A DNA stretch of 64,000 bases, taken from an uncultured Lachnospiraceae bacterium (GTDB lineage Bacteria > Bacillota > Clostridia > Lachnospirales > Lachnospiraceae). The notes under the pieces are model-generated. The model searched no databases, was not told where the DNA came from, and saw only the letters and a list, made by a program, of their open reading frames with translations. Made by a program: the position numbers and the translations under genes. This document shows, piece after piece, positions 1 through 64,000 of this stretch. Numbering within the stretch: position 1 is the first letter of the stretch; each line of letters opens with the position of its first letter. The DNA is taken from NCBI GenBank assembly GCA_902789555.1, contig CADAOF010000001.1:373851-437850 (forward strand), in the 5' to 3' direction.

Positions 1-1122
1 CTTAAACAGCTGCACCATTTCGGTGTAGTCGGCGCCCTTGTCGAAGCCGCCGGCGATCAGGACCGTCGGACGGACGGTGATCTCAAGGGCCTTGACGGTG
101 GAATCCGGGTTCGTGCCCTTGGAATCGTTGTAATAGTCGACGCCGTCCTTGGTGCAGACGTATTCCATGCGGTGCGGAACGGCCGTAAAGCTCAGGACCC
201 GCTCGCGGATCACGCTGTTCGGGACCCCCATCGCCTTCGTGATCAGGATGGCGCCCATGACATTCTCGTAATTGAACCGGCCGATCAGATGCAGGTCGGC
301 AGCCGCACAGATGTTTTCCTCCGGCTCATCCTTCCAGCGAAGGATGATGTCGCCGTCGCGGAGGAAGCATCCTTCCCGAAGCTCGCGGGCGCTGCTGAAA
401 TACACGATCTGTGCGCGGGTGCGCGGGACGACCGTCTCCATCCAGCCGGATTCGCGGTTCAGGATCAGGTACTCATCCGGTGTCTGAGTGAGGGTGACCT
501 TCATCTTAATGTCGATATAATTCTGCATGGAGCCGTGGCGGTCCAGATGGTCCGGCGTGATGTTCGTGATGATCGAGACCTCGGGATCGACCTCCGGCAG
601 GGATTCCATCTGGAAGCTGGACATTTCGACCGCGGTGATCGAATCGTCCGTGGTCTCCAGGACCTCCTCCGACCAGGCATGGCCGATGTTGCCGAGCACG
701 AAGACCTTATCGGAAATGCCGCGCAGGATATGTCCGACGAGCGCCGTAGTAGTCGTCTTGCCGTTGGTCCCGGTGACCGCAATGAGGCGGCCCTTATGGA
801 AATGGTACGCCAGGGCGATCTCGCTGATGATGGGCGTTCCGGCTGCCTGCAGGACCTTGACGAAAGGCCTGGTCAGCGGGATGCCGGGGCTGGAGGCGCA
901 CAGCTGCATGCGCGCGGCGTCTTCCGGCTTCAGTTCGCCCAGAATGATCTCACATTCGTGACCGTCCAGCTTATCGATCAGGGCTTTTTTGTCCAGTTTC
1001 TGATTCTCGTCATAGAGGACGGGCGTGTACCCTGCCTTCTGCAGCAGGCGTACGGCGTTCAGGCCGCTCCGGCCTGCGCCCGCCACCATGATCGGGATAT
1101 CCTTGCTCCACTCTTTGCTCAT
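1..1122 (-). CDS. murD: UDP-N-acetylmuramoyl-L-alanine--D-glutamate ligase, 3' end cut by window edge
   Basis: Cytoplasmic ligase that adds D-glutamate to UDP-MurNAc-L-Ala with ATP in peptidoglycan precursor synthesis. The gene enters from its ATG at 1120-1122 and about 374 codons are in the window; the C-terminal part of the roughly 450-residue enzyme is missing. The N-terminal Rossmann segment (MVAGAGRSG) is followed by the ATP-binding motif VTGTNGKTTT at about residues 116-125, by NITPDHLDRHGSM, the classic Mur-ligase DHLDRHG motif, and by the ligase motif YYNDSKGTNPDS near the edge. The start lies 1 base after the mraY stop, so the two are translationally coupled. Last visible gene of the division and cell-wall cluster. 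Confidence 0.95.
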   Translation of the reverse strand, partial: MSKEWSKDIPIMVAGAGRSGLNAVRLLQKAGYTPVLYDENQKLDKKALIDKLDGHECEIILGELKPEDAARMQLCASSPGIPLTRPFVKVLQAAGTPIISEIALAYHFHKGRLIAVTGTNGKTTTTALVGHILRGISDKVFVLGNIGHAWSEEVLETTDDSITAVEMSSFQMESLPEVDPEVSIITNITPDHLDRHGSMQNYIDIKMKVTLTQTPDEYLILNRESGWMETVVPRTRAQIVYFSSARELREGCFLRDGDIILRWKDEPEENICAAADLHLIGRFNYENVMGAILITKAMGVPNSVIRERVLSFTAVPHRMEYVCTKDGVDYYNDSKGTNPDSTVKALEITVRPTVLIAGGFDKGADYTEMVQLFK

Positions 1123-1123
1123 G

Positions 1124-2071
1124 TCACGCTCCCAGATAGCCAACTGCGCAGAAGAACGCCGTGATGACCGTAAAGACGATCACGATGCGGGCTTCCGACC
1201 AGTTGTAGAATTCAAAAGTATGATGGATCGGCGTCATCTTGAAGACGCGTTTTCCGTGGCTGAGTTTGAAATAGCTCACCTGGATCATCACCGACAGGGT
1301 CTCGCAGACATAGATGATGCCGCAGATGAGAAGCATGAAAGGCTGACGCAGGATCAGCGCCGTCGAGGCAACGAAGCCGCCGAGAGCCAGCGATCCGGTA
1401 TCGCCCATGAAGATGCGCGCCGGGTTCGTATTGAAAAGCAGGTAGCCGAGAAGTGCGCCGCAGACCGCAGCGGTCACCGGCTCGATGCCGCTTCCGTAGA
1501 GGAAGGACAGTGCCGTAAAGAACAGAGCCACGACCGCCGTAACGCTGCTGCACAGGCCGTCGATGCCGTCCGTCAGGTTCACGCCGTTATCCGCGCCGAG
1601 GACCACCAGAAACAGGAGCGGCACGTACCACCAGCCGATATCCGCCTGGCCCTTCATGAAGGGGATGCGGATCACCGTGGGATCCGGCATCTGCGTCATG
1701 CGGTACCAGCAGAAAGCTGCCGTCAGGATCATCTGCAGGGCAAATTTCTGCCATGCCTTCAGCCCCAGATTCACGCCGTGCTTTTTCTTCAGGCCATCGT
1801 CCAGCATGCCGATCAGGCCATAGCCCACCGTCATGACGAGGATGGAGACCACCTCGGGATGTTTCCCGATGAACGGCAGTACGGCAAGAATGATCGCCGG
1901 CACGAAAGCCATGCCGCCCATGGTAGGCGTGCCGGCTTTTTTCTGATGCTTGGGCCCGACTTCGCGGATGTTCTGTCCGATATGCTTCCTTTTCAGGAAC
2001 GGGATCAGGAGTGCGGTGAAAACGGTGCTGAGGATCAGCGCGGTACCGAAGGAAAGGATGGCTTGTTTCAT
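1124..2071 (-). CDS. mraY: phospho-N-acetylmuramoyl-pentapeptide-transferase
   Basis: Integral membrane enzyme that transfers phospho-MurNAc-pentapeptide to undecaprenyl phosphate to give lipid I. At 315 residues it has family length, with about ten hydrophobic segments. Visible hallmarks are the PTMGG motif near residue 50 (KKAGTPTMGG), the acidic pair MLDDGLKKK, the NLTDGIDGL motif and the C-terminal MTPIHHTFE segment. A GAGG sequence lies upstream of the ATG. It begins 14 bases downstream of the penicillin-binding protein gene; murE and murF, often found between these two genes, are absent here. Confidence 0.96.
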   Translation of the reverse strand: MKQAILSFGTALILSTVFTALLIPFLKRKHIGQNIREVGPKHQKKAGTPTMGGMAFVPAIILAVLPFIGKHPEVVSILVMTVGYGLIGMLDDGLKKKHGVNLGLKAWQKFALQMILTAAFCWYRMTQMPDPTVIRIPFMKGQADIGWWYVPLLFLVVLGADNGVNLTDGIDGLCSSVTAVVALFFTALSFLYGSGIEPVTAAVCGALLGYLLFNTNPARIFMGDTGSLALGGFVASTALILRQPFMLLICGIIYVCETLSVMIQVSYFKLSHGKRVFKMTPIHHTFEFYNWSEARIVIVFTVITAFFCAVGYLGA

Positions 2072-2085
2072 GGATTCTGCCTCTG

Positions 2086-3954
2086 TTAATGGTTTTCGGC
2101 GTCTTCGGGGATGCCGAGGTAAGGAATGATCCGCTTCATGATGTCGCGTTCAAATTCAACGACGGGGAGCGATGAGACGTCCGTCCCTTCATGTTCCAGT
2201 TCGTCGACGACCACGTAGACCAGGAGTTTCGGGCTGGCTGCCGGCGTGAATCCCATGAAGGAGACCACGTAATTCTGTTCTTCGATCGGGTATTTCTGTG
2301 CCGTACCGGTCTTGCCGCCGACGGTATGGCCGGGGATCCGTGCGCCGTAACCGCCGCCGCGTTCCACCGTTTCGAATGCCGCCTGTTTCAGGAACTCACA
2401 GGTCGATTCGCTGATCGTCGTGCGGACCAGTTCCGGTTCCACGTTTTTGACCACGTTGCCGTTTTCATCCAGCAGCTGGCGGACGATATGCGGCGTAAAG
2501 TAGTAACCGCCGTTCAGGATGGAGCAGTAAGCCGACGCCATCTGAATCATCGTTGAGGAATAGCCCTGGCCGAAGGAACAGGTCGCAAGGTCGATCGCGC
2601 TCATGTTGTCCTCCGTAAACAGGATCCCCGTTGCCTCACCGGGAAGATCGACGCCGGTCCGGCTTCCGAGGCCGAACTGGCGCTGCCATTTCAGCATCGT
2701 CGGGACGTTCAGGCGGGTGCCGATATTCATCAGAGCGTCGTTGCAGGACTGCATCAAGGCGCCTGTCACGTCCATCATGCCGTGGCCGTCACGCTTGTGG
2801 CAGTGGATCGTCGTTCCCTGGACCGTTTCGCCGCCGTCGCAGAAAAGTTTCGTATCGGTTTCGATCGCATCCTCTTCCAGCGCCATGGCCACAGTCAGCT
2901 CCTTTGACACGGAACCGGGCGAATAAGCATCGCTCACCGTGAAATTGCGCCAGACCGAATTCTGCAGGGCAGCACGTTCTTCTTCCGTCATCGCTTCAAA
3001 TTCCTCATCGCTGACGACGGCGGAGAAATCCATTGGCGTGTTCGGATCAAAGACCTTATCCGTTGCCATGCCGAGGATCTCACCGCTCGTCGGGTCCATC
3101 ACGACGACGCCGATGTTCTTGTATTCGTGGAGCGGTTTGAATTTGGCGATCTCCTCTTCCACCATCTTCTGCACGTTGTAGTCGATCGTGCTGACGACGG
3201 TGCGGCCGCCGACCGCGGCCTCCGTAACGCTTTCATAATCACCTTCGGGGCTGATATAGCTGTAAATCTTGCCGTTCACCCCGCTCAGGGACGAATTGTA
3301 GTATTCTTCAATGCCCCAGTGGCCTTCCGCGCTTTCCGCGCCGGAAAAGCCGAGGACGGTGCAGCCGAGCGTGCCGTAGGGATACATGCGCTTGTATTCC
3401 GTTTCAAACCAGACGCCGGTCACCCTGTCCTGATGGAGTTTCTTTTTGTTCTTGTCCTTTGCCGTATTGTATTCCGTCTGATACTGCAGGAAGCGTTCCT
3501 TCTCCTCCGCACTCAGCTGCATCGCAAAGCGGACGTAGGCCGCATCCGGCTTTTCATCCAGGACCGTTTCGATCTCATCCCGCGGATAGCCGAAAACGCT
3601 GACGAGCGCATCGACCGTTGCTTCACGGTTCGGCTGCGGCTTCTTGGGATTGGCAGTGTAAAGAATGACCGAAGGGTCCAGGATCAGATTGTAGACTTCC
3701 TCACTGTAGGCAAACACCGTCCCGTTGCGGTCGGTGATATTGCCGCGCCTAAACGCCAGGGCCTGCATGTCATAGCCCTGCTGCGACAGGATCCGCTGCT
3801 GATACTCTTCTCCGCTGTTCCGCATCAGGATCAGCAAATAGACGACATATGCAAACAAAACTGCCGCCACCAGAATGAAGGTGAACGCCAGTTTTCTTCG
3901 CATGCGGATCGTCAGTCTTCGTCCGTTCGCTTCAGCTGTTAGGGATGTCTTCAT
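2086..3954 (-). CDS. class B penicillin-binding protein (FtsI/SpoVD type transpeptidase)
   Basis: Septal or sporulation-type peptidoglycan transpeptidase, anchored by one N-terminal helix (about residues 22-45) with the catalytic part outside. A dimerisation-type domain follows (GNITDRNGTV near 71-80). The penicillin-binding motifs are SVSK at 348-351, SCN at 403-405 and KTG at 548-550. Its 622 residues end soon after the transpeptidase domain and I see no PASTA repeats, which fits PBP2b/FtsI-like rather than SpoVD-like proteins, though the split is not certain. The gene overlaps the 3' end of the ftsL-like gene by 23 bases. It is the only PBP gene in this cluster. Confidence 0.93.
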   Translation of the reverse strand: MKTSLTAEANGRRLTIRMRRKLAFTFILVAAVLFAYVVYLLILMRNSGEEYQQRILSQQGYDMQALAFRRGNITDRNGTVFAYSEEVYNLILDPSVILYTANPKKPQPNREATVDALVSVFGYPRDEIETVLDEKPDAAYVRFAMQLSAEEKERFLQYQTEYNTAKDKNKKKLHQDRVTGVWFETEYKRMYPYGTLGCTVLGFSGAESAEGHWGIEEYYNSSLSGVNGKIYSYISPEGDYESVTEAAVGGRTVVSTIDYNVQKMVEEEIAKFKPLHEYKNIGVVVMDPTSGEILGMATDKVFDPNTPMDFSAVVSDEEFEAMTEEERAALQNSVWRNFTVSDAYSPGSVSKELTVAMALEEDAIETDTKLFCDGGETVQGTTIHCHKRDGHGMMDVTGALMQSCNDALMNIGTRLNVPTMLKWQRQFGLGSRTGVDLPGEATGILFTEDNMSAIDLATCSFGQGYSSTMIQMASAYCSILNGGYYFTPHIVRQLLDENGNVVKNVEPELVRTTISESTCEFLKQAAFETVERGGGYGARIPGHTVGGKTGTAQKYPIEEQNYVVSFMGFTPAASPKLLVYVVVDELEHEGTDVSSLPVVEFERDIMKRIIPYLGIPEDAENH

Positions 3955-4375
3955 ACTGCCGCACGTACTCCCTCATCTGCTCCGAATAGGTAACCACTTC
4001 GTTGTCCTGCGGATAGGTCATTCCCAGTTCCTCGACGGCGATCCGGTAGACTTCCTCAAGATCCATCTGGGCGCTGAGGCGGTTTTCGCGCACGGCGTTC
4101 TCCGAACGGACCTTGGTGATCTGTTCTTCCAGATTCGCGATCCGGTTCATGGAGGCATTGATCGAAGCCTGCACCTTCAGATAGCTGAAGCACAGGTAGC
4201 CGAACAGTACGGTAACGGCAAGAAGCATCAGGACGTAAGGCACGTTGACCCGGACCCGCGCAGGAACGGCCTCAGGCCGTACATAGACGCGGATCTCCTG
4301 TTCGGGAGAATATTCCGGACGGGTCTGCACCCGCACGGTGTTGCCTTCCACTATATATCTCTTGCTTTCTGCCAT
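3932..4375 (-). CDS. ftsL: FtsL-like cell division protein
   Basis: Small bitopic protein of the divisome (147 residues). A charged cytoplasmic N-terminus of about 45 residues leads to a single transmembrane helix (VPYVLMLLAVTVLFGYLCF, about 45-63) and then a heptad-rich coiled coil (about 68-105) and a short tail. Sequence identity to known FtsL is always weak, so the call rests on this architecture and on the position between rsmH and the PBP. The ATG is 1 base after the rsmH stop. FtsL would form a complex with DivIC/FtsB and recruit the PBP encoded next. Confidence 0.8.
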   Translation of the reverse strand: MAESKRYIVEGNTVRVQTRPEYSPEQEIRVYVRPEAVPARVRVNVPYVLMLLAVTVLFGYLCFSYLKVQASINASMNRIANLEEQITKVRSENAVRENRLSAQMDLEEVYRIAVEELGMTYPQDNEVVTYSEQMREYVRQYEDIPNS

Positions 4376-4376
4376 G

Positions 4377-5354
4377 TCATGCCTCCCCGCCTGCCCCGTT
4401 CCTTTCGAATACGCGGAGCTTGGCGCTGGCCGACCTCGGATTCTGCTTCATCTCCTCCTCCGAAGGAAGGATGGGTTTCCGGGTAACGACCTTTCCCCTG
4501 CTGACCCGTCCGCAGACGCAGACCGGGAAATCCTTCGGGCAGATGCAGGGGTCCTCTGCCGTTCTGAACGCATTCTTCACGATGCGGTCTTCCAGGGAAT
4601 GGAAGGTAATGACCGCCAGTCTCCCGCCGGGAGCAAGGGCGCCGATGATGCCGGGAAGGCATTCCTCGAGCGTCGTCAATTCGTGATTCAGCGCAATGCG
4701 GACAGCCTGGAAAGTTCTTTTTGCCGGGTGTCCGCCGGTATTTCTGTACTTGGCCGGAATCGACTGTTCGATGATCCGTACAAGTTCTCCTGTCGTTTTC
4801 AGCGGCTCTCTCTGCCGCGCAAGCACGATGCGTTTCGCAATCAGTCCGGCAAAGCGTTCCTCGCCGTAATCCCTGAGGATCCGGGCCAATTCGGCTTCGC
4901 TGCTCTCATTCAGCAGGTCGGCGGCGGTCCGGCTTTCGTCCCGGTCCATCCGCATGTCGAGCGGCGCATCCTTCATGTAGGAAAAGCCCCGTTCGGCACT
5001 GTCCAGCTGGTAGCTGGAAACGCCGAGGTCCAGCAGAATGCCGTCTGCCCGTGCGATCCCCAGCTCCGAAAGAACTGCGGGAAGGTCGCCGTAATTGCTC
5101 TTGACGAGGCGGAATTCCGGCCGCTCTCCTTCCGGCATCGCTTCGCGGGTCCCGCTCAGGCGGGCGTTTGCCGCTTCCAGTGCGTCGCTGTCGCGGTCGA
5201 TCCCGATCAGCAGGCCTTTCGGGGAAAGTTTCTGCAGAATGTGCGAGGAGTGGCCTGCGCCGCCCACCGTTCCGTCGGCATAGATGCCGTCCGGCCGGAT
5301 CGCCAGCGCTTCCAGGCACTCGTCAAGGAGTACGGGAACATGAGAAAACTCCAT
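4377..5354 (-). CDS. rsmH: 16S rRNA (cytosine(1402)-N4)-methyltransferase
   Basis: S-adenosylmethionine-dependent enzyme that N4-methylates C1402 in the decoding centre of 16S rRNA; also known as MraW. At 325 residues it has the usual length. It begins HVPVLLDECLEAL and carries the SAM-binding motif GTVGGAGHSSHIL (about 29-41), the LDLGVSSYQLD motif and a C-terminal LKVFERN-like end (KLRVFERN). It starts 12 bases after mraZ, with an AAGGAG-type site, and is followed by ftsL with a 1-base gap, the standard order of this cluster. Confidence 0.96.
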   Translation of the reverse strand: MEFSHVPVLLDECLEALAIRPDGIYADGTVGGAGHSSHILQKLSPKGLLIGIDRDSDALEAANARLSGTREAMPEGERPEFRLVKSNYGDLPAVLSELGIARADGILLDLGVSSYQLDSAERGFSYMKDAPLDMRMDRDESRTAADLLNESSEAELARILRDYGEERFAGLIAKRIVLARQREPLKTTGELVRIIEQSIPAKYRNTGGHPAKRTFQAVRIALNHELTTLEECLPGIIGALAPGGRLAVITFHSLEDRIVKNAFRTAEDPCICPKDFPVCVCGRVSRGKVVTRKPILPSEEEMKQNPRSASAKLRVFERNGAGGEA

Positions 5355-5366
5355 CCGTCATCTCCT

Positions 5367-5798
5367 TCAGATGCCAAGCTCGGCCATTCTTTCCGCGAGC
5401 TCGTTCACGTCGTCATACGAGGACGCCTTGGTCCAGGTCTCCTTGTCCCAGAGCTCGACCCGGCTGCCGACGCCGCACAGGACCACATCCTTTTCGAGGC
5501 CGGCGGCGTCGCGCAGATTCTGGGGGATCAAAGCGCGTCCCTGCTTGTCCAGTTCGACCTCGGCCGCACCGGCCAGGAAATAACGGACAAACTTACGGGC
5601 GTCTTTGCTGGTCAAAGGAAGCGTCTGGAGCTTTGCCTCGAAACGCTGCCACTCGCGTGTGGGAAAAAGAAACAGGCAGTCGTCCAGTCCGCGGCTGATG
5701 ACAAAGACGTCGCCGAGCTCTTCCCGCAGTTTCGCAGGAATGATGACGCGTCCCTTGGGATCGACCGAATGATTATAGGTCCCCATCAGCATGTTCAT
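5367..5798 (-). CDS. mraZ: transcriptional regulator MraZ
   Basis: DNA-binding regulator of the division/cell-wall cluster; forms rings and binds short direct repeats in its own promoter region. The protein is 143 residues with two AbrB-like half-domains (MGTYNHSVDPKGRVIIPAKLR and the second copy ELDKQGRALIPQNLR). The reading frame is open 65 codons further upstream, but the start at 5798 is chosen because an AAGGAG site lies 8 bases before it and because homology begins at LMGTYNHS; the longer version would run over the promoter. First gene of the dcw-type operon. Confidence 0.95.
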   Translation of the reverse strand: MNMLMGTYNHSVDPKGRVIIPAKLREELGDVFVISRGLDDCLFLFPTREWQRFEAKLQTLPLTSKDARKFVRYFLAGAAEVELDKQGRALIPQNLRDAAGLEKDVVLCGVGSRVELWDKETWTKASSYDDVNELAERMAELGI

Positions 5799-5847
5799 GG
5801 CGGCTGCTCCTTTCTTTCTCAGTCTTGAGGATAAAAAGCCGTGAAAT

Positions 5848-5877
5848 GCGCCACTTTGTGACACTTTCACCCACTTT
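5848..5877 (-). promoter_or_regulatory. three MraZ-box-like 10-bp direct repeats
   Basis: Read on the minus strand, three copies of AAAGTGNNNN follow each other without a gap (AAAGTGGGTG, AAAGTGTCAC, AAAGTGGCGC). They lie between the promoter and mraZ. Known MraZ operators are GTGG-type direct repeats with 10-bp spacing just upstream of mraZ, so autoregulation by MraZ is a well-grounded inference. Confidence 0.8.
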
Positions 5878-5894
5878 CCTCCCCTGTGCCTATG

Positions 5895-5923
5895 ATTGTA
5901 AAGGGAAAAGCCGAAAAATGCAA
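5895..5923 (-). promoter_or_regulatory. promoter of the mraZ operon
   Basis: TTGCAT (-35, 5918-5923), 17-bp spacer and TACAAT (-10, 5895-5900) on the minus strand, directly upstream of the MraZ-box repeats. Good match to a housekeeping sigma promoter. Confidence 0.75.
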
Positions 5924-5991
5924 GCACTTTTTCGGGAAAAATCAGCATTTTTGCAAGTTTTTTCGTACGAAAACAGGCGAAAAGCGCACAC

Positions 5992-6020
5992 AAAAAAAGC
6001 GGCGGACCGAAGTCCGCCGC
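5992..6020 (-). terminator. intrinsic terminator of the ABC permease operon
   Basis: On the minus strand a 9-bp stem GCGGCGGAC / GTCCGCCGC with a TTCG tetraloop is followed by seven T. It lies 27 bases after the last permease gene and separates that operon from mraZ. Confidence 0.9.
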
Positions 6021-6047
6021 CGGAGGTGTTTTTCAGTTATCCGAGGC

Positions 6048-6989
6048 TTATCTCATGCCCTTGTCGTAAGGGATCCCTTCCGCCTTAGGCGCCTGAGAAC
6101 TCTTGGAAGTGAAGGCCAGCACGATCAGGGAGATGATATACGGCAGCATGTTGTAGACCGGGCTGGGGATATCCATCTTTGCCAGGAAATCAAACGAGCT
6201 GTAGACGTTGCTGAGTGCCCGGAAAAGGCCGAACAGCAGGCCCGCGAGGGCTATGCGCTGCGGTTTCCACTGGCCGAAGATCATGACGGCAAGGGACAGG
6301 AACCCGAAACCGGCAACGCCGTACTCGAAGCGCCATTCGGAAGCGCCCGCCATGATGAAGACGATGCCGCCGAGACCGCCGTAAGCGCCGGAGATCAGGA
6401 CGCCTGCCCAGCGCATCTTAAAAACATTGATGCCGACGGAGGCAGCTGCCTGGGGATGCTCGCCGCAGGCCATCATCCGGAGACCGAACCTGGTCTTGTA
6501 CAGAATGACGTAGGCAGCGACCAGAAGGATCAGGGTCACAAGCATGAACCAGCTGAATTCGAAGTCGCCGAGTTTTACCAGGAACTTCTCACGGGCCGCG
6601 CCGTAATTGATGACGGAGGAAACGTCATCCGGATTTGCCGCGGTATTGATGGCCTTGACCACGACCGTAACGCCGGCGATGCCGAGCATGTTCAGCGCGG
6701 TACCGACAATGGTCTGATCGGCCTTGAGGTTGATGCTCGCCACGGCCAGCAGGGAGCAGTACAGCGCACCGGCCGCCATGGAGATCAGAATGACCAGCAG
6801 GATCAGGGCGAAGGTCGGAAGCTTGTCGGTCAGGTAGCGCATGGTCAGCGCACCGCCCATGGCCCCCACCAGCATCGTGCCTTCAAGGCCGAGGTTGATG
6901 ACGCCGGAGTGTTCCGCAAAGCAGCCGCCCAGAGCGACCAGGATAAGGACAGAAGCAAAGATCAGGGTGTATTGGACAAGGAGTGTCAT
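6048..6989 (-). CDS. ABC transporter permease, BMP/nucleoside type (NupQ-like)
   Basis: Membrane subunit of a nucleoside (or simple sugar) ABC importer. It is 313 residues with about nine hydrophobic helices, of the BPD_transp_2 family. The recognisable family segments are GGCFAEHSGVINLGLEGTMLVGA near the N-terminus (15-38) and GEHPQAAASVGINVFKMRWAGVLISGA in the EAA-like cytoplasmic loop. The start overlaps the stop of the upstream permease gene by 4 bases, so the two permeases are made together. Guanosine/uridine specificity is inferred from the family and partners only. Confidence 0.88.
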   Translation of the reverse strand: MTLLVQYTLIFASVLILVALGGCFAEHSGVINLGLEGTMLVGAMGGALTMRYLTDKLPTFALILLVILISMAAGALYCSLLAVASINLKADQTIVGTALNMLGIAGVTVVVKAINTAANPDDVSSVINYGAAREKFLVKLGDFEFSWFMLVTLILLVAAYVILYKTRFGLRMMACGEHPQAAASVGINVFKMRWAGVLISGAYGGLGGIVFIMAGASEWRFEYGVAGFGFLSLAVMIFGQWKPQRIALAGLLFGLFRALSNVYSSFDFLAKMDIPSPVYNMLPYIISLIVLAFTSKSSQAPKAEGIPYDKGMR

Positions 6990-8119
6990 TGTTCCTTACC
7001 TCCTTCCGCAGCTTTTTTCGCCAGGGCTTTCTGGGCTCTCTCCTCCTGTTTTGCGATCCGCTTGTTCATCATCAGCTTCATGAAGAACACGAAGCCGCAG
7101 AGGTAAATGATGATCGAAGAGATCAGGTCGGAGATCTGCGCACAGTAGATCTTCTTGTCAACGTAGGCGCCGCCTGCCGTGATGTGCTGGATGAAGAAGG
7201 AGGACAGGATCGCGCCGATCGGGTTCAGGCCGCCGAGGAAGGCTGCCGCGATCCCGTTGAAGCCCATGCCCGGTACCGAAGAGGTGGAGCAGTTCCACTG
7301 TTCGTAGCTCGTCAGGTACAGCATGGCTGCGCCGAGGCCGGCCAGGGCGCCGCTGATCGCCAGCGTCACGATGATATTGCGTTTTTCCGCCATGCCGGCG
7401 TATTTTGCCGCATTCTTGTTGCCGCCGGTCGCCCGCAGCTCGTAGCCGAAGCGCGTCTTTTCCAGGACGACCCAGACGATGACCGCGATCACGACGGCCG
7501 CGATGACCGAGACGCCGACGTATTTATTGTTGTTGAAGAACTTGCCAAGGCCCAGGGTCGGCAGCAGGGAGGCCGCGCTGGTACGTGCCACCTCCTTGGT
7601 GTAAGGGCTCGTTGCTTCCTTGACGTTCGTCAGCAGCATGTTCGTGCCGTAGAGGATGATCCAGTTCAGCATGATGCCCGAGATGACTTCGTTCACGTTG
7701 CAGTAAGCCTTCAGCAGGCCGCTGATGCTGCCGGCAAGCGCACCGCCGAGAACGGCAACCAGCGTGCAGACCCACCACGGGAGCTTCAGAGCCAGTGCGC
7801 AGTACAGCGAGCAGGCGATACCGATGCAGTACTGTCCTGCCGCACCGATATTGAACAGGCCGACCTTGTACGAAAACAGGATCGACAGGGAACACATGAC
7901 GAGCGGCGCCGCTTTGACCAGGGTATTGCCGAGGTATTTCAGCTGCGATTCCTTCTTGTTGTACGTCAGGAAGTTCTTGATGACGGCTTTGATCGCTTCT
8001 CCGGCCCCGGAAGGCTCGATGAACAGCAGGACGACGTAGCCGATCAGCAGACCGAGAAGGATGCAGATCAGGGAAGCAAGCAGCGATTGCACCCCGTCGT
8101 TTTTCAGGATCTTCTTCAT
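6986..8119 (-). CDS. ABC transporter permease, BMP/nucleoside type (NupP-like)
   Basis: Second, longer permease (377 residues) of the same importer. An N-terminal helix and extracellular loop precede the conserved membrane core; family segments are FSYKVGLFNIGAAGQYCIG and RATGGNKNAAKYAGM (the cytoplasmic coupling loop). The C-terminus is a basic, Ala/Lys/Glu-rich stretch after the last helix. ATG overlaps the stop of the ATPase gene by 4 bases and its own stop overlaps the next permease, so ATPase-permease-permease form one translationally coupled operon. Confidence 0.88.
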   Translation of the reverse strand: MKKILKNDGVQSLLASLICILLGLLIGYVVLLFIEPSGAGEAIKAVIKNFLTYNKKESQLKYLGNTLVKAAPLVMCSLSILFSYKVGLFNIGAAGQYCIGIACSLYCALALKLPWWVCTLVAVLGGALAGSISGLLKAYCNVNEVISGIMLNWIILYGTNMLLTNVKEATSPYTKEVARTSAASLLPTLGLGKFFNNNKYVGVSVIAAVVIAVIVWVVLEKTRFGYELRATGGNKNAAKYAGMAEKRNIIVTLAISGALAGLGAAMLYLTSYEQWNCSTSSVPGMGFNGIAAAFLGGLNPIGAILSSFFIQHITAGGAYVDKKIYCAQISDLISSIIIYLCGFVFFMKLMMNKRIAKQEERAQKALAKKAAEGGKEQ

Positions 8120-9660
8120 GCTTTCACCTCATCTCTCTTCGCGCCGGCCATATACAGGCCGAGTTCCTCCTGGGTCGTCTTCTTCGGATCCAGCTCACCG
8201 ACGATCTCCCCTTCGTACATCACCAGGATGCGGTCGGGCACGTCCATGACCTCGTCCAGTTCCAGGGAGACCAGCAGCACCGCCTTGCCGGCGTCGCGTT
8301 GGGAGATCAGGCTCTTGTGCACGCCTTCGATCGCGCCGACGTCCAGGCCTCTTGTCGGCTGGACCGCCACCAGCAGCTCGGGACCCTTGTCGATCTCGCG
8401 GGCGATGATCGCCTTCTGCTGATTGCCGCCGGACATGGCCCTTGCCTTAGTGACCGGGCCCTGGCCGGAGCGGATGTCATATTCGGCGATCAGTTTTTCC
8501 GCGTACTTCCGGATATTGTCGCGGCGCAGGAACCCCGCCTTATTGGTGAATTCCGGCTCGAAATAGCGCTGCAGCACCAGGTTGTCTTCCAGGCTGTAGT
8601 CAAGGACCAGGCCGTGCTTGTGCCTGTCCTCCGGAATGTGCGACATGCCCTTCAGGCTCCGTTCACGGATCTTCGCCTTCGTGATGTCCTCGCCAAGCAT
8701 TTTGACGCTGCCCGAAACGAGCGGCTCCAGGCCGGTGAGGCCGTAAACGAATTCGGTCTGGCCGTTGCCGTCGATCCCGGCAATGCACACGATCTCGCCG
8801 GCATGCACGGTCAGCGAAACGTTCTTCACCGCGTTGTTCTTATGCACCTTGGAAGCCACGGACATGTTCCGGACTTCCAGGACAGGCTTCCCGACTTTCG
8901 CTTCGCCCTTTTCGACGTGGAAATTGACGTTCCGTCCGACCATCATGGCCGACAGTTCTTCCATCGTCGTGTTCTTCGTCTCGACCGTGCCGATGTATTT
9001 GCCCTTGCGGAGAACACTGCAGCGGTCCGCGACAGCCATGATCTCCGCCAGTTTGTGGGAGATGAACAAAATGCTCTTCCCTTCCGCTGCCAGATTCTTC
9101 ATGATCTGCATCAGTTCTTCGATCTCCTGCGGCGTCAGGACAGCCGTCGGTTCGTCAAAGATCAGGATCTCGTTGTCGCGGTACAGCATCTTCAGGATCT
9201 CGGTACGCTGCTGCATGCCGACGGTGATGTCCTGGATCTTTGCGTCAGGGTCAACGCGAAGCCCGTACTTTTCCGAAAGCGCCATGACTTTCTTCCTGGC
9301 TTCGTCCTTTTGCAGAAAGCCGCCCTTCGTCGTTTCCACGCCCAGGATGATGTTGTCCAGGACCGTAAAGCATTCCACCAGCTTGAAGTGCTGGTGGACC
9401 ATTCCGATGCCGAGTTCGTTGGCTACGTTAGGGTCGTTGATCTCGACCTTTTTGCCCTTGACGTAGATCTCGCCTTCCTCGGGCTGATAAAGCCCGAACA
9501 GCACCGACATCAGGGTCGATTTGCCGGCGCCGTTTTCACCAAGCAAAGCGTGGATCTCCCCCTGTTTCAGCTGGAGAGTCACGTCATCGTTGGCAATTAT
9601 CCCGGGAAATCTCTTTGTGATATGCAGCATTTCTATTGCATACGGAGATGGTGTGGACAT
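8116..9660 (-). CDS. ABC transporter ATP-binding protein, duplicated (NupO-like)
   Basis: Tandem two-domain ATPase (514 residues) that energises the two permeases. The first half has an intact Walker A GENGAGKST (41-49) and Walker B ILIFDEPTAV, but a degenerate signature (TVGMQQR). The second half has a degenerate Walker A (GIDGNGQTE) with an intact signature AMSGGNQQK and a Walker B changed to VAVQPTRGLDVG. This asymmetry is normal for the RbsA/NupO class. The ATG at 9660 is chosen because AGAGGAGG lies 8 bases before it; 11 further in-frame codons upstream have no such site. Confidence 0.9.
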   Translation of the reverse strand: MSTPSPYAIEMLHITKRFPGIIANDDVTLQLKQGEIHALLGENGAGKSTLMSVLFGLYQPEEGEIYVKGKKVEINDPNVANELGIGMVHQHFKLVECFTVLDNIILGVETTKGGFLQKDEARKKVMALSEKYGLRVDPDAKIQDITVGMQQRTEILKMLYRDNEILIFDEPTAVLTPQEIEELMQIMKNLAAEGKSILFISHKLAEIMAVADRCSVLRKGKYIGTVETKNTTMEELSAMMVGRNVNFHVEKGEAKVGKPVLEVRNMSVASKVHKNNAVKNVSLTVHAGEIVCIAGIDGNGQTEFVYGLTGLEPLVSGSVKMLGEDITKAKIRERSLKGMSHIPEDRHKHGLVLDYSLEDNLVLQRYFEPEFTNKAGFLRRDNIRKYAEKLIAEYDIRSGQGPVTKARAMSGGNQQKAIIAREIDKGPELLVAVQPTRGLDVGAIEGVHKSLISQRDAGKAVLLVSLELDEVMDVPDRILVMYEGEIVGELDPKKTTQEELGLYMAGAKRDEVKA

Positions 9661-9705
9661 ATGCCGATTCCTCCTCTTCATGCTTTCGCACAAATAATCA
9701 GGTTT

Positions 9706-9734
9706 ATTTTACTTTCTTTCTGCCCGTTTGTAAA
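9706..9734 (-). promoter_or_regulatory. promoter of the ATPase-permease operon
   Basis: TTTACA (9729-9734), 17 bp, TAAAAT (9706-9711) on the minus strand, 45 bases before the ATPase start and downstream of the DegV terminator. Shows that the transport operon is a unit of its own. Confidence 0.6.
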
Positions 9735-9766
9735 GATTTCATAAAGAGTTTTATTTCGGCGGCAAG

Positions 9767-9790
9767 AAAAAAGGCCGCCCGCAGGCGGCC
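9767..9790 (-). terminator. intrinsic terminator of the DegV-family gene
   Basis: Minus-strand hairpin GGCCGCC-TGCG-GGCGGCC followed by TTTTTT, starting 16 bases after the degV stop. Confidence 0.9.
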
Positions 9791-9805
9791 CGGAAATGAC
9801 TGTCG

Positions 9806-11032
9806 TCACTCTTCTTTTTCTCTGTTTTTGTCCTTGCTCCAGAAAGAGCGCACCCGGACTGCGGCATGTTTTACGGCTTCGACCGGCTTTGACTGGCTGA
9901 CCTTCTCCTTCGCAGCCTCTGCTGCGTTCTTCACGGCTTCCGCAGTCTTCGACTGACTGACCTTTTCTTTTGCCGCTTCTGCCGCGTTCTTCACGGCTTC
10001 GACCGGCCTCGAGTGAGTGACCTTTTCTTTCGCCGCTTCCGCCGCGTTCTTCACGGCTTCGACCGACCTTGACTGGCTGACCCTCTCTTTCGCCGCTTCC
10101 GCTGCATTCCTGATGGCGGCAGCTGCGGAAGCTTCTCCCGTTCTCACGTGATCGAGTTCCGTTCTGACGTCGGGCCCGCCCAAGAAGAACAGGGCAAGAG
10201 CGCCGGGGCCGACGTAGGACGTCGTGACCGGCTCATAGTCCACGTGAAGGATCTCCTTCGGCGGGCGGTTCCTGCAGATCAGCTCCTCGAGCCGTTTCGC
10301 ATCCTCCTCGCAGGCTGCCTGCACGATGCCGACCGTCTGCTCTTCCGGATGATCGACCAATGCCTCATAGCGTCCCGCCAGGGCTTCGACCGCCTTCTTT
10401 CTGCCGCGGATCTTCGCGAAAGCGACGATCTTCCCGTCCACGTCGCCCTTGAGGAGCGGCTTGATATTCAGGATCGTGCCGATCCAGGCAGCCGCATTCG
10501 ACAGTCTTCCGCCGCGTTTCAGGTACAGCAGATCATCCACCGTAAAGACGTTGCACATCCGCTTGCTGTAATCTTCGAGCTTCTCCGCTGCTTCTTCTAT
10601 CGAAATGCCCCGGTCCCTGAGGCGGGCAGCTTCAAGCGCGACGAAGCCTTCGCCGAGGGCAGCGCCCTTCGTATCGATCACGAAGGCCTTCACGTCCGGA
10701 TAATCTTCTGCGAGCATGCGCAGAGCCACACGCGCGGAATCGCAGGAACCGCTGATGCCGCCCGACATACTGACGTAAATGAAGTCGCGGCCGGCCTTTG
10801 CCTCCTCCTCGAAATATTCCAGATAGCGCTGCGGCGTGATCTGCGTGGTGGTCACCCGCGGCCCGTCTTTCAGGCGGCGGTAGTAGGATTCGCTGTCAAA
10901 ATCCTCTATTGCTTCACAGCACAGGTCCTTCCCGTCGACATGATAATAGAACGGGATCACCTTGAGCCCGTATTCATCCGCCATGAATTTCGGCAGATTC
11001 CCCGAGGTATCGGTTATCACTGTAAATGCCAT
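9806..11032 (-). CDS. DegV family fatty-acid-binding protein with C-terminal tandem-repeat tail
   Basis: The first 290 residues are a DegV/FakB-type protein: ITDTSGNLP at 5-13, YVSMSGGISGS near 85-95 and a typical C-terminal half ending VGPGALALFFLGG. Such proteins bind an acyl chain and, when partnered with FakA, present it for phosphorylation; no fakA lies nearby. From residue 304 the protein gains four consecutive 20-residue repeats of the form VEAVKNAAEAAKEKVSQSKP plus a partial fifth, then a basic end. They should form long amphipathic helices, like LEA or perilipin repeats. Family members usually stop at about 280-300 residues, so the 110-residue tail is unusual. ATG at 11032 follows AGGAGG. 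Single-gene unit with its own promoter and terminator. Confidence 0.88.
   Translation of the reverse strand: MAFTVITDTSGNLPKFMADEYGLKVIPFYYHVDGKDLCCEAIEDFDSESYYRRLKDGPRVTTTQITPQRYLEYFEEEAKAGRDFIYVSMSGGISGSCDSARVALRMLAEDYPDVKAFVIDTKGAALGEGFVALEAARLRDRGISIEEAAEKLEDYSKRMCNVFTVDDLLYLKRGGRLSNAAAWIGTILNIKPLLKGDVDGKIVAFAKIRGRKKAVEALAGRYEALVDHPEEQTVGIVQAACEEDAKRLEELICRNRPPKEILHVDYEPVTTSYVGPGALALFFLGGPDVRTELDHVRTGEASAAAAIRNAAEAAKERVSQSRSVEAVKNAAEAAKEKVTHSRPVEAVKNAAEAAKEKVSQSKTAEAVKNAAEAAKEKVSQSKPVEAVKHAAVRVRSFWSKDKNREKEE
9884..10123 (-). repeat. four 60-bp tandem repeats inside the DegV gene
   Basis: Four copies of a 60-bp unit encode residues 304-383, with a partial copy continuing to about 9860. 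The nucleotide copies are close to identical (each contains a TTCTTCACGGCTTCGACCG-like block on the plus strand), pointing to recent expansion by slippage or recombination. Confidence 0.85.
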
Positions 11033-11057
11033 GATATCAACCTCCTGATTTGTTCAT

Positions 11058-11086
11058 ATCATACCAATTTTCGGGCAAAGGTACAA
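11058..11086 (-). promoter_or_regulatory. promoter of the DegV-family gene
   Basis: TTGTAC (11081-11086), 17 bp, TATGAT (11058-11063) on the minus strand, 25 bases before the start codon. Confidence 0.65.
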
Positions 11087-11151
11087 GTAAAAAAACTGAT
11101 AAACTCCGTCCCGCATAGACGAAAGGAAGGAAAAAAGCGCTGAAAACACGC

Positions 11152-11190
11152 AAAAACCGGGACATGCTGCCCGAAAACAGCATGTCCCGG
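11152..11190 (-). terminator. intrinsic terminator of the BMP lipoprotein gene
   Basis: Perfect 13-bp stem (11157-11169 with 11178-11190, arm CCGGGACATGCTG) with an 8-base loop, followed on the minus strand by TTTTT. It lies 36 bases after the lipoprotein stop. Confidence 0.93.
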
Positions 11191-11226
11191 CCTTTCCGCG
11201 GTTTGTCACCGGACGAATGGCTTTAA

Positions 11227-12510
11227 TTATTTGATCTGTCCCTGATCATCGACCGTGATGCTCACAGCGGGCATGGCGGAGATGTCGTTGGAGACAGTGA
11301 CCTTGCCGGCGAACATGTCGGCAACGAGAGCCTTGTAGTCATCCTTGGTGAACTTGTCGGACCACTGCGTGCCGTCGCCCATGGGGATCTGCACGTAGTT
11401 GGCTTCGGGATCGGTACCGGAGACGAGACCCAGGGTCGCGATCTTGCCGGCATAGTCAGACCACTTGCCGTTCTTGATGATGTCTTCAAGTGCGTTGTAG
11501 GTGGTCGGATACAGACCCTTCATGGCGGAGGTGACGGTCATGCCGTCAACACCGGCATAGTTCTTGATGACGCCGGCCTGGTCAACGTCAACACCGATGA
11601 CCTTGCCGTTCGCGCTCTTCGCAGCGTCAACAGCGGAGGTGTAGATGCCGCCGCCGCAGGCGAAGACGACTTCGGTGCCGCCGGCATACCAGGTATCCAT
11701 CTTGGCCTTGATGTCGGCATCGCCGAAGAACTGACCGCCGTAAACATAGTTCACGGAGACATCAGCGCCGGTTTCCTTGGCAGCGGCGTCAGCGCCCTGC
11801 ACGAAACCGAAGCCGTAGCGGACAACAGCGGGAACCGCCATGCCGCCCAGGAAGCCGAGCTTGGTGTAGCCGAGCTTAACGGCAGCGTAACCTGCCATGT
11901 AGCCGCAGAGTTCTTCCTGGTAGACAGCGCAGTAGACGTTATCCATGTAGACGTACTTGTTCAGATCCCAGTTGGCGGGATTGTAGTCATACTGTTCGCC
12001 CGCAGCGGCAACGCCGGCTTCCAGCAGATCGCCGGCAGCAACGTCCAGAGCGACGAACTTGACATCCTTGTACTCAGGGGCCGCTTCGACGATGGTGCCG
12101 CCGAAAGCGTAACCGGGCATGACGATGACGTTGAAGCCGTCGTCAACAGCCTTTTCCACCATGCCTACACGGTCGGCCGTGGAGTCGGCAGCGGGCTTGT
12201 AGTAGGTGAATTCAATGCCGTTCGCCTCGCAGAAAGCCTTGCAGGCTTCATAGGTGGTCTGGTTGAAGGACTGGTCGGTGATATCGCCGTAGTCCGTGAT
12301 CATGGCTACCTTATAGTCGGAAGCGGGAGCGGGGGCAGCAGTGCTCTCAGAAGGAGCAGCGGTGCTCTGAGGGGCGGGGGCTTCAGTGGTCTTAGTGGCT
12401 TCCGTGCTCGTCTTGGGAGCTTCGGTGGTCTTTGCAGGCTCGCTGCCGCAGGCGCAAAGGGAAAGCACCATCACAAGCGCGAGAGCCAGAGCAAAAGGTT
12501 TTTTCATCAT
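11227..12510 (-). CDS. BMP family nucleoside-binding lipoprotein
   Basis: Extracellular substrate-binding protein of the importer encoded downstream. Signal peptide 1-20 with lipobox LCAC, lipidated Cys21, then a Thr/Ala/Pro/Glu-rich linker (about 25-65) that lets the domain stand off the membrane. The binding domain begins YKVAMITDYGDITDQSFNQ and contains VIVMPGYAFGGTIVEAA and VGVDVDQ-like (IGVDVDQAGV) segments of the Bmp/PnrA family. At 427 residues it is somewhat longer than usual because of the linker. AGGAGG precedes the ATG. Although the gene is separated from its ATPase and permeases by degV and two terminators, no other BMP-type permease is in the window, so they very likely work together. 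Confidence 0.9.
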   Translation of the reverse strand: MMKKPFALALALVMVLSLCACGSEPAKTTEAPKTSTEATKTTEAPAPQSTAAPSESTAAPAPASDYKVAMITDYGDITDQSFNQTTYEACKAFCEANGIEFTYYKPAADSTADRVGMVEKAVDDGFNVIVMPGYAFGGTIVEAAPEYKDVKFVALDVAAGDLLEAGVAAAGEQYDYNPANWDLNKYVYMDNVYCAVYQEELCGYMAGYAAVKLGYTKLGFLGGMAVPAVVRYGFGFVQGADAAAKETGADVSVNYVYGGQFFGDADIKAKMDTWYAGGTEVVFACGGGIYTSAVDAAKSANGKVIGVDVDQAGVIKNYAGVDGMTVTSAMKGLYPTTYNALEDIIKNGKWSDYAGKIATLGLVSGTDPEANYVQIPMGDGTQWSDKFTKDDYKALVADMFAGKVTVSNDISAMPAVSITVDDQGQIK

Positions 12511-12563
12511 TACTTTTTCCTCCTTAGATAACCCTGACGGGGAATCTGCTTGACAGCGTCTGT

Positions 12564-12592
12564 ATCATAACACAGGAAAGGCGGCTTTTCAA
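12564..12592 (-). promoter_or_regulatory. promoter of the BMP lipoprotein gene
   Basis: TTGAAA (12587-12592), 17 bp, TATGAT (12564-12569) on the minus strand, 54 bases before the ATG. It sits immediately after the stop of the upstream surface protein gene. Confidence 0.7.
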
Positions 12593-12626
12593 CCGCAAAA
12601 TGCCGTCGGAAGCCGCCGCAAAAGTC

Positions 12627-14084
12627 TTATTTTTCTTTCTTCTTGCTGATCAGTACACCGGCAAGCAGGCCGATGATGAGAGCCATGGCGATGATCAGAA
12701 TGATCACCACGGTGTTGCCGGATCCGCCGCCCTGCGGCGTTTCTTCCGTCGTGGAAACAGGTGCCTCCGTCGAAGTTGCAGAGGCCTCTGTCGTCGGTGC
12801 CGGGGCAGACTCTGTCGGCGTTTCCGCTGTTTCCGGCGCTGTCTCAGTCGTTTCCGGATCCGGCCCGCCCGTCTCCGGCACAGCCTCAGTTGTCTCCGGC
12901 TGCGTCGGTTCTTCCGCAGTGGAACCTGCAGCCGTCGGTTCTTCGGTCGGAGCTTCGGCAGTTGTCGGTTCGGCGGTCGTCGGCTCAGCAGTCGTAGGCT
13001 CAGCGGTCGTCGGCTCAGCAGTCGTCGGGACCGGCGGTGCCGGCTCGGTTTCCCAGTCGCCGGCCTTCGGTTCGACCCAGACCGTAAAACCGTTCGTCTG
13101 ACCCTTGTAGCCGACGGTCACCCAGACCGGTCCGGCATAGAGGAAACTGGTGACATCCGTCTCCAGTGAAGTGACCGGAACGAACCCCTGCGACTTGCCG
13201 TCCGCGATGTATTCGGCCTGCAGGCCGGTGAGGTCTAACTTATCGCCGAGATCGTAGCCTTTTCGGTCCGGCGTCTTCCTGATGATCAGCTGATCATGGC
13301 TGTAATCGACGTCTCCCGTCCTGCGGACGACGCTGATCGGGCTGGAATAGCACCAGTAATCTCCGCCGCCTTTCAGCACGAACTGAACGCCGACGACAAG
13401 GTCTTCCCACTCACCGGGATCGGTCGCCGAAATATAGATCATGCCGTCTTCACCCGGGATCGCCTTGATCCCCGTCATGTAGGTCCCGCCGCTGTACTCG
13501 TACCACTGATAGTTCACTTCGCTGACATAATTGCTGTCCACGTCAATGACGTCCACCGCGATCTTGCCGACGTCGTCCGGATTCAGGCTGACGACCGGCC
13601 GCACATAGATCATCGGCGGATAACCGGCGTCCATGAGTCCGTAGCCGCTGCAGCTGACGTGTGCATAATTTGTATCCGCGCCTGTATTGCCGTCAAACGC
13701 ATGGCAGTAGACCCGGGTGGGCTTGCTGTCTTTCATGCCGATGTTCAGCGAGATGTTTTTGAAAGTGATGGACGTACGGTTGGCCGAGGACTTGATCACG
13801 ATGTCGCTGCATCCGTACTGCATGCCGGCGTTCATCAGTTTGTCCTTATCCGCCGGCATCTCGTAATCCTTGCCGCCGTATTCCACATACCAGGTGAATG
13901 TCAGGTTCTCGCCGGAAACGGTCGCAGCGTATTCCGCGTCAGTACCTACGGGATATGACAGTGACTGCGGATCCCAGGTCACATAAGGCTCCGTCGACAG
14001 GGCGTGCGCCGCCCGGCCGCCGGCAAAAAGCAGCAGCACCGCGAGTGCAGACAGGAAAATGAAACGCTTTTTCATGGTTTTCAC
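12627..14084 (-). CDS. secreted surface protein with Ig-like domain, Thr/Pro/Glu repeats and C-terminal membrane anchor
   Basis: Signal peptide 1-28 (cleavage after AHA). The extracellular part (about 30-270) contains at least one Ig-like WYVEYGGKDY segment and is otherwise unassigned; about 275-345 resembles a bacterial Ig-like (Big_3) domain (GYDLGDKLDLTGLQ ... VWVTVGYKG). A linker of TTAEP repeats (about 350-375) and Pro/Thr/Glu-rich sequence runs to about 450, followed by one transmembrane helix and the basic end SKKKEK. There is no LPXTG motif, so anchoring is by the membrane helix. Last gene of the lgt-tdk operon; GGAGGAGG precedes its ATG. Function unknown, probably adhesion or envelope organisation. 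The linker resembles those of the cohesin and dockerin proteins at 29-33 kb. Confidence 0.8.
   Translation of the reverse strand: MKTMKKRFIFLSALAVLLLFAGGRAAHALSTEPYVTWDPQSLSYPVGTDAEYAATVSGENLTFTWYVEYGGKDYEMPADKDKLMNAGMQYGCSDIVIKSSANRTSITFKNISLNIGMKDSKPTRVYCHAFDGNTGADTNYAHVSCSGYGLMDAGYPPMIYVRPVVSLNPDDVGKIAVDVIDVDSNYVSEVNYQWYEYSGGTYMTGIKAIPGEDGMIYISATDPGEWEDLVVGVQFVLKGGGDYWCYSSPISVVRRTGDVDYSHDQLIIRKTPDRKGYDLGDKLDLTGLQAEYIADGKSQGFVPVTSLETDVTSFLYAGPVWVTVGYKGQTNGFTVWVEPKAGDWETEPAPPVPTTAEPTTAEPTTAEPTTAEPTTAEAPTEEPTAAGSTAEEPTQPETTEAVPETGGPDPETTETAPETAETPTESAPAPTTEASATSTEAPVSTTEETPQGGGSGNTVVIILIIAMALIIGLLAGVLISKKKEK
12945..13035 (-). repeat. short tandem repeats coding for TTAEP units
   Basis: About five 15-bp units (GTCGGCTCAGCAGTC-like on the plus strand) encode the TTAEP linker of the surface protein. 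A stretch of this kind can change copy number by slippage and so alter linker length. Confidence 0.75.
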
Positions 14085-14105
14085 CTCCTCCGGTCAGGGA
14101 AAACT

Positions 14106-14369
14106 TCAGGTCATCTTCGGAATGGCAGCAAGGATCTGGGCAGCTACCCCCGTCGCAAAAAGCACGGCAACCAGGATCAGTGCGAGAGCCAGCACGCAGA
14201 AATACGAGCGGGCATAGTTCCGGCGGTTAATCCGGCTGTCATCAAACGAATAAATGATCAGGAAAATGAAGCCGATGATCGGGAGGGAAAACAGGAGCGC
14301 GTAGCCGAAATAACCCCAGGCACTGATGGGGCGGTACTGCTCCGGTCCGGTGTAGATATATTTAGCCAT
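14106..14369 (-). CDS. small membrane protein of unknown function, two transmembrane helices
   Basis: 87 residues: a polar N-terminus (YIYTGPEQYRPISAWGYFGYALLF), two hydrophobic helices (about 18-42 and 58-82) and a basic loop between them (DDSRINRRNYARSYF). I do not recognise a family. It lies between tdk and the surface protein gene, with an AGGAGAAT-type site before its ATG and 18 bases from tdk, and so is probably cotranscribed with lgt. Confidence 0.75.
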   Translation of the reverse strand: MAKYIYTGPEQYRPISAWGYFGYALLFSLPIIGFIFLIIYSFDDSRINRRNYARSYFCVLALALILVAVLFATGVAAQILAAIPKMT

Positions 14370-14387
14370 AAGATTCTCCTTTATCCT

Positions 14388-14996
14388 TTATCTCTGCGCG
14401 GCGGCACGTTCGGCCGCTTCACGTTTGATTCGTTTTTTCCAGCACCGGCGGCACATGGCGACGTAGCAGTCGTTGCCGCCGAGGACCACCTGTTCCCCGC
14501 CGGTGACGACGTGCCCTTCACCGTCGATGCGTGCGTTCACCGTGGCTTTCGCACCGCAGGTGCAGACCGTTTTGATCTCGGTGATGGACTGCGCCAGTTC
14601 GAACAGACGGTGACTGCCCGGGAAGGTATGCGTCTGGAAGTCCGTTGCCAGGCCGAAGCAAAGTACGGGGACATCATCCTCGTCCACGAGGTCGGCCAGC
14701 TGGTCGATGTGCTCCGGCGTGAAAAACTGGGCTTCATCTGCGATGATGACGTCCCTTTTTTCGGGCAGGGCACGGAACAGCGCGGCAATGTCGTCGTGCG
14801 GGCCGACCACCCGGTCCGCTTCGGCTTCCAGCCCGATGCGCGAGCGGATGAGCGCCGCGCCGTCACGGGTGTCGACGGCCGGTTTGATCAGCCACACCTT
14901 CATCCCGCGTTCTTCGTAATTGAACTTGGTGATCAGCGCCTGCGCGGACTTGCTGGAGCCCATCGCGCCGAATTTGAAATACAGCTTAGCGCCCAT
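14388..14996 (-). CDS. tdk: thymidine kinase
   Basis: Salvage enzyme phosphorylating thymidine to dTMP with ATP in the cytoplasm. 202 residues, family length. P-loop-like GAMGSSKSAQ (10-19; the usual Gly of SGKS is Ser here, a tolerated change in some members), Walker B-like DVIIADEAQFF, and two zinc-binding Cys pairs CTC near 138-140 and CRRC near 183-186. The ATG at 14996 follows CAGGAGAG by 8 bases and lies inside the end of lgt (11-base overlap). The frame stays open a further 43 codons upstream, inside lgt, but that part is basic and not homologous. Confidence 0.93.
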   Translation of the reverse strand: MGAKLYFKFGAMGSSKSAQALITKFNYEERGMKVWLIKPAVDTRDGAALIRSRIGLEAEADRVVGPHDDIAALFRALPEKRDVIIADEAQFFTPEHIDQLADLVDEDDVPVLCFGLATDFQTHTFPGSHRLFELAQSITEIKTVCTCGAKATVNARIDGEGHVVTGGEQVVLGGNDCYVAMCRRCWKKRIKREAAERAAAQR

Positions 14997-16377
14997 CGTT
15001 CTTCTCTCCTGCTGCGGCTGCTGCTTCCTGCAGCTTGGCGATCGCAGCGTCGGCAGCCTCCTGCAGCCTCCGGGCGGCGTCGTCCGCTGTTTCCTGGACC
15101 TTCGCCACCGCTTCCTCAGCAGCATCCTTCAAGGCCTCGGCGTGCTCTTCCGCGGCGTCTTTCAGGGCCTCCGCATGTTCTTCGGCCGCTTCCTTCAGCA
15201 CCTCACCGGCAGCTTGTGCCTGTTCCGCCGCCTGCGCAGCCTTCTCGGCAGCCTCCTGCGCCGCTTTCTCCGCAGCAGCCTGCGCCTCGACGTGGGCACT
15301 GTCCGCTTCGGCCTCGAGGATCTCGCCGGATGTCTCCTCCATGTCGTTCCTCGCCTGCTCGGCAGCGTCTGCCGCATCTTCCATCGTCTCCTGCGCGTGC
15401 GCTTCCGCCTCTGCAAGGGCTTCCGAAGCCTTGCGGTCGGCTTCGATCATTTCCAGGACATCGCCTCGGATCTCTTCGGCGGCTTCCTTTTCCGCCTGCG
15501 CAACGATCTCTTCGGCGGCTTTCGCCTTCTTCATGCCGAGGATGTACAGGACTAACGCCGCAGCACACAGGACCACGCTCACCACCTGCGAGATTGCGAT
15601 GCCGGTGTGGCCGATCTTCAGCTGGTCGGTGCGCAGGCCTTCGATCCAGAAGCGTCCCACGCCGTAGCCCATCAGGTACAGCAGGAAGATCTGGCCGTGG
15701 AAGCGTTTTTTCCTGGTCATGAGCAGCAGGATGACAAAAAGCGCAAGGTTCCAAAGGCTTTCGTACAGGAAAGTCGGATGGACCTGGATATAGGTGACGC
15801 CGTCTGCGGTGACGGCCTTCTCCAGCAGATCCTGCGTGATCATGCTGCCGTTGACCTTGGCAATATTCAGGCGCATGGCCAGCAGGTTATCGGTATAGCC
15901 GCCGAAGCACTCCATGTTCACGAAATTGCTCCAGCGTCCCGTCGACTGCGCCAGCACCACACCCAGGAAGGCCGTGTCCAGGATCTGAGGGAAATTCAGT
16001 TTCTTGACCTTGCAGAAGATCCAGCCCGTGACGGCACCGGCGATCACGCCGCCGTAGATGGCAAGCCCGCCGGCCCGCAGGTTGAGGATCTCCTTCAGGT
16101 TGTCCTTGTAGGCATCCCAATCAAAGGCGACGTAGTAGAGGCGCGCGCCGATGATGCCGAAGATGACGCCCCAGATCATCAGTTCCGCATAGTTCTCGTC
16201 GTTCTGGCCGGTCTTTTTCGCCACGATGCAGGCAACCGTGAGGGCAAGCAGCACCGAGGCCGCAATGATGCAGCCGTAGATGAATATTTCGAAATTTCCG
16301 ATCTTGAAGCTCTTGATCCAATCCGAAAATTTCAGTCCCAGATTGACGAACCAGATATCAACAGATAAAGTAAGCAT
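14986..16377 (-). CDS. lgt: prolipoprotein diacylglyceryl transferase with long Ala/Glu-rich C-terminal tail
   Basis: Membrane enzyme that transfers diacylglyceryl from phosphatidylglycerol to the lipobox cysteine of prolipoproteins. The core (about 1-282) has seven hydrophobic helices, IYGGVIAGAVTGW, the signature GRWSNFVNMECFGG (147-160) and HPTFLYES (200-207). Family members end near residue 270-300. Here a further 180 residues (283-463) of Ala/Glu/Lys-rich helical sequence follow, including repeated EEHAEALKDA units (about 399-420), predicted to be cytoplasmic coiled coil or amphipathic helix. Start at 16377 is supported by AAGGAG 8 bases upstream; the frame opens 17 codons earlier over the promoter. 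First gene of the operon lgt-tdk-small protein-surface protein. Confidence 0.93.
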   Translation of the reverse strand: MLTLSVDIWFVNLGLKFSDWIKSFKIGNFEIFIYGCIIAASVLLALTVACIVAKKTGQNDENYAELMIWGVIFGIIGARLYYVAFDWDAYKDNLKEILNLRAGGLAIYGGVIAGAVTGWIFCKVKKLNFPQILDTAFLGVVLAQSTGRWSNFVNMECFGGYTDNLLAMRLNIAKVNGSMITQDLLEKAVTADGVTYIQVHPTFLYESLWNLALFVILLLMTRKKRFHGQIFLLYLMGYGVGRFWIEGLRTDQLKIGHTGIAISQVVSVVLCAAALVLYILGMKKAKAAEEIVAQAEKEAAEEIRGDVLEMIEADRKASEALAEAEAHAQETMEDAADAAEQARNDMEETSGEILEAEADSAHVEAQAAAEKAAQEAAEKAAQAAEQAQAAGEVLKEAAEEHAEALKDAAEEHAEALKDAAEEAVAKVQETADDAARRLQEAADAAIAKLQEAAAAAGEKNDGR

Positions 16378-16399
16378 GGCAATAATCTCCTTGCGATTC

Positions 16400-16428
16400 A
16401 TTATGCCATTGCCGTTCGGGAAAGTCAA
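16400..16428 (-). promoter_or_regulatory. promoter of the lgt operon
   Basis: TTGACT (16423-16428), 17 bp, CATAAT (16400-16405) on the minus strand, 23 bases before the lgt start. Confidence 0.65.
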
Positions 16429-16504
16429 TCGGAAGAACCTGCCGAATCGGATTCTCCGTTCCGGCGGCGGAATATCTTTTTTTCATTTTTCCCGGATTTA
16501 GTGC

Positions 16505-16533
16505 TTGACAATTGCGAAAGCCCGCGCTATTAT
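16505..16533 (+). promoter_or_regulatory. strong promoter of the tRNA genes
   Basis: Consensus TTGACA (16505-16510), 17 bp, TATTAT (16528-16533), 32 bases before tRNA-Arg. The best promoter match in the window, as expected for stable RNA. Confidence 0.88.
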
Positions 16534-16565
16534 TACTGATGCGCTCGGGAGACCGACCGCAATGC

Positions 16566-16639
16566 GTGCGTTTAGCTCAGCTGGATAGAGCGTTTGGCTA
16601 CGGACCAAAAGGCCGGGGGTTCGAATCCTCTAACGCACA
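16566..16639 (+). tRNA. tRNA-Arg(ACG)
   Basis: Cloverleaf of 74 bases: acceptor stem GTGCGTT / AACGCAC, D arm GCTC-AGCTGGATA-GAGC, anticodon arm TTTGG-CTACGGA-CCAAA with anticodon ACG, T loop TTCGAAT. CCA is not encoded. The A at position 34 would be deaminated to inosine, reading CGU/CGC/CGA. Confidence 0.97.
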
Positions 16640-16644
16640 GAAAA

Positions 16645-16668
16645 GGAGCACCGGCGGTGCTCCTTTTT
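16645..16668 (+). terminator. terminator-like hairpin between the two tRNA genes
   Basis: Perfect stem GGAGCACC-GGC-GGTGCTCC followed by TTTTT, starting five bases after tRNA-Arg and ending seven bases before tRNA-Leu. By structure it is an intrinsic terminator; since no promoter fits before tRNA-Leu, read-through or a processing role is likely. Confidence 0.75.
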
Positions 16669-16675
16669 CATACCT

Positions 16676-16757
16676 GCGGATATGGCGAAACTGGCAGACG
16701 CGCGGGATTTAGGTTCCCGTGGGGCGACCCGTGCAGGTTCGAGTCCTGTTATCCGCA
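16676..16757 (+). tRNA. tRNA-Leu(TAG)
   Basis: Class II tRNA of 82 bases with acceptor stem GCGGATA / TATCCGC, anticodon arm CGGGA-TTTAGGT-TCCCG (anticodon TAG, codon CUA and other CUN), a long variable arm TGGGGCGACCCG and T loop TTCGAGT. CCA is not encoded. Confidence 0.97.
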
Positions 16758-16800
16758 TCCGCGGACTTGTCCGCATGCCGATCATCAGAAGGAGGTCCGC

Positions 16801-17460
16801 ATGTCTTCCGATTACCGCAAAGACGTTACCATGAATCCGTCCGGCTTCGTGCTGCTTTCGGACTTCATTCCGCAGATCGTACAGGAGATCCGCTACTACT
16901 CCACCTTCAACTTCATCGGCGACCGCATCGACGGTTATGAGGAGCCCTGCGCCATCCTCACGAAGGAAGCAGCCCGCGCGCTGAAGCAGGTCAGCAATGA
17001 AATGATCGTGCAGGGATACCGCCTGAAGATCTTCGACGCCTACCGCCCCGCCTGCGCGGTCAGGCAGTTCGTGCTCTGGGGCATTGAGGACCAGGACGTC
17101 CGCATGAAGCCGTACTTCTATCCCGAGCTGGAAAAGCAGGTCCTGTTCCGGGACGGCTATATCGCTTCGAGATCGAGCCACAGCCGCGGCAGCGCCGTAG
17201 ACCTCACGCTCCTTGACATGCAGAGCGGGAAGGAACTCGACATGGGCAGCCCCTTTGACCTGTTCAGCGAGGTCTCGCACCCGTCCTTCCGCGGCGTGAC
17301 CGACGAGCAGTACGAGAACCGCATGCTGCTGCAGCAGGCGATGGTGCGGGCAGGCTTCGTGCCGCTTGACTGCGAGTGGTGGCACTTCATGCTGAAGGAC
17401 GAACCGTATCCGGACACCTACTTTGAATTTCCGGTCTCTTCGGCCTATCTGAAAAAATAA
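16801..17460 (+). CDS. D-alanyl-D-alanine dipeptidase (VanX/DdpX family)
   Basis: Zinc metallopeptidase of the M15D type, which cleaves free D-Ala-D-Ala. 219 residues, about family length. The signature is complete: SSHSRGSAVDL (zinc His and Asp of the SxHxxGxAxD motif, about 121-131) and EWWHF (catalytic Glu and zinc His, about 195-199); Arg of FDAYRPA is the conserved substrate-contact Arg. ATG at 16801 with AGAAGGAGG 5 bases upstream. No vanH, ligase or VanRS genes are near, so recovery of D-Ala or wall turnover is more likely than glycopeptide resistance. It sits downstream of the tRNA pair and ends in a strong terminator. Confidence 0.93.
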   Translation: MSSDYRKDVTMNPSGFVLLSDFIPQIVQEIRYYSTFNFIGDRIDGYEEPCAILTKEAARALKQVSNEMIVQGYRLKIFDAYRPACAVRQFVLWGIEDQDVRMKPYFYPELEKQVLFRDGYIASRSSHSRGSAVDLTLLDMQSGKELDMGSPFDLFSEVSHPSFRGVTDEQYENRMLLQQAMVRAGFVPLDCEWWHFMLKDEPYPDTYFEFPVSSAYLKK

Positions 17461-17462
17461 GA

Positions 17463-17558
17463 AGATCCTTCGGCGGAGCGCAGCTCCTCCTCAGGATGAC
17501 AGCTGCCGGTGCGACAAATTGTGTCATCCTTCGGCGCCTCTGAGGCGCCGAAGGATCT
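17463..17558. repeat. 96-bp palindromic intergenic element with 12-bp terminal inverted repeats
   Basis: Bounded by AGATCCTTCGGC and GCCGAAGGATCT (perfect inverted repeats). Inside are TCAGGATGACA (17491-17501) and its near mirror TGTCATCCT (17522-17530). A related core (TGTCATCCTGAG ... CTCAGGATGGCA) occurs at 36341-36398, so this is a dispersed REP/MITE-like element. No coding capacity. Confidence 0.75.
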
Positions 17559-17567
17559 TTTTTTTTT
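17528..17567 (+). terminator. terminator of the D-Ala-D-Ala dipeptidase gene
   Basis: Right half of the palindromic element: CCTTCGGCGCCTC pairs with GAGGCGCCGAAGG, followed by ATC and a run of ten T. The repeat has been recruited as a terminator for the plus-strand gene and abuts the stop of asd. Confidence 0.88.
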
Positions 17568-18570
17568 ATTTTCCGGCCAGCAGTTTCAGGATCTGCACGG
17601 CGTTCGCCGCCGCGCCTTTGCGGATCTGGTCGCCGCAGCACCACAGGGTCAGTCCGTTCGGATCGGTCAGATCCTTCCGGATGCGCCCGACGAACACGGT
17701 ATCCTGATCGGAGGAGTCAAGCGGCGTCGGGTAGCCGAGCCCTTCTCCTTCCTCAAAAAGCCTGCAGCCCGGGAAGTTTCGGACGGCCTCCTTCGCTTCT
17801 TCCACGCTCACGGGCCTTTCGGTGCGGAGCGTGACCGAAATGGAGTGCGAGCGCATGACCGGCACGCGCACGCAGGTACAGGTGACCGCAAGTTCCGGCC
17901 GGTGCAGGATGCGGCGGCCTTCGTTCTGCATCTTCATCTCTTCTGTCGTGTAATCGTCGGTCGAGGCGCTGCCGATCCAGGGGATGACGTTCAGCGCGAT
18001 CTGCGTCGGGAAGACCTTATGCCTTATTTCATTGCCCTCGGCGAGATCCTTCATCTGCTCTTCCAGTTCGACTAAGCCGCCCTGCCCCGCGCCGGAGACT
18101 GCCTGATAGGTGCAGGCGACCATGTTCCGGATGGGGGAGAGCTTCGCGATGCCCGCGACTGCCATCAGAGTAATGATGGTCGAGCAGTTCGGGTTGGAGA
18201 CGATGCCGTTGTTCCTGAGCGCGTCTTCGCCGTTGATCTCCGGGACCACGAGCGGGACGTCCGGCTGCATGCGGAAGGCAGAGCTGTTGTCAATGTAGAC
18301 CGCGCCGCTTTTCACGATGGCGGGGGCAAACCGTTTCGATAGCGGATTCTGTACGGCGCCGAGCACGTAATCGCAGCCCGCAAAGCTGTCTTCCCGGGCT
18401 TCCCGGACCGTGATCGCCTGCCCCTTAAAAAGAATGGTCCCGCCGGCGCTCCTGCTGCTTGCAAGAAGCCTCAGTTCGCTGACCGGGATGTCGTATTCTT
18501 CGAGTACTCTGACCATTTCACGGCCGACTGCGCCGGTCGCGCCGAGCACGGCTATTTTCAGTTCTTTCAT
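17566..18570 (-). CDS. asd: aspartate-semialdehyde dehydrogenase
   Basis: NADPH-dependent reduction of aspartyl phosphate to aspartate semialdehyde, the branch-point step towards lysine, methionine and threonine. 334 residues, family length. N-terminal GATGAVGREM nucleotide-binding loop (10-19), catalytic Cys in SNPNCSTI (about 128-135), QAVSGAG and the catalytic His region VMRSHS. Start has AGGAGGGG upstream. Third gene of the operon hom-lysC-asd, 29 bases after lysC. Confidence 0.96.
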   Translation of the reverse strand: MKELKIAVLGATGAVGREMVRVLEEYDIPVSELRLLASSRSAGGTILFKGQAITVREAREDSFAGCDYVLGAVQNPLSKRFAPAIVKSGAVYIDNSSAFRMQPDVPLVVPEINGEDALRNNGIVSNPNCSTIITLMAVAGIAKLSPIRNMVACTYQAVSGAGQGGLVELEEQMKDLAEGNEIRHKVFPTQIALNVIPWIGSASTDDYTTEEMKMQNEGRRILHRPELAVTCTCVRVPVMRSHSISVTLRTERPVSVEEAKEAVRNFPGCRLFEEGEGLGYPTPLDSSDQDTVFVGRIRKDLTDPNGLTLWCCGDQIRKGAAANAVQILKLLAGK

Positions 18571-18599
18571 GTCTTCCCCTCCTTATCCCAAAAATCTTT

Positions 18600-19919
18600 T
18601 CAGCCGGCGAATCCTTCGTACATGACGCGGATTGCGGTCTCGTAATCTTCTTCCTCCACGCCGATCACGATCGCGAGCTCATCCGCGCCCTGGGCGATCG
18701 TGCGGATGTTGACGCCGGCTTCGCCGATGGCCTTGAACAGACGTCCTGAGACGCCCGGCCGGAAGGTCATCTTACGGCCGACAGAAGCAACGAGTGCGAG
18801 GCCGTCCTTCAGGTCCACGCCGTCCGGGCTGCAGGTCTTCTTGATATCGGCGATCAGGTCAAAAACTGCGTCGCCGAGCGCCGCCTGCGAGATCACGAAG
18901 GCAAAACTGTCCAGCCCCAGCGTGATGTGCTCCGCCTTCACGCCGTACTGGCTGAGGATCGCAAGCGCCTGGCAGAGTTCCGTTCCCTGCTCCATGCCGC
19001 GCTTCGTCACGGTGAGGACCATGAAACCCTTGCGGCCGGCGATCCCGGTGATGAAGCGTTCCTCTTCCTCTCCGGCTTCGATGTGTTCCCGGATCACGGT
19101 GCCCGGGTCATCCGGCGCACCGGAGTTCCGGATATTGAGTGCGATGCCCTTTTCCCGCACCGGGAGAATGGAATCCTCCTGCAGCACCGAAGCACCCATG
19201 AAGGCCAGTTCCCGGAGTTCACCGTAGGTCATCTCGGCGATCGGTTTCGGATCCTTCACGATGCGCGGATCGGCCATCAGAATGCCGGAGACGTCGGTCC
19301 AGTTCTCGTAAACGTCCGCGTTCACGGCGGCTGCAGCCAGCGCGCCGGTAATGTCACCGCCGCCCCGCGGCATGAGTTTCGGGCGTCCCGTGGGGATACG
19401 CCCGTAAAAACCGGGCAGCACGAAGGGGCCTTTCCCGCGGAACGCAGCTTCGATCGCCGCGTAAGTCTTCTCTTTGTCCAGCTGGCCGTCCATCCCGAAA
19501 AATACGCAGTCCGCTGCGTCGACGAAAGGCCTGCCGAGGTATTCGGCCAGCAGCTGTGCCGTGAAATATTCGCCGCGCGAGACCAGTTCGTCAACGCTCA
19601 TGCCCCGGTCCAGTTTCTGCCGGAGCGCGCCAAACGCTGCTTCAACGTCATAGGAAAGCCCCAGATCGTTCCGGATCTCCAGAAAACGGTTCTCGATCTG
19701 CGAAAGGATGTCCTCGCAGGAGACGCCGTAGGTCCGGTGCGCATTGCAGAGGTACAGAAGGTCCGTGATCTTGTGGTCTTCCCTGTTCCGTTTTCCGGCC
19801 GCGCTGACCACGATGATCTGCCTGTCCGGATCGGCTTCGACGATCGATTTTACGTTTTTGAACTGCGCGGCGCCTGCCACCGACGAGCCGCCGAATTTTG
19901 CCACTTTCAGCATATTCAT
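18600..19919 (-). CDS. lysC: aspartate kinase
   Basis: First step of the aspartate pathway, phosphorylation of L-aspartate. 439 residues: kinase domain beginning KVAKFGGSSVAG with the substrate segment near FTAQLLAEYLG and GRGGGD-like PRGGGDITGA, then two C-terminal ACT domains (about 300-439; SQYGVKAEHITLG and GEAGVNIRTIAQG) that would bind lysine or threonine as feedback inhibitors. It is a monofunctional enzyme. ATG overlaps the hom stop as ATGA. Confidence 0.95.
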   Translation of the reverse strand: MNMLKVAKFGGSSVAGAAQFKNVKSIVEADPDRQIIVVSAAGKRNREDHKITDLLYLCNAHRTYGVSCEDILSQIENRFLEIRNDLGLSYDVEAAFGALRQKLDRGMSVDELVSRGEYFTAQLLAEYLGRPFVDAADCVFFGMDGQLDKEKTYAAIEAAFRGKGPFVLPGFYGRIPTGRPKLMPRGGGDITGALAAAAVNADVYENWTDVSGILMADPRIVKDPKPIAEMTYGELRELAFMGASVLQEDSILPVREKGIALNIRNSGAPDDPGTVIREHIEAGEEEERFITGIAGRKGFMVLTVTKRGMEQGTELCQALAILSQYGVKAEHITLGLDSFAFVISQAALGDAVFDLIADIKKTCSPDGVDLKDGLALVASVGRKMTFRPGVSGRLFKAIGEAGVNIRTIAQGADELAIVIGVEEEDYETAIRVMYEGFAG

Positions 19920-21067
19920 TCCTCCGCTGCCGCAAACGCGATGCGGCCGCCTTTTTCTCTGATTTCGTTTGCAAGCGCATGCATCCGGCTCACGGGAAGC
20001 GGTCCGGTCATGAGCCGCAGGCTCCCGTCCGCCGCCGGTTCTCCAGAAGGTTCCGTGTCCGGGAACAGGTCCCGGAACTTTTTCGAAACACGCAGGAGAT
20101 ACCGGTGGGTTTCGCTGCCGTTGTCCGCCGCCTCACGGACCGTTTTCTCCGGCAGCATGCGCCGTGCACCGCTCAGGATGCTTTCGAGATCACGGATCAC
20201 GGCAGACGCTGTCGGATACCTCCCCGCGCCCTGTCCGGAAAGCCCGATCCGGCCGCAGAAACGGCCTTCGTAAACAGCCAGATTGTTATTGAGAGAGACG
20301 GCAGCCTCCGGTGCATTCCTTCCGAACAGAACGGGCTCGACGTAAGCACTTACGCCCTCTTCCGTCCTTGCGGCCTTCGCGATCAGCCTGAGGACCAGGC
20401 CTTTCGACTGATAAAAGCGGATGTCCTCCGCCGAAACGTTTTCAATTCCTTCATGAAGACAGCCGTCCGGAAGGATCCCGAAGGCGACGGCGGCCGCAAG
20501 ACGGATCTTCCTGAGCGCGTCCAGACCGGAAACGTCCGCGGAAGGGTCTGCCTCCGCGTAGCCGAGCGCCTGTGCCTGCTTCAGGGCTTCGCCGTAATCC
20601 ATGCCCCGGTTCTGCATCCGGTCGAGCATGTAGTTCGTCGTCCCGTTCAGGATGCCGCTTACGCGCAGGATCTCATCTCCCTTCCGCGCAAGCGCGAGGT
20701 TATGCAGGAGCGGTACGCCGCCTCCGCAGGCCGCCGAAAAGAGAAAGGCGGCACCGCTCCCATCTGCGATCTTCTGCAGTTCGGGGCCGTATTCCGCCAC
20801 CAGCATCTTGTTCGCCGTGACGAAATGCCGTCCGCTCTCAAGAACGCGCTTCGCGAGGCCGAACGCGGGATCGGTGCCGCCGATCGCCTCCGCAACGGCT
20901 CCGACGGAATCATCAGCAAGGATCCTGTCAAAATCATCCGTCTTCCATGCTTCGTCCGCCTTGCCGCGCCTTACCCATACGGGGCCGGATTCCAGGCCTT
21001 CCGCCTTCTGCAGGATTTCATGTATGCCGGCTCCGACCGTGCCGAAGCCCAGAACCGCCGTCTTCAT
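19916..21067 (-). CDS. hom: homoserine dehydrogenase, lacking a normal C-terminal ACT domain
   Basis: Reduces aspartate semialdehyde to homoserine. 383 residues from the ATG at 21067, which has GGGAGGAC seven bases upstream; the frame is open 30 codons further but that part covers the promoter. NAD(P) loop GFGTVGAGI (6-14), TANKMLVAEYG, the conserved GILNGTTNYMLDRM and the catalytic DPSADVSGLDALRKI segment. Gram-positive Hom proteins are normally about 430 residues with an ACT domain for threonine inhibition. Here the C-terminus after RYLLRVSKK is only about 60 residues and looks like a shortened remnant. Control may have moved to the divergent ACT protein. Confidence 0.94.
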   Translation of the reverse strand: MKTAVLGFGTVGAGIHEILQKAEGLESGPVWVRRGKADEAWKTDDFDRILADDSVGAVAEAIGGTDPAFGLAKRVLESGRHFVTANKMLVAEYGPELQKIADGSGAAFLFSAACGGGVPLLHNLALARKGDEILRVSGILNGTTNYMLDRMQNRGMDYGEALKQAQALGYAEADPSADVSGLDALRKIRLAAAVAFGILPDGCLHEGIENVSAEDIRFYQSKGLVLRLIAKAARTEEGVSAYVEPVLFGRNAPEAAVSLNNNLAVYEGRFCGRIGLSGQGAGRYPTASAVIRDLESILSGARRMLPEKTVREAADNGSETHRYLLRVSKKFRDLFPDTEPSGEPAADGSLRLMTGPLPVSRMHALANEIREKGGRIAFAAAEE

Positions 21068-21108
21068 TCTGTCCTCCCGAAAATGTTTGTGTCCGTCGTA
21101 AAAAGACA

Positions 21109-21158
21109 CTTGTTTTTTGGATGCGAACAGTGTATCATAGGCACAGAGGAAAAACAAG
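21109..21158. promoter_or_regulatory. overlapping face-to-face promoters of hom-lysC-asd and the thrC-thrB operon, with a shared inverted repeat
   Basis: Plus strand: TTGTTT (21110-21115), 17 bp, TATCAT (21133-21138). Minus strand: TTGTTT (21152-21157), 17 bp, TACACT (21129-21134). The two -10 boxes overlap by two bases. The -35 boxes lie in the arms of a 9-bp perfect inverted repeat CTTGTTTTT / AAAAACAAG (21109-21117, 21150-21158). Simultaneous occupation by two polymerases looks impossible; the repeat may also be an operator. Confidence 0.6.
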
Positions 21159-21199
21159 CATTTTTCCGAACAATTTCAAGAAATCTTCAGGAGACGATC

Positions 21200-21637
21200 A
21201 TGCTGGAAAACTATCTCATTGTCCATAAGAGCATCCTGCCCGACAAGTACGAAAAGGTCCTGGAGGCGCGCCGCCTGCTCGAGACGGGTCAGGAGAAGGA
21301 AGTCTCACAGGCTGCGAGGCGCGTCGGGATCTCCCGCAGCACCTATTACAAATACCGTGACTACATCTTCGAGCCGTCGGACCGCGAAGGCAGCCGGAAT
21401 GCCGTGCTGGAAATGATGCTTGACCACAGAGCCGGCCTTCTGAGTTCGGTCCTTGCCGTCCTCTCCGATGCCGGCGCGAATGTCCTCACCATCACCCAGA
21501 GCCTGCCGATCCGCGGCAAGGCCAGCGTCACTCTCTCGGTGGACATCAGCGGGATGCACGAAAGTCTTGCCGCGCTCATGGACGGCATCGCCGCCGTACC
21601 GGGTGTCAGCGGAAGCCGGCTCATCGATCTGGAATAG
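21200..21637 (+). CDS. HTH-ACT regulatory protein (PheB/UPF0735 type), probable regulator of threonine synthesis
   Basis: 145 residues. The N-terminal half (about 25-62) is a predicted helix-turn-helix (SQAARRVGISRSTYYKYRDYIF), the C-terminal half (about 70-145) an ACT domain (LDHRAGLLSSVLAVLSDAGANVLTI). The family is known as the PheB-like ACT protein. From its place between hom and thrC I infer a transcriptional regulator that senses threonine or another aspartate-family amino acid; related Bacillus proteins have been linked to control of hom-thrCB. CAGGAG lies 6 bases before the ATG. First gene of the operon with thrC and thrB. Confidence 0.85.
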   Translation: MLENYLIVHKSILPDKYEKVLEARRLLETGQEKEVSQAARRVGISRSTYYKYRDYIFEPSDREGSRNAVLEMMLDHRAGLLSSVLAVLSDAGANVLTITQSLPIRGKASVTLSVDISGMHESLAALMDGIAAVPGVSGSRLIDLE

Positions 21638-21646
21638 GAGGAAGCC

Positions 21647-23128
21647 ATGCTGTATCAAAGTACCCGCGGCGGTGCGCCGGCCGACGGTGCCGAAGCCGTT
21701 CTTCGCGGCATTGCCCCGGACGGGGGCCTCTATGTTGACGCCTCCCTGCCGAAGCGTCCCTTCCCCTGGGACGAAATCCTCTGCCTTCCGCCGCTTTCCA
21801 TGGCAGCCCGCATCATGAGCCATCTTCTGCCGGACTTCGGCGGGATGGAGGAACTCCTGCGAAGCGCCTGGCCGGAGCGCTTTGACTCTCCCGTCATTAC
21901 GCCTCTCGCAAGCGCCGGCGGCTTCCGCATTCTCGAACTGTTTCACGGTCCGACCTGCGCCTTCAAGGACGTTGCCCTTTCCGTCCTGCCGCTTTTAATG
22001 ACAAAAGCCCGCGCAGGACGCGGAGAAGCCGGGCAGACCCTGATCCTCACCGCGACCAGCGGCGACACCGGCAAGGCCGCACTCGAAGGCTTCCGGAACG
22101 TGGACGGGACCGGGATCGTCGTCTTCTTCCCGGACGGCGGCGTCTCTCCCGTGCAGCGCATGCAGATGGTGACGCAGACCGGGGAAAACGTTCGTGTCTG
22201 CGCCGTTTCCGGCAACTTCGACGACTGCCAGAGCGGCGTGAAGAAGGCCTTTGCCGCGCTGAATGAAAGCGGCGAACCGGCGCGCCGCGGCATCGTCTTA
22301 AGCTCCGCCAACTCGATCAACATCGGCCGGCTCGCGCCGCAGACCGTTTACTATTTCCTCGCCTACCGCCAGCTGATGGACCGTGACGAGATCGCTCCGG
22401 GCGATCCGGTGGATTTCGTGGTCCCGACCGGCAATTTCGGCGACATCCTCGCCGGGTACCAGGCGAAGCTGATGGGGCTTCCCGTCGGGCATCTTGTCTG
22501 TGCGTCCAACGCGAACCGCGTGCTGACGGATTTCTTCGCGACCGGCATCTACGACAGGCGCCGCGAATTCCTGCGCACGGCCTCCCCTTCCATGGACATC
22601 CTCATCTCCTCGAACCTGGAGCGCCTGCTTTACCTTGCCTCGGACGGCGCGGAAGCCTTCGTCTCCGCCTGCATGAACGTGCTTGCCCGGGAAGGTGCCT
22701 ACACCGTTCCCGAAGAGATCATGGCACGCATCCGCGAGGATTTTGCCGCCGGCTGCTGCAGCGAGGAAGAATGTGCCCGGACGATCGGCCGCACATGGCG
22801 CGAATGCGGCTATCTTGCCGACCCGCATACCGCCGTCGCGCTCAAAGTCACGGATGAATGGAAGGCTTCCGGCAGGGCAGCGAAGGCCGTGGTCACGCTT
22901 TCGACCGCTTCGCCGTTCAAGTTCCCGGCAGCCGTTCTTTCCGCCGTCGGCGGACAGGCGGAAGGTGACGAATTCGATCAGATGGAAGCCCTTTCCTCCC
23001 TGAGCGGTCTTCCCGTTCCGCCTTCTCTTTCCGGCCTTCGCGATAAGGCGGTCCGCTTCACGGACGTGATCGCCCCCGGGAAGATCGGGGACTATGTATA
23101 TGAGATCATCCGGAAGGGAGGCGTCTGA
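21647..23128 (+). CDS. thrC: threonine synthase
   Basis: PLP enzyme converting O-phosphohomoserine to threonine. 493 residues, the long fungal/enterobacterial type, beginning YQSTRG. PLP lysine is in HGPTCAFKDVAL (Lys107); TATSGDTGKAALEGF is the phosphate/substrate loop and VPTGNFGDILAGY the conserved glycine-rich segment. Starts 9 bases after the ACT regulator with AGGAGG overlapping the intergenic space; followed by thrB after one base. Confidence 0.96.
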   Translation: MLYQSTRGGAPADGAEAVLRGIAPDGGLYVDASLPKRPFPWDEILCLPPLSMAARIMSHLLPDFGGMEELLRSAWPERFDSPVITPLASAGGFRILELFHGPTCAFKDVALSVLPLLMTKARAGRGEAGQTLILTATSGDTGKAALEGFRNVDGTGIVVFFPDGGVSPVQRMQMVTQTGENVRVCAVSGNFDDCQSGVKKAFAALNESGEPARRGIVLSSANSINIGRLAPQTVYYFLAYRQLMDRDEIAPGDPVDFVVPTGNFGDILAGYQAKLMGLPVGHLVCASNANRVLTDFFATGIYDRRREFLRTASPSMDILISSNLERLLYLASDGAEAFVSACMNVLAREGAYTVPEEIMARIREDFAAGCCSEEECARTIGRTWRECGYLADPHTAVALKVTDEWKASGRAAKAVVTLSTASPFKFPAAVLSAVGGQAEGDEFDQMEALSSLSGLPVPPSLSGLRDKAVRFTDVIAPGKIGDYVYEIIRKGGV

Positions 23129-23129
23129 C

Positions 23130-23999
23130 ATGCTCGTGACCGTACCCGGCAGTTCTTCGAATTTCGGGCCGGGCTTCGACTGCCTGGGCCTTGCCTGGAA
23201 ACTGTACGACCGGATCTCCTTCGAAGCGGCTGACAGACTTATCATTACCGGCTGTGAGGAGCGCTTCCGCGGACCGGAAAATCTGGCATACCGAAGCTTT
23301 GCCGCCGCCTTTTCGGAAAAAGGCCTCCCCGTTCCCGGCGTCCGCATCGATTTCGGGGAGTGCAGCATTCCGGTCTCCCGCGGGCTCGGTTCCTCCGCCG
23401 CCCTCATTGCCGCCGGTGCCGTTGCCGCGAATGTCCTGGGAAGCCTCGGCATGCCGCGTGAGGAACTGCTTGCCCTCTGCACCCGCATGGAAGGCCATCC
23501 GGACAATCTCGCACCGGCACTTTTCGGCGGCTTTACCGCTTCCACCTGCGAGAACGGAAAAGTCGTCACGGTCCGTTTTCCCCTGCATCCTTCGCTCTGC
23601 TTCCTTGCCGTGATCCCGGACTTCGAACTTTCGACCGCACTCGCGCGGCAGGCCCTCCCTGAGACGGTCAGCCGCGGGGACGCTGTTTTCCAGCTTTCCC
23701 GCACCGCTCTCCTGCTTCGCGCTTTTGAGGAAGGTGACATGGAGCTCCTGCGCTTTGCGATGCAGGACAGGCTCCACCAGCCTTTCCGCTTGCCGCTCAT
23801 CCCCGGAGCCGGAGAAGTCTTTGCCGAAGCCGGGAAAGCCGGAGCCGCCGCCTGCATTTCCGGAGCCGGTTCGACCATGCTGATCGTTTCGGACGGCAGG
23901 GAACGGCTTGACACCGTCCGCCGCGCTCTCACAGCCCGCTTTCCGAGATGGAAGATTCTTTCTCCCGAAGCCGATACGGAAGGCTTACGGATCACATGA
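23130..23999 (+). CDS. thrB: homoserine kinase
   Basis: GHMP-family kinase that phosphorylates homoserine. 289 residues: N-terminal VTVPGSSSNFGPGFDCLGLA, ATP loop PVSRGLGSSAALIAAG (about 82-97) and C-terminal GAAACISGAGSTMLI motif. The ATG at 23130 is one base beyond the thrC stop, with GGAAGGGAGG nine bases upstream. Completes threonine synthesis together with hom and thrC. Confidence 0.95.
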   Translation: MLVTVPGSSSNFGPGFDCLGLAWKLYDRISFEAADRLIITGCEERFRGPENLAYRSFAAAFSEKGLPVPGVRIDFGECSIPVSRGLGSSAALIAAGAVAANVLGSLGMPREELLALCTRMEGHPDNLAPALFGGFTASTCENGKVVTVRFPLHPSLCFLAVIPDFELSTALARQALPETVSRGDAVFQLSRTALLLRAFEEGDMELLRFAMQDRLHQPFRLPLIPGAGEVFAEAGKAGAAACISGAGSTMLIVSDGRERLDTVRRALTARFPRWKILSPEADTEGLRIT

Positions 24000-24035
24000 C
24001 GGCCATGCCCTCATTCCGCTTCCTTTCCGTTTCCG

Positions 24036-24066
24036 CCCTGTCTTCATTGACAGGGTCTCTTTTTTT
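24036..24066 (+). terminator. intrinsic terminator of the thr operon
   Basis: Stem CCCTGTC (24036-24042) / GACAGGG (24049-24055) with a 6-base loop, followed by TCTCTTTTTTT. The 3' arm of the hairpin contains the -35 box of the next promoter. Confidence 0.88.
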
Positions 24067-24075
24067 GTGTATATA
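24047..24075 (+). promoter_or_regulatory. promoter of the psuK operon, embedded in the thrB terminator
   Basis: TTGACA (24047-24052), 17 bp, TATATA (24070-24075). The -35 box overlaps the 3' arm of the terminator stem and the T run forms most of the spacer. 62 bases before psuK. Confidence 0.7.
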
Positions 24076-24137
24076 TTAAGTGGAAAAATATGCCTTAGTG
24101 CCGGGGCCGTAAGACCGGCAAAGCGAAAGGAGACCAT

Positions 24138-25076
24138 ATGCAATCTGATTCGTACATCCTTGTCATCGGCGGGACCAACATGGACATTGGTGCCAGACCT
24201 TTCGGTCCGCTGCTGCCCCACGATTCCCTTCCCGGCACGGTAAGGCGGACGCCCGGCGGCGTCGGCCGGAACATTGCCGTGACTTTGGCGCAGCTCGGCC
24301 ATAAGGTAAAAATGCTGACCGCCGTCGGCAACGACGCGGAAGGCCGCGAACTGCTGGCGCTCGGCCGCGACCTCGGCATTGATCTTTCCCATGCCATGTG
24401 TCTTGACGGCATCCCCACCTCCTCCTATATCTTCGTGGAAGACAACAAAGGGGACATTCAGTGGGCCGTCTGCGACGCTACCGCATCCGATCAGATCGAC
24501 AGCGAATACATCTCGCTAAACGCGGATCTGATCCGCGGCGCAGCTGCCGTTCTGCTGGATACCAATCCGCCTGCGGACGCCATTGCCTGTGCCGCAAAGA
24601 TTGCTTACGAAGCCGGTGTTCCGCTCTTCGTCGATCCGATCTCGGCAGCCAAGGCGGCCAAGATCACCAAGATCCTGCCGTACGTCACGGTCCTCAAGCC
24701 GAACAAGCAGGAAGCGGAAACGCTCTCCGGCCGCCCCATCTTAACGACGGCGAATGCGGAAGACGCCGCGCTGACGCTGCTCGGCCTCGGCGTGAAGGAA
24801 GTTTACCTGACGCTCGGCAAGAAGGGCGTCATTGCCGGCGCGAGCGGACAGGACCTTCTGCGCATGCCCGGCTTTGCTCTTCACCCGGTCAACACGTCCG
24901 GCTGCGGAGACGCCTTCGTCTCAGCCGTCATTCACACCTATCTGCAGGGCGGCAGCTTAAGAGACAAGACCAGGGCCGGCATTGCCGCCGCCTCGATCTC
25001 CATGGAGACCAAGAGCGCCGTCAACCCCATCCTGACTGCGGAAGCACTGCAGGAACGCATGAAACTCGTTGAATAA
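24138..25076 (+). CDS. psuK: PfkB family kinase, probable pseudouridine kinase
   Basis: Ribokinase-type sugar kinase, 312 residues. N-terminal ILVIGGTNMDI, the first PfkB signature GGVGRNIAVTLAQLG (about 35-49) and the second with catalytic Asp in NTSGCGDAFVSAV (about 254-266). By family it could act on ribose or nucleosides, but the next gene is psuG, so phosphorylation of pseudouridine to its 5'-phosphate is the likely reaction. AAAGGAGACC lies before the ATG. Confidence 0.9.
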   Translation: MQSDSYILVIGGTNMDIGARPFGPLLPHDSLPGTVRRTPGGVGRNIAVTLAQLGHKVKMLTAVGNDAEGRELLALGRDLGIDLSHAMCLDGIPTSSYIFVEDNKGDIQWAVCDATASDQIDSEYISLNADLIRGAAAVLLDTNPPADAIACAAKIAYEAGVPLFVDPISAAKAAKITKILPYVTVLKPNKQEAETLSGRPILTTANAEDAALTLLGLGVKEVYLTLGKKGVIAGASGQDLLRMPGFALHPVNTSGCGDAFVSAVIHTYLQGGSLRDKTRAGIAAASISMETKSAVNPILTAEALQERMKLVE

Positions 25077-25093
25077 TCTTTTTGGAGCATAAA

Positions 25094-26004
<911 letters not shown>

Positions 26005-26008
<4 letters not shown>

Positions 26009-26847
26009 TCATAGATATTCTGAAAGAAGCACTTCTGGACACGCTTAAGACCGTCCCCTTCCTGTTTCTGGCCTACCTCCTCATGGAGTGGCTCGAACAC
26101 CGGGCAGAGGAGAAAAGCACCCAGACCGTCAGCCGCGCCGGCGGCTGGGCGCCCGTTGCCGGGGGCCTTATCGGCATGGTCCCGCAGTGCGGTTTCTCCG
26201 CCGCCGTGTCCAACCTTTACGCGAGCGGCATCGTGACGCGCGGCACGCTCCTTGCGGTCTTCCTCTCCACTTCCGACGAAATGCTGCCCATCCTGATCTC
26301 GCGTAAGGCTGAGATCGGCCTGATCCTGAAGATCCTCGGCTACAAGTGCGCGGTCGGCATCATCGTAGGCCTCTGCATCGACTTCATCGGCAGGCACCTC
26401 GCGAAAGACAGCAAAAAAACCATCGAAGCCATCTGTGAACAGGAAGGCTGCAAATGCGAGGACGGCGTCCTCAAGAGCGCGGTCTTCCATACGCTGAAGA
26501 TCACTCTTTTCCTGTTCGTTACCTCCATCATCGTCGGTTTCGCCGTGGAAGCCGTCGGCACCGAAAACCTCGAGCATTTCATCCTGAACAAGCCCTTCAT
26601 CGGCGAAGTGCTGTCCGGCCTTGTCGGGCTCATCCCGAACTGCGCCGCCAGCGTGGTGCTTACCGACCTCTTCCTCAAAGGCGGCATCTCCTTCGGCGGC
26701 ATGATGAGCGGCCTTCTGACCGCCTCGGGCGTCGGCCTCCTGGTCCTCTTCCGCATGAACCGCAACCTGAAGGAAAATCTCTTCACCCTGCTGCTTCTTT
26801 ACCTCGGCGGCCTCATCTTCGGCTGTCTCGCCGGACTCATTTTCTGA
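26005..26847 (+). CDS. putative heavy-metal exporter (ArsP_2 / putative manganese transporter family)
   Basis: 280-residue membrane protein with about ten helices in two similar halves, each opening with a motif around proline/asparagine: GLIGMVPQCGFSAAVSNLYASGI (about 50-72) and GLIPNCAASVVLTDLFLKGG (about 210-229). This is the pattern of the ten-TM family often labelled putative manganese transporter or ArsP_2. The central loop is Cys/acid-rich (CEQEGCKCEDG), a possible metal site. The ATG overlaps the psuG stop as ATGA, so it is translated with the pseudouridine genes, which is hard to explain for a metal exporter; a nucleobase or other substrate cannot be excluded. Confidence 0.78.
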
Positions 26848-26881
26848 AGCCGGACCGTATTCCCGAAACCAAAGGCAAAAT

Positions 26882-26920
26882 GAAAACCTCCTTCCGTCAT
26901 TTTCACGGAAGGAGGTTTTC
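26882..26920. terminator. bidirectional terminator
   Basis: 16-bp perfect stem (26882-26897 with 26905-26920; outer GAAAACC / GGTTTTC) and a 7-base loop. A and T runs on both sides let it serve the converging psu operon and the DUF4139 gene. Confidence 0.88.
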
Positions 26921-26947
26921 TGTTTGCAGGATCAGACCGCGGCGTCC

Positions 26948-28459
26948 TCAGACCTCTTCGGTCCGCTTGTCCTTCGGCCAGGCCACGGTCCAGGCCAGTT
27001 TGACGTTCTTCGTCTCTCCGGGTGCAAGATCGAAGGTCCAGCGCAGGAAGCCTTTCTCTTCTTCCCGCTCCGCACCCGAAAGTTCCAGCGGCTCGATCAC
27101 GATCGTCTTCTCATCGGAGATCGGAAGCTGGTCGCATACGGTCACCGAGATCGTCTTATCCTTGCGGGAGCTGACCGTGATCTCGTACTCATATTCCGTC
27201 TTCTTCTGACCTTTCAGCAGCACGTTTGACGTGTATTTCTTCTTTTGTTCACGCTTGACCTTGACTGTCTCATCCACCCCCAGCGAAAGGTCGTAGTTGT
27301 CTTTCGTCATGTCGGGTTCCAGCACGACGTTGCCCGCAAACGCACCTTTCAGGTACACGGCCGCAGGCGTATCCTGCATGTCTTCCAGAAGGGATGTCGC
27401 CACTTCTGCCGCAAGATAGGCTTCGTCGGACAGTTTCGGTACGGCCACCGCATGGTAGCGGCAGGGCAGCGCATCCGTCCTGATGTCGCAGATGATCTCC
27501 CGGCCGTCCCGGATGTCCCAGCTGCCGGACAGGGCATATTCCGTCATGGTCTCACCCTTTGAGGCAGTCCCGCTGCCGGCGTAGACCGCATTCATTGCCA
27601 TCATCGGCGCTGCCGCATCCTCCATGGCCTCGCACTCTTCCACGACCATCTCATCCGCACGCGCCGTCTTCATCATGGCGCCGAAACGCGCGCCGCCGGC
27701 GGCTCTGTTCTTATATACCGGCGGTTCGTAGATGCGCAGGTGCACGGGATCCATCTCAGGAATGGTGCCGGAGACCGACGGATTGCCGGTGAAGAGCGTC
27801 AGTTTCACGCCGCTCCAGTCTTCGCCGCTTCTCTGGAAGATCTTCGCCCTGAGGCGCAGGTCCAGGGAATCCGTTTCACTGTCGGCATGGATCTCGTAGA
27901 CCGGGTTCCAGAAGGCCTGCTGCTCGCGGCAGCTGATCTCGATCGGATACTCGCCCGCCTCCTGCGCGCTCAGTTCAGCCGTCACATAAGGCAGAGCGGC
28001 CTTTTTCTTCGCGTCGGCGTATTCCTTATCCAGCACGGTCTTTTCTTCCTTGAGCGCCGCGATCTCGCTGCTCAGGGCTTCCAGCCTTTCCGGCAGCTTT
28101 TCCAGATACGCAGCCATCTCTCCGACAGAAAGCGATTCCTTCTGCGAGAAATCGGCATTTGCCTCCCACAGAGCGGCAATCTTTTCACGGCTTTCGATCC
28201 TGCCCTGCAGGGCGGCGACCTTAGCCGTCAGTTCCTTCAGGGCTTCCCGCTGTTCGTCACGGGTCGGATGTTCGACCTGCACGTTGGAGCCGGAAACGCC
28301 CGCCGGCACGAAAAGACGCAGCGTGCTTTCGTCAATGCCGGCCGTGAGCCCTCCTATGCGGACGGTCTGGGTCCCTTTCTGAAGAGATACCTTTCCGCTG
28401 CGTCTGACAATGCATCCACTGCGGTATACGGCAGCTGCCGTTAATTTCGTTTCAACCAT
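26948..28459 (-). CDS. DUF4139 / mucoidy-inhibitor (MuiA-like) family protein
   Basis: 503 residues without signal peptide or membrane helix. N-terminal DUF4140-type beta segment (TAAAVYRSGCIVRRSGKVSL), a coiled coil at about 70-160 (EALKELTAKVAALQGRIESREK and following), then a long DUF4139 beta-rich domain with the usual NPVYEI, DWSGVKLTLFTGNPS and C-terminal WTFDLAPGETKNVKLAWTV. The biochemical function of this family is unknown. ATG at 28459 with AGGAGG seven bases upstream is preferred to the ATG two codons earlier, which directly touches the ribosome binding site. Confidence 0.88.
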   Translation of the reverse strand: MVETKLTAAAVYRSGCIVRRSGKVSLQKGTQTVRIGGLTAGIDESTLRLFVPAGVSGSNVQVEHPTRDEQREALKELTAKVAALQGRIESREKIAALWEANADFSQKESLSVGEMAAYLEKLPERLEALSSEIAALKEEKTVLDKEYADAKKKAALPYVTAELSAQEAGEYPIEISCREQQAFWNPVYEIHADSETDSLDLRLRAKIFQRSGEDWSGVKLTLFTGNPSVSGTIPEMDPVHLRIYEPPVYKNRAAGGARFGAMMKTARADEMVVEECEAMEDAAAPMMAMNAVYAGSGTASKGETMTEYALSGSWDIRDGREIICDIRTDALPCRYHAVAVPKLSDEAYLAAEVATSLLEDMQDTPAAVYLKGAFAGNVVLEPDMTKDNYDLSLGVDETVKVKREQKKKYTSNVLLKGQKKTEYEYEITVSSRKDKTISVTVCDQLPISDEKTIVIEPLELSGAEREEEKGFLRWTFDLAPGETKNVKLAWTVAWPKDKRTEEV

Positions 28460-28549
28460 GGTCATACCTCCTGTTTTCACGTGTTTGCCGGTCCACGGGA
28501 AAGTCCCGCCTCTTTCTTTGCCATAGTATAACAGACTTTTTTCAAAAAG

Positions 28550-28577
28550 AAAAGGGAAGGCAAGACCCTTCCCTTTT
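28550..28577 (-). terminator. intrinsic terminator of the RNase H gene
   Basis: 11-bp stem AAAAGGGAAGG (28550-28560) / CCTTCCCTTTT (28567-28577), followed on the minus strand by TCTTTTT. It begins within the stop codon of rnhA and ends the dockerin-cohesin-rnhA transcript. Confidence 0.88.
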
Positions 28578-29227
28578 TATTCGTCAGCTTTCGGCTTTTC
28601 GTCTTCCTTATGTCCCGCAGGCTCTTCCACTCCGGCAGCGATCTTGGCCAGTCTGTCCGCCCGGTCGTTGCCGGCATTGCCGGAATGCCCCTTTACCTTC
28701 ACGAACTGAATGTTCAGGCGGTCCTTCACGCTTTCGTAAAACGCCTTATAGCGGATGGTCCCCTCCTTGTTCGTCTTCCACTCGCCGGTGCACCATTTGG
28801 CGATGCCTTCATAATCGTGGTAGATCACGACCGTCCGGATCCCCCGCGCGATCGCCCATCGGATGGTCTCCTCCGACGCGGTGATCTCGCCCGCGACGTT
28901 CCGCATGGAAGCCATCTCCGGCTCCCAGTCGGAACCCGAAAGTTCAAATGTCTCACCGCCGCAGCAGATGTACGCGCCCCAGCCGAAGACGGCGGTCGCC
29001 GGGTTGAAGCTTCCGTCGACCCAGGCTTCGGCAAGAGAATCGTCCTCCGGCAGCAGCGTTGGATCCTCGTCGCCGCGTACGAAAGCGGCGGCTTCGGTGC
29101 GTGTGCGGAAGCTCTTGTACTCAGCACCGGAAAAACCGTTCACCTCTGCGCTGCAGGCATCCCAGCTCGTGTAAACGCCGGGATGCCTGCCTTTGCGCAC
29201 GGCATAATATTTATCAGCCATGTTCAT
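28577..29227 (-). CDS. rnhA: ribonuclease H with N-terminal viroplasmin-like domain
   Basis: Degrades RNA in RNA-DNA hybrids. 216 residues: an N-terminal RNA/hybrid-binding viroplasmin domain (KYYAVRKGRHPGVYTSWDACSAEVNGFSGAEYKSF-type, about 6-50; given here in part) as in eukaryote-like RNase HI, then the RNase H fold with catalytic Asp in EAWVDGSFN (about 70), Glu in NVAGEITA, Asp in VIYHDYEG and Asp in GHSGNAGNDRADRLA. A charged tail follows. Two ATGs (29227, 29221) are possible; the first is closer to the AAGG site. It starts 6 bases after the cohesin protein gene and is probably cotranscribed with it. Confidence 0.93.
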   Translation of the reverse strand: MNMADKYYAVRKGRHPGVYTSWDACSAEVNGFSGAEYKSFRTRTEAAAFVRGDEDPTLLPEDDSLAEAWVDGSFNPATAVFGWGAYICCGGETFELSGSDWEPEMASMRNVAGEITASEETIRWAIARGIRTVVIYHDYEGIAKWCTGEWKTNKEGTIRYKAFYESVKDRLNIQFVKVKGHSGNAGNDRADRLAKIAAGVEEPAGHKEDEKPKADE

Positions 29228-29233
29228 TCATCC

Positions 29234-30904
29234 TTATAAGGGGATATCGATCTCTTTCTTTTCTTCCGGAGCAGCTGCGGTCTCCGCAATTTCAGGGCTT
29301 TCGGCAGGCGCGGCTTCGGAAGTTTCCGAAGGGTCCGGAGCGGGCTCAGGGTCCGCAGGTTCTGAAACCGGCGCGGCTTCCGCAGGTTCAGGGGCAGGCG
29401 TTGTTTCCGCGGCAGGCGCGGTCCCGGGCTTTGCCGTCTTCTGCAGGGAACTGCCGGAAAGGCTCAGGAATTCCTTTTCCTCTTCGGGAGACAGCGGACC
29501 CTGTTCCTGTACGGCGAATACGGTCGCCTTGCGCGCGCGCTGCCGCCCGATCACAAGCAAAAGGATCGTCAGCAGGCAGACGGCAAGGAGTGCGGCGGCA
29601 ACGGTCGTTACCCAGCCGGGGACCTTGGTATCGCCGCCGAAGAAATTCACGCGGTAGGGTTCTGTTGTCGGAGCCTGTGTCTCTTCCGGCGTCACGGCCT
29701 CCGTCGTTTCTTCTTCGGTCGTTGTCTCCTCTTCCGTCGTCGGTTCTTCCGAGGTAGGTTCTTCGGTGGTCGGTTCCTCCGTCGTTTCCGGGATCATGAG
29801 GCTGAAGAGCCGCAGGATCTTTTCGTCTTCAAAGTAAGCATACAGATCAGGTTCTTCGCCGTCCTTCGCACCGTAGACAAGGAAGCGGCCGGCAGTGCCG
29901 TCGGCCGGTACCAGGCCGTTGAAGACCGTCCCGTCCTCATCCATCATCCGTTCCGCCTCGTACCCTTCGGGAACCTCAAAATCTTCCGGGAAGGGCATGA
30001 TCTCAAGGGTCTGAGCGGGGATCCGGATCACCGGGACCGCTTCGGTGGTCTCCTCGGGAGTCGTTTCCTCCGGCGTCGTTTCAGGAGGTGCGGTCGGCTG
30101 TGTCGGCGGAACGGTCGGCGGCTGCGTGGGCGGCTCAGTCGGCTTCGGCGGGCGGGTGATCAGGAAATGATACATCACCGCCGTTTTGCCGTCCTGCGCC
30201 GTGCACTTGATGTAGAAATTGATCGTCGTGTCTGTCAGTGCGATCTTGCCGGGTTTCGTATAAGGCCAGTAACCCACCTGAGCATGACTCTCCATCGTCT
30301 TAAACTGGAAGGTCAGCTCCGAGGTGTATTCACTCAAGTTGATGGCGTATTCTGTCACGTTCGGGTCGAAGTTCCTGTTCCAGCTGCCCGGTACGATCGT
30401 CAGGGAGGCAAGATGCGCTTCAGAGGAGGCGGTCGGCTTCTGGTTGATGGTGACCGCAGCCTGGTTTGCCACTGATGACGGCTGCGGATCGCCTGCCGCG
30501 TCAGTGATCTCAACGACTTCCGAGACCTTGACCCAGCCAGATCCGGCCTTCAGCGTCTTAAAGGTAAAGGTATAGGTTGCCGCTTTCGCACCGCTCGACG
30601 CATAGTCGTTGATGCTGATGCTGTTTGCATTATAGGAAATGCTCGCATTCCCGAGACCGCCGGAGTATCCCGTCATCTGCAGGAAATCCGAGGAGTAAGC
30701 CAGTTTTATCTCAATGCTGGCCGCTTCCGGACTGACCGTCATGCTGACAGTAACGCTGTCGCCGACGTAGCCGGATGCATTGCCGAACGAAACATTGTAA
30801 TTTGCCGCTCTCGCCGTCCGGTCTCCGATCAGAAGCGCCAGAAGGACCACCGTGCTCAGCAGCACGGCGGCTTTCATCTTTCTGAAATACCGAAGAGTCT
30901 TCAT
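29234..30904 (-). CDS. membrane-anchored cohesin-domain protein
   Basis: 556 residues. Signal peptide 1-33 (cleavage after ARA). Residues about 35-155 look like a cohesin domain: YVGDSVTVSMTVS, IEIKLAYSSDFLQMTGYS, SISINDYASSG and ATYTFTFKTLKAGSG follow the usual strand order. Residues about 160-252 form a cadherin-like beta-sandwich (LASLTIVPGSWNRNFDPNVTEYAINL). Pro/Thr-rich linkers (253-290, 373-416) flank an unassigned segment (295-370). One transmembrane helix (about 430-453) is followed by RQRARK and a 100-residue Pro/Ala/Glu-rich cytoplasmic tail. So the cohesin faces outwards on the membrane. SD AAGGAGG sits directly on the stop codon of the dockerin gene, 9 bases before the ATG. Likely an anchoring receptor for that dockerin. 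Confidence 0.8.
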   Translation of the reverse strand: MKTLRYFRKMKAAVLLSTVVLLALLIGDRTARAANYNVSFGNASGYVGDSVTVSMTVSPEAASIEIKLAYSSDFLQMTGYSGGLGNASISYNANSISINDYASSGAKAATYTFTFKTLKAGSGWVKVSEVVEITDAAGDPQPSSVANQAAVTINQKPTASSEAHLASLTIVPGSWNRNFDPNVTEYAINLSEYTSELTFQFKTMESHAQVGYWPYTKPGKIALTDTTINFYIKCTAQDGKTAVMYHFLITRPPKPTEPPTQPPTVPPTQPTAPPETTPEETTPEETTEAVPVIRIPAQTLEIMPFPEDFEVPEGYEAERMMDEDGTVFNGLVPADGTAGRFLVYGAKDGEEPDLYAYFEDEKILRLFSLMIPETTEEPTTEEPTSEEPTTEEETTTEEETTEAVTPEETQAPTTEPYRVNFFGGDTKVPGWVTTVAAALLAVCLLTILLLVIGRQRARKATVFAVQEQGPLSPEEEKEFLSLSGSSLQKTAKPGTAPAAETTPAPEPAEAAPVSEPADPEPAPDPSETSEAAPAESPEIAETAAAPEEKKEIDIPL

Positions 30905-30913
30905 AAAGCCTCC

Positions 30914-33268
30914 TTATTGCCCTGTCTGGACGATCGTACCCGTGCCGAGTATCTCGTTGCGGATCTTGATCATGTCAGACATGCGGATGTTGCCGTCATG
31001 ATTGCAGTCGGCTGCCGCGAGGTTGATTCCTTCAAGAGTACCCGTGCCCAGAATATGGTTTCTCACCTTTATCATGTCGGACATTCTGAGATTTCCGTCG
31101 CCGTTGACGTCGCCGAAAAGGAGCACGGTCCCCTGAAAGATCATTTTTCCTTCTGCGTCAGAGATTTTTACCGTGTCGCCGTTCTTCATGACGTCGCCGT
31201 TCACTTTTGCACTGCCGTCCGCACCGGACAGCGCGGCCTTCATGCCGGTGCCAAGTCCCATGTTCGTGATGAAGGCGTCCGTCTTCGTCCCGAAGGAGAG
31301 GCCGGTGACGCGGTTCCCAGAGATGATCGTATATTTCGGGTTCAGTCCGGTCGCTCCGCCGGCACAGTAGATGCTGACCGTATACACGCGCTTGTCGCCG
31401 TTCTCCGCGGTCACCGTGATCGGATAATCCGTGCTTCCGTTCTTCAGGGTGATCGTTCCTGTGCCTTCGATCTTAGCTGACGAATGATATGCCTCTGCGG
31501 AAAGCGTCACCGAGACCGGCACCTCGCCGGTAATGATGATATTGTAGTCAAGCGTGTCCTTGTCGAACTCCGGGAAGAGTTCGTACTCGCCCACCGTGAT
31601 CGATTTCAGGCGGTTGTTGATGCAGCCGTCGCCAGTCGGGCAGGGGCAGGGCTCCGCGGGAAGCCCGCTGTAGACGGGGATGTCAAAGGTGAGCGGCAGC
31701 TGGCGCAGCTCCGCATTGTAGCCGTTCGCCAGATGACGGCCTTCCGAATAAGCCCCCATCACGTTGGTCATGAACTGATGGCGGAAGTGGCCGTACGCTG
31801 CGTCACAGGAAACGTTGAATTTCTTGAAATACAACGTATGCTGGCCGACGTCCACGTAATTTTTATACAGATACAGTGCGCCGCCCTGCAGCGCCTTCAG
31901 CCGGGTATTCCAGGGGCGGCCATAGCTTGTCTGACCGCTGCCGGAACCGCTTGCGTACCACAGCCCGTGGTCGTTCGCGCTCTCACTTGCGGTCGTAAAA
32001 GCATAGATATTGTAGTAATTATAGAAGCCGGGGTACTTTGCGCTTTTCCCGTTGATGCTCGGGTTGTCCGCGTAGCCGATCTCCTGTTTGATCACGGCGG
32101 CCAGATACAGCGGAGAAATGCCGATCTCCCGGCCGATCCGGGCCAGCTCTGCCGAATAGTTGAAGACCGTTCCGTCAGCGTCAGTCACGGACGAAACCCC
32201 GAGGAAGGTGTTTTTCACGATCCGCTGCACGGCGTCCACCGTCTGATAGGGATCGTAGCTCTGGTCCAGGAACTGGAAAATATCCGTGCCGTTCAGGAAA
32301 TTGCGCGGATCCAGGAAGTAGGCGACCAGTTCGTCGGAAGCCGCGTTCCAGCTGCCGTCGTACTTCTCGTACTCGGACGTTTCGTAATCGTAAAAGTCCT
32401 TCGATTTCCAGGACGATTTTTGTTCCGGGTGGATCAGGCTGATGCCCGGGTAATCGTCCTTGCGGTTGGCTTCCTTCAGGGACGCCGTCGCCCAGCTCTC
32501 GCCGGTCTGGTTCGCCACGAACACCCAGTTCGGGTACTGCTTATGCAGGGCGATCAGCTGAGACTGATAGCTCGCCGGGAATCCCAGGAAAGTCAGATAG
32601 TCCTTATAGGCATTGGCGCCGTTGCTGATCGTCTGCGTACGGACGTAGTTCCCGCTCACGTAACCGACGATCTCCTGGCCGTTAACGATATACCCGGTCG
32701 AAACGAGGTACCAGCCATTCTCTTCTCCCTTCACCTCCAGCACGACGCCGCGTCTCACCCAGGCCAGCTGGGCATAGGTCTTAGCGGGACCCGTACGCAG
32801 CTCGAGCGGCGCCTTGATGGTGGTCAGCGCCAGCTTCACCGGCGCGGTCACCGTATCCACGGGAAAACTGCGGTAGGGAACGGTATAAGGCGCGTCCGGG
32901 AAGGGATCCGGCGGCGCGGTCGTCTCCTCGGGTGTCGTCTCTTCGGGAGTGGTCTCCTCAGGCACCGTAGTCGTTTCCTCAGGCACCGTAGTTGTTTCCT
33001 CAGGCACCGTGGTCGTCTCCTCAGGCACCGTAGTCGTTTCCTCAGGCACCGTGGTCGTCTCATCGGACGCCGCGGTCGTTTCATCGGACGCTGCGGTCGT
33101 CTCCTCCGTGCCGTCCGATGAGGATTCCGTGGAGACCGCTCCTTCCAGTGAGGTCGCCGGCGGTTCGTCCGCCAGTGCCGGACGGGAAATCAGTGACAGC
33201 AAAAGCAGGAGGGCCAGTAAGGCACTCCCTGCTCTTCTCATCAGTTTTGCTGACTCCCGTCTGTTCAC
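30914..33268 (-). CDS. secreted SH3b/glucosaminidase-type cell-wall hydrolase with C-terminal dockerin
   Basis: 784 residues. GTG start at 33268 with AGGAG 8 bases upstream. Signal peptide 1-33 (ALA/DE). Residues 55-117 are Thr/Glu/Pro repeats (TTVPEET). An SH3b-like wall-binding domain covers about 150-212 (APLELRTGPAKTYAQLAWV ... GYVSGNYV). The catalytic domain about 230-510 resembles endo-beta-N-acetylglucosaminidase; LAAVIKQEIGY contains the probable catalytic Glu396. A cadherin-like beta-sandwich lies at about 552-635. The end is a dockerin with two calcium-loop repeats, DVNGDGNLRMSD (720-731) and DCNHDGNIRMSD (754-765), each followed by an IK-RN-ILGTG helix. First gene of the operon with the cohesin protein. 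Probably cleaves peptidoglycan while docked on the membrane. Confidence 0.88.
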   Translation of the reverse strand: MNRRESAKLMRRAGSALLALLLLLSLISRPALADEPPATSLEGAVSTESSSDGTEETTAASDETTAASDETTTVPEETTTVPEETTTVPEETTTVPEETTTVPEETTPEETTPEETTAPPDPFPDAPYTVPYRSFPVDTVTAPVKLALTTIKAPLELRTGPAKTYAQLAWVRRGVVLEVKGEENGWYLVSTGYIVNGQEIVGYVSGNYVRTQTISNGANAYKDYLTFLGFPASYQSQLIALHKQYPNWVFVANQTGESWATASLKEANRKDDYPGISLIHPEQKSSWKSKDFYDYETSEYEKYDGSWNAASDELVAYFLDPRNFLNGTDIFQFLDQSYDPYQTVDAVQRIVKNTFLGVSSVTDADGTVFNYSAELARIGREIGISPLYLAAVIKQEIGYADNPSINGKSAKYPGFYNYYNIYAFTTASESANDHGLWYASGSGSGQTSYGRPWNTRLKALQGGALYLYKNYVDVGQHTLYFKKFNVSCDAAYGHFRHQFMTNVMGAYSEGRHLANGYNAELRQLPLTFDIPVYSGLPAEPCPCPTGDGCINNRLKSITVGEYELFPEFDKDTLDYNIIITGEVPVSVTLSAEAYHSSAKIEGTGTITLKNGSTDYPITVTAENGDKRVYTVSIYCAGGATGLNPKYTIISGNRVTGLSFGTKTDAFITNMGLGTGMKAALSGADGSAKVNGDVMKNGDTVKISDAEGKMIFQGTVLLFGDVNGDGNLRMSDMIKVRNHILGTGTLEGINLAAADCNHDGNIRMSDMIKIRNEILGTGTIVQTGQ
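32920..33103 (-). repeat. 21-bp tandem repeats in the dockerin-hydrolase gene
   Basis: Five near-identical 21-bp units (plus strand CAGGCACCGTAGTCGTTTCCT-like) code for TTVPEET; flanking diverged units code for TTAASDE and TTPEE. Minisatellite expected to vary in copy number between strains. Confidence 0.85.
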
Positions 33269-33290
33269 GGCGTTTCTCCTGATAACACAA

Positions 33291-33314
33291 ATAAAGGTCC
33301 CGAAGGCCCTTTAT
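33291..33314 (-). terminator. probable terminator after yajC
   Basis: Minus-strand hairpin ATAAAGGGCC-TTCG-GGACCTTTAT with a TTCG tetraloop (one internal mismatch), followed by TTGTGTT. Lies between yajC and the dockerin gene, making the latter a separate transcript, although I found no convincing promoter for it. Confidence 0.65.
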
Positions 33315-33344
33315 CTGTCACGGATGGTTTCTGAAGGATGCACC

Positions 33345-33665
33345 TCAGTCTTCCGAAGGCTTCTCGATCTGAACGATGGCCTGTTTCTGCATCGGGATGC
33401 GGCAGTTCTTGTTGTTGCCGAATTCCACGATCACGGTGTCGTCCGTCATGTCGATGATGATACCGTAAAAGCCGGCAGTGGTCAGCACGCTGTCGCCGAT
33501 CGCCATGCTGGACATCAGTTCCTGCTGCTGTTTTTTCTGTTTCTTCTGCGGCTTGATGATCATGAAGTACATCATGGCGCCGATCAGTGCGACGTAGACC
33601 AGAAGCACCCAGGTACCGCCGCCGGCGGCGGGAGCAGCATCAGCCGTCAGGAAAAAGTTCTGCAT
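33345..33665 (-). CDS. yajC: preprotein translocase subunit YajC
   Basis: 106 residues with one N-terminal membrane helix (about 20-38) and the family motif MYFMIIKPQKKQKKQQQELMSS, then a small beta domain (GDSVLTTAGFYGIIIDMTDDTVIVEFG). Accessory subunit of the Sec translocon with SecDF; its place downstream of tgt is the widespread tgt-yajC arrangement. Starts 13 bases after tgt. Confidence 0.94.
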   Translation of the reverse strand: MQNFFLTADAAPAAGGGTWVLLVYVALIGAMMYFMIIKPQKKQKKQQQELMSSMAIGDSVLTTAGFYGIIIDMTDDTVIVEFGNNKNCRIPMQKQAIVQIEKPSED

Positions 33666-33678
33666 ATGGTTTCCTCCG

Positions 33679-34851
33679 TCAGCCGCGCGCGAATTTTTCC
33701 TGCGCGGCAGTCTCTGACTCGCCCTCTTCCATGCGGCGGAGCTTCTCCCTCTTGTATTCGGGGAAGCGCTCCTCGTCGAGGCTTTGGCGAATCTCGCTCA
33801 TCATTGTATTATAAAAATACAAATTATGCAAGACGCAGAATCGCATTCCGAGCATTTCACCCGCTTTGAGCAGATGGCGGACGTACGCGCGGCTGTAATG
33901 CCGGCAGACCGGGCAGCCGCAGCCTTCCTCGATGGGACGGTCGTCCCGCTCGTACTTTGCGTTCAGCAGATTCATCTTGCCGTGGTTCGTATAGACGTGG
34001 CCGTGGCGGCCGTTACGGCTCGGATAGACGCAGTCGAAGAAATCGATGCCGCGCTCTACGCCTTCCAGGATGTTTGCCGGCGTGCCGACGCCCATGAGGT
34101 AAGTCGGCTTTGCCTGCGGCAGGTGGGGCACCACCGCGTCAAGGATGCGGTACATCTCTTCCGTCGGTTCGCCGACGGCGAGGCCCCCCACCGCGTAACC
34201 GGGAAGGTCGAAGGCTGAGATCTCCTCTGCATGGCGGATCCGGAGGTCCTCGAAGGTCGCGCCCTGGTTGATTCCGAAGAGGAGCTGATCGCGGTTGATC
34301 GTGGTCTCCAGTTCGTTCAGGCGCTTCTGCTCGTCGATGCAGCGCTTAAGCCACCTGGTCGTCCGGTCGATGCTCTGCGCCGCGTAATGATACTCCGCCG
34401 GGTTCTTCACGCACTCGTCGAAAGCCATGGCGATCGTGGAACCGAGGTTCGACTGGATCTGCATGCTCTCCTCCGGGCCCATGAAGATCAGCCTTCCGTC
34501 CACATGCGAATGGAAGCGGACGCCCTCTTCTTTGATCTTGCGCAGTTCCGCCAGGGAAAACACCTGAAAGCCGCCGGAATCGGTCAGGATGGGGCGATCC
34601 CAGTGCATGAAGCGGTGCAGCCCGCCGAGGTCGTGAATGACCTGATCGCCGGGCCTTACGTGCAGATGGTAGGTATTCGACAGTTCCACCTGGCAGCTGA
34701 TCTCCTTCAGGTCTTCGGTGGAAACGGCGCCCTTGATGGCGGCCACGGTGCCCACGTTCATGAAGACCGGCGTTTCGATGGTGCCGTGAACGGTCTCAAA
34801 GCGGCCGCGCTTGGCGCGGCCGGAGGTTTTCAAAAGGGTGTATTTTGCCAT
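33679..34851 (-). CDS. tgt: tRNA-guanine transglycosylase
   Basis: Exchanges G34 for the queuosine precursor preQ1 in GUN-anticodon tRNAs. 390 residues, family length. Active-site Asp in LTDSGGFQVFSL (about 85-96), GINQGATFEDLR, nucleophile Asp in FFDCVYPSRNGRHGHV and zinc ligands CGCPVCRHYSRAYVRHL with His further on. ATG at 34851 is supported by AAAGGAG 7 bases upstream. 19 bases after the MATE gene, so probably cotranscribed with it. No queuosine synthesis genes are in the window. Confidence 0.96.
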   Translation of the reverse strand: MAKYTLLKTSGRAKRGRFETVHGTIETPVFMNVGTVAAIKGAVSTEDLKEISCQVELSNTYHLHVRPGDQVIHDLGGLHRFMHWDRPILTDSGGFQVFSLAELRKIKEEGVRFHSHVDGRLIFMGPEESMQIQSNLGSTIAMAFDECVKNPAEYHYAAQSIDRTTRWLKRCIDEQKRLNELETTINRDQLLFGINQGATFEDLRIRHAEEISAFDLPGYAVGGLAVGEPTEEMYRILDAVVPHLPQAKPTYLMGVGTPANILEGVERGIDFFDCVYPSRNGRHGHVYTNHGKMNLLNAKYERDDRPIEEGCGCPVCRHYSRAYVRHLLKAGEMLGMRFCVLHNLYFYNTMMSEIRQSLDEERFPEYKREKLRRMEEGESETAAQEKFARG

Positions 34852-34870
34852 GAATGCTCCTTTCGCAGGG

Positions 34871-36244
34871 TCACCCGGCATCGGGGAAGGAAATTCGTTT
34901 TTCACAGTAAATGGCGTAGGCGCCTTCAAAGAGGGTCAGGAGGAGCCAGCCGACGGCCACGGAGTAACAGATGCCGTGGATCCCCTGTTTCGGGATCAGG
35001 ATAGCCGAAAGGATGACCCTGAGGATCACCTGTCCGGCTGACGCGATCATCGTCACCTTCAGCTTGCCGATACCGCGGAAGAATCCCTGCAGCATCTCGC
35101 CGAACATGCTGAAGATATAGAAGAATGCCATGGTGCCCGTATAGGCGGCGCCTGCCGTGATGACGGCTTCATCCGTGGAGAAGATGCCGATGAGCTGCCG
35201 CGGGATCAAAAAACAGACGATGCAGAGGATCGCCCCGTACAGGACGTCGCAGACCATGCCCTTCCGGTAAAAGCCGCGGACCCGGTCCGCGTTCCGGTGG
35301 CCGAAGTTCTGCGCCATGCAGACGACGGTCCCGGCGGATATTCCCTGCGAGACGCCCTGGAAAAGGACCTCGAGACGCATGCCCATATTGTAGCCGGTGA
35401 CCGTATCCTGTCCGAGCGGCGTCAGCATGCCCTGGATGAGCAGGCGGCCGGCATAGACGACCGTGCTCTGCATGGCTGTCGCCCAGGCATAGCTGAAGAT
35501 GATGCCGCCCATGCCCTTGTGGAGTTTAAGGTCACTCCGCGCAAGGGAAAGCTGCGGGCATTTCCGGTGGGTATAGAGCATCAGTGCAAAGGCCGATAGG
35601 ACCTGGCAGGATACCGTGGAAGCCGCGACGCCGGCAACGCCGAACTGCAGTCCCTTGATCAGCACGACGTCCAGCAGCGCATGCAGGACCGAACTGGATG
35701 CCAGGACGATGAACGGGAATCGCGAATTGCCGTAGGAGCGCAGGATCGCGGCATAATAGACGTAGAGGAAGTTGAAAATGAGGCCGCCGGCTACGACGGA
35801 CAGATAGACCATGGCCTCAGCGACGGTCTCGGCCTTCGTTTTTTCGGAGACCAGGATGGGCTTTGACGTCAGAAGCACTACCGCAGTGAGGATCAGAGAG
35901 CAAGCGATTCCGCCGGTGAGCGCCGTCGCGTGGACCTTTTTCAGTTTGTCCCACTCTCCCGCTCCGCAGAGCTGGCTGACCAGCACGCCCACGCCGGTGC
36001 AGGCACCGACGATGAGGCCGTAGACCAGGTCCATGATGGGGCTTGCGGCACTGATGCCGGAAAGGGGCAGCGTTCCGAGATAGCGGCCCACAACGATCGC
36101 GTCAACGATGTTGTAGAGCGACTGGAACAGGTTGCCGCAGATGATGGGTACGGCGAAGGTCAGCAGGGTCGGCAGCTGTCTGCCGTAGAGGATCGCTTCC
36201 TGCTTGTTCGCCGATGCCGTTTTTCCGGAATTTGTCAGTGCCAT
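34871..36244 (-). CDS. MATE family efflux transporter
   Basis: 457 residues with twelve hydrophobic helices, of the MATE (NorM/DinF-like) fold: PIICGNLFQSLYNIVDAIVVGRYLG opens helix 1-2 and the second half repeats the pattern (AWATAMQSTVVYAGRLLIQGM). Such proteins export drugs or metabolites with Na+ or H+. GGGAGGC lies 5 bases before the ATG. First gene of the transcript MATE-tgt-yajC. Confidence 0.92.
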   Translation of the reverse strand: MALTNSGKTASANKQEAILYGRQLPTLLTFAVPIICGNLFQSLYNIVDAIVVGRYLGTLPLSGISAASPIMDLVYGLIVGACTGVGVLVSQLCGAGEWDKLKKVHATALTGGIACSLILTAVVLLTSKPILVSEKTKAETVAEAMVYLSVVAGGLIFNFLYVYYAAILRSYGNSRFPFIVLASSSVLHALLDVVLIKGLQFGVAGVAASTVSCQVLSAFALMLYTHRKCPQLSLARSDLKLHKGMGGIIFSYAWATAMQSTVVYAGRLLIQGMLTPLGQDTVTGYNMGMRLEVLFQGVSQGISAGTVVCMAQNFGHRNADRVRGFYRKGMVCDVLYGAILCIVCFLIPRQLIGIFSTDEAVITAGAAYTGTMAFFYIFSMFGEMLQGFFRGIGKLKVTMIASAGQVILRVILSAILIPKQGIHGICYSVAVGWLLLTLFEGAYAIYCEKRISFPDAG

Positions 36245-36282
36245 GCCGCCTCCCTGCCGCGCGAAAGATCTGCGGCATTCCC

Positions 36283-36310
36283 ATTATAAACGATTGCGGG
36301 ACATTTTCAA
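36283..36310 (-). promoter_or_regulatory. promoter of MATE-tgt-yajC
   Basis: TTGAAA (36305-36310), 16 bp, TATAAT (36283-36288) on the minus strand, 39 bases before the MATE start. The -35 box lies inside a perfect palindrome (36296-36325). Confidence 0.75.
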
Positions 36311-36325
36311 CCGAAAATGTCCCGC
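36296..36325. promoter_or_regulatory. 13-bp perfect inverted repeat over the MATE promoter
   Basis: GCGGGACATTTTC, 4-base spacer AACC, GAAAATGTCCCGC. It covers the -35 box and part of the spacer of the MATE promoter. It could be an operator, or a terminator of the V-ATPase operon re-used; no T run follows on the minus strand, which favours an operator or a hairpin without termination. Confidence 0.6.
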
Positions 36326-36334
36326 AGTTCTCCG

Positions 36335-36400
36335 TGCATCTGTCATCCTGAGCGTAGTGAGAGGTTCTTCGCTGCACGGCGTGCATCTCAGGATGGCACG
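36335..36400. repeat. second copy of the intergenic palindromic element (diverged)
   Basis: TGTCATCCTGAG (36341-36352) is mirrored by CTCAGGATGGCA (36387-36398) with one mismatch; an inner palindrome TGCAC-GGC-GTGCA lies at 36373-36385. Shares the TCATCCTGAG-type core with the element at 17463-17558. Placed between the V-ATPase operon and the MATE promoter. Confidence 0.65.
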
Positions 36401-36410
36401 TGGGTTTTGA

Positions 36411-36839
36411 TCAGCCGTTCAGCAGCAGCAGGCCGAAGACGAGGGTGAACAGTGCGACCGTCTCAATGATACCGATGACGATGAAATAGTTCGCCGTGCC
36501 CTTGCCGGTAGCCCCGAGCGCGTCGGATGCCGCCGCGGCAGCCTTGCCCTGGAACAGGGCGGAAAGGCCGATTGCAAGGCCGCAGAACAGGCCGACACCG
36601 AGCGCCATGCCCGGATCCACATTGGCCGAGCGGATGAAGTTCATCAGCAGGAAGCCGTAGATGGTCTGCGTCAGCGGCGCGCCGGAGAACGCGATCATGA
36701 TGAAGGGAGCGGGTTTACCGCTTGCGTAACATTTTTTCCATGCCCCGATGGCGGACATTCCCGCGAAGCCTGCGCCGAACGCCGAACCGGCAGCCGATAA
36801 TCCGAGAGCAGCAGCCATGCCAACAAATGCGAGATTCAT
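36411..36839 (-). CDS. atpK: V-type ATP synthase subunit K (proteolipid c-ring)
   Basis: 142 residues, four hydrophobic helices in two hairpins, i.e. the duplicated c-subunit typical of V-type enzymes. The ion-binding carboxylate is in the last helix (IGIIETVALFTLVF, Glu). Second-hairpin Gln/Thr neighbourhood (ALFTL) does not settle whether Na+ or H+ is used. AAGGAG precedes the ATG. Last gene of the V-ATPase operon. Confidence 0.93.
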   Translation of the reverse strand: MNLAFVGMAAALGLSAAGSAFGAGFAGMSAIGAWKKCYASGKPAPFIMIAFSGAPLTQTIYGFLLMNFIRSANVDPGMALGVGLFCGLAIGLSALFQGKAAAAASDALGATGKGTANYFIVIGIIETVALFTLVFGLLLLNG

Positions 36840-36872
36840 AGTAAGACTCCTTTTTTCTTTATGATTTCGTCA

Positions 36873-38699
36873 CTAATTTTGCAACTTTTCGTTTTCCTTG
36901 AAGGGTTCGTAGGGGATGCCCGTCCATTCCAGTCCGACCTGTCCGGAGAATTCCAGCACGTTCAGGCGGACGCCGTGAACGACGACGGACAGGAAGCCCA
37001 TCACGAGGTTCAGGGCATGTCCGATGATCACCACGGCCACCCCGACAATGACTAACGGTCCCTTGAAGCCCGAAGCGATGTCATTGAAGCTCTGGGCAAT
37101 GGCGAGGCCCGCCATGCCGACAGCAAACAGACGGATGTAGCTCATCACGTTGCCGAAGCAGCTGATCGTGTTCAGGAAGGCGGTAAATGCGCCGCCGAGG
37201 CCTGCCTTCAGGCCCTGGCCGAAGGTCTTCCCCGGCTCCATGCCGCTGAAGAGAACGACTAACAGGAAGGCAAGGCCGATCGCGCCGAACACGGGGATCA
37301 TCGGGATGCTTTCCCCGATGACCAGCACTAACGCCAGCAGGTACATGGCCACGATCGCGATCACCCAGCCGAGATCGGCGATCCAGCTGAGATTCTTCTC
37401 CGCGATCTTCTTCCGGATCGCGAGGAGCGAGCCGAGGGCCATCTGCACCGCACCGATCGTGAAGGAGAACTTCATGATGTTGTTCTGCTGCGCAGTCGAG
37501 CTCACGTCGAAATACTGCGGGTAGTTCGCAAATCCCGGTATGACCAGCGATTTCAGGAAAGGCACTTCCATGGCCTTTTCGATCCCGAACCAGGTCCCGG
37601 TGAGCGCGCCCCAGACGATCGTCGCACCCGAAAGCACGTACAGAAGGAACAGCACGTCGTTCAGCTTCTTCGTCTTCAGATGGAACGCCGCAGTCCCGAG
37701 CAGGATCAGGAAGCCGTAGCCCGCGTCGCCGATGATCATGGCAAAGAACAGGATGAAGAACAGGAAGAACCAGAGGGAAATGTCCTGTTCCCGGTACCCC
37801 GGCTGGATGCTCAGGATATCGAATACCGGCTTGATGAGACGGGACACCTTGCTGTAGCGGACCTTGGTCGGCGTCTGATCGTCGTCCGCGGCCACGTCGT
37901 CAATAAGGTAAGCCCAGCCGTTTTTCGACGCCTCCGCCTTAAACGAAGCTTCATCGGGTTCCGGAATGTAGCCGGAAAGCCAGACCAGTTCGCTGTCGCT
38001 TTCCGCGGTCGCGCTTGCCGAGGACCAGATCTCTTCGTTCTGCGTTTTCAGGAGCTGCGCCCTGAAACTTGCGGCATGGACCGCTGTTTTCTTCAGTTCT
38101 TCGGCACAGTCCGCAATGCCTTTGTCGCAGGCGGCTATCTGCGCCTTCAGTTCGCTGAGGCTCTTCTCCGGCAGGATGAACTCCGTCGCACTGATCTCCG
38201 GCGGGAGCTTGCCCAGCACGGCGGCCGTTTCCATCTTGTCGACCGGAGCGAGGCGAATCAGCCGGATCCCTTCATCCTCAGCCGCTGCGAGGTAATCCTT
38301 CTTCGTCATGCGGTAGAAATGAAGGTCGAAGCCTTCGCCGGCCAGGGCTTTGCATTCTGCCGGGGAGAATTCGCCCCAGGCCCGCACCCTGTCGGCCTCG
38401 GTCGCCGCAGCGCCTCTTTCCTGTACGAGCGCCGTTCTCCGGTCCAGACAGGCGAGGGTATTGCGGAAGACCTGCTCGAATTCTTCGTCGGAAAGGAGCG
38501 TTTCGCTCTCCTTCTCCGGCTTGAATTCCGAGAGCGCCATCAGCGCCCGGGAAAGGTCGGAAAAGCGTTCCGTGCTTTCACGGCTCGCCGCCTTCTTATC
38601 AGCCAGATGCAGGATCCCCAGATCCCGCAGCGCGGCCAGCATTTCTTCCTTGCGGGAAGCGGAGGCGACTACGCAGACTTTTTTCATTTTTTCGATCAT
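36873..38699 (-). CDS. atpI: V-type ATP synthase subunit I (a-subunit homologue)
   Basis: 608 residues. The N-terminal 300 residues are a cytoplasmic coiled-coil arm (begins MIEKMKKVCVVASASRKEEMLAALRDLGILH in part), the rest about eight membrane helices forming the half-channels against the c-ring; GDAGYGFLILLGTAAF and the Arg-containing last helices (SYIRLFAVGMAGLAIAQ) are conserved, the Arg being essential for ion translocation. Overlaps atpD by 4 bases. Confidence 0.94.
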   Translation of the reverse strand: MIEKMKKVCVVASASRKEEMLAALRDLGILHLADKKAASRESTERFSDLSRALMALSEFKPEKESETLLSDEEFEQVFRNTLACLDRRTALVQERGAAATEADRVRAWGEFSPAECKALAGEGFDLHFYRMTKKDYLAAAEDEGIRLIRLAPVDKMETAAVLGKLPPEISATEFILPEKSLSELKAQIAACDKGIADCAEELKKTAVHAASFRAQLLKTQNEEIWSSASATAESDSELVWLSGYIPEPDEASFKAEASKNGWAYLIDDVAADDDQTPTKVRYSKVSRLIKPVFDILSIQPGYREQDISLWFFLFFILFFAMIIGDAGYGFLILLGTAAFHLKTKKLNDVLFLLYVLSGATIVWGALTGTWFGIEKAMEVPFLKSLVIPGFANYPQYFDVSSTAQQNNIMKFSFTIGAVQMALGSLLAIRKKIAEKNLSWIADLGWVIAIVAMYLLALVLVIGESIPMIPVFGAIGLAFLLVVLFSGMEPGKTFGQGLKAGLGGAFTAFLNTISCFGNVMSYIRLFAVGMAGLAIAQSFNDIASGFKGPLVIVGVAVVIIGHALNLVMGFLSVVVHGVRLNVLEFSGQVGLEWTGIPYEPFKENEKLQN

Positions 38700-39310
38700 G
38701 TCTCCGCCCCCGTTAATTTCTTCTTGGAGATCTTGCCGCGGACGACGGCTGCCGTCTGCTGATCCCCCAGATAGACCCCGATGACCCGGATGTTCTCCTT
38801 GGCTTCGGGTATTTTGACTTTTTCAAACAGATTCACGCGCTGCGAAGTCGAGCGAAGTTCCTTTTCCAGGCACTCCACGCGCTTCCTCTGCGTGGATTCC
38901 AGTGCGTCAAGACGTGCGATTTCGCGCAGTTTCACCAGAGCGGTATCCACCCACAGCGGGTAGTCGTCGACGTCGTAGTTTATTCCCTTGAAGGTCAGTT
39001 CCCTGAACAGCGGGACGTTGACGCCGGCGATGTTTTCCGTCGTGCAGATGACCGTATCGGGCCGGACCAGGCGGTCCAGCTTCATGGCATCGCCGAAAAG
39101 GCTGTTTTCGGCGAATACCGCGATCCAGTCATCCAGATCGCCGATCATGGCGGTGCGTTCGATCTCAAGCTGCTCGAGCTCGGCGTTCTCCTTCATGATC
39201 ACGGACTGCAGCTGCTGTTTCTTGAGCTGCAGCGTCGGAAGGTAGCGCTCAAACTGCTTCAGGTTGTCTTTCTGCACCTTCTGCTCATTTTTCGTGAGTT
39301 TGATCGCCAT
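38696..39310 (-). CDS. atpD: V-type ATP synthase subunit D (central stalk)
   Basis: 204 residues, two long helices at the ends (KLTKNEQKVQKDNLKQFERYL; C-terminal VNLFEKVKIPEAKENIRVI) that form the rotor coiled coil, with a globular middle. Family signature VNLFEKVKIP is intact. Lies 12 bases after atpB. Because no subunit F or C gene is present in this operon, D would have to connect to the membrane rotor by other means or those genes lie elsewhere. Confidence 0.92.
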   Translation of the reverse strand: MAIKLTKNEQKVQKDNLKQFERYLPTLQLKKQQLQSVIMKENAELEQLEIERTAMIGDLDDWIAVFAENSLFGDAMKLDRLVRPDTVICTTENIAGVNVPLFRELTFKGINYDVDDYPLWVDTALVKLREIARLDALESTQRKRVECLEKELRSTSQRVNLFEKVKIPEAKENIRVIGVYLGDQQTAAVVRGKISKKKLTGAET

Positions 39311-39322
39311 TGCCTGCTCCTT

Positions 39323-40618
39323 TTAGCCGAGCGCCTCTTTTTTCGGCCATCTTTCCCTGATCAGGCTCGTCTTCAGGCCGGTCTCGTTCGGCTCAAAGCA
39401 TTCCGCGAGGATCTCCCAGCCGAGGTCAAGCGCCTGCTCCAGCGGGATGTTCACGGACAGATCCATCAGCTTAGACTCGAACAGCTCGCCGTACTTCAGG
39501 AGCTTGTCGTCCCATTCCGTCATCAGAAAGCCCATGGATTTCTTTTCCAGGCTTTCCTTGTATTGGGCGTAGAGCTTGATCATGCCGTCCATCAGTGCCC
39601 GGTGGTCGTCGCGGGTCTTTCCGTTGACGTTCTGTTTCAGACGGGACAGAGAGCCGAAGGGTTCGATGTGGCCGCCCTTCAGGTAGTACTGGCCTTCGGT
39701 AATGTAGCCGGTGTTGTCGGGCACCGGGTGCGTCACGTCATCGCCGGGCATCGTCGTAACGCCCAGGATGGTGATCGAGCCCGCGCCGTCGATGTCCACG
39801 GCCTTCTCGTAGCGGGACGCGAGGCAGCTGTAAAGGTCGCCCGGGTAGCCGCGGTTGGACGGCACCTGCTCCATCGTGATGGCCATTTCTTTCTGCGCGT
39901 CGGCGAAGTTCGTCATGTCGGTCAGAAGGACCAGCACCCGCTTGCCTTCCAGGGCGAACTGTTCCGCCACCGCAAGGGACAGGTCCGGGACCAGCGTGCA
40001 TTCCACGATCGGGTCGGAAGCCGTGTGGATGAACATGACCGTATGGCTCATGGCGCCGCCTTTTTCCAGCGTGTCGCGGAAGGTCAGGTAGTCGTCGTAT
40101 TTCAGACCCATGCCGCCGAGAACGATCACGTCGACTTCCGCCTGCATCGCGATGCGTGCGAGCAGGGCGTTGTAGGGCTCACCCGAGATCGAGAAGATCG
40201 GAAGCTTCTGGCTTTCCACGAGTGTGTTGAACACGTCGATCATCGGGATGCCCGTACGGATCATCTTATTCGGCAGGATACGCTTTGAGGGGTTGAAGGA
40301 AGGTCCGCCGATGGGGATCATATTCTCCTTCAGCGCGGGGCCGCGGTCGCGCGGAACGCCGGTCCCGTCGAAGATGCGGCCGAGCAGGTTTTCCGAGAAG
40401 GACACCATCATGGGCCTTCCGAGGAAGCGGACGGGATCCGTCGTGCTGACGCCCTGCGCGCCCGCGAATACCTGGAGGGATACGATATCCTTATCCAGCT
40501 TGATCACGCTGGCATAGCTGTCGCCGACGAGAGCCAGGTCGCCGATGCGGATCCCTTCGGCTCTCACGGTGATCACGTTGCCGATGATCGATCTGATTTC
40601 CGTATATACCTTTTGCAT
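39323..40618 (-). CDS. atpB: V-type ATP synthase subunit B
   Basis: Non-catalytic nucleotide-binding subunit, 431 residues. It lacks a P-loop, as expected, and contains [39 protein letters not shown] (in part), [31 protein letters not shown] and [22 protein letters not shown]. Starts 9 bases after atpA with a ribosome site in the gap. Confidence 0.95.
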
Positions 40619-40627
40619 ATCGTCCTC

Positions 40628-42355
40628 CTATTTCACAGCCTTCGTCATGTAGAAATCGGTGATCTTCTTCTCCTGTGCTTTGAACTCCGGTGTCTCGAAG
40701 TAGGTAGCGTGCCAGTCAAGGAATTCCTGCCTGAGCTGGTTGAAGAAGCCGCGGATCTCTTTCTTATCGTTCAGATCGTATGTCGTCATCAGGGCGTCAT
40801 ACAGTCTGTCAAACTCGATCTGCTGTCTCTCCGGCGGACAGACGGCGTCGATCGGGTCGAAGGAGTTCTGCTGCAGGTAGACCGCATCCAGAAGTTCGCC
40901 TTTCTGGTAAATGATGTAGTCCTCGGAAGAAGTGCCTTCCTCACCGACGACCTTCATCATCTGGCCGACTTCATTGCTGCGGTGAAGGATCGCGCGGGCT
41001 TCCTCCACGCGCGCCTTGTCAACGACGCCCTCATACTTGGACCAGGAATCCATCGGGTGGATCGCGGGATACTTACGGGCGTCGGAACGTTCACGGGAAA
41101 GGCCGTGGAAGGCGCCGACGACCTTCAGCGTCGCCTGCGTCACCGGCTCTTCGAAGTTGCCGCCGGCCGGCGATACGGTGCCGCCGATCGTGATGGAGGC
41201 GTTCCGGCCGTCTTTCAGGCGGACCTTGCCGGCGCGTTCGTAGAAGGCGGCGATGGTGGATTCGAGGTAGGCCGGGAAGGCTTCTTCGCCGGGGATCTCC
41301 TCCAGTCTGCCGGACATCTCACGCATGGCCTGCGCCCAGCGGCTCGTGGAGTCCGCAAGCAGCAGCACGTCGAGGCCCATCTGCCGGTAATATTCCGCCA
41401 GCGTCACGGCCGTGTAGCAGGACGCTTCACGAGCAGCGACCGGCATCGAGGACGTATTGCAGATGATGATCGTCCGTTCCATCAGGGAGCGGCCGGTCTT
41501 CGGGTCTTCCAGTTCGGGGAATTCCGTCAGCACTTCCACGACCTCGCCGGCACGCTCGCCGCAGGCTGCCACGATCACGATGTCCGCTTCGGAGTTCTTT
41601 GCCTCCAGATGCTGCAGCACCGTCTTGCCGGCGCCGAAGGGGCCGGGCACGCAGAAGGTCCCGCCCTTCGCAACGGGAAGGAAGGCGTCGATGCAGCGGA
41701 TCTTCGTGACCAGCGGTTCATCCGGGCGGAGCCGTTCGTCATAGCATTTCACGGCCTGCTTGATCGGGTGCGAAAAGACCATGGACAGCGCCTTCTCCTC
41801 GCCTTTGTCATTGCCGATCACGCAGACGGTATCGCGCACGTTGTAATTGCCTTTTTCCTTTATGGACTTCACGATCCATTCGCCCTTCGTGATGAAGGGG
41901 ACCATGATCTGGTGCGTGAACACGCCCTCGGGGACCGTCCCGATGGTGTCGCCGGCCGTGACCCTGTCACCGACCTTGACGGCGGGCGTGAAATCCCAGT
42001 TCCGGTCCGGGATGGGGTTCAGATATACGCCTCTCTCCAGGAAGAAGCCGCACTGCTTCGCCAGATTGGGCAGAGGGTTCTGGAGTCCGTCGTAGACCTG
42101 CGTCAGCAGGCCGGGGCCGAGCTCCACGCTCATCAGTTCCCCGGTGAATTCCACCGGATCGCCGACCTTGATCCCGTCTGACATTTCGTAGATCTGCATG
42201 CTGGCTTCGCCGTTCGCAATGCGGATGACCTCGCCTTTCAGGCGCTTGTCATCGACGATGACGTAGCCGACTTCATTTTTTCGAACGGACCCCTGGAAGC
42301 TGACCTTTGTCAGGTTGCCGTTAACTCCGGTTACTCGTCCTGTTAATGTTCCCAT
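40628..42355 (-). CDS. atpA: V-type ATP synthase subunit A (catalytic)
   Basis: 575 residues. Catalytic P-loop GPFGAGKTVLQHL (about 235-247), the A-subunit-specific insertion domain after residue 110, catalytic Glu in GERAGEV and the segment DSTSRWAQAMREMSGRLEEIPGEEAFPAYL. Synthesises or hydrolyses ATP at the A/B interface of the hexamer. Preceded by the DUF2764 gene at a 13-base distance. Confidence 0.96.
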   Translation of the reverse strand: MGTLTGRVTGVNGNLTKVSFQGSVRKNEVGYVIVDDKRLKGEVIRIANGEASMQIYEMSDGIKVGDPVEFTGELMSVELGPGLLTQVYDGLQNPLPNLAKQCGFFLERGVYLNPIPDRNWDFTPAVKVGDRVTAGDTIGTVPEGVFTHQIMVPFITKGEWIVKSIKEKGNYNVRDTVCVIGNDKGEEKALSMVFSHPIKQAVKCYDERLRPDEPLVTKIRCIDAFLPVAKGGTFCVPGPFGAGKTVLQHLEAKNSEADIVIVAACGERAGEVVEVLTEFPELEDPKTGRSLMERTIIICNTSSMPVAAREASCYTAVTLAEYYRQMGLDVLLLADSTSRWAQAMREMSGRLEEIPGEEAFPAYLESTIAAFYERAGKVRLKDGRNASITIGGTVSPAGGNFEEPVTQATLKVVGAFHGLSRERSDARKYPAIHPMDSWSKYEGVVDKARVEEARAILHRSNEVGQMMKVVGEEGTSSEDYIIYQKGELLDAVYLQQNSFDPIDAVCPPERQQIEFDRLYDALMTTYDLNDKKEIRGFFNQLRQEFLDWHATYFETPEFKAQEKKITDFYMTKAVK

Positions 42356-42368
42356 TGAAAATCTCCCA

Positions 42369-42890
42369 TCATAAGCTGTAAACGCGTTCCTGGATCGAGC
42401 GGAAGAGCCGGCCGAATTCCGCCTTGCCCTTCTCCTTCTCGAAGCAGTTTTTGCGCTCCAGCAGTTTCAGTTTCAGCGCATAGCCGAACAGCACCTGTTC
42501 GTCAAACATGTGCAGGCCCACCAGCGTATCCAGCAGCTCGAATTCGTGGTCGAGCAGGATCTGCTCAGCCTCCAGCGGGTTCTTCGCGGCGAGGACCGCA
42601 GCGATCACCTTGCTGTTCATGCCGTCCTTATCGAAGTCGCGGCCGTAGGTCTTCCCGAGCGCCAGGCTTCTCTGCTGGTTCAGTTCTCCCATCAGCGATC
42701 CGTAGGCAGCCGCCCAGTCTTTCAGCAGCGGCCCTTCCGTCGAGGCAGGCGTCAGCGATTCCAGAAGCCGGTAGGTCTCTTCGCTGACGTTTCCCTGGCA
42801 GCACTTCAGGAACTCCCCGTAGGTCATCGGCATCTCTCCGTCGGAACTGAGCGTCGGCAGGCTTGATACCAGATAGTAATAAGACGCCAT
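42369..42890 (-). CDS. DUF2764 family V-type ATPase-associated protein
   Basis: 173 residues from the ATG at 42890, which follows AGGAGGTG by 4-5 bases (8 codons further upstream are in frame but lack a site). Begins YYYLVSSLPTLSSDGE, the characteristic DUF2764 start. Mostly helical, no membrane segment. In bacterial V-ATPase operons of the Bacteroides/spirochaete/chlamydia kind it occupies the place of subunit C between E and A; a role as C-like connecting subunit is an inference from position and size. Confidence 0.85.
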   Translation of the reverse strand: MASYYYLVSSLPTLSSDGEMPMTYGEFLKCCQGNVSEETYRLLESLTPASTEGPLLKDWAAAYGSLMGELNQQRSLALGKTYGRDFDKDGMNSKVIAAVLAAKNPLEAEQILLDHEFELLDTLVGLHMFDEQVLFGYALKLKLLERKNCFEKEKGKAEFGRLFRSIQERVYSL

Positions 42891-42903
42891 GTGCACCTCC
42901 TCA

Positions 42904-43464
42904 TCAGAAATCAAGATTTCTGAAATACGGCATCAGCATCTCCGTGATCTCTTCGTCGGAACAGTCAAAATAGCCGGAGCCGTCGTTGGCGGCCAGCCGG
43001 AATCCTGCCTGTACGTTCTTGGTCGGCCGGATGGTGAGTCCTGCCTTGATCTCCTCCGCCAGTTCGGCCTTCAGCGAGTCGCTGACCTCCGCCACTTCTG
43101 CCGTATATGCCGACAGGTCTTCGCCTTCCGCGGCGGCGCGGATCAGCTTGCCGAGCGATTCGCCGCTGAAGGAAGAACGGATCTTGGCCGAAAGCAGCCG
43201 TTCGTATGCTGCCTGCACTTCGGCCTTGAACGCCAGCACGGCGTCACGCTTGGCCTGTTCGGCACTCACGATGGCGCTTTCCCTGAGCGTATTGATTTCC
43301 TTTTCCGAGGCTTCTTTGGTGCGGGCCGCTTCCGTTTTAGCCTCTGCTACGATTGCTTCCGCCTTTTTCTTCGCTTCAGCAAGAATGGCGTCCGCCTCCA
43401 AGTTGGCCTGATCGATTCCTTCCTTACGGATCGATGAAACCAGATCCTGAATCTGTAATTCCAT
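42904..43464 (-). CDS. atpE: V-type ATP synthase subunit E (peripheral stalk)
   Basis: 186 residues: a long N-terminal helix rich in Ala/Glu/Lys (KEGIDQANLEADAILAEAKKK and following, about 12-80) and a C-terminal globular domain (about 90-186). It forms the stator stalk, normally paired with subunit G/H, for which no gene is visible here. First gene of the operon E-DUF2764-A-B-D-I-K; GAGGAGG lies 12 bases before the ATG. Confidence 0.88.
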   Translation of the reverse strand: MELQIQDLVSSIRKEGIDQANLEADAILAEAKKKAEAIVAEAKTEAARTKEASEKEINTLRESAIVSAEQAKRDAVLAFKAEVQAAYERLLSAKIRSSFSGESLGKLIRAAAEGEDLSAYTAEVAEVSDSLKAELAEEIKAGLTIRPTKNVQAGFRLAANDGSGYFDCSDEEITEMLMPYFRNLDF

Positions 43465-43581
43465 AGATAAGCTTTGCCTCCTCGTCTGTATTTACTTTTC
43501 CTGCTGCGGCCCCGTTCCTTCCGTGAGGATCCCGGAACGTCTTCTGCGTGGTCGGACCGCACCGAATAATTTTTCTAACAT

Positions 43582-43610
43582 AGCATAGCATATTTAGCCT
43601 GTTTCGGCAA
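43582..43610 (-). promoter_or_regulatory. promoter of the V-type ATPase operon
   Basis: TTGCCG (43605-43610), 17 bp, TATGCT (43582-43587) on the minus strand, about 118 bases before atpE. The 277-base region 43465-43741 otherwise holds only the leader and the divergent promoter. Confidence 0.65.
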
Positions 43611-43679
43611 GTTTTTGTGCTTTTTTACTTATAAAAATTAAGCGCCATCCCCGCAGTCACAGCCGTCTTTTTCACGTTC

Positions 43680-43708
43680 TTGCGCTTTTCTGCGAAAAAT
43701 GATACAGT
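43680..43708 (+). promoter_or_regulatory. possible promoter of the GPH symporter-deacetylase operon
   Basis: TTGCGC (43680-43685), 17 bp, TACAGT (43703-43708), 33 bases before the symporter start. Moderate match. Confidence 0.5.
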
Positions 43709-43741
43709 TGCCTTATCTTATTTATACGGCGAGGCAGCCTA

Positions 43742-45256
43742 ATGGACGAAAAGAAACGCATCAAAAAGAATCTGATCATGTTCCCTCTCGGGACCGTCGG
43801 ACGGGACATGGTCTATGCCCTGGTCACCAACTTCCTGATGACCTTCGTGCTCTTTACCCGTGACCTGACCGACGCGCAGTTCTCCGCGATCGCCGCCATC
43901 ATGGTGGCAGCCCGCGTGTTCGACGCGCTGAACGACCCCATCATGGGCAACATCATCGAACGCACCCGCACGAAGATCGGCAAGTTCAAGCCCTGGATCA
44001 TCGCCGGCATGGTCTCCACCTCGCTGGTGATCTATGCGACTTTCAACGTAAAGCTGCAAGGCTGGAGCTTTGTCTGGTTCTTCGGCGCCATGTACTTTGC
44101 CTACAGCATCACCTATACGATGGGCGACATCTCCTACTGGGGCATGATCCCGTCCCTCAGCTCCGACGGTGATACGCGCAACGCCTTTACGGCCCGCACG
44201 ACCCTGTTCGCCGGCATCGGCGGCACCGGCGCGGGCATCCTCATCCCCATGCTGACCACGGGCGCAGGCGCCATCGGCGGCAGCACCACGGTCGCCTACG
44301 GACGCATCGCCCTGGCCATCGCCATCCTCTGCCCCGCTTTCCTCTGCTTTACGCTCTTCGGCGTGAAAGAGGACCGGAGCTACGAGGCCGAGCCCGTGCC
44401 GCCCGTGAGTTTCAAAAAGATCTGGAAGACGATCTCGGGCAACAGCCAGCTGATCTGGATCTCCATCATCTTCCTGATCCACGAGGTCGGCAACACCATC
44501 GTCGTTTCCGGCGTCGGCTCCACCTACATCTATGCCGAATTCGGCTATCGCGGCGGGCTGTATTCGCTGTTCACGACGATCGGCATGTCGGTCACTGCGC
44601 TGCTCATGATCTTCTACCCCATGATCTCGCGCAAGGTACCGAGAAAGCGCTTCATGCGGACGCTCCTCATCGTTTCCGTCATCGGCTACGCGATCATGTT
44701 CATCCCCGGCGTTCTCATGCGGTCCGGTACCGTGATGCTCGGCGGGATGGACCTCAAGTTCCTTCTCGTCACCCTCGGCTTCATGCTGGCGAACTTCGGT
44801 CAGTACGGCTTCTACCTGATCCTGATGATCTCCGTCATCAACACGGTGGAGTACAACGAATACCTGCACGGGACACGGGATGAAGGCATCATCACTTCCA
44901 TGCGGCCGTTCCTGACGAAGCTTGCTTCCGCGCTCACCGTCGTGATCGCTTCCGCGACCTTCCTGCTGACCGGCGTGCGCGAATACACCAACCAGATCTC
45001 CAAGCTGGAAAATGCCGCCGCGGCAGGCCGCATCACCGAAGCCGAGAAGCTCGCGCAGATCGACGGCGTCCTCGCAAACGTGACCCACGGCCAGTCCACG
45101 GGCATCCTGCTCGTCATGATCGTCATTCCGCTCCTGCTGATGTCCGTGAGCTACGCGATGTACCTGAAGCATTACAAACTGGATGAACCGGAATACGACC
45201 GCATCTGCGCCGAACTGAAGGCGCGCAGGGAAGGAGGCGCAAATGAGTCTCACTAA
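43742..45256 (+). CDS. GPH family (glycoside-pentoside-hexuronide) cation symporter
   Basis: 504-residue major-facilitator protein with about twelve helices. GPH features: FPLGTVGRDMVYALVTNFLM at the N-terminus, the loop RVFDALNDPIMGNIIERTRTKIGKFKPWI (shown in part) with conserved Asp residues of helix 2, and MGDISYWGMIPSLSSDGDTRN after helix 4. Takes up a glycoside or oligosaccharide with Na+ or H+; the substrate is unknown. Its 3' end overlaps the PIG-L gene by 14 bases, so uptake and deacetylation of an N-acetylated sugar may go together. Confidence 0.9.
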   Translation: MDEKKRIKKNLIMFPLGTVGRDMVYALVTNFLMTFVLFTRDLTDAQFSAIAAIMVAARVFDALNDPIMGNIIERTRTKIGKFKPWIIAGMVSTSLVIYATFNVKLQGWSFVWFFGAMYFAYSITYTMGDISYWGMIPSLSSDGDTRNAFTARTTLFAGIGGTGAGILIPMLTTGAGAIGGSTTVAYGRIALAIAILCPAFLCFTLFGVKEDRSYEAEPVPPVSFKKIWKTISGNSQLIWISIIFLIHEVGNTIVVSGVGSTYIYAEFGYRGGLYSLFTTIGMSVTALLMIFYPMISRKVPRKRFMRTLLIVSVIGYAIMFIPGVLMRSGTVMLGGMDLKFLLVTLGFMLANFGQYGFYLILMISVINTVEYNEYLHGTRDEGIITSMRPFLTKLASALTVVIASATFLLTGVREYTNQISKLENAAAAGRITEAEKLAQIDGVLANVTHGQSTGILLVMIVIPLLLMSVSYAMYLKHYKLDEPEYDRICAELKARREGGANESH

Positions 45257-46010
45257 GACCGTTCTCCGCTTTGCCGCACCTCTTCCGCAGGTGGAATCGT
45301 TCGAACGGTACCTCTTCATCGGGCCGCACCCGGATGACATCGAGATCGGCGCCGGTGCGACGGCGGCGAAGCTTGCCACTGCCGGGAAGAAGCTTACCTT
45401 CCTGATCTGCACGGACGGCCGCTTCGGTACGGAAAACACGCCGGGCACCGCGTCGGAGGAGCTGATCCGCCTGAGAAAGGCGGAATCCCTGGCCTCCGCA
45501 CGCGCCATCGGCGTTGACGACGTCCGTTTCCTGGAACTTTCCGACGGCGCCTTCTACGACCCGGCCGACCTCTTCCGCGGCATCGTCCGCGTGATCGGCG
45601 AGGCGAAGCCGGAGCTCATTTTTGCGCCTGACCCGGACGTTTCCAGCGAATGCCACGCCGACCACCGGAACACCGGTGAAGCCGCAAGACGCGCTGCCTT
45701 CTTCGCTCCCTTCCCGGAGATCATGAATCAGCACGGCGCCGCGCCTGCAGACGTTCAGGCGCTCGCCTTCTACATGACGGCAAAGCCGAACCGCTTCGTG
45801 AAGGTAAAAGGCCTCATCGGCCGCCAGCTGGGCGCGCTTCTTCTCCACAAAACGCAGTTTCCGCGGGAATCCGAATCCTTCCGGACGATCTCCCTGTACC
45901 TGAAGCTCCGCGCCGCAGACTTCGGTCTGAGGAGCCTTAACGGGCAGGCGGAAGGCTTCCGCGTCCTCGGCAGAACGCAGATGCACTGCCTGCCGGAAGC
46001 AGGGAAATAA
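45243..46010 (+). CDS. PIG-L family zinc-dependent deacetylase
   Basis: 255 residues, of the LmbE/PIG-L type. Zinc motif GPHPDDIEIGAGAT (about 27-40) and the third ligand in HADHRNTGEAARRAAF (about 139-154) are intact. Family members remove acetyl from N-acetylglucosamine-type sugars or conjugates. AAGGAGG lies within the end of the symporter gene, 7 bases before the ATG. The pairing with a sugar symporter suggests an acetamido sugar as substrate. Confidence 0.9.
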   Translation: MSLTKTVLRFAAPLPQVESFERYLFIGPHPDDIEIGAGATAAKLATAGKKLTFLICTDGRFGTENTPGTASEELIRLRKAESLASARAIGVDDVRFLELSDGAFYDPADLFRGIVRVIGEAKPELIFAPDPDVSSECHADHRNTGEAARRAAFFAPFPEIMNQHGAAPADVQALAFYMTAKPNRFVKVKGLIGRQLGALLLHKTQFPRESESFRTISLYLKLRAADFGLRSLNGQAEGFRVLGRTQMHCLPEAGK

Positions 46011-46027
46011 GCATCTCCTGCACGAAA

Positions 46028-46063
46028 AAAGAGGGGTGATAACGACGGTTATCCCCCCTCTTT
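46028..46063. terminator. bidirectional terminator
   Basis: Stem AAAGAGGGGTGATAAC / GTTATCCCCCCTCTTT with one mismatch and a GACG loop; A and T runs on either side. Serves the PIG-L gene (plus) and the M20 hydrolase gene (minus). Confidence 0.85.
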
Positions 46064-46074
46064 GTCTTTGTCCG

Positions 46075-47256
46075 TCATTCCGCGAGGAACTTGAGCGCGG
46101 ACTTCACCATGACTTCCATGCCGTAAGGCAGGGCTCTCTCATCAGCGAAGAAACCGCCGCTGTGGATCGGATAGAACGGCAGCTCCGGATCGTGGCAGCC
46201 GAGCCACCAGAAGGCGCAGGGCACCTTCTCGGTGTAGAAGGAGAAATCCTCGCCGCCGAGCGCGGAGTTCTCGGGGATGACCAGCAGGTCGTCGCCGCCG
46301 ACTTCCCTGATCACGTCGCGGACCAGTTCGAACTTCTTCGGGTCGTTCACGGTCGGACTGTAGCAGCGCAGGTACCGGAAATCGTAGGTGCCGCCCATGC
46401 CTTCGGTAACGCCCTTGATGATGTTTTCGATGCGTTCGGGCATCTTGTTGCGGACTTCGGGATTGAGGTTCCGGCAGGTGCCTTCCATCGTCACGGTATC
46501 CGCAATGATGTTGTAGCGGGTGCCGCCGTTCATCAGACCGATGGTCACGACCGCGCTGTCAAGCGGGCCGACATTGCGGGAAACGATGCTTTGCAGGGCG
46601 CTGATGACCTGTGCCGCGATCACGATCGCGTCAATGCCGGCGTCCGGCTGCGAACCGTGGGCGTTCTTGCCGTGGATGGTGATGAAGAAGCGGTCGGAAG
46701 AGGCCATCATGGCACCGTTGCGAATGCCGATCTTGCCGGTATCGAGGGTCGGCCAGACATGCTGTCCGAAGACCGCATCCACGTGCGGATGCTCCAGCAC
46801 GCCGTCTTCGATCATGGCCTTGGAGCCGCAGGCCGCGGCATCTTCTTCCGCCGGCTGGAAGATCAGCTTCACCGAACCGTCGAATTCATCCTTCAGTTCA
46901 TTCAGCACGTAGGCCGCGCCGAGCAGCATCGCCGCGTGCGCATCATGGCCGCAGGCGTGCATCACGCCGGGGTTCTCCGAGGCGTAGGGGAGGCCGGTGC
47001 ATTCGGTGACGGGCAGGGCGTCAAAGTCCGCGCGCAGGCCGACGCATTTGCCGTGGCCGCGGCCGTTGATGAGGGCCGTCACGCCGTAGCCGCCGACGTT
47101 CTCCTTCGGTTCCAGGCCGATCTCGCGCAGCGTCTTCGCGATGTAAGCCGCCGTTCCTCTTTCTTCGTGGCTCAGTTCGGGATGGCGGTGGAACCATTCG
47201 CGGTGCTCCTTCACCTTGTCCCAGTATTTGTTGATGACTTCGCGAACATCACTCAT
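46075..47256 (-). CDS. M20 family amidohydrolase
   Basis: 393-residue cytoplasmic metallopeptidase of the aminoacylase/IAA-amino-acid hydrolase group. HRHPELSHEE near the N-terminus, metal ligands in MHACGHDAHAAM (about 97-108), catalytic Glu pair in FQPAEEDAAACGS, and HGKNAHGSQP, GGEDFSFY and the last ligand His in YPIHSGGF. Removes an acyl group from an acyl amino acid. The ATG at 47256 is 9 bases beyond AGGAGG; the in-frame ATG at 47265 touches that site. Together with the next gene it probably cleaves p-aminobenzoyl-glutamate or related amides; the AbgB role is an inference. Confidence 0.9.
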   Translation of the reverse strand: MSDVREVINKYWDKVKEHREWFHRHPELSHEERGTAAYIAKTLREIGLEPKENVGGYGVTALINGRGHGKCVGLRADFDALPVTECTGLPYASENPGVMHACGHDAHAAMLLGAAYVLNELKDEFDGSVKLIFQPAEEDAAACGSKAMIEDGVLEHPHVDAVFGQHVWPTLDTGKIGIRNGAMMASSDRFFITIHGKNAHGSQPDAGIDAIVIAAQVISALQSIVSRNVGPLDSAVVTIGLMNGGTRYNIIADTVTMEGTCRNLNPEVRNKMPERIENIIKGVTEGMGGTYDFRYLRCYSPTVNDPKKFELVRDVIREVGGDDLLVIPENSALGGEDFSFYTEKVPCAFWWLGCHDPELPFYPIHSGGFFADERALPYGMEVMVKSALKFLAE

Positions 47257-47278
47257 GACATTCATCCTCCTTTATCCG

Positions 47279-48580
47279 TCAGTAATGCGAAACTTCCAGC
47301 GCCAGTGAGGCAAACACCCGGGCGCCGATGCCGATGACCCGTTCGTCTACGTCGAACAGGCCGTTGTGATGCGGGGCGGTGAGCGGCATGCCGATGATCA
47401 TCTCGGTCACCTGGCCGCCGTGCGCCTGCACGTCCTGCATCATGGTCGTTACGTCTTCACCGCCGCCGAAATCGGCGCTGCGGATGATCTCGTCCACACC
47501 GTCCACGCCCGCGAGGATCTTCACGGTCTTGTCCACCAGTTCCTCGTCGCAGACGACGCTCCCGGCCGATCCCATGAATTTCGTCTCGACCGTGCAGCCG
47601 TACATGGCCGCCGCGCCGTTCAGCACTCTGAGCGCCGACTTTTCCATGTACTCGTTGATCTCGTTCGTCACGCCTCTCGTCTCAATGGCCAGCGTGGCCG
47701 TATCCGGAATGACGTTCCGGCCGGTCCCCCCGTGGAAGGTACCGATGTTGATGCGGCTAGAGCCGCCGTGATGGCGGGCGATCGCCAGCATGTTGACAAC
47801 AGCTGCCGAGGCGGCGCCGATCGCGTTGCAGCCCATGTCTGGCGCCGCGCCGGCATGTGCCGCGAGCCCGTGGAAGACGGCGTCGAATTTCGTACTGGAG
47901 AGGAAGCCGTAGCTGGATGCGGCGACCGCGCCGACATGCAGCTGCTTCAAGCCCACGTGTGCGCCGAAGAAATAGTCGCATTCCGAAAAGCGTCCGGTCG
48001 CCGTGAGGGACGCCGCACCGCGAAGGCCCTCTTCTCCCGGCTGAAAGACAAGGATCACCTTGCCGGGCAGGACGTCCCTGTACGCGCAGAGGATGCGTGC
48101 CGTGCCGATGCCTATCGCCGTGTGGGCGTCGTGGCCGCAGGCGTGCATGCAGTGCGGATGCAGGGAAGCGTAACCGCCCGCAGCGGGCTTGTGATCCTGC
48201 GCGTCCGATTCGTCGCAGTCGTTGCAGTCGATGTCCACGCGGATCCCGACCGTGGGTCCGGGAAGCGCACCCTGAATTTCCGTGATGCAGCCGGTAAAGC
48301 CGCCTTTCATCTTCTCAATGAGATCCGGCCTGTCGGATTCGCCGAGCGCCCGCTCATAGCAGGCCTGCATCTCGGCTTCGGACGGCATGCCGAACATCTT
48401 CTCCGGGACGTGGATGGCCGGTCCGAATTCCACGGGCAGGCCCAGTTTTTCCAGTTCCGTGATGATGAGCGCCGTCGTGCGGAATTCCGTCCAGGCGGTC
48501 TCCGGGTGACGGTGCAGATCGCGGCGGATCCGGACCAGGTCCTCCTCCAGCGCCTTCATGTCGATACGGTCAAATGTCAT
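47279..48580 (-). CDS. abgA: M20 family amidohydrolase, AbgA-like (p-aminobenzoyl-glutamate hydrolase subunit)
   Basis: 433 residues, the length of AbgA. RRDLHRHPETAWTEFRTTALI is the AbgA-type start; metal ligands in HCMHACGHDAHTAIG, catalytic Glu in FQPGEEGLRGA and GGGEDVTTMM, last His in TAPHHNGLFDVDE. Cuts p-aminobenzoyl-glutamate, a folate breakdown product, into p-aminobenzoate and glutamate, normally as a heterodimer with AbgB. GGGAG lies 9 bases before the ATG at 48580. Encoded between the NERD-like gene and a second M20 gene, downstream of abgT. Confidence 0.85.
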   Translation of the reverse strand: MTFDRIDMKALEEDLVRIRRDLHRHPETAWTEFRTTALIITELEKLGLPVEFGPAIHVPEKMFGMPSEAEMQACYERALGESDRPDLIEKMKGGFTGCITEIQGALPGPTVGIRVDIDCNDCDESDAQDHKPAAGGYASLHPHCMHACGHDAHTAIGIGTARILCAYRDVLPGKVILVFQPGEEGLRGAASLTATGRFSECDYFFGAHVGLKQLHVGAVAASSYGFLSSTKFDAVFHGLAAHAGAAPDMGCNAIGAASAAVVNMLAIARHHGGSSRINIGTFHGGTGRNVIPDTATLAIETRGVTNEINEYMEKSALRVLNGAAAMYGCTVETKFMGSAGSVVCDEELVDKTVKILAGVDGVDEIIRSADFGGGEDVTTMMQDVQAHGGQVTEMIIGMPLTAPHHNGLFDVDERVIGIGARVFASLALEVSHY

Positions 48581-48653
48581 GTTGCACTCTCCCATTCGTT
48601 TATTTTACGCAAAAGCCTGCGCGGAAACCCTGGCGCAGGCATAATTATCGGGC

Positions 48654-49364
48654 TTATTGTTTTGTTTCGGAAGATTCTTCGGAGCCCCCCTGCGGCGCAT
48701 CCGTAAAGGACTTCTCGAGAGCGGCCTTGACCTCTTCCAGATTGAGCGGGACCTTATCCAGCTTGTAGGTACGGCGCCACGATCCCATCTGCTGGATGGG
48801 AACGACGTTGGCAGCCTTCAGCCCGTGGATCGAAAAATCGGCCCGCCCGTAATTGTCGGCAAAGACGACGAGAGGGATCACCGGAACGCTGCGCTGATTG
48901 GCGCGCAGAAGCACACGGGTGACCACCCCACGCTGCAGGTCCAGATCTCCTAAGGGGTTCGGCTCATAGCGGACTTCCTTGCCGTACATGAAGGCCCATT
49001 CCTTCTCCGTCTTGCTGCCGGAGACCTTCGTGCCCCAGGGGAATACCTTGACCACGTAGATCCGGTCCTTGGCCACATTGATCAGCTCGCAGAAATGTTC
49101 CATATCCGTCGTTTTGACCATTTTATCGACATAACAGACGGAACCCTTGCCCCCGAGCCGTTTCAGCTTTCTTGCCACGCGCTTCTTGGCATCGGCAAGA
49201 TTGCGGTGTTTTTTCAGGCTGCGTGTTACGAAGAAGAATATCAGAAAACCGATCAGCAAAAGGATGCCGAAGAAAATGTAGTCCCATTTGGTCTGCAGCT
49301 TCCAGGGCTGGAAATTATCCGTGGAAAACCAGTTGCTGAACAGATTCTTGATGCTTTCGCCCAT
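48654..49364 (-). CDS. membrane protein with catalytically degenerate NERD-like domain
   Basis: 236 residues from the ATG at 49364 (GGAGG 8 bases upstream). An N-terminal amphipathic part, one membrane helix (about 30-52, FFGILLLIGFLIFFFV) and a basic stretch (KKHRNLADAKKRVARKLKRLGG) precede a domain that aligns by eye with NERD (nuclease-related): ELINVAKDRIYVVKVFPWG, KVSGSKTEKEW and the NPLGDLDLQRGVV segment. The usual catalytic residues are changed: the Asp of QIDHVVV is Asn, and the Glu and Lys of the IEVKNW motif are Lys and Phe. So it is probably not a nuclease. It lies between abgT and the hydrolase genes; I infer, without direct evidence, a structural or regulatory role. Confidence 0.65.
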   Translation of the reverse strand: MGESIKNLFSNWFSTDNFQPWKLQTKWDYIFFGILLLIGFLIFFFVTRSLKKHRNLADAKKRVARKLKRLGGKGSVCYVDKMVKTTDMEHFCELINVAKDRIYVVKVFPWGTKVSGSKTEKEWAFMYGKEVRYEPNPLGDLDLQRGVVTRVLLRANQRSVPVIPLVVFADNYGRADFSIHGLKAANVVPIQQMGSWRRTYKLDKVPLNLEEVKAALEKSFTDAPQGGSEESSETKQ

Positions 49365-49430
49365 GAAAGGACCTCCACACTGCTGTGATTTGAGACCGGC
49401 AGGGAACATCCGGCCTCTTTGATGAGAAAG

Positions 49431-49454
49431 GGGCCCTGAGGGGACTCAGGGCCC
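49431..49454 (-). terminator. hairpin after abgT, probable weak terminator
   Basis: Perfect 10-bp stem GGGCCCTGAG / CTCAGGGCCC with a 4-base loop; on the minus strand CTTTCTC follows, a poor T run. It may only partly stop transcription so that the genes downstream are expressed at a lower level. Confidence 0.6.
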
Positions 49455-49486
49455 TGATGTTTGCCTCCCTTACGGGATAACAGGAC

Positions 49487-51163
49487 TTAGCCGCCCAGAA
49501 CAGCAGCCAGTTCTGCCGGAAGCGCCGTGGTGACGCCGGGGCCGATCGGGAGCTTGAGCAGCATCCACAGACCCAGGAAGATGATCCAGGCGATCTGCAG
49601 GACAATACCGATCGGGAACAGGCCGGAAGCCAGCGTACCGATACCGCAGTTCTTGTCGTACTTTCTCTGGATCAGGGAAAGCTGGACCCACAGGTAAGGG
49701 GACAGAGGCGTGAAAGCGTTGGTCGGGGAGTCACCCAGACGATAGATCAGCTGGATGAAGCCGGGGTGATAACCAAGGAGCATCAGCATGGGTACGAACA
49801 CGGGCGCCAGGATGGCCCACTTGGCGGAACCGGACGGCACGAACAGGTTGATGAGGCCGGTGACCAGGATGACCGCGACCAGCATGCCGAAGCCGGTGAA
49901 GCCGATGGCGTTCAGCAGGTCAGCACCGCCGATGGCAAGGCAGGTGGCCAGCTTCGTGTAGTTGAACATACCGGTGAACTGTCCGGCGAAGAAGCAGAAT
50001 GCTACGTAGGAGCCCATAAGCTGCATCTGGTGAGTCATGGCCTTGGAAACGTCTTTGCTCTTCTTAAAGGTGCCGGCGGTAAACGCAAAGGTAAGGCCGA
50101 CGACCATGAACAGCAGGAACAGCACGGGGATCAGGTTCTTCAGCAGCACGGAGCCGACGAACTCGGTGGAGTACAGCATCTTCTCATTGCCGAGAATGCC
50201 CTTCACGGTAATCCCCTTCTTGGCTGCTGCCGCAATGACATCTGCTGCCGTCTGATCCTTGCCGATCGCATATTCCTTGCCCAGAGGGCCGATGAAGAAC
50301 AGCGCCACGATGATCGCGATGTAGATCAGCAGGGCAAGACCCGCAGCACGGAGACCCTTCTTCTCCTTCTTCGTGACTTCACGAAGTTCGGGCATTTCGA
50401 CTTCCATGTCTTCCGGCGGCTGATATTTGCCGAAACGTTTTTCTACAACGAATTCGCAGACCGCGCCGATGACCGCGCCGCACAGGAAGGTGGAGGCCAT
50501 CATGAAGTACCAGTTGCAGGTGACGTCAACTTCATATTTGATCTTGTCACCCAGGAACGCAGCCAGGTTGGTATTGGTAACGCCCTGCAGCAGGGAGTCG
50601 GTACCGGCGATCATCAGGTTGGCCGAGAAGCCTGCCTGCGCGCCCGCATAGCCGTTGATGATACCGACGAGCGGGTTCTTGCCGGCGCCGATATACAGCA
50701 CCGCAGCGATAGGCGGGATAACGACCATGGCGGTATCGGAAGCGATGTTGCCGCAGGTACCGACGAAAGCGATCACGTAAGGCAGGATGGCCGGCGGGAT
50801 GTTGCGAAGCTTATCGTTCAGCAGGGTCGAGATGAGCCCGCCTTCTTCGCAGATACCGATGGCCAGGCTCATGGTGATAACCAGACCCAGGGGAGCGAAT
50901 CCCGTGAAGTTGGATACCATGTTGCCGACAAAGTACCGGAGACCGGCCGTCGAGATCGGGTTCTGCACCTTGACGACTTCGCCAGTCGCTACGTTCTCCG
51001 CAGAGACGCCGAGCAGACCCAGGATGCAGCCCAGTACCAGGATGATGAAGAACAAGTAGATGAACAGGATCGTGGAATCCGGAAGCTTGTTACAAACTCT
51101 CTCGAGCCAGTCGAGGAATTTGTCAAGCCAGCCTTTTTTTGCCACTTTGGTTTCTTCAGGCAT
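49487..51163 (-). CDS. abgT: AbgT family transporter (p-aminobenzoyl-glutamate)
   Basis: 558-residue membrane protein with about eleven helices; the family mediates import of p-aminobenzoyl-glutamate or export of sulfonamides using an ion gradient. Recognisable segments: NKLPDSTILFIYLFFIILV, the hairpin GTCGNIASDTAMVVIPPIAA, NGYAGAQAGFSANLMIAGTD and the second-half repeat NLFVPSGSAKWAILAPVFVPM, GDSPTNAFTPLSPY. A loop around 255-285 is charged. ATG at 51163 follows GAGGAGG. The hydrolase genes downstream support import followed by cleavage. Confidence 0.93.
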   Translation of the reverse strand: MPEETKVAKKGWLDKFLDWLERVCNKLPDSTILFIYLFFIILVLGCILGLLGVSAENVATGEVVKVQNPISTAGLRYFVGNMVSNFTGFAPLGLVITMSLAIGICEEGGLISTLLNDKLRNIPPAILPYVIAFVGTCGNIASDTAMVVIPPIAAVLYIGAGKNPLVGIINGYAGAQAGFSANLMIAGTDSLLQGVTNTNLAAFLGDKIKYEVDVTCNWYFMMASTFLCGAVIGAVCEFVVEKRFGKYQPPEDMEVEMPELREVTKKEKKGLRAAGLALLIYIAIIVALFFIGPLGKEYAIGKDQTAADVIAAAAKKGITVKGILGNEKMLYSTEFVGSVLLKNLIPVLFLLFMVVGLTFAFTAGTFKKSKDVSKAMTHQMQLMGSYVAFCFFAGQFTGMFNYTKLATCLAIGGADLLNAIGFTGFGMLVAVILVTGLINLFVPSGSAKWAILAPVFVPMLMLLGYHPGFIQLIYRLGDSPTNAFTPLSPYLWVQLSLIQRKYDKNCGIGTLASGLFPIGIVLQIAWIIFLGLWMLLKLPIGPGVTTALPAELAAVLGG

Positions 51164-51265
51164 TTTCTTCCTCCTCATTTTTTCGGCGGGGCCCAGCCGG
51201 TGCCGACAGCCGTGTCTTCTGTCTGCAGCGGGTGGTTACGTCCCCCATCCGATTAATTTGCTTAT

Positions 51266-51294
51266 ATCTTAATACATTTTTTATAAAATGGCAA
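51266..51294 (-). promoter_or_regulatory. promoter of abgT
   Basis: TTGCCA (51289-51294), 17 bp, TAAGAT (51266-51271) on the minus strand, about 100 bases before abgT. Remaining intergenic sequence to 51393 contains the terminator of the SPFH gene. Confidence 0.6.
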
Positions 51295-51350
51295 GCATTA
51301 TTTTAGCCTTCAGAGGAGTTTGTTGCGAGAAGATGCCTTTTTGCACAATA

Positions 51351-51378
51351 ATGGGGCGCCGCCTGTGCGGCGCCCCAT
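51351..51378 (-). terminator. hairpin after the SPFH gene, probable terminator
   Basis: 12-bp perfect stem ATGGGGCGCCGC / GCGGCGCCCCAT with loop CTGT, 15 bases after the SPFH stop. Following minus-strand sequence (TATTGTGC) is only moderately T-rich. Confidence 0.7.
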
Positions 51379-51393
51379 CCCGGGCGGAAAGGT

Positions 51394-52362
51394 TCATTCC
51401 TGCGCGGCAGCGTCCGGGATCCCGATGATCGTGCTGACGTTGTCGCTGCCCATGTAGTAGTTCGGGAGGATCCCGTTCCACTGCTGGATGTAGTAATAGT
51501 TGAGGAGATCCTTCGAAAGGTTCTCGGCGATGGCCTTGTTCTTTGCGGCTTCCTTCTGGCCGGCGTACTCTGCAGCGTCTGCCTGGATCTTGGTCACGGC
51601 CAGATCCGCTTCCGCCTGAATGCGCGCCACCTCAGCCGCAGCGTTGGCATCGATCACGGCACGTTCCGCCGTGGACTTCTGCTCCATGATCTTCTGCTGC
51701 TGCTCGATCTCCGCCTGCAGCTTGTTCTGCGCAGCGACCTGCTTCGCTTCGACCGCGTTCGTAAAGGCATCCGTGAAATCCATGTCCTCGATCGAGGTCC
51801 CGACCACCACGATGTTGTAGCGGCTGAGCTGTTCCGAAAGCAGGTCTTCGATCTTCTCGGACAGCTCGTCACGGGAAGCCACCAGGTTCTCGGCGGTGTA
51901 GCGCGCCGTCATGACCTTCACGGCCTCCGAAACGTTCGGGGTGATCACGGTGTCATAGTAGAGCGTTCCGATCCGGCTGTAGATCGTCATCGCGTTTTCC
52001 TTGCTGATCTGGTAGTTGACAGTGTAGACCACCTTCACTTCCTGAATGTCAGAAGAGAAGCAGTTCAGTTCGATGCGGGCTTTCTGCACGCGGTTGTCCA
52101 GAAGCACCACTTCCTGAAAGGGAAGCTTGCCGTGGATGCCGGCGTCCAGGGTGAAGTTCTCCACCTTGCCGAAGGTGGTGACCACGCCGGTGTGGCCGGT
52201 CGGCACCGAGACGAAGCAGGATCCCGCAAGGGTGACGACTGCGGCGATCACGCCGAGGATTATCGGCAGACTTGCTTTCCTGCTTTTCGACGTCTGCTTC
52301 ATGATGATACCCGCGACGATACCGCCCAGTAAAAAGAATACGGCTAATCCTGTTGTAAGCAT
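51394..52362 (-). CDS. SPFH/Band 7 (prohibitin-like) membrane protein
   Basis: 322 residues. Two N-terminal hydrophobic segments (about 1-21 and 31-53) are followed by an SPFH domain (about 50-225: VPTGHTGVVTTFGKVENFTLDAGIHGKLPF and VVVGTSIEDMDFTDAF, in part) and a coiled coil (about 205-285: QKIMEQKSTAERAVIDANAAAEVARIQAEADLA, in part). Such proteins make large ring or cage assemblies that organise membrane microdomains or guard proteases. AGGAGG lies upstream of the ATG. Single-gene unit. Confidence 0.88.
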   Translation of the reverse strand: MLTTGLAVFFLLGGIVAGIIMKQTSKSRKASLPIILGVIAAVVTLAGSCFVSVPTGHTGVVTTFGKVENFTLDAGIHGKLPFQEVVLLDNRVQKARIELNCFSSDIQEVKVVYTVNYQISKENAMTIYSRIGTLYYDTVITPNVSEAVKVMTARYTAENLVASRDELSEKIEDLLSEQLSRYNIVVVGTSIEDMDFTDAFTNAVEAKQVAAQNKLQAEIEQQQKIMEQKSTAERAVIDANAAAEVARIQAEADLAVTKIQADAAEYAGQKEAAKNKAIAENLSKDLLNYYYIQQWNGILPNYYMGSDNVSTIIGIPDAAAQE

Positions 52363-52428
52363 CTTTCGTACCTCCTTAAACGTACTGTGATGTTGTTTGC
52401 TGCCAAAGCTTATTTCAAACTTGTTAAA

Positions 52429-52457
52429 AGTATATCACACTTTTTCGCTCTTGTGTA
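52429..52457 (-). promoter_or_regulatory. promoter of the SPFH gene
   Basis: TACACA (52452-52457), 17 bp, TATACT (52429-52434) on the minus strand, about 67 bases before the ATG. Confidence 0.55.
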
Positions 52458-52504
52458 AAAATTCGGACTTTTCCGCATGGTTATGCGGTTTTCGAAGGAT
52501 CGAA

Positions 52505-52526
52505 AAAACCGCCTTGCGGCGGTTTT
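52505..52526 (-). terminator. intrinsic terminator of the AEC transporter gene
   Basis: Stem AAAACCGCC / GGCGGTTTT with a 4-base loop, flanked by extra T on the minus strand, 55 bases after the gene. Confidence 0.88.
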
Positions 52527-52580
52527 CAGCGGGCGGATAAGGGATTTTTGAAATCATGAAGCGTTTGGTGAGGCCCTTTC

Positions 52581-53498
52581 CTACCCTACGATATGTGCCC
52601 AGAGGGGCAGGGTGACCATGCTGATGAGGGTGCTCAGGACTACGCATTTCGTGGCAAACTCCGCATCGCTCTCATAGCGCGCAGCAAGGATCGCCGCAGT
52701 GGCGCCTGCCGGCATGCCGGTCATGAGGACGCTCACGCCGTGCGAGACGTTATCCAGGCCGAGCAGCATCCCCAGGCCGAAGGCGGCCGCGGGAAGCAGC
52801 GCGAGGCGCAGGGCGGAAAAGCCGAGTGTCGCCTTACTGAAGATCGAAAGGAGCGGCACGTCCGCCAGGATGGTCCCGACGATGATCATGGTGAGTGCGG
52901 TGTTGCAGTTCCCGAGGTACTGAATGGGCTTCAGGATCACGGCCGGCGGGCGGAAGCCCGTGACCATGCAGATGAGGCCCAGGTAGATCGCGACCAGCGC
53001 CGGATGCGTCAGCACGTTTTTCAGGACCTTTTTCGGATCCGTTTTCTCTCCTGCCACGAAGTAGCTGGTGCCGACGGACCACATGATGATCCGCATCGGG
53101 ATCAGAAAGATCGAGGTGTACAGCACACCGACCGAACTGTAGATGCCTTCGGCGATCGGATTGCCCAGAAAACCGCTCATCGGTACGATGGTGCAGTACT
53201 GCAGCACTTTCTTCCGGCGCTGCTCCTGACCGTTGTAAATGAAGCGGTTGAGGAGCAGGCAGACCGCCTGCAGGATCACGGCCGAGACCAGCAGCAGGCC
53301 GCAGGTCTTCAGGATGTCCGGCGTGAAGTCGATCAGAAACGACTTGAAGATATTGCAGGGGATCACGACTTTGATGCAAAGATCCGAAAGAGTCTTTTTC
53401 CCCTCCGCGCCGATGACGCCTGTCTTTTTCAGCAAGGCGCCGACCATCATCAGGATGAATAAGGTGATCTGAAGGCTGATCAGTGACCACAGGTCCAT
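52581..53498 (-). CDS. AEC (auxin efflux carrier) family transporter
   Basis: 305-residue membrane protein with ten helices in two inverted halves. Characteristic features are the N-terminal GALLKKTGVIGAEGKKTLSDLCIKVVIPCNIF segment (in part) and helix breaks with Pro/Asn in each half (LTHPALVAIYLGL; MTGMPAGATAAILAARY). Family members carry organic anions such as malate or malonate. ATG at 53498 has AAAGGA upstream; ten in-frame codons before it lack a site. Downstream of the TAXI-TRAP genes, separated from them by a terminator. Confidence 0.88.
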   Translation of the reverse strand: MDLWSLISLQITLFILMMVGALLKKTGVIGAEGKKTLSDLCIKVVIPCNIFKSFLIDFTPDILKTCGLLLVSAVILQAVCLLLNRFIYNGQEQRRKKVLQYCTIVPMSGFLGNPIAEGIYSSVGVLYTSIFLIPMRIIMWSVGTSYFVAGEKTDPKKVLKNVLTHPALVAIYLGLICMVTGFRPPAVILKPIQYLGNCNTALTMIIVGTILADVPLLSIFSKATLGFSALRLALLPAAAFGLGMLLGLDNVSHGVSVLMTGMPAGATAAILAARYESDAEFATKCVVLSTLISMVTLPLWAHIVG

Positions 53499-53535
53499 GA
53501 TGAAGCCCGTCCTTTCTCGTTTGTTCAAGAAAAGG

Positions 53536-53556
53536 CCGGGGCCGTGAAGGCCCCGG
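53536..53556 (-). terminator. intrinsic terminator of the TRAP operon
   Basis: Stem CCGGGGCC / GGCCCCGG with a 5-base loop, then CTTTTC on the minus strand. Only 19 bases after the TAXI protein stop. Confidence 0.8.
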
Positions 53557-53574
53557 TCTTCCGGTCATCGGAAA

Positions 53575-54570
53575 TTATTTGATCAGACCGACTTCCTTGT
53601 AGAACTTCTCTGCACCGGGGTGCAGCTTGATCGGCAGATCGTTGGCGATGAACGCTTTTTCCTTCATCATGAAGAACACAGCGCTGGCTTCCGCCATCTT
53701 TTCAGCCTGTTCGTACAGGGCTTTCGCCATCTGATAGGCTTCGTCTTCGCCGAGGTTCTTGTTGCAGATGACCATGCACTTCACGCCGAAGGTCGGGACG
53801 TCTTCTTCCTGATTCGGATAGGTCTTGGCCGGGATGGTGGCTTTGTAGTAAGCAGGGTTCCTGGCAACGATCTTATCCAGTTCTTCTTCGGTGAAGCCGA
53901 GCCATACGCACTCCTTGGTGGTGGCAGCACTCTGATGCGCGCCGACCGGGATGCCCGCGAACGCGGTGGAGGCGCTCATCATGCCGTCAGCCACGTTGTT
54001 GGCGCCTTCGCCCAGGGTCACGTTGGTGAAGGTCGCGCCGTTTTCCTTGCTGATGCCGGCGATCTCAAGGCCGAGCAGAGCGGAGGATTCGGAAGTGGAA
54101 GCGGAGGGGCCTACACCGTAGGTGCCCTTAGGATCCGCATCGTGCAGATACTTCCAGCCGGTGGACTTCAGAGCGATCCAGTTGGACAGGGACGGATACA
54201 CGGCGCCGATGGCGCAGATGTTTTCCTGCTTGCCCGATTCCGCAAACTTGCCGGTGCCGTTTACGGCATCCAGAGCAGCATCGCCGGAGCACATGCCGAG
54301 CTGGATCTCGCCGCTGTTGACTTTCTTGGCGTTCTCATTGGAGCCGGTGGAGGTGGTAGCATCCACGTTCATGCCGTTGATGTTGTTGGTGAAGGTCGCG
54401 GCAACCTGGACAGCCGCAGCATACATGGTGCCGGTGGAGTCCGCGCCGCCGATGGTCAGACGGTCGCCGGTGTACTTGTAGCCGCCGGACTCGCTGCTAC
54501 TGCTGCTTCCGCAGGCAGCAAGCGCCAGAACCATCGTCAGGACCAGAAGCAGGCTAACGATTTTCTTCAT
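53575..54570 (-). CDS. TRAP transporter substrate-binding lipoprotein, TAXI family
   Basis: 331 residues. Signal peptide with lipobox LAAC (lipid Cys20), Ser-rich spacer, then the TAXI solute receptor domain: LTIGGADSTGTMYAAAVQVAA, GSNENAKKVNSGEIQLGMCSGDAA and GPSASTSESSALLGLEIAGIS segments. Binds the substrate (probably an amino or other organic acid, not determinable here) outside the cell and delivers it to the fused permease encoded just upstream. AAAGGAG precedes the ATG. Confidence 0.93.
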   Translation of the reverse strand: MKKIVSLLLVLTMVLALAACGSSSSSESGGYKYTGDRLTIGGADSTGTMYAAAVQVAATFTNNINGMNVDATTSTGSNENAKKVNSGEIQLGMCSGDAALDAVNGTGKFAESGKQENICAIGAVYPSLSNWIALKSTGWKYLHDADPKGTYGVGPSASTSESSALLGLEIAGISKENGATFTNVTLGEGANNVADGMMSASTAFAGIPVGAHQSAATTKECVWLGFTEEELDKIVARNPAYYKATIPAKTYPNQEEDVPTFGVKCMVICNKNLGEDEAYQMAKALYEQAEKMAEASAVFFMMKEKAFIANDLPIKLHPGAEKFYKEVGLIK

Positions 54571-54603
54571 TGTTACTTCTCCTTTTTTGATGTTTTTATA
54601 GAA

Positions 54604-54622
54604 CGAAAACGCTGGGTTTTCG
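54604..54622 (-). other. stem-loop between TRAP permease and binding-protein genes
   Basis: CGAAAAC (54604-54610) / GTTTTCG (54616-54622) with a 5-base loop and no clear T run beyond it. Such an element can stabilise the downstream binding-protein message, which is usually needed in excess. Confidence 0.45.
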
Positions 54623-54645
54623 GGCTATCGAAAGAGATGCGGCCC

Positions 54646-56670
54646 TTATGCGGGCTGAGTTTTCTTGTTCTGCATCTTCGTCAGTACGAACAGGCAGACA
54701 AGCACGGCCAGGCCGACGATGCTCAGGAGGTCGTTCGGGATCATCATGCAGAAACCTGCTGCAAGCACCAGCAGGCGGATGACCCAGTTCACCTTCTTCT
54801 GGCCGCTGAAATACCAGCCCTGGATCCCGAAGGACATGGCCACGCAGCCAACAAGTGCGGTTCCAGTGACCATCAGGATCTCACCCAGACTGCCCTGCAT
54901 CATCATGGCGCTGTTATAGCAGAACACGAACGGCACCACGAAGCCCGCAAAGCCGATCTTGCAGGCGTGAACAGCCGTAGGCATCGGGTTGCACTTGGCA
55001 ATGCCGGCGCCCGCATAGGCAGCCAGAGCGACCGGCGGCGTAATGGCGGACAGACAGGCAAAGTAGAAAACAAACAGATGCGCGACCAGAGCCGGGAAAT
55101 ACTGATCAGCCGCTACCAGCTCAGGCGAAAGCACATTTCTCAGCATGGGGATCAGGGCAGGCGCCAGGATGGACGCGCCGATGACGTACGCGGACGTGGT
55201 CGGCAGGCCCATGCCCAGGATGACGCAGGCGATGGCCGTGAACAGCAGCCCCAGGAACAGGCTGCCGCCGGCGGCGTTCATCATGGCATTGCCGAATTTT
55301 CCGCCGAGACCGGTACGGGCGACCATGGACACGACGATACCTGCGCAGGCGCAGCCCGCCACGATGGTCAGGGCATTGAAGCCGGATTTCACCAGTGCGG
55401 ACGGGATCTTCGTGATCGGGAAGCGTTTCTTCTTGTCGACCAGCATGACAACCGGCACGGAAGCAGAACCGATCAGGGCCGCGACCACCGGCGAGAACTG
55501 TTGGATCAGCAGTGCCCAGATCAGCACGGCGATGATGACAAGGTACATCCAGCCGTCCTTCAGGACGCTTCTGGTCTTCGGGATCTGTTCCTTCGGCATC
55601 AGTTCGACGTCACCGACTTCGCCCTGCGCATACACGGCAACGCCGGCGCCGAGGAAGTACAGGATCGCCGGAATGACGGCGCATTTGACGATAAGCGGAT
55701 AAGCTTCATTCGTAAACGCGACCATCAGGAAAGCGCCGGAGCCCATGACGGGCGGCAGGATCTGTCCGCCTGTCGAAGCCACCGCTTCCACGCCGGCAGC
55801 GAATTCCGGCTTGTAGCCACGGGATTTCATGAGCGGGATGGTGAAGGTACCGGTACCGACGACGTTGGCGACGGCGGAACCGTTGATGCAGCCCATGAGG
55901 GCGGAAGCAACGACCGCGGAAAGGGCGGGGCCGCTGCGCAGCTTGCCGGTCAGGGAAAGGGCCAGGTCATTGATGAACTGCGAGCAGCCGGAGGCTTCCA
56001 GGAAGGCGCCGAACATGACGAACATGAAGATAACGCCGGCAGACACGGAAATGGTGGTGCCGAAAACGCCGTCAAGGTCGATGGCCATGTACTGGAACAG
56101 CTGCTTCAAGGTGTATCTGGCGTGTCCGAGCTGGCCCGGGATCTTATGGCCAAACAGGGCGTAGGCAAAGAAGATCAGCGCCAGGATGGGCATGATGTAG
56201 CCCAAGCACCGTCTGGCTGCTTCCAGCACCAGAAGGAACAAAACGCAGCCGGCAACAGCCGCCCATTTTCCGGGAATGCCCAGATTTTCCGACAGATGGC
56301 TGTACTCGTAACTGCACATGTAGATGGCGCCCCACAGGGCAAGGATGCAGAGGATGTCCACGATCCGGCATATGATGCGGAATCCCTTATTGCCGGCAAA
56401 ACGGTCCTTGAATACATGCTCATACAGCGGCATGCTCAGATACAGGATCGTAAAGGCGAAAGCGACATGAATGCCGCGTTCGGGAATGACGTCCATCTTC
56501 AGGATCTGCACGGTCTTGAGGATATGGTACACGGCCATGCAGAATGCAAAGACGATCGCCATCTTGCCGAACAAGGTCTTCTTGCTCTCTTCCAGCTTTT
56601 GCGCCGCTGCCAGATCGGCGTCCAGGGAATTGACGTCGATCTCCTGGACGGCTTTTTCTTTTTTGCTCAT
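54646..56670 (-). CDS. TRAP transporter permease, fused 4TM/12TM (DctQM-like)
   Basis: 674-residue membrane protein of the fused TAXI type: a small DctQ-like part (about 30-150) and a DctM-like domain with about twelve helices. Markers: GASVIFMFVMFGAFLEASG (seen as SAGVIFMFVMFGAFLEASGC, in part), NGSAVANVVGTGTFTIPLMKSRGY, EAVASTGGQILPPVMGSGAFLMV and GMGLPTTSAYVIGASILAPAL. Imports with Na+ or H+. The N-terminus is acidic/charged (KKEKAVQEIDVNSLDADLAAAQ). Starts about 93 bases after a TATAAT promoter. Confidence 0.94.
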   Translation of the reverse strand: MSKKEKAVQEIDVNSLDADLAAAQKLEESKKTLFGKMAIVFAFCMAVYHILKTVQILKMDVIPERGIHVAFAFTILYLSMPLYEHVFKDRFAGNKGFRIICRIVDILCILALWGAIYMCSYEYSHLSENLGIPGKWAAVAGCVLFLLVLEAARRCLGYIMPILALIFFAYALFGHKIPGQLGHARYTLKQLFQYMAIDLDGVFGTTISVSAGVIFMFVMFGAFLEASGCSQFINDLALSLTGKLRSGPALSAVVASALMGCINGSAVANVVGTGTFTIPLMKSRGYKPEFAAGVEAVASTGGQILPPVMGSGAFLMVAFTNEAYPLIVKCAVIPAILYFLGAGVAVYAQGEVGDVELMPKEQIPKTRSVLKDGWMYLVIIAVLIWALLIQQFSPVVAALIGSASVPVVMLVDKKKRFPITKIPSALVKSGFNALTIVAGCACAGIVVSMVARTGLGGKFGNAMMNAAGGSLFLGLLFTAIACVILGMGLPTTSAYVIGASILAPALIPMLRNVLSPELVAADQYFPALVAHLFVFYFACLSAITPPVALAAYAGAGIAKCNPMPTAVHACKIGFAGFVVPFVFCYNSAMMMQGSLGEILMVTGTALVGCVAMSFGIQGWYFSGQKKVNWVIRLLVLAAGFCMMIPNDLLSIVGLAVLVCLFVLTKMQNKKTQPA

Positions 56671-56762
56671 AGGTTCTCTCCTATCTTGGCTGTTTTCCGG
56701 TCCGGTATCTCCCCGAAAACGCTTGAATGAAAAACAGTCCCATTACGGGTCTTAACGCAAAA

Positions 56763-56790
56763 ATTATATCATATTTTTTTACAATGTCTA
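56763..56790 (-). promoter_or_regulatory. promoter of the TAXI-TRAP operon
   Basis: TAGACA (56785-56790), 16 bp, TATAAT (56763-56768) on the minus strand. Region very A/T-rich compared with the surroundings. Confidence 0.65.
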
Positions 56791-56825
56791 CAGTGTTTTT
56801 TTATAATCATTCAGTGCACGCCCGC

Positions 56826-56863
56826 AAAAAAACCGGAAAACCTGACGGGTTCCCGGTTTTTTT
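56826..56863. terminator. terminator after the XRE regulator gene
   Basis: Hairpin CCGGAAAACC / GGTTCCCGG flanked by runs of seven A and seven T, 15 bases after the regulator stop. It insulates the regulator from the TRAP promoter. Confidence 0.8.
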
Positions 56864-56877
56864 GCGTTTCGCAGCGT

Positions 56878-57579
56878 TCAGAACTGCTCGACGGCAAACA
56901 TGTTCAGTTTTCGGATCAGTTTGATGTCCTTCTGCGTCAGGATCAGTTCCTCCTGCAGGCGCTCATCTTCAACGAGCGGTTCCGACGAGAGGATGCATTT
57001 GATGGAGATGGGCAGCAGCGGGTAGCGCGACATGCCCGAAAGCATGCCCAGCACCTCGGTGCTGCGGTCGAAGGGGTTGAGGGCCGTAAGCGTTACGCGT
57101 TCGCTGTGGTTGCTCTGGCTCTCGAACAGGAAATTGGAGACGGTATCGAAGAATTCCGCCTTGCCGAAATAGAGGTTCCGGCAGCCCTCCGGCCGGTCAA
57201 AGGAGGCGAGATCGTAGTACAGTGCCGCGGTCGGGGCACCGCCCTCGCGGCTGATCTCCAGAATGTTCCGTACGATCTTTTTTACCCGGCCGTCATAGAA
57301 ATAGACGTAGGTACAGCGCTGAGGGAAGAAGCTGTCCTCTCCTGCCGCGGTCTCTTCTGCCGATTCCGGCCGCCAGTCGATGAGCTGCTGCACCGAGATG
57401 CCAAGCGCGGACGCGATGTCGAAAAGCGTCTCCACGTCCACCGTGATCTCTCCGGTCTCATATTTGGACAGCGTTGCCTTGCTCTTATGGATCCGCGCAG
57501 CAAGATCCGTAAGCGTGAAATGCTTCACCTTGCGGTACAGACGGATGCGTCCGCCGACGTGCGCACGTACTTCCTGCAT
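56878..57579 (-). CDS. XRE family transcriptional regulator
   Basis: 233 residues. N-terminal Cro/C1-type helix-turn-helix (about 9-65: FTLTDLAARIHKSKATLSKYETG), then a long C-terminal domain without recognisable sensor fold (KIVRNILEISREGG, LYFGKAEFFDTVSNFLFE). Start at the ATG at 57579 with GAGAGG 8 bases before it; a GTG three codons upstream is in frame but touches the site. Placed directly upstream of the TAXI-TRAP operon on the same strand, it may regulate that transporter (inference). Confidence 0.88.
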   Translation of the reverse strand: MQEVRAHVGGRIRLYRKVKHFTLTDLAARIHKSKATLSKYETGEITVDVETLFDIASALGISVQQLIDWRPESAEETAAGEDSFFPQRCTYVYFYDGRVKKIVRNILEISREGGAPTAALYYDLASFDRPEGCRNLYFGKAEFFDTVSNFLFESQSNHSERVTLTALNPFDRSTEVLGMLSGMSRYPLLPISIKCILSSEPLVEDERLQEELILTQKDIKLIRKLNMFAVEQF

Positions 57580-57619
57580 GATATTCACCTCTCGAGTGGT
57601 CTTTCATGCATCATAACAC

Positions 57620-57648
57620 AAAACCCGCGGAAAATCCAGTTCCGCGGG
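57620..57648 (-). terminator. intrinsic terminator of the mrp-dacF-dut operon
   Basis: Stem CCCGCGGAA / TTCCGCGGG with a 7-base loop, then TTTTGTG on the minus strand, about 27 bases after the dut stop. Confidence 0.85.
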
Positions 57649-57674
57649 TGAAATCTTTTCTTTTTATGAAACCG

Positions 57675-58106
57675 TTACCGTATGCCGGTGGAGCCGAAGC
57701 CGCCCCGGTCCTTTGCCGCAAGGTGTTCGACCTGTTCAAAGACGAGTTCCGGCTGATTCTTCACGATCCGAAACTGGCAGATCCTGTCGCCCTTTCGAAT
57801 CAGGACGTCGCGGGTCGCGAGCATCGGTGCCTTCCATTCGTCGTTATCGCCGCAGTAGCTGCCGTCCACGACGCCGACGCTGTTCGTCTGCAGCAGGCCG
57901 AAATTCCTGAAGGTCGAACTGCGCGGCGCGATATGGGCTTCGTAACCTTCCGGCAGCTGCATCGCGACGCCGAGCGGGATCAGGCGGAATTCGCCCGCCT
58001 TCATCTCGATATCCTCCGCAGCGCGCAGGTCCACCCAGTCGCCGCCGGGCGCAGCCGCGATCGGCGGAAGGTCTTCGCATAAATAACGGATCCGGATCGT
58101 TTCCAT
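57675..58106 (-). CDS. dut: dUTP diphosphatase
   Basis: Hydrolyses dUTP to dUMP, keeping uracil out of DNA and feeding thymidylate synthesis. 142 residues, homotrimeric family. All five motifs are present: [17 protein letters not shown] (about 82-88), [14 protein letters not shown] (the catalytic Asp), GDRICQF and the C-terminal DRGGFGSTG. The ATG at 58106 is one base beyond the dacF stop and has no good SD, so reinitiation after dacF is probable; an in-frame start 28 codons earlier within dacF gives a non-homologous N-terminus. Confidence 0.94.
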
Positions 58107-58107
58107 C

Positions 58108-59529
58108 TTATCTGTGTTTCTTTCTGCGCTTCTTCGCGCGGAGGAACATTTCGCCGAGGATGTAAAGCGCGACGGAAAGCAGGGCGACAAGGACGCAGAT
58201 CACGATGACCTGGCGCGTGCTCAGGCCGTTCTTCGCTTCCTCCCCTTCCTGCGTGGAGGCGGGGACGCTGCTCTCGGTGCCGGCAGGGGAACTCTTCCCT
58301 GCATTGTCGGGCAGGGTCGCTGCAGTCTCCTGCTCCTGTGCCTGCGACGATGCGTACGGGTCGTCCACCCAGACCGGGAAGGTCACGGTGAGGACTTCAT
58401 TGCCGAAAACATATTTGGCCATAAGGCTGCCCTCTTCGGAGGTCAGTTCCGGCTTCCAGCTGAGGTTTTTGCTGGCGTTCGGGACAAGGAAACGTCCGGG
58501 ATACTGTTCGATCATGTCGCCGGCCATCAGTTCGATCTGCCGGCCGCTCGCCGCCGTCATGATGAAATCCTTCGGATCGTATTTCGGAAGGTCCAGCAGC
58601 GAGAAGTTGTTGAAGCCGTAGTCCAGCAGCGTCTTGATGTCCTGGTAGGCCAGAGCGGTGGTATCCGAATGCATCGTGACCGCGATCAGGTCCAGCTTGC
58701 CGTCGGTCGCATAGACCGCGCGGGTAAACATGGCTTCGCTCGTGTAGCCGGTCTTGCCGCAGACGCATCTCGGGTCGTAGTACTGCGAGTCGCGGCTGAA
58801 CACCTTATAGCCGTGGCTGCAGTTGATGGTCTTGCCGAAACTGTCCGTGAAGCTGTATTTCTCCGTACCGGCGATCTTGCGGTAAATGTCGTTTTCCGCC
58901 GCCGCCCACAGGATCTTGGCCATGTCGTGGGCCGTGGTCAGATGCGTCTGATCGTTCAGGCCGTGCGGGTTGTTGAAATGCGTATTGACCGTGCCGACCG
59001 CCTGTGCCTTCTCGTTCATCAGCTTCGAAAAGCCGTCAAGGCTCCCGGAAATATGCTCCGCAAGCGCATAGCCGATGGTGTTGACCGAGTCGAGCGAAAG
59101 GGCATAAAGAGCCTGCTCAATGCTCATGGACTGACCTTCGTAAAAGCGCATCTGGCTGTCGAAGCCGCCCCAGACAAGGTCCGTGACGGACGCTTTCGAA
59201 AGGGTCAGCTTTTCCCACAGCGGAACGTTCTCGATGGTCACGAGCGCCGTCATGATCTTGGTGATGCTCGCCGGGAACATCTGCTGGTGCGGGTTCTTCG
59301 CGTAGAGAACGGTGCCGCTGTTCAGTTCCACCAGGAAAGCGGTATCCGCCTCTACGTAAGGGTTTGCCGGCCAGGGCAGGTTCAGGTGGTCCGTAAAGGC
59401 ATGGTCGCTGCGGCCGATCGGTGTCGTCTTCAGCTGCGCCTCGGGGACCGCCGCCTGCGCGGGGACCGCCGCCGTGATCAGCAGAAGGCACGCCATGAGC
59501 CACAGGACTGTTTTTCTGATCTTCTTCAT
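58108..59529 (-). CDS. dacF: D-alanyl-D-alanine carboxypeptidase (DacF-type low-molecular-weight PBP)
   Basis: 473 residues. Signal peptide 1-25 (AQA/AV). S11 peptidase domain: [12 protein letters not shown] (Ser of SxxK, about 85), [15 protein letters not shown] (SxN) and [10 protein letters not shown] (KTG). A C-terminal beta domain, a Ser/Thr/Glu-rich linker (about 395-430) and a single membrane helix (about 440-461) with basic end KKRRKKHR follow; this full helix anchor replaces the amphipathic helix of PBP5-type enzymes. Trims the terminal D-Ala of wall pentapeptides. ATG overlaps the mrp stop as ATGA. Confidence 0.94.
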
Positions 59530-60401
59530 TCTTCTTCCTTCGGGAGGAGCGCCGCGACGGCTGCAAAGCCCTCGGGCACCTCGTAGTATTCCATTTTCCC
59601 GTTGTCGGAAAATGCCGTCATAGCCGGATCGAGAGGCAGGTGCGCCGCGACCGGGACATCGTGGGCGAGCGCCCATTCGCCGATGCGGCTTTCACCGAAC
59701 AGTTCGATTTTTCTGCCGCAGTCCGGGCAGGTAAGCCAGCTGAAATTCTCAATGACGCCGAGCACGGGGATGTCCATGAGGGCAGCCATGTTGTACGCCT
59801 TGGTCACGATCATTTCCACGAGGCTCTGCGGGGAGGTGACCAGGAACACGCCGTCGACCGGCAGGGACTGGAAAACGGTAAGCGCGACGTCGCCGGTTCC
59901 GGGCGGCATGTCGACGAGCAGGTAATCCAGCTCGCCCCAGCGCACTTCGCTCCAGAACTGCTGCAGCACGCCGCCGAGGATCGGGCCGCGCCACAGTACG
60001 GGCTGTCCCTCGTCTTCCAGCAGCAGGTTGATGGATATGATGCGGATACCCGTCGCGGTCTCGGCCGGGATCATTTCTTCGTCCTTCACGCCGGCAAGCC
60101 GGTCGGCGCCGAACATGCGCGGGATGGAAGGACCGGTGATGTCGGCGTCAAGGATGCCGACTCTATAGCCCTGACGGCGCAGATAAACGGCCAGCATGGC
60201 AGTCACGCTGCTCTTGCCGACGCCGCCCTTGCCGCTGATGATGCCGATGACATGGCGGACATTGCTGTTCGCATTCATGGGTGCATGCATGTCCTGCGCG
60301 CCCTGACCGCCCTGCGCAGACGGGCAACTCTGTGCGGACGGGCAGCCTGCGCAGCTTTCCTTGCTGCAGCCGGATGAAGTGTTATTCGTATTCTGAGCCA
60401 T
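59526..60401 (-). CDS. Mrp/NBP35 family Fe-S cluster carrier ATPase
   Basis: 291 residues. N-terminal Cys-rich segment CSKESCAGCPSAQSC (about 12-26), Walker A ISGKGGVGKSS (about 55-65), Walker B-like LVDMPPGTGD and the bridging-cluster motif CPDCG (about 223-227). Binds and transfers Fe-S clusters. ATG at 60401 follows AGGAGG by 7 bases. First gene of the operon with dacF and dut; the functional link is not obvious. Confidence 0.93.
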   Translation of the reverse strand: MAQNTNNTSSGCSKESCAGCPSAQSCPSAQGGQGAQDMHAPMNANSNVRHVIGIISGKGGVGKSSVTAMLAVYLRRQGYRVGILDADITGPSIPRMFGADRLAGVKDEEMIPAETATGIRIISINLLLEDEGQPVLWRGPILGGVLQQFWSEVRWGELDYLLVDMPPGTGDVALTVFQSLPVDGVFLVTSPQSLVEMIVTKAYNMAALMDIPVLGVIENFSWLTCPDCGRKIELFGESRIGEWALAHDVPVAAHLPLDPAMTAFSDNGKMEYYEVPEGFAAVAALLPKEEE

Positions 60402-60439
60402 AAATGTGCCTCCTGATGGGGATGATCCCACAAATGAGT

Positions 60440-60468
60440 AATATAACACAGTTTCTGCAAGATGTCAA
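60440..60468 (-). promoter_or_regulatory. promoter of the mrp-dacF-dut operon
   Basis: TTGACA (60463-60468), 17 bp, TATATT (60440-60445) on the minus strand, 39 bases before the ATG. Strong match. Confidence 0.78.
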
Positions 60469-60526
60469 AATCTCCGTAACCGCACGGCGGAAGCAGTATT
60501 TCCCTGTGGTGATTTCTGCGGAATCA

Positions 60527-60535
60527 TGATATAAT
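60527..60535 (+). promoter_or_regulatory. extended -10 promoter of trmO and the racemase
   Basis: TGATATAAT (extended -10, TATAAT at 60530-60535) with no good -35, 22 bases before trmO. Back-to-back with the mrp promoter. Confidence 0.55.
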
Positions 60536-60557
60536 ACAGTTTTGCAAAGGAGTCACC

Positions 60558-61253
60558 ATGGAGATCGTTGCGCGGATAAAAAATGATTACGGAGAAAAGT
60601 TCGGCGTGCCCAGACAGGCAGGCCTCACAGAACACGCGGTCAGCCGCGTGGTCATTGAGCCGCCCTTCCGCATACGGGAGGCATTCCGCGGCATTGAAGC
60701 CTGCTCTCACCTCTGGCTCATCTGGGGCTTTTCGGAAAACGAAAGCCGCGGATGGTCCCCTACCGTGCGTCCGCCGCAGCTCGGCGGAAACACCCGGCTC
60801 GGCGTGTTCGCGACGCGCAGCCCCTACCGGCCGAACGGGATCGGCATTTCCGCGGTGAAGCTGGAAAGCGTAAATCTTGACGATCCGGACGGCGCATATC
60901 TTACCGTTTCCGGCGCGGATCTCATGAACGGAACGCCGATCTACGACATCAAACCCTACGTTGCCCTCTCGGACGCGCATCCGGAAGCCTCGGACGTGCT
61001 CGGCGGACGGCGTGTCCGGAAGAAACTCAAGGTCATCTGCAGCGGAGAGCTGCTCGCCCCCCTCTCTGAACATGAACGGCTCGGCCTTCTGGAAACGCTC
61101 AAGCTCGATCCGCGGCCGGCCTACCAGGACGATCCCGACCGGATCTACGGCATGGCCTTTGCGGGACGGAACGTCCGCTTCAGAGTGGAAAAAGAAGTTC
61201 TGACGGTACTCGGCATCGAAAAAGCCGCAGCAGCCGCGGAAAGGAAAATGTAA
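60558..61253 (+). CDS. trmO: tRNA (N6-threonylcarbamoyladenosine(37)-N6)-methyltransferase TrmO
   Basis: 231 residues. TsaA-like beta-barrel: IVARIKNDYGEKFGVPRQAGL, HLWLIWGFSEN and the SAM-binding core GVFATRSPYRPNGIGISAVKL (in part), GADLMNGTPIYDIKPYV. Methylates t6A37 of threonine tRNAs. A C-terminal domain (about 150-231) follows, as in the longer bacterial form. AAAGGAG lies 7 bases before the ATG. Its stop overlaps the start of the racemase gene (TAATG). Confidence 0.93.
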   Translation: MEIVARIKNDYGEKFGVPRQAGLTEHAVSRVVIEPPFRIREAFRGIEACSHLWLIWGFSENESRGWSPTVRPPQLGGNTRLGVFATRSPYRPNGIGISAVKLESVNLDDPDGAYLTVSGADLMNGTPIYDIKPYVALSDAHPEASDVLGGRRVRKKLKVICSGELLAPLSEHERLGLLETLKLDPRPAYQDDPDRIYGMAFAGRNVRFRVEKEVLTVLGIEKAAAAAERKM

Positions 61254-61981
61254 TGAATGAAGAAAAAAAGGTCCTCGGCATTCTCGGCGGCATGGGTCCG
61301 CTCGCGACCGTCGACCTGTACAAGAAGATCGTGCTGCTTACCGCAGCCGAAAACGACAATGCGCACATCCACACGCTGATCGATTCGGATACCGACATCG
61401 CGGACCGGACCGCGGCGATCCTCTCCGGCGGGAAGGACCCCCTGCCCGAACTGCTGAAGGCAAGAGATAACCTGGTGCGTGCAGGCGCGGAATGCCTCAT
61501 CATGCCCTGCAATACCGCCCACTATTTTCTGGAACCGCTTCGCGAAGGCTGCCCCGTGCCCTTCCTCAGCATGCTGGATGCCGCCGCCGAAGCCGCAGCC
61601 GTGAAATATCCCGGGAAGACCGGCGTGATCCTCGCGACCCGCGGGACCCTTGCAACCGGCCTCTACGGGCGCACCCTGGAAAAGCACGGCGTGCCCTTCT
61701 TCGAACCTTCGGAGGAAGAAAAGGACGTGCTGATGCACCTGATCTATGACATCGTCAAAGCCTCCCGACCGCTCGGCGAAGGCATTCCTCTCTTCCGGGA
61801 ACTCCTCCGCGGTCTGAAGAAAAGAGGCGCCGACTACTTCGTTCTCGGCTGCACGGAACTGCCGATCCTCGCCATGGAAGTGCCGCAGGAAGGTCCCTTC
61901 ATCGACGCGACCTTGGAACTGGCCAGGGCGGCGATCCGCGCCTGCGGCTATGCGGTCGAAGAACGGGACGTCAAGCCGTAA
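61253..61981 (+). CDS. Asp/Glu racemase family protein
   Basis: 242-residue cofactor-independent racemase. GILGGMGPLATVDLYKKI at the start, the two catalytic cysteines in MPCNTAHYF (about Cys84) and LGCTELPIL (about Cys202). Family length and both Cys are intact, so active; aspartate is the usual substrate of this subgroup, but glutamate or another amino acid is possible. Overlaps trmO by one base. Confidence 0.9.
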   Translation: MNEEKKVLGILGGMGPLATVDLYKKIVLLTAAENDNAHIHTLIDSDTDIADRTAAILSGGKDPLPELLKARDNLVRAGAECLIMPCNTAHYFLEPLREGCPVPFLSMLDAAAEAAAVKYPGKTGVILATRGTLATGLYGRTLEKHGVPFFEPSEEEKDVLMHLIYDIVKASRPLGEGIPLFRELLRGLKKRGADYFVLGCTELPILAMEVPQEGPFIDATLELARAAIRACGYAVEERDVKP

Positions 61982-62002
61982 GAAACTTTGATCAGGACAA
62001 TA

Positions 62003-62042
62003 AAAGACCCGGCTGCAGATGATCTCTGCAGGCCGGGTCTTT
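62003..62042. terminator. bidirectional terminator
   Basis: Outer stem AAAGACCCGG / CCGGGTCTTT, inner stem TGCAGA / TCTGCA; T-rich on both sides (TTTCTTTT on the plus strand). Serves the racemase gene and the converging PH-like gene. Confidence 0.88.
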
Positions 62043-62059
62043 CTTTTGAAAAACGGTTC

Positions 62060-62467
62060 TCAGCGTTCGGAAGGTCCGTTTACGGCTTCCGGGAGCGGCT
62101 GCTCCATCGCCCAGTCAAAGAATTTCTTCATGCTTCCCTGGGTATTCGCGAAAACGAACTCTTCATTCTCCGTGGCGAATCCCGCTTCGGAAAACAGCAG
62201 TTTCTTGTTGAACCAGTGCCGGCGCACCGCTTCGCGCTTCACGACCTTGAATTCGCCCGTGCCCAGTACTCCGGCGAAGATGATCAGAACGCGCCTGTCG
62301 GTCACGGCCATCATGGAACGATTGCCGCCGTAGACGCCGGTCAGGATGCAGTTCAGCTGCTCTCCTTCCTTCAGCATCTGCGCGAGAGGCTTCAGTTCCT
62401 TCCGCTGAAAGTAGCTGCTGTACAGGCCGAGTTCTCTGAGCCGTTTTTCCAGTTCGTGCTTATTCAT
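62060..62467 (-). CDS. small PH-domain-like protein (YokE-type)
   Basis: 135 residues, soluble. An N-terminal helical part (KRLRELGLYSSYFQRKELKPLAQML) precedes a bacterial PH-like fold (about 33-115: EGEQLNCILTGVYGGNRSMMAVTDRRVLIIFAG, in part), with the characteristic TDRRVLII strand. Ligand unknown. ATG lies 3 bases after the stop of the DAACS symporter gene, so the two are cotranscribed. Confidence 0.75.
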   Translation of the reverse strand: MNKHELEKRLRELGLYSSYFQRKELKPLAQMLKEGEQLNCILTGVYGGNRSMMAVTDRRVLIIFAGVLGTGEFKVVKREAVRRHWFNKKLLFSEAGFATENEEFVFANTQGSMKKFFDWAMEQPLPEAVNGPSER

Positions 62468-62470
62468 GCC

Positions 62471-63772
62471 TTATTTCAGGATCGAGTCTTCCTTCAGCAG
62501 GCCGAGCTTTTTGGCGATGCAGGCCGTGCAGGTCAGGTCGCCGGTGACGTTCAGCGCGGTGCGGCCCATGTCAAGCAGGGCGTCGATGCCGAGGATCATG
62601 GCATATGCCTGAGCCAGCGTGGTACCGGCTTCGATCGGCAGGTTGATGCCCGCCATGACCATGGCCAGCATGATGGCGCCGGCGCCGGGAACACCCGCGG
62701 TGCCGATGGAGGCAAGGGTCGCCAGCAGGATGACCATGCCCATCTCACCGAAGGTCAGGCCGCGGCCGTAGCAGGTCATGACCAGGAAGAACGCGCAGAC
62801 GCCCTGATAAATGGCGGTGCCGTCCATGTTGATGGTGGCGCCGAGCGGCAGCGAGAACGCGTAGACTTCCTTATCGATGCCGAGGTTTTCGGCAGCGGTC
62901 ATCGTGGTCGGCAGGGTGCCGTTCGAGGAACGGGTAACGAACGCGGTAAGGAACGGCGTACGGGCTTCCTTGACGAACTTGCCGATCTTGATCCGGAAGA
63001 TCTTCAGCAGGCCGCCGTAGACCAGGACGATGTGTATCGCATAGCCGAGGAAGCAGGCCACAAGGACGATCACGAGCGCGCCGACGACGTTCGCGCCGTT
63101 CTTCGCGAAGACTTCGCAGATCAGGACGGCAACACCGACGGGAGCGTACTGCATGATGCCCTGCACGATCTTCATCATGATCTCGGTCAGGCAGTCGAAT
63201 ACGTTGTAGGTAGTCTGCGCGATGGTTTTCAGGCGCTCATCACTGGAGGCCTTGAGGTAGGACAGGCAAAGACCGAAGACCAGGCAGAAGAAAATGACCT
63301 GCAGCACGGTCTCGTTGACCAGGGAGGAAAGGACGCTGGTCGGGATGATGTTCGCAATGATGTTCCAGATGGTCTGGTCCGTAGTGGCCGGGACCTTCTC
63401 GGCTGCTTCGACGGCCAGAATGGCGTGCGGCTGGAAGATGTTACCCATCACAAGGCCGATCGTGACACCGATGGCGGAAGTGATAAGGTAGATGATAACG
63501 ACACGGATGCCGACCTTACCGACGGTAGCCGGGGAGACCGAAGCCGCACCGACGACCAGCGAACCGACGATCATCGGGATGATGATCATCTTCAGCAGAC
63601 GGGTAAAGATGGTGCCGAACATGCTGATCCAGGCGGGCAGAGCGGTAACGCCGCTTGCCGCAAGGATGACGCCGGCAATCGCGCCGATGACAAGACCGAT
63701 CAGGATCTTGTACAGAACGTTGAAGTTCAGGTACGCCTGAAAGATACCGCCTTTTTTAGGTGCTTGACTCAT
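62471..63772 (-). CDS. dicarboxylate/amino acid:cation symporter (DAACS, GltP-like)
   Basis: 433-residue membrane protein of the glutamate/aspartate transporter fold: eight helices with two re-entrant hairpins. HP1 segment TRSSNGTLPTTM (Ser-rich; the usual SSS is SSN), helix-7 motif NMDGTAIYQG and HP2 GVPGAGAIMLAMV are present, with helix-8 substrate Asp in GIDALLDMGRTALNVTGD. Imports glutamate, aspartate or C4-dicarboxylates with Na+ or H+. AGAGGAGG lies 8 bases before the ATG. Confidence 0.93.
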   Translation of the reverse strand: MSQAPKKGGIFQAYLNFNVLYKILIGLVIGAIAGVILAASGVTALPAWISMFGTIFTRLLKMIIIPMIVGSLVVGAASVSPATVGKVGIRVVIIYLITSAIGVTIGLVMGNIFQPHAILAVEAAEKVPATTDQTIWNIIANIIPTSVLSSLVNETVLQVIFFCLVFGLCLSYLKASSDERLKTIAQTTYNVFDCLTEIMMKIVQGIMQYAPVGVAVLICEVFAKNGANVVGALVIVLVACFLGYAIHIVLVYGGLLKIFRIKIGKFVKEARTPFLTAFVTRSSNGTLPTTMTAAENLGIDKEVYAFSLPLGATINMDGTAIYQGVCAFFLVMTCYGRGLTFGEMGMVILLATLASIGTAGVPGAGAIMLAMVMAGINLPIEAGTTLAQAYAMILGIDALLDMGRTALNVTGDLTCTACIAKKLGLLKEDSILK

Positions 63773-63839
63773 AAGGAAACCTCCTCTTATTATTACCGCC
63801 GCAGTTTTTACGATTCCCGGCGGTTTTCTTTATGGTTAA

Positions 63840-63868
63840 ATTATAGCACCTTTTCGGCCGAATGTCAG
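63840..63868 (-). promoter_or_regulatory. promoter of the DAACS symporter operon
   Basis: CTGACA (63863-63868), 17 bp, consensus TATAAT (63840-63845) on the minus strand, 68 bases before the ATG. One mismatch to the full consensus. Confidence 0.8.
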
Positions 63869-63908
63869 CAAAAAAATGAATATCCCGTAAGTTTTCTAAA
63901 AAAACAAT

Positions 63909-63936
63909 AAAACCCGGGCTTTTCAGTCCGGGTTTT
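63909..63936. terminator. terminator at the right edge
   Basis: Stem AAAACCCGG (63909-63917) / CCGGGTTTT (63928-63936) with a 10-base loop, A/T runs on both sides. Probably ends a minus-strand gene that lies mostly beyond the window. Confidence 0.8.
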
Positions 63937-64000
63937 ATTTTCGAAAGGGAAGCAGTTTCTGCCCTGCGCCGCAGGCTCGCGTCATCCATCCGTACTCAGT
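63935..64000 (-). CDS. possible 3' end of a minus-strand gene cut by the window edge
   Basis: One minus-strand frame is open from the edge for 21 codons (ending KLLPFRK) and stops with TAA at 63935-63937, exactly at the base of the terminator hairpin. The other two minus frames are closed early. Too short to recognise a family; the position before a terminator is the only support. Confidence 0.35.
   Translation of the reverse strand, partial: TEYGWMTRACGAGQKLLPFRK

What the first reader, a model, noticed from the sequence alone, without database searches (positions are those of the whole stretch)
29234..33268. Cohesin-dockerin pair used to tether a cell-wall hydrolase to the membrane
Two genes separated by nine bases encode a secreted SH3b/glucosaminidase-like protein with a clean duplicated dockerin (DVNGDGNLRMSD and DCNHDGNIRMSD) and a single-pass membrane protein whose outer end looks like a cohesin. 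Cohesin-dockerin pairing is established for cellulosomes, where it gathers glycanases. Here there are no plant-cell-wall enzymes or multi-cohesin scaffold; the ligand would be a peptidoglycan hydrolase and the receptor a one-cohesin transmembrane protein with a 100-residue cytoplasmic tail. Both proteins also share a cadherin-like module and Thr/Glu/Pro linkers. I infer a two-part device for placing, and perhaps sensing, wall hydrolysis at the membrane.
Basis: partly seen in the sequence, partly recalled or inferred. Interest (0 to 1): 0.8.

Follow-up and report, generated by a model that had tools for sequence, protein, structure and literature searches.

The report
Membrane dock for cell-wall enzymes
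A bacterium related to gut and rumen species appears to hold a cell-wall-cutting enzyme at its own membrane with the same plug-and-socket modules that other bacteria use to build plant-digesting machines, and in related species plug and socket have changed type together.

Summary
Window 30914-33268(-) encodes a secreted SH3b/glucosaminidase/cadherin-like protein ending in a duplicated type I dockerin. Nine bases on, 29234-30904(-) encodes a cohesin, cadherin-like, one-TM protein with a ~103-residue tail. The cohesin is below Pfam's cut-off alone, but a 21-row profile reaches solved cohesins at E 4e-6.

Main new evidence: in 14 genomes of the genus, dockerin and cohesin change type together (partial Mantel r 0.85, p 0.0001), while the modules on either side follow another tree. 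Two genomes 6% apart in the glucosaminidase differ by 54% in dockerin and 82% in cohesin. In 3 of 15 loci a D-Ala-D-Ala carboxypeptidase with its own dockerin sits between the two genes; its dockerin switches in step. An unlinked dockerin protein in one genome fits its genome's type. Three of the window genome's four other dockerins were compared: a separate class (32% identity or less).

Against a simple reading: of 200 Lachnospiraceae genera, 69 have the gene pair, but 43 show no listed dockerin between the domains; 31 of these have gaps shorter than any dockerin pair's, and 25 no dockerin match in the genome.

Most likely a membrane dock for peptidoglycan enzymes. Binding and structure were not tested; sensing is unsupported.

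The parts
30914..33268 (-). dockerin-bearing glucosaminidase gene, 784 aa, GTG start
33276..33280 (-). AGGAG, likely ribosome-binding site of the glucosaminidase gene
   Evidence: read
32642..32806 (-). SH3b module (residues 155-209)
   Evidence: PF08239 33.3 bits
31634..32623 (-). glucosaminidase domain (residues 216-545), GH73/SagB-like
   Evidence: alignments
32081..32083 (-). codon of E396, aligned with the Glu of SagB/AtlA/AtlE that is catalytic (role recalled)
   Evidence: Q395-E396 invariant in the 6 rows and kept in the 20 rows; aligned with ALLETG/ALVETG
31361..31624 (-). cadherin-like module of the hydrolase (residues 549-636)
   Evidence: PF12733 25.3 bits
31133..31360 (-). X module before the dockerin (residues 637-712); a related stretch precedes the carboxypeptidase dockerin in L057
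30917..31132 (-). duplicated type I dockerin (residues 713-784; DVNGDGNLRMSDMIK / DCNHDGNIRMSDMIK)
   Evidence: PF00404 40.7 bits; motif hits
29234..30904 (-). cohesin receptor gene, 556 aa, single-pass membrane protein
30909..30914 (-). AGGAGG, likely ribosome-binding site of the receptor gene, at the stop codon of the hydrolase gene
   Evidence: read
30446..30811 (-). cohesin module (residues 32-153)
30146..30436 (-). cadherin-like module of the receptor (residues 157-253)
   Evidence: PF12733 19.7 bits, below cut-off; alignment
29789..30049 (-). conserved membrane-near module without a Pfam match (residues 286-372; ends ..YxYD..TLQRY in many relatives)
29546..29608 (-). transmembrane segment (about residues 433-453), basic residues after it
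   Evidence: hydrophobicity scan
29237..29545 (-). cytoplasmic tail, about 103 residues, Ala/Glu/Pro-rich
29465..29494 (-). conserved tail motif LSPEEEKEFL (residues 471-480)
   Evidence: relaxed pattern found in 13 of 15 genus receptors
28577..29227 (-). ribonuclease H gene, downstream neighbour (context)
28550..28577 (-). terminator-like hairpin directly after the ribonuclease H gene
   Evidence: 8 found in the region, 6.0 expected by shuffles, so weak
33345..33665 (-). yajC, upstream neighbour (context; tgt at 33679-34929)

Best explanation
The 556-aa protein is a membrane-anchored, one-cohesin receptor that holds peptidoglycan-modifying enzymes close to the outer face of the cell membrane. 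Its main client is the neighbouring secreted glucosaminidase, which plugs in through its C-terminal type I dockerin, presumably in a calcium-dependent way. The enzyme would then cut glycan strands where new wall is made or remodelled, while its SH3b and cadherin-like modules help with wall contact and spacing. In some species a D-Ala-D-Ala carboxypeptidase plugs into the same receptor. The tail in the cytoplasm probably ties the dock to an inside partner. Shown by sequence: the domains, the gene order and the joint type switching of dockerin and cohesin. Inferred: physical binding, calcium dependence, the place and purpose of the cutting, and any inside partner.
For: Domain calls (4, 5, 50-52, 83). 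Order tgt-yajC-hydrolase-receptor-RNase H in most genus loci, with exceptions. Of 26 loci fetched from other genera, 26 have a dockerin-bearing glucosaminidase, 25 a recognised receptor gene beside it and 24 a cohesin scored in it (one search places a cohesin in the other two). Distance matrices, up to 14 genomes: dockerin-cohesin r 0.89, against 0.33-0.65 of the cohesin with eight other modules or genes; partial Mantel 0.854, p 0.0001, with five modules held constant; flanking-module controls X-cohesin -0.04 and dockerin-cadherin 0.05. The trees of cohesin and dockerin both unite {G001,G004,G007,G013}, which the background tree rejects (lnL 380 lower, p-AU 2e-43). The carboxypeptidase dockerin switches in step although its catalytic domain does not. 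The unlinked dockerin of G009 groups with its genome's type; three of the window genome's four other dockerin places were compared and are at most 32% identical to the pair dockerins. In 29 other genera the partial correlation is still 0.32, p 0.0002.
Against: No binding or structure data; structure prediction was off. The window's cohesin alone is below Pfam's cut-off, and Pfam at E<=0.001 finds only 4 of 15 genus receptors. Of 69 genera with the gene pair, 43 have no listed dockerin between the domains; in 31 of these the gap is shorter than in any of the 26 with one, and 25 of the 43 have no PF00404 match in the genome, so the receptor's cohesin-like module is kept without dockerins. G024 keeps the receptor while its hydrolase has no dockerin. 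The clades tested were named after the distances had been seen. A secreted enzyme can also act in the medium or wall before or without docking.
Confidence: 0.72

Rival explanations
1. The core of the system is a glucosaminidase and a membrane partner that work together without a dockerin, like the staphylococcal SagB-SpdC peptidoglycan-release complex. The dockerin-cohesin contact is only one of several ways of holding them together, and the cohesin-fold module has another, older ligand.
For: 69 of 200 genera have the two genes in order; 43 without a listed dockerin, 31 of them with gaps shorter than in any dockerin pair. 12 of 12 loci fetched as dockerin-less lack one by profile, and G024 is a 13th. 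The same receptor type without a glucosaminidase sits directly after an LCP-type wall-polymer ligase gene in five of seven loci fetched (a sixth, L117, looks similar); Pfam confirms LCP in the two scanned. The glucosaminidase profile hits SagB (6u0o; identity of the entry recalled).
Against: In dockerin-bearing lineages the two modules switch types together, which is hard to explain without a functional contact. Dockerin-bearing pairs are spread over the tree of 58 chosen loci with at least 6 state changes, which fits repeated loss as well as repeated gain. SpdC is an integral membrane protein of the CAAX protease family (PMC12272431, passages), unlike this receptor.
Confidence: 0.35
2. Dockerin and cohesin are co-inherited only because they are neighbours on the DNA and are moved together by recombination; there is no functional contact.
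For: The two modules lie 9 bases plus a signal peptide apart, and DNA identity of G004 and G008 drops to about 0.4 over the stretch from dockerin to cohesin (lesser dips also at the hydrolase N-terminus and in the receptor tail).
Against: The modules just outside the stretch do not follow (X-cohesin -0.04, dockerin-cadherin 0.05). In G013 two dockerins about 1.4 kb apart have the switched type while the carboxypeptidase catalytic domain between them does not follow. The unlinked G009 dockerin matches its genome's type (clade support 94/96, not starred).
Confidence: 0.08
3. The glucosaminidase's dockerin serves another cohesin of the genome (a surface complex with the subtilase and InlB-repeat proteins), and the neighbouring receptor holds something else.
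For: The genome has a second cohesin place (36 bits, over the cut-off) and four further dockerin places in three proteins.
Against: Three of those four dockerins were compared: 32% or less identical to the pair dockerins, and a class of their own; the cohesin of the pair tracks the dockerin of the pair.
Confidence: 0.07

Closest known systems
Cellulosome and amylosome cohesin-dockerin assembly (type I modules; e.g. Ruminococcus flavefaciens, R. bromii Sca2/Sca5)
   Same: Dockerin on a secreted enzyme, cohesin on a surface protein; R. bromii has calcium-dependent docking of a dockerin to its cells (PMC5814915, passages).
   Different: Client is a peptidoglycan glucosaminidase, one cohesin only, transmembrane anchor with a cytoplasmic tail instead of sortase or SLH anchoring, no glycanase clients seen among the four dockerin proteins of the genome.
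R. flavefaciens RflaF_05439, an NlpC/P60-type protein with X-dockerin bound by the surface cohesin of ScaE (PMC3573020, passages)
   Same: A dockerin-borne enzyme of a peptidoglycan-peptidase superfamily held by a cell-surface cohesin, with an X module before the dockerin.
   Different: Sortase-linked ScaE of a true cellulosome; binding cited there as unpublished; different enzyme class; no operon pairing mentioned in the passages read.
Single-cohesin proteins with a C-terminal TM helix, 'nonSLH-anchoring scaffoldins' (PMC11557425, passages; Lachnoclostridium sp. MSJ-17)
   Same: One cohesin plus a C-terminal membrane helix in a presumably non-cellulolytic bacterium; described there as possibly cell-associated.
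   Different: The passages read mention no peptidoglycan hydrolase partner, no cadherin-like or membrane-near modules and no type switching.
SagB-SpdC peptidoglycan-release complex of Staphylococcus aureus (PMC12272431, passages)
   Same: A glucosaminidase of the same domain family held and tuned by an integral membrane protein.
   Different: SpdC is a CAAX-protease-family protein; no dockerin or cohesin (recalled).
Clostridium perfringens glycosidase cohesin (NagJ) and FIVAR-dockerin pairs (recalled; NagJ cohesin structures are hit, best E 0.0032)
   Same: Cohesin-dockerin contact outside cellulosomes.
   Different: Joins secreted glycosidases and toxins (recalled), not a membrane receptor and a wall enzyme.

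Membership tests
Type I dockerin (PF00404) | Over the curated Pfam cut-off | tested here: met
   40.7 bits against 22.9
Type I dockerin (PF00404) | Two calcium-binding F-hand-type repeats (DxNxDGxxxxxD) | tested here: met
   Pattern at residues 720 and 754
Cohesin (PF00963) | Over the curated Pfam cut-off | tested here: not met
   18.4-21.9 bits against 24.1 for the window protein; some relatives pass (27.3, 27.4, 30.4 bits)
Cohesin (PF00963) | Homology to solved cohesins over the whole module | tested here: met
   Profile of 21 rows, 2vn5 E 4.2e-6 and 1g1k E 5.1e-6, positions 4-122 of 122
Cohesin (PF00963) | Nine-stranded beta-sandwich fold (recalled) | not testable with these tools
   Structure prediction switched off
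Cohesin (PF00963) | Binds a dockerin | not testable with these tools
   Only indirect: joint switching
Cellulosome | Multi-cohesin scaffoldin | tested here: not met
   Two PF00963 places at E<=0.001 in the own genome, in two different proteins; weaker cohesins could be missed and the draft is 96.6% complete
Cellulosome | Many dockerin-borne plant-polysaccharide enzymes | tested here: not met
   Five dockerin places in four proteins; read, none looks like a glycanase; Pfam was run on two of the four, the window hydrolase and the InlB-repeat protein
GH73-type / SagB-like glucosaminidase | Domain homology and the conserved Glu | tested here: met
   E396 kept
GH73-type / SagB-like glucosaminidase | Cuts peptidoglycan | not testable with these tools
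   No assay
SagB-SpdC complex | CAAX-protease-family membrane partner | tested here: not met
   Receptor shows no such domain in Pfam
Single-cohesin TM anchor (nonSLH-anchoring scaffoldin) | At least one cohesin with a C-terminal TM helix or other wall-interacting motif | tested here: met
   class definition from PMC11557425

The most novel reading that the evidence does not exclude
A non-cellulosomal 'wall-enzyme dock': one transmembrane cohesin is the hub for several peptidoglycan enzymes (glucosaminidase, D-Ala-D-Ala carboxypeptidase, possibly more), and the dockerin-cohesin pair is a recombining lock-and-key cassette that gives each species its own type, so that neighbours in the gut cannot plug foreign enzymes into the dock; the conserved tail couples the hub to the cell's growth or division machinery.
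Probability: 0.35. Interest if true: 0.85.

Novelty: new variant of a known kind. Interest (0 to 1): 0.7.

Why it matters
Cohesin-dockerin pairing is known mostly from machines that digest food polymers. Here it would organise the cell's own wall enzymes at the membrane, in a conserved gene neighbourhood found in many genera of a large gut and rumen family. That gives a test-tube-ready handle (matched pairs already sorted into types by evolution) on how Gram-positive cells place wall hydrolases, and a possible source of new orthogonal cohesin-dockerin pairs.

Tried and rejected
Single-sequence search of the receptor against solved structures found only one chance-level hit. A reading as cellulosome was rejected. 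Pure DNA linkage as the cause of joint switching was judged unlikely on the flanking modules, the second dockerin and the unlinked dockerin. G024's only listed dockerin protein does not look like a wall enzyme, so it does not explain why G024 keeps the receptor. A promoter scan gave nothing above chance (1 found, 1.8 expected). Paper searches (open-licence PMC only; listings, capped) listed no paper that by title or abstract start describes a membrane cohesin paired with a peptidoglycan hydrolase; subscription journals are mostly not covered, and Peer et al. 2009 on non-cellulosomal cohesins and dockerins (recalled, not seen) may list some of these genes.

Limits of the counts: one search did not list all dockerin matches, and four pairs counted as without a listed dockerin do have one by my own profile or domain search (G164, G135, G083; G031). 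The 58 loci of the tree were chosen, not random. L064 and L133 were dropped from the matrix for too few aligned columns; G002 was left out of the matrices because the gene before its receptor is cut by the contig end, and G006 because no receptor was found in it. Some matrix cells rest on fewer than 14 genomes (Tgt missing in 2, RNase H in 2; 8 genomes have Tgt, RNase H, YajC and glucosaminidase together).

Full report
What is there. The window lies in a 2.26-Mb, 38-contig draft genome (96.6% complete); its closest named relatives found are metagenome-assembled Lachnospiraceae, one from goat omasum. On the minus strand the order is tgt, yajC, glucosaminidase (30914-33268), cohesin receptor (29234-30904), ribonuclease H, with 9 bases between the glucosaminidase and receptor genes and ribosome-binding-like sequences before both. 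The glucosaminidase has a signal-peptide-like start, a Thr/Glu/Pro linker, SH3b, a glucosaminidase domain, a cadherin-like module, an X module and a duplicated dockerin. The receptor has a signal-peptide-like start, a cohesin, a cadherin-like module, linkers, a conserved module near the membrane without a Pfam match, one transmembrane segment and a tail of about 103 residues.

Is the cohesin real? For the window protein alone the Pfam score is under the cut-off (18.4-21.9 against 24.1 bits), and at E<=0.001 Pfam's model finds the cohesin of only 4 of 15 genus receptors in whole genomes. Twenty-one aligned relatives as a profile match solved scaffoldin cohesins over the whole module (E 4.2e-6 and 5.1e-6), and 15 of the 21 rows match PF00963 at E<=0.1. 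I accept it as a cohesin by sequence; the fold was not predicted.

Is the enzyme a wall hydrolase? NCBIfam gives a weak SagB match (34 bits, cut-off 425). The profile of 17 rows matches the structures 6u0o (SagB, recalled), 6fxo (bifunctional autolysin) and 4pi7 (autolysin E) at E 5e-19 to 3e-15 and places E396 on their ALLETG/ALVETG glutamate. This Gln-Glu pair is kept in the 20 rows. Activity itself is inferred.

Distribution. In the genus, 16 of 16 genomes have a PF00404 match. In the 15 genus loci examined with a receptor (window plus 14 fetched), a dockerin gene lies next to the receptor gene (in G002 that gene is cut by the contig end and shows no glucosaminidase in the part held). In a sample of 200 Lachnospiraceae genera, 99 have the glucosaminidase-cadherin profile, 120 the cohesin profile, 79 a dockerin, and 69 have the cohesin just downstream of the glucosaminidase on the same strand. 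A dockerin is listed between them in 26 of the 69, at gaps of 353 nt or more; of the other 43, 31 have shorter gaps than that. Four of the 43 do have a dockerin on closer look (G164, G135, G083; G031), and 13 were seen to lack one. Twenty-five of the 43 show no PF00404 match at E<=0.01 in the whole genome. Of 26 loci fetched from other genera as dockerin candidates, 26 have a dockerin-bearing glucosaminidase, 25 a recognised receptor gene beside it and 24 a cohesin scored in it; one search places a cohesin in the remaining two (G228, G161).

The key test: do dockerin and cohesin belong together? In 14 genus genomes (fewer for some neighbour genes) I compared distances of dockerin, cohesin, the modules on either side and neighbouring genes. 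Dockerin-cohesin r is 0.89; the cohesin's r with the eight others is 0.33-0.65 and the dockerin's 0.42-0.71. With five modules held constant the partial Mantel r is 0.854 (p 0.0001, 9,999 permutations); the controls X-cohesin (-0.04), dockerin-cadherin (0.05) and X-cadherin (0.15) are near zero, one other control, glucosaminidase with the membrane-near module, gives 0.22 (p 0.03). G004 and G008 differ by 6% in the glucosaminidase but by 54% in the dockerin and 82% in the cohesin. Their DNA identity falls from about 0.9 to about 0.4 from the dockerin to the cohesin and then recovers to 0.7-0.9; it is also low at the hydrolase N-terminus (0.59) and in the receptor tail (0.44-0.53). The background tree and the module trees disagree strongly: {G001,G004,G007,G013} is a supported clade for both cohesin (100/99) and dockerin (100/100, with the second dockerin of G013 inside), while the background loses 380 log-likelihood units if forced to it; cohesin and dockerin each reject the background clade {G001,G004,G008,G012,G015} (p-AU 1.6e-4 and 8e-4). 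These clades were named after the distances were seen, so the p-values are optimistic. Between 29 other genera the partial correlation is weaker but present (0.32, p 0.0002).

A second client. In G010, G011 and G013 (3 of 15 genus loci) a Peptidase_S11 D-Ala-D-Ala carboxypeptidase with its own X-like stretch and dockerin sits between the two genes (135.5-142.5 bits). Its catalytic domain makes G010 and G013 closest (0.22 against 0.24 and 0.31) and so does its X stretch (0.38 against 0.62 and 0.63), but its dockerin makes G010 and G011 closest (0.32 against 0.50 and 0.51), like the glucosaminidase dockerin and the cohesin of the same genomes. A tree with the three carboxypeptidase dockerins as one clade is rejected (p-AU 2e-6). 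G009 and G006 have an unlinked dockerin protein (SpaA-type domain found in the G006 one, the only one scanned); both dockerins group with the window type (G009: 74% identity to the G009 pair dockerin; support 94/96, not starred). Three of the window genome's four other dockerin places were compared and are 32% or less identical to the pair dockerins. So one genome seems to hold two separate dockerin classes.

Mechanism. I think the receptor is a dock that keeps wall enzymes near the membrane, where a glucosaminidase can trim or free new glycan strands and a carboxypeptidase can trim stem peptides. The likeness to SagB-SpdC (PMC12272431, passages) is functional only. The nearly identical dockerin repeats would allow the dual binding mode known for type I dockerins (recalled; abstracts on it in the listing). 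The tail carries LSxEEExxFL in 13 of 15 genus receptors by a relaxed pattern, which suggests an inside partner; I found no evidence for sensing.

What does not fit. Many genera keep the glucosaminidase and the receptor without a dockerin, and another set has a receptor of the same kind (cohesin and membrane-near module) right after an LCP-type gene: five of seven loci fetched, a sixth (L117) looks similar; two were scanned with Pfam and confirmed. On a tree of 58 chosen loci (45 with, 13 without dockerin) the dockerin state needs at least 6 changes (3 forced by starred branches); gain or loss is not settled. The receptor family therefore has a wider role at the cell envelope, and the dockerin contact is one form of it.

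Prior work. The papers seen in passages describe cohesin-dockerin systems as cellulosome or amylosome parts, with hints in this direction: single cohesins with a TM helix (PMC11557425), a dockerin-borne NlpC/P60-type protein held by a surface cohesin (PMC3573020), and a single cohesin thought to anchor isolated enzymes in R. albus (PMC6118326). That last paper regards Clostridiales with few dockerins and no cohesins as most likely non-cellulosomal; genomes like this one, with weakly scoring cohesins, could fall into that class. I found no description of this pair in the searches named under Tried and rejected.

Verdict. Observation confirmed; interpretation partly supported and extended. New variant of a known kind. 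Interest 0.7. The recount of gaps (35 to 31) did not change any odds.

Noticed in passing
G000:C14 (L068:10039-17118) and contig ends L068:17128-17997, L069:10264-11148, L069:9351-10205; L067:9479-12733: A second cohesin/dockerin set in the own genome: a 2,359-aa subtilase with two dockerin places and a cohesin over the Pfam cut-off, a repeat protein and an InlB-repeat protein with dockerins of a separate class, and a small secreted protein with a weak LPXTG-type anchor match. The ends of contigs C1 and C14 may be two parts of one gene.
   Followed up: partly
L116:4694-7587, L118:3962-6933, L119:4397-7486, L120:4359-7480, L121:4291-7299: Receptors of the same kind (cohesin, membrane-near module, TM) directly after LCP-type genes (Pfam-confirmed in L116 and L119, the two scanned); the five genomes are not among those with a PF00404 match at E<=0.01. 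Several of the tails end in motifs like DDTFKVDFIDLD.
   Followed up: partly
window 29789-30049: A conserved membrane-near module (GY...LVP...YG...YxYD..TLQRY) with no Pfam match in the window protein, recognised by profile in the receptor loci with few exceptions.
   Followed up: partly
L105:6207-8324 and L106:3547-5598: Unlinked dockerin proteins of the window's dockerin type with an unassigned N-terminal domain (YGHCWISLG); a SpaA-type fold was found in L105, the only one scanned.
   Followed up: partly
L050:1-840: In G002 the gene before the receptor shows an SH3-like stretch, long Pro/Thr linkers and a dockerin but no glucosaminidase in the part held; it is cut by the contig end and may be a further client type.
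   Followed up: no
G196, G220, G137, G179, G197, G214: Lachnospiraceae genomes with 12-29 dockerins each; in G196 and G220 the glucosaminidase also bears a dockerin but has no cohesin hit beside it.
   Followed up: no
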